A DNA stretch of 35,710 bases from a bacterium. Its GTDB lineage: Bacteria > Planctomycetota > Planctomycetia > Pirellulales > UBA1268. Both the position numbers and the translations under genes were made by a program. Under the pieces are notes generated by a model. That model ran no database searches, was not told the DNA's origin, and saw nothing but the letters and a program-made list of their open reading frames with translations. Location of the stretch: positions 1 through 35,710 of the forward strand of contig JAPOJV010000017.1 in assembly GCA_029978085.1 (NCBI GenBank). Reading direction: 5' to 3'. Shown piece by piece: positions 1-35,710 of this stretch. Position 1 is the stretch's first letter; each line of letters opens with the position of its first letter.

Positions 1-743
1 AGATGGAGATCCGGGAATTGCTGACGAAGTACGGCTTCCCCGGCGACGAGGTGCCGATCGTCCGCGGGGCCGGCAAGCCGGCCTACGACAGCCCGGCGGA
101 TCCGGCCAAGAACAAGTGCATCGCCGAGCTGCTCGACGCGGTCGACGCCTACATCCCCGAGCCGGTTCGCGAGCTCGACAAGCCGTTCCTGATGGCCATC
201 GAGGACGTGTTCTCGATCGAAGGCCGTGGCACGGTGGCCACGGGTCGTATCGAGCGTGGCATGGTGAAGGTGGGCGACGAAGTCGAGATCATCGGCCTCA
301 AGGACAAGGCCGAGAAGACGACGGTCACCGGCGTCGAGATGTTCAAGAAGGTGCTCGACAGCGGACAGGCCGGCGACAACGTCGGCTGCCTGCTCCGCGG
401 CGTGGCCCGCGACGGCATCGAGCGGGGTCAGGTGCTCGCCAAGCCGGGGTCGATCAAGCCCCACAAGAAGTTCGAGTGCGAGGTCTACGTGCTGTCGAAG
501 GAGGAGGGTGGCCGTCACACGCCGTTCTTCGCCGGCTACCGCCCGCAGTTCTACTTCCGCACGACCGACGTGACCGGCTCGACCAAGCTGCTCGGCGGCG
601 TCGAGATGTGCTCGCCGGGCGACAACGTGAAGATGGAGGTCGAGCTGATGGTGCCGATCGCCATGGACGACGGTGTTCGCTTCGCCATTCGCGAAGGCGG
701 CAAGACCGTCGGCTCGGGTGTCGTGACCAAGATCCTCGACTGA
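1..743 (+). CDS. tuf: Elongation factor Tu (3' part, truncated by window edge)
   Basis: Delivers aminoacyl-tRNA to the ribosome as a GTP complex. Only about the last 247 residues are present. The frame is open to base 1, so the G domain with its P-loop lies outside the window. The visible part covers the end of the G domain and beta-barrel domains 2 and 3, with textbook motifs such as IEDVFSI-GRGTV-TGRIERG, VEMFKK, KPHKKFE and [24 protein letters not shown]. The C-terminus ends normally. Its position directly before tRNA-Trp, secE and nusG is the usual bacterial order. The first ATG in the window (base 3) is internal and is not the start. Identification is certain. Confidence 0.98.
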
Positions 744-748
744 ATATG

Positions 749-768
749 TCCGGGGTTCCAGCCCCGGA
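749..768 (+). terminator. Short hairpin just after tuf
   Basis: A 7-bp stem (TCCGGGG/CCCCGGA) with a 6-nt loop begins 5 bases after the tuf stop codon. No T-run follows, so it may be an mRNA 3'-end structure or part of a pair with the stronger hairpin at 821-851 rather than an intrinsic terminator. Confidence 0.35.
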
Positions 769-820
769 GGAATGGAGAAATGAGTCCGGGGGCCCGGCCT
801 CGGACGGTAGGTAAAAACAA

Positions 821-851
821 GCCGGGCTTCGAGGTCGCCTCGAAGCCCGGC
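821..851 (+). terminator. Strong perfect hairpin between tuf and tRNA-Trp
   Basis: A perfect 14-bp inverted repeat (GCCGGGCTTCGAGG and its complement) with a 3-nt TCG loop. An A-rich stretch precedes it and it ends 6 bases before the tRNA. There is no T-run on the + strand. It could end the tuf transcript, or act as a processing site that separates tuf mRNA from the tRNA/secE transcript. The stem is seen directly; its role is inferred. Confidence 0.5.
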
Positions 852-857
852 GAACAC

Positions 858-930
858 AGGGGCGTAGCTCAACTGGCAGAGCGCTGGTCTCCAAAACCAG
901 AGGTTGCGAGTTCGATCCCCGCCGCCCCTG
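858..930 (+). tRNA. trnW: tRNA-Trp (anticodon CCA)
   Basis: A complete 73-nt cloverleaf: 7-bp acceptor stem AGGGGCG/CGCCCCT, 4-bp D stem GCTC/GAGC, 5-bp anticodon stem CTGGT/ACCAG around the loop CTCCAAA (anticodon CCA), 5-nt variable loop, T loop TTCGATC and discriminator G. The 3' CCA is not encoded. The T stem GCGAG/CCCGC contains an A-C mismatch (52-62). A tRNA-Trp between tuf and secE is the widespread bacterial arrangement. Confidence 0.96.
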
Positions 931-1000
931 CACGCAGTTGCCGCGGCGCGTCACGAGGCGCGCCGTGGCCCCGCGGGCGGGCAGTCCGGCGACGGAGCGC

Positions 1001-1516
1001 ATGATGGCAAGCACACAAGAGAATCACGTCCGCGGCGGCAGTGTCTGGGGAGAGCTCCTCAGCGCCTCGGTCTACAAGCCCACGCAGGGGCGGCTGGCGC
1101 GTCAGCTGACGTTCGCCGCCCTGGCCTTGATCATCGGGATCGGTGTATGGCGACTCGCCCAACTGCTGCCGCTCTGGTTCGCGGGCACCGCTGCGCTCCC
1201 GGCCGGCGATCTCCCGGCCGATGCGGCGTCGGGCCTCTCGGCGTTCGGCGACATCGGGGTGGTGCGGTTTTTGGTGCCGGGCCTGTTGCTCGCGGCGGGG
1301 CTCTGGTTCTGCTACCGGCTGGTCAATGTCCCGCGGTTTGCCGACTTCCTGATCTCGGTCGAGGCGGAAATGGCGAAGGTGTCGTGGCCGAGCGGGGGCG
1401 AGGTGGCCCGCAGCTCTGCCGTGATTATCTTTTTGATCTTCGCGTTGGCGGCGATTCTGGCTGGGTACGATCTCTTTTGGTGGTTCATCCTGCGGTACGT
1501 GCTCCAGATCACCTGA
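1001..1516 (+). CDS. secE: Preprotein translocase subunit SecE, N-terminally extended
   Basis: SecE clamps SecY in the Sec translocon of the inner membrane. The diagnostic C-terminal part is present: the amphipathic segment EMAKVSWPSGGEVARSS followed by one membrane helix (about residues 145-165) and an aromatic end. Two additional hydrophobic segments (about 30-50 and 85-105) lie in an N-terminal extension, so the 171-residue protein is much longer than the roughly 60-residue single-span SecE. The start is ATG 1001 or the adjacent ATG 1004; a GGAG at 994-997 sits slightly better before 1004. The ORF track start at 938 overlaps the end of the tRNA leader and is unlikely. It is followed 16 bases later by nusG, the standard pair. 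Confidence 0.93.
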   Translation: MMASTQENHVRGGSVWGELLSASVYKPTQGRLARQLTFAALALIIGIGVWRLAQLLPLWFAGTAALPAGDLPADAASGLSAFGDIGVVRFLVPGLLLAAGLWFCYRLVNVPRFADFLISVEAEMAKVSWPSGGEVARSSAVIIFLIFALAAILAGYDLFWWFILRYVLQIT

Positions 1517-1532
1517 CGACCGGAATAGCGAT

Positions 1533-2300
1533 ATGACTGCAACATTCGACGATTCGATGGGCGGTGAGCAGGCGGCTGCCGAAGCTACCGACCTGCCGCG
1601 GTCGCACTCGGCTGACGGAGCCCCCGCCGATGCTGTGCCGCCGGTGGTGAACGACGCCGAGGACGACGACGACGGCACTCCCGCCGAGCTCGAGGATCCG
1701 TTCGCCGGTGACGAAAACGCCACGCCTGTCGAGGTCGCTGCCGAAGCTGCGGCCGCGGCTGCGGTGGGTGACAAGCAGTGGTACATCCTCAAGGTGCAGA
1801 GCAACCGGGAGGATTCGATCCGCGAGACCCTCCTCCGCCGGATTTCGCTCCAGGGCCTCGACCGGTTCTTCGGCGACGTCGTCGTGCCGAAGGAGCAGGT
1901 GACGGAGTTCAAAGGGGGCAAAAAACGCGTCGTTTCTCGCAAGCTCTATCCGGGATACATCCTGGTGAACATGATCTTGAACGACGAGACCTGGTACCTC
2001 GTGCGGGAGACCGGCGGCATCGGTGACTTCACCGGCTCCGCCGGCCGGCCGAGCCCCATGCTCCCGCAGGACGTGGCCAAGCTGCTCAACAAGGCCGAGG
2101 AGAAGACCGCCGAGACTCCGCGGCTCAAGATCAACTTCAAGAAGGGTGACCGCGTGAAGATCAACGAGGGCACCTTCGAGAACTTCGAGGGCGAAGTCGA
2201 GCAGATCGACGAGGCCAACGGCCGCGTGACGGTGATGCTCAGCATCTTCGGCCGCTCGACCCCGGTGGATATCGAATACTGGCAGATCGAATCGGTCTGA
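1533..2300 (+). CDS. nusG: Transcription termination/antitermination factor NusG with acidic N-terminal extension
   Basis: NusG binds the RNA polymerase clamp and links it to Rho or the ribosome. The NGN domain starts near residue 80 ([13 protein letters not shown], later [10 protein letters not shown]). The C-terminal KOW domain ([19 protein letters not shown]) ends the 255-residue protein. Typical bacterial NusG is about 180 residues. The extra 75-80 N-terminal residues are Ala/Asp/Glu-rich ([17 protein letters not shown]), probably disordered and strongly acidic. There is no good SD before ATG 1533, but the spacing after secE and the continuous GC-rich coding pattern support this start. 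An internal start nearer the NGN domain cannot be fully excluded. Confidence 0.95.
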
Positions 2301-2340
2301 AACCGACACCCAGCGACGCACAGACAAGAGGATTGCTGCA

Positions 2341-2766
2341 ATGGCGAAACAGATGGTTGGACAGGCGAAATTCCAGGTGCCCGGTGGTCAGGCCACTCCG
2401 GCGCCGCCGGTGGGCACCTCGCTCGGCCGGTTTGGCATCAACCTCGGCCAGTTCGTCCAGCAGTTCAACGATCGCACCCGTGAGGCGGCCGGCATGCCGA
2501 TCCCGGTGGTGGTCACCGTCTACAACGATCGCTCGTTCGACTTCATCACGAAGAGCCCGCCGGCCGCGGCCCTTTTGAAAAAGGCTGCCGGTCTGGCCAA
2601 GGGGTCGGGCGTGCCGAACCGCGACAAGGTCGGCAAGGTCACCAAGGCGCAGGTCGATGAGATCGTGCGGCTCAAGGGGGCCGACCTCAACGCCCGTGAC
2701 GGCGAGCATGCCCGCCGCATGGTCGAAGGCACTGCCCGCAGCATGGGCATCACCGTGGAGGGCTGA
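2341..2766 (+). CDS. rplK: 50S ribosomal protein L11
   Basis: Component of the GTPase-associated centre of the large subunit, binding 23S rRNA. The 141 residues match the family length. The N-terminal domain shows the Pro-rich [15 protein letters not shown] and [10 protein letters not shown] stretches, and the C-terminal RNA-binding domain carries [14 protein letters not shown] and a final [15 protein letters not shown] about 8 bases before ATG 2341 is a good ribosome-binding site. It lies 40 bases after nusG and 51 before rplA, in the standard L11-L1 order. Confidence 0.98.
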
Positions 2767-2817
2767 GCCCTCCGATCTCCGTTCACGTTCCATTCATTCC
2801 GCGAAAGACCCTGACTC

Positions 2818-3504
2818 ATGACCGTCGCCAGCACCAAGCGCATGCGGGCCATGCTCGCCGTGAAGCCGCAGACCGAGGCCCCGCTGTCTCTTGCCGAGGC
2901 CATTGAGGCCCTGAAGAAGTTTCCGCCGACCAAGTTCGACCAGACGGTCGAGATCCACATGCGTCTGGGTATCGACCCGAAGCAGGCGGATCAGATCATC
3001 CGCGGCTCGATCGTGCTGCCTCACGGCATCGGCAAGTCCAAGCGGGTGGTCGTGTTCGCCAAGGGCAACCTGGCCGACGACGCGAAGGCGGCTGGTGCCG
3101 AAGAGGTCGGTGCCGACGATCTCGCCAAGAAAATCAAGGAGGGCTGGACCGACTTCGACGTCTGTATCGCCGCGCCCGACATGATGGGCCTCGTGGGCCC
3201 GCTCGGCAAAGTGCTCGGCCCCCGTGGCCTGATGCCCAGCCCGCGTGCCGGAACGGTCACGGCCGACATCAAGAAGACGGTGAGCGAGTACAAGGCCGGC
3301 AAGGTCGAGTTTCGCAACGACCCCACGGGCATCGTGCACGCCGTAGTCGGCAAGTTCAGCTTCGATTCGGGGAAGCTCGCCGACAACGTCCGGGCATTCA
3401 TCGATCACATCCTGTCCCTGCAGCCGTCGAGCGTGCGTGGCCAGTACGTGAAGAGCATCTCGATTTGCGGCACGATGACCCCCGGCATCATGGTCGCCGC
3501 CTGA
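2818..3504 (+). CDS. rplA: 50S ribosomal protein L1
   Basis: Builds the L1 stalk near the E site; in many bacteria it also represses its own operon by binding the mRNA. The 228-residue length and motifs are typical: KRMRAM near the N-terminus, [54 protein letters not shown] and a C-terminal [17 protein letters not shown]. The sequence before ATG 2818 has no obvious SD, which is common for this cluster. Downstream rplJ follows after 35 bases. Confidence 0.98.
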
Positions 3505-3539
3505 CACCTCCACGAATCTCACGCTGAAAGTTCCCACTC

Positions 3540-4091
3540 ATGAGCAAGCTCATCAAAAACATGCTGGTCGACGACCTCAAGGGCCGCCTGCAGGGCGTCG
3601 GTGAGGTGATCGTCGTGAGCCTTGGCAGGCTCGATGCCCAAAAGACCACGCAGCTCCGCCAGGCATTGCGGAAGAAGCGGATCAGTCTGCAGCTCGTCAA
3701 GAACAGCCTGGCCCGCCGCGCCATGCTCGGCACGCCACTCGAGCCCGCGCTCGAGGAGGCCGAAGGCATGCTGGCGATCGCCTGGGGCGGCGACGATGTC
3801 GTCGATCTTGCGAAGGAGCTCGACCGCCTCTCGGGCGTGAAGGACTTTGATGGCTTCGAGTGTCGCGGCGGCGCCCTTGACGGCGCCCGTCTCGATGCCG
3901 GCGACGTCAAAAAGGTCGCCAAGTGGCCCACGCGGGTCGAGCAGCTGTCGATCCTCTCCGGACAGATTTCGTCGCTGGCGGGCACACTCGCCGGGCAGAT
4001 TGTTTCTGCCGGTGGCACCCTGGCTGGCCAGATTTCGCAGCGGGCCGACGACCTGGAAAAGGCCGGCGGCGAGGCGGATTCGGCCGCCTGA
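3540..4091 (+). CDS. rplJ: 50S ribosomal protein L10
   Basis: Stalk base protein that anchors L7/L12 dimers to 23S rRNA. The N-terminal rRNA-binding domain is clear (MSKLIKNMLVDDLK, VVSLGRLDAQKTTQLRQALRKK, VKNSLARRAML). At 183 residues it is slightly longer than usual. The C-terminal helix that recruits L12 is preceded by an unusual internal repeat: SGQISSLAGTLAGQI, then a second GGTLAGQIS unit. A 185-base gap containing an intrinsic-terminator-like hairpin separates it from rplL. Confidence 0.96.
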   Translation: MSKLIKNMLVDDLKGRLQGVGEVIVVSLGRLDAQKTTQLRQALRKKRISLQLVKNSLARRAMLGTPLEPALEEAEGMLAIAWGGDDVVDLAKELDRLSGVKDFDGFECRGGALDGARLDAGDVKKVAKWPTRVEQLSILSGQISSLAGTLAGQIVSAGGTLAGQISQRADDLEKAGGEADSAA

Positions 4092-4123
4092 GTGGCTGGC
4101 GCCCGGAATTTTCCGGGGCGGGC

Positions 4124-4151
4124 TTCACTCCGACGAATCACATGGTATGAA
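4124..4151 (+). promoter_or_regulatory. Possible sigma70-like promoter for rplL
   Basis: TTCACT (4/6 to consensus -35), a 16-base spacer and TATGAA (4/6 to -10) lie upstream of the hairpin at 4223-4254. This could give rplL its own transcript with an attenuated leader. The match is weak and comes from inspection only. Confidence 0.25.
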
Positions 4152-4222
4152 GGAAGGCTCGCCGCAGGGCGGGCCGATACGGTCCCCAGGCACTCCGCAA
4201 CCACAAACCACACCACTTTACC

Positions 4223-4254
4223 GCTGTCGCCGTCATCCGGCGACAGCATTTTTT
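4223..4254 (+). terminator. Intrinsic terminator/attenuator between rplJ and rplL
   Basis: A perfect 10-bp stem, GCTGTCGCCG/CGGCGACAGC, with a 5-nt loop is followed by A and six T residues. This is the clearest rho-independent terminator shape in the window. It ends 22 bases before the rplL ATG, so it would trim read-through from rplKAJ or attenuate a transcript started in the gap. Confidence 0.75.
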
Positions 4255-4276
4255 CGAAGGGAAAGGACCTCGAGCG

Positions 4277-4702
4277 ATGGCAACGGCTGAAGCAACCCGT
4301 GAATTCTCCAACGAGACCAAGGAACTCGGCGACAAGATCGTCGGTCTGACGCTCAAGGCTGCGAAGGAGCTGTCCGACTACCTCGACGAAGTCCACGGCA
4401 TCAAGCCCGCCGCTGGCGGCGCCGTGATGATGGCTGCTCCCGCAGCCGGCGGCGGTGCCGCTGGTGGCGGTGGCGAAGCTGCCGCCGAGAAGACCGAGTT
4501 CGACGTGATCCTCGAGAACTTCGGCGACAACAAGATCGGCGTCATCAAGGTGGTCCGCGCTGCGACCGGCCTTGGCCTGAAGGAGGCCAAGGACATGGTC
4601 GAGGCCTGCCCTGCCAAGGTGAAGGAAGGCATCTCGAAGGCCGACGCCGAGAAGCTCAAGAAGGAGCTCGAGGAAGCCAAGGCGAAGGTGTCGATCAAGT
4701 AG
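4277..4702 (+). CDS. rplL: 50S ribosomal protein L7/L12
   Basis: Multi-copy stalk protein that recruits translation GTPases. The N-terminal dimerisation region is followed by an Ala/Gly-rich hinge (residues about 48-70, [18 protein letters not shown]). The conserved C-terminal domain is present ([38 protein letters not shown], ending [10 protein letters not shown]). At 141 residues it is somewhat longer than the usual 120-130, mostly at the N-terminus. A purine-rich AAGGGAAAGGA precedes ATG 4277. Separated from rplJ by a terminator-like hairpin, it may be expressed apart from rplJ, which would fit its higher copy number on ribosomes. Confidence 0.97.
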
Positions 4703-4731
4703 CCCGCCTCGCTGCCGCGTCCGTTCAATCC

Positions 4732-4773
4732 CCCGCCTTCCCGCCCGTTTGGGCGGGAGGCTGGCGGGTTTGT
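4732..4773 (+). terminator. Two-part GC-rich hairpin after rplL
   Basis: An inner stem CCCGCCC/GGGCGGG (4-nt GTTT loop), extended by a T-A and a T-G pair, sits inside an outer CCCGCC/GGCGGG stem, followed by TTTGTCT. It lies in the 316-base rplL-rpoB gap and is probably a terminator or partial terminator for the ribosomal protein transcript. The T-run is weak. Confidence 0.5.
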
Positions 4774-4783
4774 CTGGAAACGG

Positions 4784-4789
4784 TATAGT
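4784..4789 (+). promoter_or_regulatory. Possible -10 element upstream of rpoB
   Basis: TATAGT is an AT-rich hexamer in the otherwise GC-rich 4703-5018 gap. No convincing -35 lies 16-18 bases upstream. The rest of the gap (4790-5018) would then be a leader of about 220 bases; I recognise no further structure in it. Confidence 0.25.
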
Positions 4790-5018
4790 ATTTGCGGTTC
4801 GCTTGCCTGCCCTGTCTCTCTGTTCCCGGTTTCCCAGCCCTCCCTGTTCTTCCCAGGTCGTGCCGCCTGCGGTCGAACGTGCTTGTCGTTTGTTCGGGTT
4901 CGTTTCCTGTCGTGTCGACTGAACGGTCGTCAGTCGTCGGCGCGAAGAGCGAGCCACGCCGCCAGTCTCGCGCCAGCAGTCGCCCCTGCCATCGCAACGC
5001 TTTAGGAGCCTTTTCTAC

Positions 5019-8777
<3,759 letters not shown>

Positions 8778-8780
8778 CCC

Positions 8781-13121
<4,341 letters not shown>

Positions 13122-13160
13122 GCCGCTGGCCGGCTCCGGCGTTGACGCCCGGAGGTGCGT

Positions 13161-14084
13161 ATGCCGCAGCGGACGACCAGTTGGCTGGTGACGGAGGGGC
13201 CGACCGTTCCCGTCGGCCAGGTCGCCATGCGAACGCTCCGCGGACGGCTCCGCGCCGTCTGGGCCGAGGCCCAGGCAGCGGCCGAAGGCACGGCACCGGA
13301 GCACGTGCATCGGCTGCGTGTCGCAACTCGCCGTACGCTGGCGGCGTTCGACGTGTTTCGCGACGTGCTGCCGGCGAAGCGGTCCGCCTGGTTTCGCAAG
13401 CGGCTCCGAATCCTGCGGCGGGTTGCCGGCGACGCCCGCGACCTCGACGTGCTCACGGGGCGTCTGCGGCAGGATGACGAACGACCCGCACCTGCCCGCA
13501 CCGCCCGGGCCAGGCTCGTCGCGATGCTCGCGAAGCAACGCACCGTCTCCAGAGCGCCGATCCGCGAACTCTACGAGCGGCTGGCCGATGCCGACTGGTC
13601 GGCCCGGGTCGATGACCTCATGGAGCGGGTCGCTGACCGCGGCCGCGATGTCACGTTCGGCGTCTACGCCCGCCAGCGGTTCGGCCCACTCGTCGAACGC
13701 TTCTTCGCCGTTGCCGATCGCCGGCTGCGGGATGCAGACGAGATCCATCAGCTGCGGATCGAGGCGAAGAAGCTTCGGTATGCCGTCGAGATCTTTGCCG
13801 GTGTCTTTCCCGCGGCCACGCTGGCCCGTTGCCAGGAAGCCCTCGAGCGACTGCAGCAGACACTCGGCGACTTTACCGACCATGCAGCGGCTGCCGACCG
13901 ATTTCGCCGCTGGTCGCGTGACGAGAGCATGCGGGCAGACCGTGATGCGCTCGCGGCGCTCCGCCGCCGCGAGGATGCCCTGGCCGACGACGCCCGCAAG
14001 GTCTTCGCCACGTGGTGGAGCCGGTCGCGGCGGCGGGCGCTTAAGCGCACCTTCAACCGGTCGCTCCGTCGAGAGTCGGCATGA
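13161..14084 (+). CDS. CHAD domain protein (putative polyphosphate-binding)
   Basis: CHAD domains are alpha-helical bundles with conserved histidines and many basic residues; known members bind inorganic polyphosphate. The 307 residues show the two-fold pattern of the family: EHVHRLRVATRRTLAAFDVF near the N-terminus and DEIHQLRIEAKKLRYAVEIF in the second half. The protein is very rich in Arg, and no membrane segment or CYTH domain is visible. ATG 13161 is preferred over the track's GTG 13155 because GGAGG sits 5 bases before it. It begins 39 bases after rpoC, so it may share the RNA polymerase transcript. Its last codons overlap the FGE start (ATGA). Confidence 0.85.
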   Translation: MPQRTTSWLVTEGPTVPVGQVAMRTLRGRLRAVWAEAQAAAEGTAPEHVHRLRVATRRTLAAFDVFRDVLPAKRSAWFRKRLRILRRVAGDARDLDVLTGRLRQDDERPAPARTARARLVAMLAKQRTVSRAPIRELYERLADADWSARVDDLMERVADRGRDVTFGVYARQRFGPLVERFFAVADRRLRDADEIHQLRIEAKKLRYAVEIFAGVFPAATLARCQEALERLQQTLGDFTDHAAAADRFRRWSRDESMRADRDALAALRRREDALADDARKVFATWWSRSRRRALKRTFNRSLRRESA

Positions 14085-15280
14085 CGTCGCGACACGCTTC
14101 CGCGCGGGCTGGGCAGCAACCGCCGTCGCGCGGCCCGTCGGCGGCCATCGTCGTGACAGTCGGACTCGGCCTGGCCGCTGCCATCTGGGGCCTCGGCCGC
14201 TGGGCCACGTCCACGGGCAGCCAGGCAAGCCCCGCGAACGGCGCGGCCGATCGCCAGGCCGCCGGCTTCGAGCCGACCGTGCCGGCAGGGACTGCACCGG
14301 GGCCGGCCCCAGCGGGCATGGTGTGGGTTCCCGGCGGTGAGTTCTCGATGGGCTGTGCCGATCCACGGGGCATGCCGTTCGGCGGCGACGACCCGATGGC
14401 CGACGCCCGTCCGATCCATCGCGTGCGCATCACCGGCTTGTGGATGGATGCCACCGAGGTGACGAACGCCCAGTTCGCCGCCTTCGTGAAGGCGACGAAC
14501 TACGTCACCGTCGCCGAGCGAACACCGCGGGCGGAGGACTTCCCGGGCGCACCGGCCGAGAATCTCGTGGCGGGGTCGATCGTCTTCGCGCCGCCCGCCG
14601 GCGACGTGCCGCTGCGTGACGCCACCGGCGCCGCCCATCTCCGCTGGTGGGCCTACGTGCCGGCCGCCTCGTGGCGGCACCCATTCGGCCCGGAGAGCGA
14701 CATCACCGGCCACGACGACGATCCCGTCGTGCACATCGCCTTCGAGGATGCCGAGGCCTACGCTGCCTGGGCAGGCAAGCGGCTCCCCACGGAGGCCGAA
14801 TGGGAATTCGCGGCCCGCGGCGGCCTCACTGGCGCGGCCTACCCCTGGGGCACGGAATTCAAGCCCGGCGGCCGCTGGATGGCCAACACGTGGCAGGGCC
14901 GCTTTCCGCGGGAGAATACGGCCGCGGACGGCTTCCCCGGCATCGCTCCGGTGGGTCGCTATCCGGCCAATGCCTACGGCCTGCACGACATGTCGGGCAA
15001 CGTCTGGGAGTGGTGCAGCGACTGGTATCGCCCCGACACCTACACCCGCGACGCCGGCCCCGACCTCCGCGCGGTCGTCACGAACCCGCGCGGCCCTGCC
15101 GACAGTTTCGATCCCCAGGAGCCGGGGCAGCCGAAGCGGGTGCAGCGCGGCGGCTCGTTCCTGTGCAGCGACCAATACTGCTCACGCTACATCGTGGGCA
15201 CTCGCGGCAAGGGCGAGGTCTCGAGCGGCACCAACCACATCGGCTTCCGGTGCGTGAAGGAACCAGACACGGTGCGGTGA
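14081..15280 (+). CDS. Formylglycine-generating enzyme (sulfatase-modifying factor), membrane-anchored or exported
   Basis: FGE oxidises a cysteine in sulfatases to the catalytic formylglycine. A hydrophobic segment (about 21-42) suggests an anchor or uncleaved export signal. The FGE-sulfatase domain runs from about residue 78 (MVWVPGGEFSMG) through WMDATEVTNAQFAAFV, GKRLPTEAEWEFAARGG, YPWG and GNVWEWCSDWY to GFRC. The two copper-binding catalytic cysteines of true FGEs are present as LCSDQYC (C362, C367), followed by SRY and NHIGFRC. This argues for an active enzyme rather than a structural SUMF1-like domain. It overlaps the CHAD gene by 4 bases. No sulfatase gene lies in this window. Planctomycetes usually encode many sulfatases. 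Confidence 0.9.
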   Translation: MTSRHASARAGQQPPSRGPSAAIVVTVGLGLAAAIWGLGRWATSTGSQASPANGAADRQAAGFEPTVPAGTAPGPAPAGMVWVPGGEFSMGCADPRGMPFGGDDPMADARPIHRVRITGLWMDATEVTNAQFAAFVKATNYVTVAERTPRAEDFPGAPAENLVAGSIVFAPPAGDVPLRDATGAAHLRWWAYVPAASWRHPFGPESDITGHDDDPVVHIAFEDAEAYAAWAGKRLPTEAEWEFAARGGLTGAAYPWGTEFKPGGRWMANTWQGRFPRENTAADGFPGIAPVGRYPANAYGLHDMSGNVWEWCSDWYRPDTYTRDAGPDLRAVVTNPRGPADSFDPQEPGQPKRVQRGGSFLCSDQYCSRYIVGTRGKGEVSSGTNHIGFRCVKEPDTVR

Positions 15281-15476
15281 CGCAACAGCGGGGTACGGCA
15301 TGACCACATTGGTTCGGCCGGCGGCAAGACGCTCCGTCGTCGCTTCGGGATTCCTCCCGCCACGCGTGTTTTCGATGGCACGCACATAGCTACGGATATC
15401 CCTGCGCTCCTCCTCCGGTCTCGCCGACCGTCCTCCTCACGATCGGGTGTCCAGTTTCGCGGACGTCAATCGATAA

Positions 15477-17246
15477 TCAGACGCAACGCATCAGCTTCTT
15501 GAGCTGCGGGAGCGTGCGGGTGTTGGCGATGTCGCCGGCTTCGAGGCCGGCGCGGCGGGCCTGGAGGATGCCGCACCGCATGACGTCGAGACCGCGGGTG
15601 GAATGGGCGTCGGTCGAGATGACGAGCTTCACGCCGGCCCGCTTCGCGGCGGCCGCGTGGCGGTCGTCGAGGTCGAGCCGCCAGGGGTTGGCATTGATCT
15701 CGAGGAAGGTGCCGGTGCGGGCCGCAGCCTCGATCACCGCTTCGATGTCGACGTCGTAGGCCGGACGGCGGTTGATGAGCCGGCCCGTGGGGTGACCGAT
15801 CACGCTCACGAAGGGATTCTCGATCGCCTCGATGATGCGGGCCGTGATCCGGTCGCGGGGCTGGTTCTGGCCGTAGTGCAGGCTGGCCACGACCCAGTCG
15901 GCCTGCTCCAAGACGTCGTCGGGGAGATCGAGGCCCCCCTTCTCGAGCATGTCGACCTCGATGCCCTTGAGCACCACGATGGGCGGCGGACCTTCCTCGC
16001 CGAGGGCGGCGTTGAGGCGGTCGATCTCGCCCCACTGTCTGAGCAGCCGCTTGCGATCGAGGCCGTGGGCCATCGTCACCCGCTGGCCGTGATCGGTGAT
16101 CGCGATGTAGGAGAGCCCGCGGGTGATCGCGGCACGGACCATGTCGGGGAGCGTGTCTTCTCCGTCGGTGGCCGTCGTGTGCATGTGGAGATCGCCGCGG
16201 ATGTCGGCGAGCGTCACGAGCTCCGGAAGGTCGCCCCGCTCGGCCCGCAGAATCTCGTCGCTCCCCTCCCGCAGTTCCGGCGGAATCCACGGCAGACCGA
16301 CCGCGGCGTAGACGTCGGCCTCCGTGCGGCCGGCCCGGCTGGCGGTTCCCCGGGCGTCGGCCTCCTGTCCATCGGGCCGCAGCTCGAATACGCCGTATTC
16401 GTTGATCGTGAGCCGCTGATCACGGGCCCGGCCCCGGAGCTTCACGTTGTGGTCCTTCGAGCCCGTGAAGTACTGCAACGCCGCGCCGAACGAGCCGTGG
16501 TCGACCACCCGCAGGTCGATCTGCACGTCCCGCGGCCCGCGGATGCTCGTCTTCGTGTCGCCCCGCAGGAGCACGGCCGATGTCTCCTTCCAGCGGTGCA
16601 GGTGATCCATCACGGCCGCGGCATCGTCGCTGTCGACGACCAGATCGAGATCGCCCACCGTCTCGCGACCGCGCCGCCAGCTGCCCGCTCCCTCCAGCTG
16701 CCGCACGGCCGGGCACTCGCGCATCCAGGCAAGCAGCGACTGCATGATCGAGTCGGCCTCATTCCAGAGCAGGCGGGCGTGCTCGGGGTTCTTCGCGAAG
16801 GCGATGTTGTCGAGGATCGCGGCCTGCGTCTTGGCGCCGAATCCCTTCACCTCCTGCACCCGGCCGTCGCGGCAGGCCTGCTCCAACGCGTCGAGCGAAT
16901 CGATTCCCAGCTCGTCGACGAGCAGCTTCACCTTCTTGGGGCCGAGTCCGGGCACACGCATCAGCTCGAACACGACGGTCGGCACCTGCTGCTCGAGCTC
17001 CGTGAGCAGCGGCAGCTTGCCGGTGTCGAGCAGGGCCTCGATCTTGCCCGCCAGATCGGCGCCGATGCCCTCGAGGTCGGTCAGGGCTCGGGCCGGGTCG
17101 GCCCGCACCGATGCCAGCGATTCCACCATGCCGCCGATCATCCGGGCGGCATTGCGATAGGCCCGCACGCGAAACACGTTGCCCCCCTGAAACTCCAGGA
17201 GGTCGGCCACGTGGTCGAAGACGGCGGCGATGTCGGCATTCGTCAT
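15477..17246 (-). CDS. polX: DNA polymerase X (PolX) with PHP domain
   Basis: Bacterial family X polymerases fill short gaps in base-excision repair; the C-terminal PHP domain gives 3'-5' exonuclease or AP-endonuclease activity. The N-terminal 8-kDa-like and helix-hairpin-helix parts (LEGIGADLAGKIE, VPGLGPKKVKLL) lead to the nucleotidyltransferase core GSWRRGRETVGDLDLVV, with D199 and D201, and the third carboxylate D244 in VQIDLRVV. The PHP motifs DLHMHTTATDG (from 352), AITDHG, IGHPTG and STDAH are all intact. The 589-residue length is usual. ATG 17246 fits the family's N-terminus; the SD is weak. A repeat element (17307-17466) lies upstream. Confidence 0.95.
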   Translation of the reverse strand: MTNADIAAVFDHVADLLEFQGGNVFRVRAYRNAARMIGGMVESLASVRADPARALTDLEGIGADLAGKIEALLDTGKLPLLTELEQQVPTVVFELMRVPGLGPKKVKLLVDELGIDSLDALEQACRDGRVQEVKGFGAKTQAAILDNIAFAKNPEHARLLWNEADSIMQSLLAWMRECPAVRQLEGAGSWRRGRETVGDLDLVVDSDDAAAVMDHLHRWKETSAVLLRGDTKTSIRGPRDVQIDLRVVDHGSFGAALQYFTGSKDHNVKLRGRARDQRLTINEYGVFELRPDGQEADARGTASRAGRTEADVYAAVGLPWIPPELREGSDEILRAERGDLPELVTLADIRGDLHMHTTATDGEDTLPDMVRAAITRGLSYIAITDHGQRVTMAHGLDRKRLLRQWGEIDRLNAALGEEGPPPIVVLKGIEVDMLEKGGLDLPDDVLEQADWVVASLHYGQNQPRDRITARIIEAIENPFVSVIGHPTGRLINRRPAYDVDIEAVIEAAARTGTFLEINANPWRLDLDDRHAAAAKRAGVKLVISTDAHSTRGLDVMRCGILQARRAGLEAGDIANTRTLPQLKKLMRCV

Positions 17247-17306
17247 AAGGAGCAGCTCGCGAGCCCCTCATCTTAACGCGGCAGGTCAATTCCTCTGCGG
17301 GGCGGC

Positions 17307-17466
17307 CTCCTGTGGCGTGGGTTCGGGGCTGCCCGTGCCCCGTCGCCGGACGCTCGCTACGAACATCCTGTTCTTCGCTCGCTCGGATGCCGCCTTCGCT
17401 CCGCCATCCTGGCTGCGCTCGGCGGCATACGCCGGCTCCTGGGGCACGGGCAGCCCCTCACGGCGT
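17307..17466 (+). repeat. Dispersed inverted-repeat element, copy 1 (short form)
   Basis: 160 bases with terminal inverted repeats GGGGCTGCCCGTGCCCC (17325-17341) and GGGGCACGGGCAGCCCC (17441-17457), perfectly complementary. The ends share flanking sequence with copies 2 and 3 (left CTCCTGTGGCGTGG, right CTCACGGCGT), as do the inner pieces CGGACGCTCGCT and GCGCTCGGCGGCATACGCCGGCT. The roughly 70-base centre differs from the other copies and lacks their 50-base shared core. It lies between polX (upstream side) and the stop of the secreted protein gene at 17489. Confidence 0.85.
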
Positions 17467-17488
17467 TTTCGTTGGCAACTGTTCGCGT

Positions 17489-18580
17489 TTACCGCGTGCC
17501 GAGCGCGGTCGGCAGGGCGGCGGTCGGGTAGCGCGGGCCCACCGTGGCGGGCTGCCACGAGGTGGTGTGGCTCGTCGGCTCGAGCAGACGGGGGAAGGCG
17601 CGGGTGGCGGCGCCGGGGCCGGAGCCGGGGAGCACCGGCATGCCGTTGGTGCCAGTCGCCGAGGGCTGGGCTGGCGCGGTGCCGCTTGGTGCCGGCGTGA
17701 GGGCCGGAGGTGCGATCGGGGCGTACGGGGCAGCCGGCAACTGCGGCGCAGCTGGGGCCTGCGCTGCGGGCGTGCCGTTGCCAGTGCCGTAGGTCTTCTG
17801 CAGATCGGGAATTGGCTTCAGCGACGGGGTCGGGGCCAGAGCCGGTGGCTGCGTGGCCTGCAACTGCTGCTGGGAAGGGGCTGCGGGCATGAACGTCGTG
17901 CCACTCTGCGGGACGATCGGCTGCGGCTGTTGGAACGTGGGCGTCGCATAGCCGGCTGGTGGGAGAGCCGGGGGCGTGGCCGCAGGCTGACCTGGGATCA
18001 GCTGCTGGGGCACGTCGGCGCCGGCGGCGCCCCAGGCCTGGGGCGTGGTCTGGATCGGCGCCGCGAAGGGGCTGGCGGCCGGGGCAGGCGCGGCAGGCAT
18101 GGCGGGGGCGGCATAGCCGGTCGGCGCAGCATAGCCCGGCTGCATCTGCACGTACTTCGTGGTCGTGACGGCGCGGTATTGGGTCACCGGCACGTTCACG
18201 GCCTGCTGCACATATTGCGTGACCGGCTGCATGCACTCCTGGGGGCAGCCCGTGCAGGGGTCGATCTCGCACGACGGCTTGTAGGTGGTGACGGGCACGC
18301 ACTGATACTGCGTGCGGTAGGTGGTTTCCGGCACGTAGCTCGTCTGCTGCATCGGCACCATGACCGGAGGCGGCGGGGCGGGAACCGGCGCCATCACCGG
18401 GGCTGCCACCGGAGCCACGACGGGGGCCACCGCGTAGACCGGCGCCTTCTTGAAGCATGTGCCGCAGCCGGCGAAGAACTCGCTCAGGCAGCACTGTGTC
18501 TGGGCGACGCACGCGCCGGGCATAGCCACCGAACAGGCGGTCGCCAGCAGCATCGCGGTGGTCAGTCGAAGCGTCTTCAT
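17489..18580 (-). CDS. Secreted Pro/Ala/Gln-rich protein of planctomycete type, function unknown
   Basis: The N-terminus is a typical Sec signal peptide (MKTLRLTTAMLLATACSVAMPGACVAQ, likely cleaved after about residue 26). A Cys-rich patch (CCLSEFFAGCGTCF) follows, then a Pro/Val/Ala linker. A segment of Tyr/Thr/Val repeats (TTYRTQYQCVPVTTYKP, PVTQYVQQAVNVPVTQYRAV) contains four more Cys (CEIDPCTGCPQEC). The last 200 residues are low-complexity Pro/Ala/Gln. Similar Y-x-V-P-V-T-T-Y repeats occur in planctomycete exported proteins, possibly of the cell surface; this is recollection of the style, not a named family. GGAGGAG 9 bases before ATG 18580 is a strong SD. No enzyme domain is visible. 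Confidence 0.8.
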   Translation of the reverse strand: MKTLRLTTAMLLATACSVAMPGACVAQTQCCLSEFFAGCGTCFKKAPVYAVAPVVAPVAAPVMAPVPAPPPPVMVPMQQTSYVPETTYRTQYQCVPVTTYKPSCEIDPCTGCPQECMQPVTQYVQQAVNVPVTQYRAVTTTKYVQMQPGYAAPTGYAAPAMPAAPAPAASPFAAPIQTTPQAWGAAGADVPQQLIPGQPAATPPALPPAGYATPTFQQPQPIVPQSGTTFMPAAPSQQQLQATQPPALAPTPSLKPIPDLQKTYGTGNGTPAAQAPAAPQLPAAPYAPIAPPALTPAPSGTAPAQPSATGTNGMPVLPGSGPGAATRAFPRLLEPTSHTTSWQPATVGPRYPTAALPTALGTR

Positions 18581-18807
18581 CGCTCTCTCCTCCGATTCGA
18601 TCCGGCGATCCGGCGGCGGCCTCCGGGCGGATTGCGGACATTGCTAGACTAGGTTGCGCGGCGGCGCGGCTCGCGGGAAAAATTCGCTGCGAATCATGAA
18701 TTCGACGCCGCCGGTCCCTACGACCGTTACGGCCGATACCAGCGGAATTCGATTCGGAGGAGCCGACGTCTCGGCGGAACGATCCCCCGGCTCGCACCTG
18801 GGGACTT

Positions 18808-19413
18808 TTATGGGGAGCGGCGGGATTCGAATCGGTCGTACAAGTCGGCGAGGGCGTCGCGGAGGTTGCCGTCGTGGCGGGGGCATGCGTCTTCGAGATC
18901 GGCCTTCGCGATGCTGCCCCCCGCGCCGGGAAGCGTGGCGACGATCGCGGCCAGAATCTCCGGACTCGTGCGACACTCCACGAGCGTCGGCAGCGCCGTC
19001 GGCACGTGGCTGGTGACCAGGAGCCCACACCTCCGCCTCGTTGCGATCACCCGCACGGCGAGCCGGCCCACCGGCCCGATCTGTTCCCAGCTGTCGATAC
19101 AGACGACGGTGCCGGGAGCCGCAGCCAGGATCGCCTTCAGGATGCCGACCGTATCGCGGGCAGAGCGGGCGCGGAGCGGACCGAGGCTGCCTGCGTGATC
19201 AGCCAGTGCCGCCGCGAGGTGGGTGAGCAGGTTCGTCTTGCCGCTGCCATGTGGGCCGACGATGGTGCCGCACCCCCCAAGCTCCCGCAGGCGGGAAAGC
19301 AGGCTGGCCAGATCGACAGGCCGGCCGGCGGCGTCGAGCGGCGGCACGCACCCGGGCTGGGTATGCCGTGTGGCGAATGGATTGGAAGCCGGCCGGTGCG
19401 GGCGGCTGCTCAC
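18808..19413 (-). CDS. Small P-loop ATPase, last gene of the alpha-CTD/DUF3592 unit
   Basis: The 201-residue protein has a Walker A motif GPHGSGKT and a Walker B-like strand TVVCIDSWEQIG, followed by a sensor-like LLVTSHVPTALP segment. This suggests a minimal AAA-like or KAP-like NTPase; the precise family is not recognised. GTG 19413 overlaps the stop of the upstream gene (GTGA), which I prefer to the track's longer ORF from 19521, whose extra 36 residues are an antisense-like Arg-rich stretch. The C-terminus (DACPRHDGNLRDALADLYDRFESR) is helical and resembles an AAA lid. It is probably translationally coupled to the small arrestin-like protein. Confidence 0.75.
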   Translation of the reverse strand: MSSRPHRPASNPFATRHTQPGCVPPLDAAGRPVDLASLLSRLRELGGCGTIVGPHGSGKTNLLTHLAAALADHAGSLGPLRARSARDTVGILKAILAAAPGTVVCIDSWEQIGPVGRLAVRVIATRRRCGLLVTSHVPTALPTLVECRTSPEILAAIVATLPGAGGSIAKADLEDACPRHDGNLRDALADLYDRFESRRSP

Positions 19414-19823
19414 GACGCGGTCGCCTTGGGCATGCGGGCGGGCGGCACCCGGCCGACGTCGAACACATGCTCCGACACGAAGTCCCGCCCGCCCTGGAAG
19501 AAGATCCGCACGCGGGCGCACCAGCGGATCTTCACGATCACGCCCTCGTACGACAGCGGGCTCTGCGGCAGCGTGACGGCGAACGATCCTGCGACGTCAG
19601 GCTTCACCGCCCGCTCGAAAAAATGCACCCACAGATCCTCCTCGCCTTTGCCTTCGGTGTACCAGAGCACCGAGTGCTCCACGGCCCGCAGTCGTTCGCT
19701 CCCCAGGCCGCCCACGTCATAGCGGACACTCAGCGTGTCGCCCGGTTCGTAGCCACGGCCAGGGCGATCGAACTGCACGTCGATGAACGGCCCATGCCGT
19801 GGCGTCTCGCCCGCGAGGCTCAT
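19410..19823 (-). CDS. Small arrestin-like beta-sandwich protein, function unknown
   Basis: A 137-residue protein without signal peptide or membrane segment. It has an alternating hydrophobic pattern and phrases (GYEPGDTLSVRYDV, EHSVLWYTEGKGEEDLWVHFFE, YEGVIVKIRWCARVRIFF) that resemble arrestin/Spo0M-type beta-sandwich domains; this is a judgement from style, not a search. Its ATG overlaps the stop of the DUF3592 protein (ATGA), and its TGA overlaps the ATPase GTG. All three should be made together. The C-terminal half of the neighbouring DUF3592 protein looks like a related domain. Confidence 0.72.
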   Translation of the reverse strand: MSLAGETPRHGPFIDVQFDRPGRGYEPGDTLSVRYDVGGLGSERLRAVEHSVLWYTEGKGEEDLWVHFFERAVKPDVAGSFAVTLPQSPLSYEGVIVKIRWCARVRIFFQGGRDFVSEHVFDVGRVPPARMPKATAS

Positions 19824-21166
19824 GCCAGCACCCTCCGTGCGGGCCGCGGCGTCTCGCGTGGGTTGGCGGCGAGGCCGGGATAGACCGCCAGCGGAAACAC
19901 TCGCAGAAACGCCGGCCAGCGGGCGGGCACGCCATGCACGACCAGCCGCCAGCGCACGGCATTGTGCTCGGAGGCAAATGAATGCATGGCATCGCTCGGA
20001 ATCGTGATCGTCGATCGCACCTCGAACCGGGCGCCGGGCAGCAGCGCCACGTCGGACCAGGCGTCAAACTGCCGCCTCCAGACGACGAGGCTCTCGGTGC
20101 GGGCGTCGGTGCCCTGGCGAAACGTCGCCTGCTCGACCAGTTCGAGCGCGAGCGTCAGCCGACGGATCCTGCCCGATCCCCCCTGCGCGAGGAGCACGTC
20201 GTACGTGCCGCCCGGCTCGAGCGGATGATCGGAGATCTCCAGCTGGGTCGTGCCCACCGCGGCAGACAGCACCAACCCACGGACGACCAGCGCGATCGCC
20301 GCGCCACCCACCGCGATGAAGGGCACGAGCAACGCGAGGAGCAGCCAGTCCACTCGACCGCTCGTGAACTCGAGGCCGGCCCCCACGGCGAGCACGAGCA
20401 GCACCGCATTCCAGAACGCCGCGAAGAGCCCGAGCCCGAGGAGCGTCCAGTTCTCCGGACTCTCCAGGGGCAATCGATACCGCAGTTGGGTGCCCGGCGA
20501 GTTGACCAGGTCGTCGCACGGCGGCAGACCGGCGAGATCGACCGCGGATGGCGAAGCCGGTGCCCGCGGCCCGAGCAGGCCCGGGATGCCGGTCGCCGCG
20601 GCCAGCGCCTCTTCGGATCGGCCCCACCGCCGCACCGCCCGCGAGAGTCCTGCGCCGCCGAACGCGACCAGCGCACCAGGAAGGAGGAGCGCGAGCAGCC
20701 ACATCCACCAGTTGTAGCCGCGCTCGAGCACGATGGCCGTGGGGTCTGCCGGGTCGTACCAGAGCGGCACCTCGCTGCCGAGCTTCCAGTCGGCGAGGCG
20801 GGCCACGGCGGCGGCGCGGTCGGGCACACCTGCCGATGGCTGGGAGCGGGTCCACGCTTCGTGGATCGCGCCGGCGACGTCGTACCGCAGCCGCACCGTG
20901 GGCCGCCATGTCGTGCTGGCCGCGGCCAGCGGGTCGTCGACAGTCCGCTTCACGAGACCCTTGCCCAGCACGCGGCCACGCGACTCGATGAAGTCGTGAT
21001 TGATCCGCCATTCCGGAACGGCGACGCCGGAGATCAAAAGCGCCCCGAACACGACGCCGGCGCAGACGAGCGCTCCATGGAACAGCCCGTCACCGAAGGA
21101 ACCCCATGCCTCGGAGCCCGTGCGCCGGTGGCCGCGTTTTTTGCCGAAGATGCGGGGCAGCCTCAC
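19820..21166 (-). CDS. DUF3592 membrane protein with C-terminal arrestin-like domain
   Basis: The 448 residues begin with a basic cytoplasmic stretch and a membrane helix (about 27-48). An extracytoplasmic DUF3592-like domain follows (ESRGRVLGKGLVKR, RPTVRLRYDVAG, GSEVPLWYDPADP) and then a second helix (WWMWLLALLLPGALVAF). Two further hydrophobic helices lie near residues 235-260 and 270-300. The last 130 residues are beta-rich (LEISDHPLEPGGTYDVLL, FEVRSTITIPSDAMHSF), similar in style to the next gene. GTG 21166 is the start, with GGGAG 7 bases before. It lies 18 bases after the alpha-CTD protein gene. Confidence 0.78.
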   Translation of the reverse strand: MRLPRIFGKKRGHRRTGSEAWGSFGDGLFHGALVCAGVVFGALLISGVAVPEWRINHDFIESRGRVLGKGLVKRTVDDPLAAASTTWRPTVRLRYDVAGAIHEAWTRSQPSAGVPDRAAAVARLADWKLGSEVPLWYDPADPTAIVLERGYNWWMWLLALLLPGALVAFGGAGLSRAVRRWGRSEEALAAATGIPGLLGPRAPASPSAVDLAGLPPCDDLVNSPGTQLRYRLPLESPENWTLLGLGLFAAFWNAVLLVLAVGAGLEFTSGRVDWLLLALLVPFIAVGGAAIALVVRGLVLSAAVGTTQLEISDHPLEPGGTYDVLLAQGGSGRIRRLTLALELVEQATFRQGTDARTESLVVWRRQFDAWSDVALLPGARFEVRSTITIPSDAMHSFASEHNAVRWRLVVHGVPARWPAFLRVFPLAVYPGLAANPRETPRPARRVLA

Positions 21167-21184
21167 GATCGCTCCCGCTTCAGG

Positions 21185-21490
21185 TCATGCCTGGCCGACG
21201 GGTTCCGTCGACGTGGTGTTCATCGCGAGAGACGACGCCGACTGCTGGGACCGGAAGAAACCGATCTTCTCCAGAGACTTGTAGACCTCTTCCAGCGTCT
21301 TCTCTCCGAAATTCGAGATCGAGAGCAGATCGGCCCGCGTGCAGTTGAGCAGGTCGTGCACGGTGAAGATGCCCCGCTCCTCCAGGCAGTTGGTCGTCCG
21401 CACGGAGAGACCGATCTCGGCGGTGCTCATCTCGAGCTTCTCCGCCATTTCATCGGACTGCATCAGGTTCTTGTATGGTATCCGCGGCAT
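21185..21490 (-). CDS. Stand-alone RNA polymerase alpha C-terminal domain protein
   Basis: A 101-residue protein whose residues 20-80 match the alpha-CTD fold, with no N-terminal assembly domain. DNA-contact residues of E. coli alpha are conserved: R265, N268 and C269 as R31, N34 and C35 in VRTTNCL; N294, G296 and K298 as N60, G62 and K64; S299 as Thr; E302 as E68. It may bind AT-rich UP elements or activators independently of polymerase, but that is inference. The ORF track start at 21799 is far too long. ATG 21490 has a strong GGGAGGGA SD. It leads a four-gene unit and is divergent from the helicase gene. Confidence 0.88.
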   Translation of the reverse strand: MPRIPYKNLMQSDEMAEKLEMSTAEIGLSVRTTNCLEERGIFTVHDLLNCTRADLLSISNFGEKTLEEVYKSLEKIGFFRSQQSASSLAMNTTSTEPVGQA

Positions 21491-21561
21491 GGGGTCCCTC
21501 CCTCGCGTCGTGTGTGTGGTGGGCCGTCGACCGTGTTCGGCCGAGATCGGCTGAACGGGAA

Positions 21562-21567
21562 TATAAT
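21562..21567 (+). promoter_or_regulatory. Possible -10 box in the divergent alpha-CTD/helicase gap
   Basis: A perfect TATAAT in the 112-base gap, 36 bases before the helicase ATG. The overlapping TATATT on the other strand could serve the alpha-CTD unit. No convincing -35 is seen for either direction. Confidence 0.35.
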
Positions 21568-21602
21568 CAAGTTGGCGGAAAACGGGCCACTCGTGCGGTG
21601 GC

Positions 21603-24059
21603 ATGATTCTCGACGCGGCGCGGTCCGCGCGGCCCGTACCGCCTGTCTTGGGCCCGCAAATCGTGCAGCTTTCCTCGTTCGACAGCCTCAATGACAGCCA
21701 GCGGCGGGCGGCCACGCACGTCGAGGGGCCGCTGCTCGTGCTAGCAGGCCCAGGCAGCGGGAAGACGCGGGTGGTCACCCATCGCGTGGCCCATCTCATC
21801 TCGGTAGGCGTCCGCCCCGATCAGATCGTGGCCCTCTCGTTCACGAACAAGGCGGCCGACGAGATGCGCCGCAGACTCACGGAAATGGTCGGGCCACAGC
21901 CGGTGGAGATGGGCACGTTCCCCCGCTTTGCCGCCCGCCTCTTGCGCCGCCAGGCGCGGCTCGTGGGCCTCACGAGCGACTACTCGATTCTCGACCCCGA
22001 CGACGCCGGCGCGGTGCTCAAGCGGGCGGCGAAGAAGCTCGGCCTCGCCCTGTCGCACGTGCCGGTCGACCGGCTGGCGGGAGTAATCAGCCGCGCCAAG
22101 AACGACCTGCTGACGCCCGAGACATTCGAGCCCCGCTGGGGGCGTCCGGTCGAGGAGGTGGCCCGCCGAGTGTGGCCGGTCTACCAGGAACTCTTGCTCC
22201 AGTCGAACGCGGTCGACTTCGACGACCTCTTGGTGCACGTGGCCCGGCTGCTGGCCGACACGCCCGACCTCCGGGCGCAGCTCGATGCCCGGCACCGCTT
22301 CATCCTCGTCGACGAGTATCAAGACACCAACGCCGTGCAGTACTGCATCCTCCGCGGCCTGTCGATCGACCACCCGCATCTCGCCGTGACCGGTGACCCC
22401 GACCAGGCGATCTACGGCTGGCGCGGCGCGAGCATCCGCAACATCCTCGAGTTCGAGCGCGACTACCCCACGGCCACGGTTGTGAAGCTCGAGCACAACT
22501 ATCGCAGCACCGCCAACATCCTCGGCACGGCCGACCGCCTCATCGCCCACAACTCGAAGCGGAAGCCGAAGCGGCTGGTCACCGACGCGCCGCCCGGCCC
22601 GCCGGTGCGGATCGTGCTCGACGCCTCCGGGCACGACGAGGCCGACCGGATCGCCACGGAGATCGCCGCCGACATCGCGGCGGGCCGGCGGTCGCCTCGC
22701 GACGTCGCGATCCTGTTTCGCACCAACGCCCTGTCGCGATCGCTCGAAGTGGCGCTTCGCGGCCGCGGCATTCCCTATCAGCTCGTCCGCGGCCTCGAGT
22801 TCTTCAAGCGGCGGGAGGTGCGCGACGTCGTGGCCTGGCTGCGGCTGATCCGCAACCCGCGCGACGACGAGGCGCTCTACCGGGTGGTCAACGTGCCGGC
22901 CCGCGGCATCGGTCGGCAGTCGCTCGATCGGCTCGCGGCCTGGGCCGAGCAGCGGCGGCTGCCGGTGGTTGAGGCCGCCGCCGAGGCGGGCCAGATCGGC
23001 GGCATCTCGAAGCGGGCCTCGAAGGCGCTCGTCGATTTCGCCCGACTCCATGCCGAACTCACCGCCCTGCATGGGCGTGAGCCGGGGGTGGCGCCGCTCC
23101 TCGCAGCCGTGCTCGAGAAGAGCGGCTATCGGCGGATGCTCGAGGAGGAAGGGGAGGAGGACGAGGAGGGGCAGGATCGCCTGGCGAACGTCGAGGAACT
23201 CCTCACGGCAGCACGCCAGTTCGACGACGACGCGGCCACGCGGGCGACGGCGCCGTCCGACGACGGCGATGCACTGGGTGGTTTCCTCGAAATGACCGCG
23301 CTCGTCGCCGACACGGACGCCTGGGATCCCTCCGGCGACCGAGTGGCCCTGATGACCTTCCACGCCGCGAAGGGGCTCGAGTTTCCCGTCGTCTATCTGG
23401 TGGCGCTCGAAGACGGCATCCTCCCGCACGAACGGAGCCTCGACCAGCCCGACCAGCTCGAGGAGGAGCGGCGGCTCGTATTCGTGGGCATCACCCGTGG
23501 CAAGGAAGAGGTCTGCGTGAGCTGCGGGCGAATCCGCGACTATCGCGGCACCCGCCGGATCTCGGCGCCGAGTCTCTTTCTCACGGAGATGACCGGCAGC
23601 GAAACGGAAGTGACGGGCGCCGAGGCGCCACCGCGCGGGAGTGTCGTCTTCGATCCGTTCGGCGACGCGGCCCGCGGCGATGCGTTCGCCGACGAGATGC
23701 AGGTCGCGGGCCACCGCCGCCCCGCCGGCACGAGCGTGGCCCGTCAGGACGGCCTCGTGCTCGAAATCGAAGACGCCGACGAGGCGGAGCGGCTCCAGTC
23801 ACGGCCACGGGAGAAGCGCCGATTGCGGCCGACCGCGTTCGAGACGGCCGCCGATCTTGCCGCCCGCATGGGGGGGCAGGGGCCGCGCGCCATGTCGTTC
23901 GACACGGGCCAGCGGGTGCGACATGCGGAGTACGGCGAGGGCGTGATCGCCGGCATCAGCGGCACCGGCCCCCGTGCCGTCGGCACCGTGATCTTCTCCG
24001 GCCCCGCCGGCACCCGAAAGTTCATCCTCGGCCACGGTGCCCTCGAACCGATCGAGTGA
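21603..24059 (+). CDS. UvrD/PcrA-family ATP-dependent DNA helicase
   Basis: Superfamily 1A helicase, translocating 3'-5' on DNA in repair and replication-fork maintenance. The motifs are complete: Q-motif LNDSQRRAA, I GPGSGKT (49-55), Ia ALSFTNKAADEM, II VDEYQDTN, III TGDPDQAIYGWRGA, IV EHNYRSTANIL, V TFHAAKGLEFPVVYLVALEDG and VI VFVGITRGKEEV. Motif VI has Gly where Ala is usual (TRA). The last 60 residues form a Tudor-like module (GQRVRHAEYGEGVI) typical of PcrA, which binds RNA polymerase. The 818-residue length suits PcrA. ATG 21603 has a poor SD; GTG 21663 is an alternative. A repeat element lies 31 bases after its stop. Confidence 0.94.
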   Translation: MILDAARSARPVPPVLGPQIVQLSSFDSLNDSQRRAATHVEGPLLVLAGPGSGKTRVVTHRVAHLISVGVRPDQIVALSFTNKAADEMRRRLTEMVGPQPVEMGTFPRFAARLLRRQARLVGLTSDYSILDPDDAGAVLKRAAKKLGLALSHVPVDRLAGVISRAKNDLLTPETFEPRWGRPVEEVARRVWPVYQELLLQSNAVDFDDLLVHVARLLADTPDLRAQLDARHRFILVDEYQDTNAVQYCILRGLSIDHPHLAVTGDPDQAIYGWRGASIRNILEFERDYPTATVVKLEHNYRSTANILGTADRLIAHNSKRKPKRLVTDAPPGPPVRIVLDASGHDEADRIATEIAADIAAGRRSPRDVAILFRTNALSRSLEVALRGRGIPYQLVRGLEFFKRREVRDVVAWLRLIRNPRDDEALYRVVNVPARGIGRQSLDRLAAWAEQRRLPVVEAAAEAGQIGGISKRASKALVDFARLHAELTALHGREPGVAPLLAAVLEKSGYRRMLEEEGEEDEEGQDRLANVEELLTAARQFDDDAATRATAPSDDGDALGGFLEMTALVADTDAWDPSGDRVALMTFHAAKGLEFPVVYLVALEDGILPHERSLDQPDQLEEERRLVFVGITRGKEEVCVSCGRIRDYRGTRRISAPSLFLTEMTGSETEVTGAEAPPRGSVVFDPFGDAARGDAFADEMQVAGHRRPAGTSVARQDGLVLEIEDADEAERLQSRPREKRRLRPTAFETAADLAARMGGQGPRAMSFDTGQRVRHAEYGEGVIAGISGTGPRAVGTVIFSGPAGTRKFILGHGALEPIE

Positions 24060-24065
24060 ACGATT

Positions 24066-24077
24066 GATCGCGCGATC
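24066..24077. repeat. 12-bp perfect palindrome after the helicase gene
   Basis: GATCGCGCGATC starts 6 bases after the helicase stop codon. No T-run follows. It may be a mRNA 3'-end stem or chance in GC-rich DNA. Confidence 0.35.
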
Positions 24078-24090
24078 GCTGTGCACCACT

Positions 24091-24354
24091 ACGCCGTGAG
24101 GGGCTGCCCATGCCCCAGGAGCCGGCGTATGCCGCCGAGCGCAGGCAGGATGCCTGAGCGAATTCGGGGAGGCGAGAGGTGCGGTGCAAGCTCGAGGAGC
24201 ATTTGGACCGAGTCTTCGAGGTCCCGCGACGATCTGAAAGACCGCGCAGCGGCGACTTGTACCGCCCCCGAGCCGGCGACACACATGAGACGTGTGCGAC
24301 CTCAGCGAGCGTCCGGCGACGGGGCATGGGCAGCCCCGAACCACGCCACAGGAG
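24091..24354 (-). repeat. Dispersed inverted-repeat element, copy 2 (long form)
   Basis: 264 bases, inverted relative to copies 1 and 3. The terminal inverted repeats are GGGGCTGCCCATGCCCC (24100-24116) and GGGGCATGGGCAGCCCC (24321-24337), a perfect 17-bp pair. The interior shares a 50-base identical block and a 31-base identical block with copy 3, plus an extra roughly 40 bases. An internal stem CACAC/GTGTG with a 7-nt loop is at 24280-24296. It fills most of the 338-base gap between the convergent helicase and fucose synthase genes. The remaining flank (24355-24397) contains GGGGATCCCC and AGCCC/GGGCT pairing that may help end fcl transcription. Confidence 0.88.
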
Positions 24355-24397
24355 CCCGGGGATCCCCACGCTCGCGCTCAGGGCTTGTATGGTCGCA

Positions 24398-25351
24398 TCA
24401 AATCGTCGATGACGAGTGACCGCGCCACCAGGCGACGGTGGCGGCGAGGCCTGCGTCGAAGGTCTGACGCGGCTGCCAGCCGAGCAGCGAGCGGGCCCGC
24501 GAGATGTCGAGGCCGCGGCGGGGCTGGCCATCGGGCTTCGATGCATCCCAGACGACGCGTCCCGTGAAGCCGCAGGCGGCGGCGATCTTCACGACGAGGT
24601 CGCGGATCGCGATCTCGGCGCCGCCGCCGAGGTTGATCGGCACCGGCTCTTCCATCACTTCCGCCGCCCGTACGATCCCTTCGGCGGCGTCGTCGACGTA
24701 GAGGAACTCGCGGGTGGCCGAGCCCGTGCCCCAGCAGACGACGTCGTCGGCCCCGGCCAGGCGGGCCTCCTCGCACTTGCGTATGAGCGCCGGGATGACG
24801 TGGCTGGAGGCGGGGTCGAAGTTGTCGCCGGGACCGTAGAGGTTCACCGGCAGGGCGACGGCGCTCGCCATGCCATACTCGCGGCGGTAGCCGTCGAGCA
24901 TCACGAAGATCGCCTTCTTGGCGACGCCGTAGGGAGCGTTGGTCTCCTCCGGGTAGCCGTTCCAGAGATCGTCTTCGCGAAAGGGCACGGGGCAATGCTT
25001 CGGATAGGCGCAGACGGTGCCGGTGTGGACGAACTTCTTCAGGCCGTTCCGGCGGGCATGCTCGACGAGGTGCAGCCCCATCGCCATGTTGGCGAAGAAG
25101 AAGCGGCCGGGGTGGGCCATGTTGGCCCCGATGCCTCCCACCTCGGCGGCGAGATGAATCACGACGTCCGGCCGCGCCTCGTCGTAGAGGCGGGCCACGT
25201 CAGCCTCGACCGTGAGGTCGAATTCGCGGCGACGCGGCACGATGATCCGGTCGGAGGGCACGCCCCGTTCACGGAGCGTGCGGCAGACCGCCTGGCCGAG
25301 GAAGCCGGCGCCGCCCGTCACCACGATCCGCTGCTGGGTGAGGTCGATCAT
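24398..25351 (-). CDS. fcl: GDP-L-fucose synthase
   Basis: Epimerase/reductase turning GDP-4-keto-6-deoxy-mannose into GDP-L-fucose. The Rossmann NADP motif is VTGGAGFLGQ (about 11-20). HLAAEVGGIGANMAHPG and the catalytic YxxxK (YGVAKK) are present, as are the GTVCAYPK and GTGSATREFLYVDDAA stretches typical of the enzyme. Length 317 is normal. ATG 25351 lies 9 bases after the gmd stop, so the two consecutive pathway enzymes are co-transcribed as the last genes of the exosortase operon. They would supply activated fucose or a related 6-deoxyhexose for an exported glycan. Confidence 0.94.
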   Translation of the reverse strand: MIDLTQQRIVVTGGAGFLGQAVCRTLRERGVPSDRIIVPRRREFDLTVEADVARLYDEARPDVVIHLAAEVGGIGANMAHPGRFFFANMAMGLHLVEHARRNGLKKFVHTGTVCAYPKHCPVPFREDDLWNGYPEETNAPYGVAKKAIFVMLDGYRREYGMASAVALPVNLYGPGDNFDPASSHVIPALIRKCEEARLAGADDVVCWGTGSATREFLYVDDAAEGIVRAAEVMEEPVPINLGGGAEIAIRDLVVKIAAACGFTGRVVWDASKPDGQPRRGLDISRARSLLGWQPRQTFDAGLAATVAWWRGHSSSTI

Positions 25352-25360
25352 GCGGCGGGC

Positions 25361-27189
<1,829 letters not shown>

Positions 27190-27235
27190 GGGTCGCCCCT
27201 CCCCGCACTGTCAGGCTGCATCGCCCGAAAACCGC

Positions 27236-29470
27236 TCAACTGGGCACCGGCGATGCATAGAGGTGCCGCGGGCTGTCGTCGCTCACACCGTTGACGACGG
27301 TGCCGAGCACCTTGATGCCCACCGAGCGGAGCCGTTGCACGGCCTTCGTGACCAGTGGCACACGGCTGACGTCACGCATCGTCACCACGATGGCCGCATC
27401 GCTCAACTGGCCGAGCAGCAGCACGTCGGCGAAGGCGAGCACCGGCCCGGCATCGATCACGACGTGGTCGAACGACTCCCGGAATCCTTTGATGACCTTG
27501 GCCGTCTCGGGGCGCGAGAGGGCCGTGATGGAGGCGTAGTCGCAGGCTCCGCCCGTGACGGCGAAGAGCCCCTCGATGCCGGTCGGCTGCACGGCCTCGT
27601 CGTTCGTGATCTCGCCCCGCAGCAGCTCGGGCATGCCAGTCCGCAGGTCGAGTTCGAGCGCCATGTGCACGTTGGGATGACGCAGATCGCCGTCGAGAAG
27701 GAGCGTGCGGCTCCCGGCCCGGGCGAGGCTCGCGGCGAGCTGGGCGGCGAAGGTCGTCTTGCCTTCGTGCGCCATGGCGCTGGTCACCACGATCACCTTC
27801 GGCGCCTCGCGGCCCGTCTGGGCGATCACCGCCCGCACGCCGTCAACGCACTCGGCCACGTGGGCGGTGTTGGGCTTCTTCCGCGACCGCGATACCCGCG
27901 GCACCGTGCCGATGACCCGCAGGCCCACGCGTTCCGACACCTGATCCGCCGCCGAAATCCGGTCGCGGAGATACTCCAGCAGGATCACGAGGCCGGCGCC
28001 GGCGCCGAAGCCGGCCAGCGCGGCGAGCCCGGTGAGCATCGCGCGGAAGATCTCGTCGCCGTCGCTCGGCACGCGGGCCTCTTCGAGGAGTTCCACGCGA
28101 TTGGGCATCGCGATGTCGACTTCGGAGGCGTTGAGCTGCAGGCCCATCTGGTTGGTCACCTGCTGAAGCTGGGCGATCTCGTTGCGGCGAGCCTCGAGGT
28201 CGGCGTTGGCATTGCCCATCGCCATCACTTCTTTGGCCACCTCGTCGAACTCCTTCGACTTGTCTTCGAGTCGTTTGGCGAGCATCTCGCGCCGGAGCCG
28301 CAGCATCACCGGGGATCCGGCGGCCGGCCCACCACGGCGGCCCGCTGCCTCGGCCGCCGCCTCGGCGGCCAGCTGCGGCCGCAACGTTTCGGCCCGGCTC
28401 TCGATTCGCCGTAGCAGGTCTTCGCGCTGGGCCTGCAGCCGCCGCACGGCAGGGTCGTTCGGCCCGCGGGCGCTCCGGCCCGCCTGAGCCGTGATCATCT
28501 CCTCGACCTGCGACAATCGGCCGCTCAACTCCGCGATTTGTGGGTGCCGCATGAGCAGCCCATCGACGGAGTCGTCGGGAAGTGCCGCCTCGCCGGGCAC
28601 CTCGCCCCGGGCCTGGGCGTCGATCAGGGCCAGCTCGGTGTCGATCGCCGTGACGTCCCGCTGCAGCTGATTGAGTTCGGCGCGGAGCGTACCGAGATGG
28701 TCGAGGAGCAGGCTCCGCTGCGTCGAGGCCTCCGAGCTGTCGCGGCTGCCGAGCTGCTTGGCGAGGTTGTTGAACTGCTCCATCCGGGTCCGCACCTCGG
28801 CCATGTTCTCCTTGTACTTCTTCTCGAGCATGTCACGGCGGGCGAGCCGTTCCGACCGCTCCTTCGTGACCACGTCGGTGAGGTAGGCCTGCGTCACGGC
28901 GTTGACGATCTGCGTCACGTCACGCGGGTTCGAGCCGCGGAGTTTGATCTGCACCACTTCCGCCGCACTCGGGGCGACGGCCTGCAGGTTGCGGGCGAGC
29001 CAATCGACCGGGTCCGTCTCTTCGGCGAACGTCGAGAGCTCGGAGACGCCGGGCCGCCGCAGGGCCGAGGTGAGCACGAACGGGCTCTTGATCAGTTGCA
29101 GCTGCGTCTGGCGGTATTGGTCGTAGTCGCCCATGCCCGCCCCGGTGAACGTGCCCGGATTGGCCCGCACCCGCAGCCACGCCACCGCCTCGTATCCGCG
29201 TGGCAGAAAGAGCCAGGCCGTCACCGCGGCGGTCAGTCCGAGCGACAGCCCCAGGGCGGTCGCCGGCAGCCACCGCCGGCGGATGGCGTGCCACACCCGT
29301 ACGAAGTCGAGGCCGCCGCCGAGCTGATCGCCGCCCGGGCCATAGGGCACGGGGGGCGCGTACTGCGTCGGCAGCGAGAGCGAGCTGTCGGTGATGGTCG
29401 ACAGCATGCCCGCCGACGGCGCGGCCGTCTGGGTCGTGGTGCCCGCTGTGGTGTCGTGTGTCTCGCTCAT
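27236..29470 (-). CDS. Wzz/BY-kinase polysaccharide chain-length regulator (Wzc-like)
   Basis: Inner-membrane regulator of exopolysaccharide polymerisation and export. The first membrane helix is near 70-92 (WLPATALGLSLGLTAAVTAWLFL). It is followed by a long periplasmic coiled-coil region (about 210-440), the second helix near 470-495, and a cytoplasmic kinase domain from about 556. Walker A is SAMAHEGKTT (K571), Walker A' LLLDGDLRHP and Walker B VVIDAGP. The 744-residue length is usual. The C-terminal tail carries only one tyrosine (HLYASPVPS, Y738), whereas BY-kinases usually end in a Tyr cluster. ATG 29470; a 60-base gap separates it from the exosortase gene. Confidence 0.92.
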   Translation of the reverse strand: MSETHDTTAGTTTQTAAPSAGMLSTITDSSLSLPTQYAPPVPYGPGGDQLGGGLDFVRVWHAIRRRWLPATALGLSLGLTAAVTAWLFLPRGYEAVAWLRVRANPGTFTGAGMGDYDQYRQTQLQLIKSPFVLTSALRRPGVSELSTFAEETDPVDWLARNLQAVAPSAAEVVQIKLRGSNPRDVTQIVNAVTQAYLTDVVTKERSERLARRDMLEKKYKENMAEVRTRMEQFNNLAKQLGSRDSSEASTQRSLLLDHLGTLRAELNQLQRDVTAIDTELALIDAQARGEVPGEAALPDDSVDGLLMRHPQIAELSGRLSQVEEMITAQAGRSARGPNDPAVRRLQAQREDLLRRIESRAETLRPQLAAEAAAEAAGRRGGPAAGSPVMLRLRREMLAKRLEDKSKEFDEVAKEVMAMGNANADLEARRNEIAQLQQVTNQMGLQLNASEVDIAMPNRVELLEEARVPSDGDEIFRAMLTGLAALAGFGAGAGLVILLEYLRDRISAADQVSERVGLRVIGTVPRVSRSRKKPNTAHVAECVDGVRAVIAQTGREAPKVIVVTSAMAHEGKTTFAAQLAASLARAGSRTLLLDGDLRHPNVHMALELDLRTGMPELLRGEITNDEAVQPTGIEGLFAVTGGACDYASITALSRPETAKVIKGFRESFDHVVIDAGPVLAFADVLLLGQLSDAAIVVTMRDVSRVPLVTKAVQRLRSVGIKVLGTVVNGVSDDSPRHLYASPVPS

Positions 29471-29530
29471 GTCAGCCGTGGCGATCCGGCGCGGGGCCGG
29501 AGCGACGCGTCGATGTCCTTGCGTTACCCG

Positions 29531-30640
29531 TTACCCAGACTTTCCCGGCGACTCGGGCCGCGCCGCGATGGGCACGACACCGCCGGCCCGGGCCGCGCGG
29601 GCAGTGCCGGTCGTGGCGGCCGTGGGCCGACCACCGCCGACGACGGCCGCCGGCGTGAGCTCTTCCGTGACCACCATGTATTTGAGAAGGGCCTGCAGAA
29701 AGAACAGCAGGCCGAGGGCCATCGGCATCATGAAGTAGCCGGCCCAGTCGTGGAAAATCTTCTCCGCCCATTCAGGGTTGATCGTGTACATCACGCCCGT
29801 GACCGTGATCCGGGTGGCATTCACGATGAGCGCGATCGGGATGGCACTGGCCGCGATGACGAGGTTTTCCCACCATTCGCCGCCGCCGATGAGCACGATC
29901 ATGAGGGCGAGCCAGACGAAGATCGTGAGCATGCGCAGGCCGCTGCAGGCGTCGACGACGCCGAGCACCTGGGAATCGCCAAGCACGATCTTGTTGCCTT
30001 CGCGGTAGGCGTCGAGCCCGACCGTCTGGAGTGCGTAGGTGCTCATCATCGTGGCCAGCGTCTGGAGCGGTCCCAGCAGGTAGCGGGTGGCCTCGTCGGG
30101 CAGCGGGTACATGAAGATGAGCGTGGCGATCGGGGCCCAGGCCCACTTGAACACGCCCCAGCCACCGGCCATCAGGAACACGCCCGCCAGCGCCGGGACG
30201 AACGTGTACATGTCGATCGTCACGATGCTGAAGCGGGCGCACACGAGCCGCAGAACGAAGCTCGCCACCAGCAGGCCGAGTCCCGTCGCCCGCGCCGACG
30301 ACGTGACGGTGCCGATCGGCTGCCGCCACCAGAAGAGCAACGCTGCCGTGCAGAGCGGCACGATCCACCCGTGGGAATACTGCGGATTGTCCCAGCTCGA
30401 ACGGGCGTTCAGCAGGCCGGGCCAGTAGCTGTAGACGAGCAAGCCGGTGAGCAGGGCGATGACGGCCCACGGCGTGCGTTGTTCGGCATCCCGCAGGTCC
30501 GTGGCCCATTCGCCGAGACGGCGACGAATGCCATCGACGAGCGACTCATCGAGCGGCGCAACCCGAGCGGCGGGCTGCGGGGTCGCAGGCCGTGGCTCTG
30601 GACGGTGGCCGGACGGGAGGATGGAAGCTGGTGTGCTCAC
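29531..30640 (-). CDS. Exosortase (archaeosortase/exosortase family)
   Basis: Polytopic membrane cysteine protease/transpeptidase thought to process PEP-CTERM-like sorting signals. The 369 residues contain about eight hydrophobic helices between residues 60 and 325. The catalytic triad is visible: C232 in VVDACSGLRML, R277 in NATRITVTG and H297 in HDWAGYF. The start is GTG 30640 with no clear SD. The Ala/Thr-rich cytoplasmic tail after 330 is unusual in length. It is the first gene of an operon with the BY-kinase, EpsI-like, gmd and fcl genes. No PEP-CTERM-type substrate was seen in this window, so targets must lie elsewhere. Confidence 0.92.
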   Translation of the reverse strand: MSTPASILPSGHRPEPRPATPQPAARVAPLDESLVDGIRRRLGEWATDLRDAEQRTPWAVIALLTGLLVYSYWPGLLNARSSWDNPQYSHGWIVPLCTAALLFWWRQPIGTVTSSARATGLGLLVASFVLRLVCARFSIVTIDMYTFVPALAGVFLMAGGWGVFKWAWAPIATLIFMYPLPDEATRYLLGPLQTLATMMSTYALQTVGLDAYREGNKIVLGDSQVLGVVDACSGLRMLTIFVWLALMIVLIGGGEWWENLVIAASAIPIALIVNATRITVTGVMYTINPEWAEKIFHDWAGYFMMPMALGLLFFLQALLKYMVVTEELTPAAVVGGGRPTAATTGTARAARAGGVVPIAARPESPGKSG

Positions 30641-30705
30641 GACGGGTCGGTGCCCTGAAATCGCGAAGAGGCGACTGCGCAGATCGCCTACGCGGCCGCA
30701 CCACG

Positions 30706-30711
30706 ATTCTA
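30706..30711 (-). promoter_or_regulatory. Possible -10 box of the exosortase operon
   Basis: On the minus strand TAGAAT (5/6 to TATAAT) lies 66 bases upstream of the exosortase GTG. The 117-base gap otherwise holds the GC hairpin at 30721-30743. No good -35 is seen. Confidence 0.35.
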
Positions 30712-30720
30712 CACCACGCC

Positions 30721-30743
30721 CCGGGGCGGTTTCCCGCCCCCGG
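30721..30743 (-). terminator. GC-rich hairpin after the prepilin-peptidase-like gene
   Basis: GGGGCGG/CCGCCCC with a 4-nt loop, extended by CC/GG across one bulge, lies 14 bases past the stop at 30758 (minus strand). There is no T-run. It is a candidate terminator or insulator before the exosortase operon. Confidence 0.45.
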
Positions 30744-30757
30744 TCAGAGTGGGAAAT

Positions 30758-31333
30758 TCAGCCGCCCCAGAGCGGCCAAAACCACCCCGCGACCGCCAGA
30801 AGTGCGGCGACCAGGGCCGTTGCCAGCAGTGCCGTCCGCCGGGTCACGACATGCCCGGCCCGGGCCAAAAGCCCCCAGGCGACGATCGTGAGGGTCGCGG
30901 CCCCACCGGCGGCCCAGCCGAGCAGCCAGCGGTAGTCGCCGAGCACGAAGGCCCGGTCGATCAGCGGTATCGATGAGCCGGTGGCCTGCCAGGCGATCGC
31001 CTCGGCCGTGGCAAGCGCCGCCAGCGCGAGGCCACATCCGGCCTCCACGACCGCGTAGGTGGCGGGGATCGCCATACCGCAATCCCGGCAGCGGCCGCGG
31101 AGCAGAAGCCAGCCGAGCACCGGAATATTGTCCCGAGCCCGCACAGGCTGGCCGCAGGCAGGGCATGCCGATCGTCCGGACACCACCGACCGGCCCGCCG
31201 GCACCCGGTAGGCCACGACATTCAGAAAACTGCCCACGATGGCGCCGATGACGAAGGCCGCGGCGACGAAGCCGCCGTCCTCCCAACGCATGGAGAAGCC
31301 GCTGCCTGAAAGCCACACGGCTGCGAGCCACAT
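30758..31333 (-). CDS. Prepilin-peptidase-like membrane protein lacking the peptidase domain
   Basis: Only the N-terminal (DiS_P_DiS/zinc) domain of type IV prepilin peptidases is present: GSFLNVVAYRVPAGRSV, then CPAC and, 22 residues later, CRDC flanking DNIPVLGWLLLRGR. Further hydrophobic helices follow, but no A24 aspartyl peptidase motif (GxGD and its partner Asp). Downstream space is only 117 bases, so a frameshifted peptidase half is not hidden there. The start is uncertain. ATG 31333 fits family geometry. ATG 31450 has a perfect GGAGG but would add 39 residues with rare codons across a hairpin and overlap the start codon of the divergent gene. Confidence 0.72.
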   Translation of the reverse strand: MWLAAVWLSGSGFSMRWEDGGFVAAAFVIGAIVGSFLNVVAYRVPAGRSVVSGRSACPACGQPVRARDNIPVLGWLLLRGRCRDCGMAIPATYAVVEAGCGLALAALATAEAIAWQATGSSIPLIDRAFVLGDYRWLLGWAAGGAATLTIVAWGLLARAGHVVTRRTALLATALVAALLAVAGWFWPLWGG

Positions 31334-31397
31334 CTGCGGAATCCCCGGGAAGGAAAAACGACGCGCCTGAAACGCGGCTGGGTCTGGAGGGTGCCTA

Positions 31398-31414
31398 TCG
31401 GGTAGGGTACCCGA
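31398..31414. repeat. Small inverted repeat in the divergent gap
   Basis: TCGGGTA-GGG-TACCCGA is a perfect 7-bp inverted repeat between the divergent prepilin-peptidase-like and UPF0104-like genes. It is a candidate operator or leader hairpin, and it argues that 31334-31448 is not coding. Confidence 0.35.
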
Positions 31415-31448
31415 CCGACGCAGCTCCGTATCCGCATGCACGGCCGGC

Positions 31449-32444
31449 ATGGAAACCTCCGCCCCACTCGAGCCGATCGATGCCCCGCCAGCCCGGCGGC
31501 GACTGCTCTCCGGCTGGCCGGGGCTGGTGCTGCGGCTGGCGGCGACCGTCCTCTTGATGGCCTACGCGCTGCGGGGAATCACGTGGGGCAAGTTTGCCGC
31601 GCTCGTGTCCAACGCCGACTGGCGGTGGTGGATCGCGGGGCTGGCCACGGGCCTCACGGTGCAGATCGCCGCGGGCGTTCGCTGGGCCGCTCTTGCCCGG
31701 CCGCTCGGGTTTCCCTTCTCCCGGCGGTTCTTCGTGTGGAGGTTTCTCGAGGGCTCCTTCTTCAGCCTCTGTCTGCCCAGTTCGATCGGTGGCGACGTGA
31801 TCAAGGCCTATCGCGTGGGCGACACGACGCAGCGGCGACTTCTCGCCGGCTGCTCCGTGCTCGCCGACCGGCTCACGGGCCTGGCCGCGCTCGGGGTGCT
31901 CGCCGGTGCCGCGCTGGCGGGCACGAAGTACGCGCTCTCGCTGCCTGCCACGCTTGCCATCGGAGCCGGTCTCCTCACCGTGACGCTCGCCGTGTTCATG
32001 CTCGGCGTCGCCTCGATCGATCGCCTGCTCGCGATCATTCCCGCGCCGCATCCGGCCCGCGAGTTCATCGCCCGCCTGCTGCCCTACCAGCAGCGGCCGA
32101 GCCTGATGGCCCACGCGGTGGGCTGGAGCTTCATCGTGCAGATGGGGGGCGCGGTGGCCGTCGGCCTGATAGCCCGCTCGCTCGGCGTGGTGCAGCCACT
32201 CGCGATCTGGTTTGCGGTGGTGCCGCTCGTCGCGCTCGCCGTCGTCCTGCCGATCAGCATCAATGGCGTCGGCGTGCGGGAGAACGCGCTCGCTGTGCTG
32301 CTGGCGCCCCACGGCGTGGCCGCGGAGTCGGCTGTCGCGGTGGGGCTGTTGTGGCTTGCCAGCCAGATCGTCACCGGCCTGATCGGAGGCGGGCTGTTTC
32401 TCATCGACCGCCAGGCGGCGGTGCCCGACGCCGAGCATCGGTGA
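31449..32444 (+). CDS. UPF0104 / lysylphosphatidylglycerol-synthase TM-region family membrane protein
   Basis: A polytopic 331-residue protein with about eight membrane helices and the family signatures FFSLCLPSSIGGDVIKAYRV (near 100-120), ADRLTGL and LPISINGVGVRENALAVLL (near 265-285). Members include flippase-like domains (AglD/MprF type) implicated in moving lipid-linked molecules, but no substrate can be assigned here; the soluble synthase domain of MprF is absent. ATG 31449 has no SD. Its 3' end overlaps the convergent Nudix gene by 44 bases. Confidence 0.87.
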   Translation: METSAPLEPIDAPPARRRLLSGWPGLVLRLAATVLLMAYALRGITWGKFAALVSNADWRWWIAGLATGLTVQIAAGVRWAALARPLGFPFSRRFFVWRFLEGSFFSLCLPSSIGGDVIKAYRVGDTTQRRLLAGCSVLADRLTGLAALGVLAGAALAGTKYALSLPATLAIGAGLLTVTLAVFMLGVASIDRLLAIIPAPHPAREFIARLLPYQQRPSLMAHAVGWSFIVQMGGAVAVGLIARSLGVVQPLAIWFAVVPLVALAVVLPISINGVGVRENALAVLLAPHGVAAESAVAVGLLWLASQIVTGLIGGGLFLIDRQAAVPDAEHR

Positions 32445-32973
32445 CGAGAAGCCCCGCGATCGTCTTGGCATCCTCGATGCGGCCGTCGTGGCACATGGCC
32501 AACGCCTCGTCCCAGGCCACGACGAGCGGACGAATCCGCTCGCCCGGCTCGAGCGCCTGCGGCCCCGCGACGAGGTCGTGGGCCACGAACAGGTGCATCC
32601 GTTCCCGCAGGATGCCCGGCGACATCCAGAACTCCCCCGCCGCCTCGATGCGGCCGGCGCGGTAGCCGGTCTCCTCGGCCAGTTCGCGAGCCGCGGCGGT
32701 CGCCAGCGGCTCGTCGCGATCGAGCGTGCCGGCGGGCAGTTCGATCAGCGTGCGGCCCACGGCCACCCGCTCCACCTCGATGAGGCACACGGCGTCGGGC
32801 GAGACGAGCGGCACGACGACCACGCTGCCCGGGTGTACCACCACGTCGCGGTCGCGGAGCGAGCCGTCGGCGCACGGCTCCTGCACCCGCACCACGCGAA
32901 ATCGTCGCGCCGTCAGGAGCAGTTCGCCGTGGGCGAGATCACGGGGAAGCGGGCCGGGGACGCTCGCGGTCAT
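32401..32973 (-). CDS. Nudix hydrolase, ADP-ribose pyrophosphatase-like
   Basis: The 190-residue protein has a complete Nudix box, G-TLDRD-E-PLATAAA-RELAEETGY, which binds the metal and hydrolyses a nucleoside diphosphate linked to X. The preceding ELPAGTLD and the later MSPGILRERMHLFVA are typical of ADP-ribose/ADP-sugar pyrophosphatases (NudF-like). ATG 32973 overlaps the stop of the YgfZ-like gene (ATGA), so the track's longer start is rejected. The convergent 3' end overlaps the UPF0104-like gene by 44 bases. Confidence 0.9.
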   Translation of the reverse strand: MTASVPGPLPRDLAHGELLLTARRFRVVRVQEPCADGSLRDRDVVVHPGSVVVVPLVSPDAVCLIEVERVAVGRTLIELPAGTLDRDEPLATAAARELAEETGYRAGRIEAAGEFWMSPGILRERMHLFVAHDLVAGPQALEPGERIRPLVVAWDEALAMCHDGRIEDAKTIAGLLVTDARRRAPPPGGR

Positions 32974-33968
32974 GACTGTGGCTCCATGGTGCCCCGGCAC
33001 ACGGGCAGCGGCACGATCCGCACGGGTGCGCCGGCCACCGTTGGCGCGGCACCGTCCGCCAGCGCCCGCACGTGCACGATCGCGAGGCCGATTCCTTCGC
33101 CGAGCGTCGGCGACAGGCAGGCCGACGTGATCGTGCCCACGACGGCGCCGTCGAGCATGATCTCGGCGTTCACTGCGGGTGGCACGGCACTGCCCGTGGC
33201 GATGCCGACGAGCCGGCGGTTCACGTGGCCGAGCGCATCGAGCCGCGCCACGGTCTCCTGCCCCAGGTAGCAGCCCTTGGTGAAGCAGATCGCACGGGCA
33301 TCGCGGCCCAATTCCTGCGGCAGCGTCTTCGCGGGAACATCGTGCGGCTCGGGACTGCCGGCGTCGATGCGGGCAGCATCAACGGCCGCAGACGACAGCT
33401 GCGGCAGACCCGTCGCCGTCAGCCAGGCGGCCATGCGGTCGGCGTCGGCCGCCGCCGTGATCACGAGCGCGCCACCCGGCCCATACCACTCGGTCGCGAC
33501 AATCGTCACGGGCATGCCACCGAGATCCGCGGAGCAGTGCGCCAGCGCGGCGAGTGGCAGTGAGGCACCGGCCTGACCACTGAGCCACGCCGCCGCATCG
33601 CGGCCGTGCACGAGGAACGCGGCCCGCTCGGTCGTTGCATCGTGGAACGACACGGCCTCGCGGATGTGATAGTGCTCGAGGTGCTCGTGCAGTCGGCCGG
33701 CGAGACCCGGCGCCGCGTCGATCCAGATGCCGCCGGGCGTCCGCAGGAGCGCGGCCACGGCGATGACCTGGCCGCGGCCATCGGCGAAGAAGCCCTCGGT
33801 GCCGCCGCCGACGGCGAGCGGGGCCAGGCTGGCGGTCGTGAAATTGTCGACGAACCGCACGGCATCAGCCCCTTCGACGAGGAGGGCCGAGCGGGCTGGC
33901 AGCGGGGCCCACGAGGCGGCGGAACCGGCTGGTCCGGCTGATCCGGGAGGGAAGGCTGATCCGGTCAT
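32970..33968 (-). CDS. ygfZ: YgfZ/GcvT-like folate-binding protein
   Basis: YgfZ proteins bind tetrahydrofolate and help maintain or repair certain iron-sulfur enzymes. The 332-residue protein shows the family motif FTKGCYLGQETVAR (K-G-C-Y-x-G-Q-E with the key cysteine). The N-terminal GcvT-like domain (RSALLVEGADAVRFVDNFTT) and a C-terminal beta-barrel part follow the usual layout. ATG 33968 has AGGAG 8 bases upstream; the track's earlier start is a TTG within that leader. It is coupled to the Nudix gene by a 4-base overlap and divergent from the XRE regulator across 166 bases. Confidence 0.9.
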   Translation of the reverse strand: MTGSAFPPGSAGPAGSAASWAPLPARSALLVEGADAVRFVDNFTTASLAPLAVGGGTEGFFADGRGQVIAVAALLRTPGGIWIDAAPGLAGRLHEHLEHYHIREAVSFHDATTERAAFLVHGRDAAAWLSGQAGASLPLAALAHCSADLGGMPVTIVATEWYGPGGALVITAAADADRMAAWLTATGLPQLSSAAVDAARIDAGSPEPHDVPAKTLPQELGRDARAICFTKGCYLGQETVARLDALGHVNRRLVGIATGSAVPPAVNAEIMLDGAVVGTITSACLSPTLGEGIGLAIVHVRALADGAAPTVAGAPVRIVPLPVCRGTMEPQS

Positions 33969-34030
33969 GTCGTGCTCCTGCGGCAAGTCGGCCCCACACT
34001 ACCACGCGGCCTGCCGCCGGCGGCCGCACA

Positions 34031-34046
34031 CGGAAAAATTTTCCCG
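34031..34046. promoter_or_regulatory. AT-core near-palindrome upstream of the XRE gene
   Basis: CGGAAAAATTTTCCCG is symmetric at 14 of 16 positions and stands out in this GC-rich divergent gap (33969-34134). It could be an operator for the XRE protein or an AT-rich promoter element. No binding specificity is known. Confidence 0.3.
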
Positions 34047-34134
34047 CCGCCGTGAACGCTTCGTGGCCAGCCTCCGTATTGCTTCCACCACCGCACGGGT
34101 GGGCGATGCAGAGGCCGCTTCGGGAGACACGACC

Positions 34135-34746
34135 ATGGCGACCGTGGATTGCAACCGGAATCGATACGACGAGTTCGACGAGCAGGACGACCTCTTCGGC
34201 GATCCCCAGGCGGTTGCCGACCTGGAACACTCCGATGTCACACGGGCGGAGGAGGATCTGGTCGGCCGTGCCACTCCAACGCATGAGCAGACAATGCTCC
34301 ACCGCATTGCCGAGGTCCGGCGGCTGCAGGGCGTGACGCTACGGAACGTCGCCCGACGGCTCGGGATGTCGTTGCCCGTTGTGCGGCGCCAGGAGCAGCC
34401 CGATTGCGACCTCCGCATCTCCGACCTCCATCGGTGGCAGGAGGTGCTGGAGGTGCCGGTCTCTGAACTGCTCGTCGAAGGCGACGGTCAACTGTCGGGG
34501 CCGGTGCTGCAGCGGTCGCGCATGGTGAAGCTGATGAAGACGGCCGCCGCGCTCCGCGAGCGGACGGATGGCTCGCCGGCGGCCCGCATGGTGGAGATGC
34601 TCGTCGACCAGATTCTCGAGATCATGCCCGAATTGGCCGACGTCACGCCGTGGCATTCGGTGGGGCAGCGGCGGACGCTCGATGATGTCGGCCGCACGGG
34701 CCGCTCGCCTGTCTCGGAGGACGTGTTCCGCCGCGGCGCTGGGTAG
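34135..34746 (+). CDS. XRE-family helix-turn-helix regulator
   Basis: A 203-residue protein. The first 45 residues are acidic and polar (DEFDEQDDLFGD), then a helix-turn-helix of Cro/CI type (MLHRIAEVRRLQGVTLRNVARRLGMSLPVVRRQEQ, about 45-80). A segment DLHRWQEVLEVPVSELL typical of XRE proteins follows, then a helical C-terminal domain (RSRMVKLMKTAAALRERT, ARMVEMLVDQILEIMPEL) probably for dimerisation. ATG 34135 has CGGGAG 9 bases before it; the track ORF from 33727 runs through the divergent gap. The target is unknown. Its stop codon abuts repeat copy 3. Confidence 0.85.
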   Translation: MATVDCNRNRYDEFDEQDDLFGDPQAVADLEHSDVTRAEEDLVGRATPTHEQTMLHRIAEVRRLQGVTLRNVARRLGMSLPVVRRQEQPDCDLRISDLHRWQEVLEVPVSELLVEGDGQLSGPVLQRSRMVKLMKTAAALRERTDGSPAARMVEMLVDQILEIMPELADVTPWHSVGQRRTLDDVGRTGRSPVSEDVFRRGAG

Positions 34747-34961
34747 CGTGGGTCGGGGTTGCCCACGCCCCGAGAGCCGGACGCTCGCTGGGGTCGCACA
34801 CGTAAAAGGTGTGTCGCCGGCTCGGGGGCGGTACAAGTCTCGTCGCGGGACCTCGAAGACTCGGTCCAAATGCTCCTCGAGCTTGCACCGACCCCCTCGC
34901 CTCCCTGCCTGCGCTCGGCGGCATACGCCGGCTCTCGGGGCGTGGGCACCCCCTCACGTCG
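34746..34961 (+). repeat. Dispersed inverted-repeat element, copy 3
   Basis: 216 bases with the longest terminal pairing: 34755-34780 against 34928-34953, 25 of 26 positions complementary (GGGGTTGCCCACGCCCC... and its near-complement). It shares 50-base and 31-base identical blocks with copy 2 and the GCGCTCGGCGGCATACGCCGG end with copies 1 and 2. An internal stem CACAC/GTGTG with a different 7-nt loop (GTAAAAG) is at 34797-34813. The element starts at the last base of the XRE stop codon. The rest of the gap to 35047 shows only the leader of the small ORF at 35051. Confidence 0.88.
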
Positions 34962-35047
34962 TTTCGGACTCGAGGATCGGCCTTTTATGGGGCGTTCCGG
35001 CTGGCTACGATCGTTGCCGTGTTCGGCCGTCCTGCGTCTGAGGTGAT

Positions 35048-35512
35048 TCAGTGTCGTCGTTGCTCGGTGTGCTCGGCATCACGCTGGTGTTGTTTTTCGT
35101 CGTCGCCCTCACGGCGCGGCTGATTCTCGGCCGCTGAGCGGGCGGCTGCTTCGCGGAGCATGCCGAGCGTGAGGAGGGCGATGAAGCCCCCGAGGATGCC
35201 CACGAAGGTCACCCAGGCGGTGACGGCGAGCGCGGGATAGTCGCGGAGCCAGACGAGCTCCGGAGGCTCGGCGCTCTTGGGCACCTTTCGCTGCACGGGG
35301 CCCGTGCGGCCCGACTCGCGCTGCATGGCGGCGCGGAAGCCGTCCCAGTCGGCCTGGATGGCAGGGGCCGTCAGTTCGGCCAGCCGCCCCTCCCGCCACC
35401 GCAGAAAGGCCACCGGTGGGCCGACCAGGAGCCCTAGCCATACGGCGGCGATCACCGCGGCGGCAGGGCCCAGAGTCCGCGACCGCCCTGCCTTTCGAGT
35501 CTCGATCCGCAT
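35048..35512 (-). CDS. Small two-helix membrane protein, function unknown
   Basis: A 154-residue protein with membrane helices near 17-36 (AAVIAAVWLGLLVGPPVAFL) and 92-115 (ALAVTAWVTFVGILGGFIALLTL), a polar loop between them and a hydrophilic, His/Gln/Glu-rich tail of about 35 residues. No family is recognised. ATG 35512 is the only plausible start; the SD is not clear. The low-complexity tail (35048-35137) lies opposite the candidate small ORF on the + strand, so its true 3' coding content deserves care. Confidence 0.6.
   Translation of the reverse strand: MRIETRKAGRSRTLGPAAAVIAAVWLGLLVGPPVAFLRWREGRLAELTAPAIQADWDGFRAAMQRESGRTGPVQRKVPKSAEPPELVWLRDYPALAVTAWVTFVGILGGFIALLTLGMLREAAARSAAENQPRREGDDEKQHQRDAEHTEQRRH
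35051..35137 (+). CDS. Candidate 28-residue single-pass membrane peptide
   Basis: Too short for the ORF track. GTG 35051 is preceded by GAGGTGA with 6-base spacing, an excellent ribosome-binding site. The frame reads MSSLLGVLGITLVLFF then VVALTARLILGR and stops at TGA 35135: a hydrophobic helix followed by two Arg, the shape of a small membrane protein. It is antisense to the tail of the 154-residue protein gene, so only one may be correct there. Support is the SD and composition only. Confidence 0.45.
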   Translation: MSSLLGVLGITLVLFFVVALTARLILGR

Positions 35513-35653
35513 TGTTTTTCGCCAGTTTTTCCCAGCCTACCCTGAGGGGGCATTCAGTCTGGCATGCCACAGGCTCGCCTGCTACCGTCCCGCCCCGGTC
35601 CGCCCGTGGTGCGGCCGCCTTCCACTCGATGCGTCGCCAGAGGAGCCCGGCCC

Positions 35654-35710
35654 GTGCGTCTCGTCTCCCGGTTCATGATCCTCCCGCGTGTGACCCTGCG
35701 GCGTGCCACT
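35654..35710 (+). CDS. Possible start of a gene running off the window
   Basis: GTG 35654 has GAGGAG about 8 bases upstream and opens a frame (MRLVSRFMILPRVTLRRAT) still open at the window end. Nineteen residues are too few to assign any function. The stretch 35513-35653 upstream would contain divergent promoters for it and for the 154-residue protein gene; no clear motifs were seen. Confidence 0.3.
   Translation, partial: MRLVSRFMILPRVTLRRAT

Follow-up and report, generated by a model that had tools for sequence, protein, structure and literature searches.

L12 is the main multi-copy protein of the ribosome, with several copies needed per ribosome. In Escherichia coli, the region between rplL and rpoB contains an attenuator and an RNase III site. 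The surrounding rplKAJL-rpoBC cluster uses internal promoters (PMC12083536), and L12 excess is achieved largely through initiation on the rplJL message that is coupled and more efficient (PMC10666635). Bacillus subtilis controls rplJL by attenuation, through an L10 leader which precedes rplJ and combines a kink-turn site for L10(L12)4 with competing structures (PMC4538822; reviewed in PMC10931766). For bacteria without this leader, the mechanism behind L12 excess is not settled. Promoters and operon control of planctomycetes have also been little mapped; our literature search found no transcription start-site map for this group.

Here, we analyzed a window of 35,710 nt, the whole stretch of DNA considered, from a planctomycete genome (G000 in our dataset) whose family is represented by 72 genomes in the dataset. 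Its rplA, rplJ, rplL, and rpoB genes are cluster neighbors, identified by Pfam (L1, L10, L12, RpoB). On the plus strand, the reading frames of rplJ (3540 to 4091; Ribosomal_L10) and rplL (4277 to 4702; Ribosomal_L12 and Ribosomal_L12_N) flank a gap of 185 nt (4092 to 4276) that ends at the rplL ATG at 4277. As in the E. coli cluster, internal promoters and structured RNA would let the genes be expressed apart; unlike in E. coli, the gap of ∼185 nt before rplL holds a leader hairpin and a conserved promoter resembling those of rRNA genes. Comparing sequences of relatives, we give a probability of roughly 60% to the reading that this gap is not mainly a place of transcription stop and instead provides a conserved rRNA-type promoter and a leader hairpin for a separate rplL expression unit. 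The comparison covered 64 distinct rplJ-rplL gaps from 12 genera of the same family, 101 to >300 nt in length, plus further planctomycete gaps; the homologous contigs are labeled Planctomycetota, Planctomycetaceae, or Pirellulales.

Read from the sequence, the C-terminal tail of L10 contains three repeats of ∼11 residues (SILSGQIS, SLAGTLAGQIV, and SAGGTLAGQIS), suggesting three sites for L12 dimers. Since the number of L12 sites in the L10 tail predicts the number of L12 copies (PMC6021402), six L12 per L10 are likely in this organism. Three other features of the window are worth recording. NusG (1533 to 2300) has an acidic, alanine-rich N-terminal extension of ∼80 residues, and the SecE reading frame (938 to 1516) is long, with a distinct N-terminal part of its own. 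In the interval between tuf and the tRNA-Trp gene, there is a 14-bp hairpin (821 to 851) with a T-run on the minus strand only, which therefore reads as a terminator opposing the direction of the operon.

The best-conserved part of the rplJ-rplL gap is a block of the form GGnCTTCAC-N14-TGGTA(T/A)GAC, followed by GG(C/T)TC, whose two core elements are separated by a 16-nt spacer regardless of gap length. This pattern was present in 56 of 63 readable family gaps (the 64 minus the truncated L032), while L163 and L164 keep the −10 element and fall outside the pattern count. On the plus strand of the window, the block comprises a −35 element, TTCACT (4124 to 4129), of which TTC is shared by 35/38 nonredundant sequences; an extended −10 element, TGG-TATGAA (4143 to 4151), with a nearly invariant GGTA; and GGCTC (4156 to 4160), a GC-rich discriminator that appears as GG(C/T)TC in most of the 38. 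Transcription of rplL is predicted to start near 4158. Upstream of the −35 element, an A/T tract lies within a 7-bp inverted repeat, CCCGGAA-TT-TTCCGGG (4102 to 4117, plus strand), as a possible UP-like element. A T tract is conserved 12 to 16 nt upstream of the −35 element (T at −14 to −12 in 25 to 30 of 38 sequences) and could be an UP element. We discarded the inverted repeat around it as a general feature, its signal among relatives being weak (mean z −0.56; P ≤ 0.05 in 7/28). Scanning whole genomes, we found the block in the rplL gap of 42 of the 72 family genomes, and every zero-mismatch match was located there. The idea that the block marks a regulon was likewise dropped: the 72 genomes gave 17 off-locus matches, a frequency no higher than that of the reversed control.

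A sequence-only reading of this DNA had proposed that rplL might have its own promoter, with a weak candidate at 4124 to 4151. The location was well chosen, coinciding with the conserved block; the attribute "weak" fits poorly with such strong conservation. By the σ70 consensus scan, the candidate (TTCACT-N16-TATGAA) was not recognized, its hexamers being near TTGACA and TATAAT yet imperfect: the −35 element has C for G, and the −10 element (TATGAC or TATGAA) is without the usual final T. We compared it to the regions upstream of 16S rRNA genes from 12 family genomes. All 12 carry a promoter of the form TTGAC-N16-TGn-TAnnnT (spacer N17 in one of them), as illustrated by TTGACC-N16-TGG-TATGAT in L173, and the −10 elements of these rRNA promoters are imperfect, too. 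The rplL block resembles these σ70, extended −10 promoters in its 16-nt spacer and in the TGn preceding the −10 element; it departs from them at one conserved base per hexamer, with TTCAC as −35 and a −10 ending in C or A rather than T. Two elements at constant spacing, a TGn motif, conservation, and likeness to the vegetative promoters of the group are the marks of a σ70 promoter of the rRNA type, and we consider a separate promoter for rplL strongly supported by comparison among relatives. As a side observation, the rRNA loci L168 to L181 share a strongly conserved leader further downstream of the 16S promoter, TTTGACAATTCGGCAGTTGATCTCTTT...TTTCGGCCGGCACGCGATCGTGACCGGCA, which may be a signal for rRNA processing or antitermination.

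Downstream of the block, the sequence-only reading had described a perfect 10-bp hairpin plus six T, 22 bases before rplL, and the sequence is exactly so. On the plus strand, the hairpin GCTGTCGCCG-TCATC-CGGCGACAGC (4223 to 4247) is followed by A4248, a T6 run (4249 to 4254) whose length varies among relatives, and 22 nt (4255 to 4276) up to the ATG, placing the hairpin end 29 nt from the start codon. With 10 bp and −19 kcal/mol, it has the stable GC-rich stem of an intrinsic terminator. The hairpin alone reached a z of −6.7 (0/60 shuffles as good), and the gap as a whole folded better than 200/200 shuffles (z −4.1). In a pattern scan of positions 1 to 15000, the segment from 4223 to 4254 was the strongest terminator-like site on the plus strand, in a region where such sites are not in excess (4 found versus 7.9 expected from shuffles). 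Partition-function folding of the predicted leader gave the hairpin a probability of 1.00 in the window genome; values vary among relatives (mean 0.70, a few near 0). Immediately 5′ of the hairpin lies a G-free, A/C-rich strip (4198 to 4222, plus strand; 0% G), and the corresponding strip averages 10.5% G in the family versus 28% across the whole gap. On the 3′ side, the Shine-Dalgarno region AGGGAAAGGA (4258 to 4267, plus strand) is identical in 34 to 39 of 39 family sequences at each position. This order of elements is reminiscent, by analogy only, of the phage T7 gene 10 leader, in which a hairpin, a U/A-rich stretch, and a strong Shine-Dalgarno sequence precede the start codon. We also considered that the hairpin insulates the Shine-Dalgarno sequence. 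Accessibility was no better than with shuffled or deleted hairpins (P = 0.95, partition-function folding), and since folding thus shows no freeing of the Shine-Dalgarno sequence, a simple insulator role is unsupported.

Conservation among relatives had been suggested as a check on the hairpin, and the hairpin passes it in the family: it is kept at a near-fixed place, and its stem covaries. Among 43 nonredundant family sequences, the best hairpin ends 24 to 32 nt before the rplL ATG in 91%, versus 27% after shuffling, with a mean z of −2.4 and P ≤ 0.05 in 31/43. The same test applied before rplJ, as a control, yielded a mean z of −0.5 and scattered positions. Stem bases differ among genera with pairing retained; in 15 sequences picked for a shared register, a choice that somewhat favors structure, 82% of cells pair and 7/10 pairs show double-sided changes. 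The covariation score of this same register-selected set was 0.467, versus 0.197 ± 0.031 after shuffling (0/500) and at most 0.169 when the stem was slid. An earlier alignment had some stems one base off; the shuffle and position test on the 43 sequences is independent of the register choice. Neither the loop nor the stem sequence itself is conserved in the family. Outside the family, hairpins were again overrepresented in 34 mostly Pirellulales loci (mean z −1.45; P ≤ 0.05 in 14/34), 22 of them ending 24 to 33 nt before the ATG.

There are exceptions: L018 has the promoter block and no hairpin, genus g6 (L031, L147, and L148) has the hairpin and no block, L008 has neither, and the gap is shortened in L010 and L012. 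Several of the genomes are metagenome assemblies that are not complete, so that an isolated exception may stem from assembly or binning. In some relatives from the order Pirellulales, exemplified by L050 and L055, the rplL leader is A/C-rich throughout, unstructured, and without any hairpin; the G-poor strip may therefore predate the hairpin.

On the other side of rplL, a second long hairpin (4726 to 4772, plus strand; −32.5 kcal/mol, z −4.7) is found 3′ of the gene. Its counterparts reach P ≤ 0.05 in 19/27 loci (mean z −3.3) and comprise 13 to 16 bp in many relatives, with arm sequences that change among species and often TTGG in the loop. Further downstream lies the conserved extended −10 element of an rpoB promoter, GG-TATAGT (4782 to 4789, plus strand), followed by ATTTGCG; GGTATA.T was present in 27/30 family loci examined. 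In relatives (loci L001 to L030), the 3′ arm of the hairpin abuts this conserved promoter, GGTATAGT(A/T)TTTGC, and the loop TTGG could be the −35 element of the rpoB promoter in most of them; the hairpin of the window genome lies further upstream. In three loci from Thermoguttaceae and another planctomycete (L104, L113, and L131), rplL is directly followed by a near-perfect terminator-like hairpin with a T-run, AAAAAAGCCCGC...GCGGGCTTTTTT, as though a transcription unit closed with this gene.

The sequence-only reading had labeled the hairpin before rplL an intrinsic terminator, a label that we would not keep: relatives conserve a stem at a set distance from the Shine-Dalgarno sequence, and the U-tract is variable, often short or offset from the stem. 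At least five T within the 8 nt after the stem were counted in 14/39 nonredundant family sequences; T is the first base after the stem in 11/39, and T peaks 4 to 6 nt past it. Moreover, because the promoter is located upstream of the hairpin, an efficient terminator would cut the rplL promoter's own transcripts, with just 22 nt left up to rplL. Weak termination at the U-run is possible, as are a leaky or regulated attenuator and a processing site, both of which had been named from the start. If the element were leaky, a fraction of the RNA polymerases arriving both from upstream and from the rplL promoter would stop at the U-run and thereby set the level of rplL and rpoBC, possibly in response to a regulator. 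The perfect stem with T6 in the window genome would suit such an attenuator, and in this genome as well as in L006 and L140, hairpin and U-run would pass for an intrinsic terminator. Family-wide, the bases that follow the stem are enriched in U (4.0/8 versus 1.6 expected), and in B. subtilis, too, a message encoding L12 carries a hairpin with a U-run in its leader and is under attenuation control (PMC4538822). However, most relatives have a weak U-tract with T mostly set apart from the stem, and the hairpins retained outside the family, in the 34 mostly Pirellulales loci, show no clear U enrichment. Different from B. subtilis, we found neither an L10 leader, the covariance model (RF00557) matching nowhere in the window and in 0/147 genomes of the order, nor a competing antiterminator structure, none being predicted in the window genome, where the modeled hairpin probability is 1.0. 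On balance, we regard attenuation as unlikely, if worth keeping in view.

The absence of L10 leader matches also bears on the proposal that a ribosomal protein or a complex such as L10-L12 binds the hairpin and represses rplL translation. Its position beside the ribosome-binding site would suit a repressor, and L10(L12)4 autoregulates rplJL in both E. coli and B. subtilis (PMC10931766; PMC4538822). Yet a protein that reads sequence would normally need conservation, which neither loop nor stem displays, and we think this proposal very improbable. A more speculative notion is that of a dedicated L12-dosage switch, in which the hairpin and U-run below a private rRNA-type promoter would sense free L12, L10-L12, or growth rate. 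We hold it to be improbable; if true, it would act on rplL rather than rplJ, and without an L10 leader of the kind that other bacteria use. As for the conserved 31-bp block, it might serve as a binding site for a regulator or as an RNA element instead of a promoter, given that its conservation is high for a promoter, its hexamers are imperfect, and it is essentially confined to the rplL locus. Against this stand the spacing and extended −10 element, which match the rRNA promoters, and the fact that the sequence itself is conserved, with no compensating changes in the block evident by eye. A role other than that of a promoter therefore seems improbable as well.

Returning to the promoter and leader hairpin as our preferred reading, a vegetative (σ70-type) promoter with the layout of an rRNA promoter would start the rplL transcript near 4158. 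The resulting leader of ∼120 nt would end in an A/C-rich unstructured strip, the hairpin, a short stretch rich in U and A, and a strong Shine-Dalgarno sequence. Since the promoter lies upstream of it, the hairpin would be part of the rplL leader; bordering the ribosome-binding site on its upstream side, it would be a leader element rather than an intrinsic terminator. Most likely, it would define or protect the 5′ end that the rplL message acquires when longer transcripts are processed, assist initiation, or do both, roles that we favor because rplL is flanked by a pair of hairpins. We infer from this arrangement that the hairpin before rplL stabilizes the message or aids initiation. The downstream hairpin and the rpoB promoter would complete the unit, so that rplL would be expressed above rplJ. 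With a promoter before the gene and a hairpin on each side, rplL thus looks like a unit of its own.

The purpose of this arrangement is probably to make L12 independently of its operon neighbors and in excess. An rRNA-type promoter before rplL, together with flanking hairpins, would give L12 excess in these planctomycetes a concrete layout, namely, L12 coregulated with rRNA and made from a discrete rplL message. In addition, the conserved block can serve as a promoter consensus in this group of planctomycetes.
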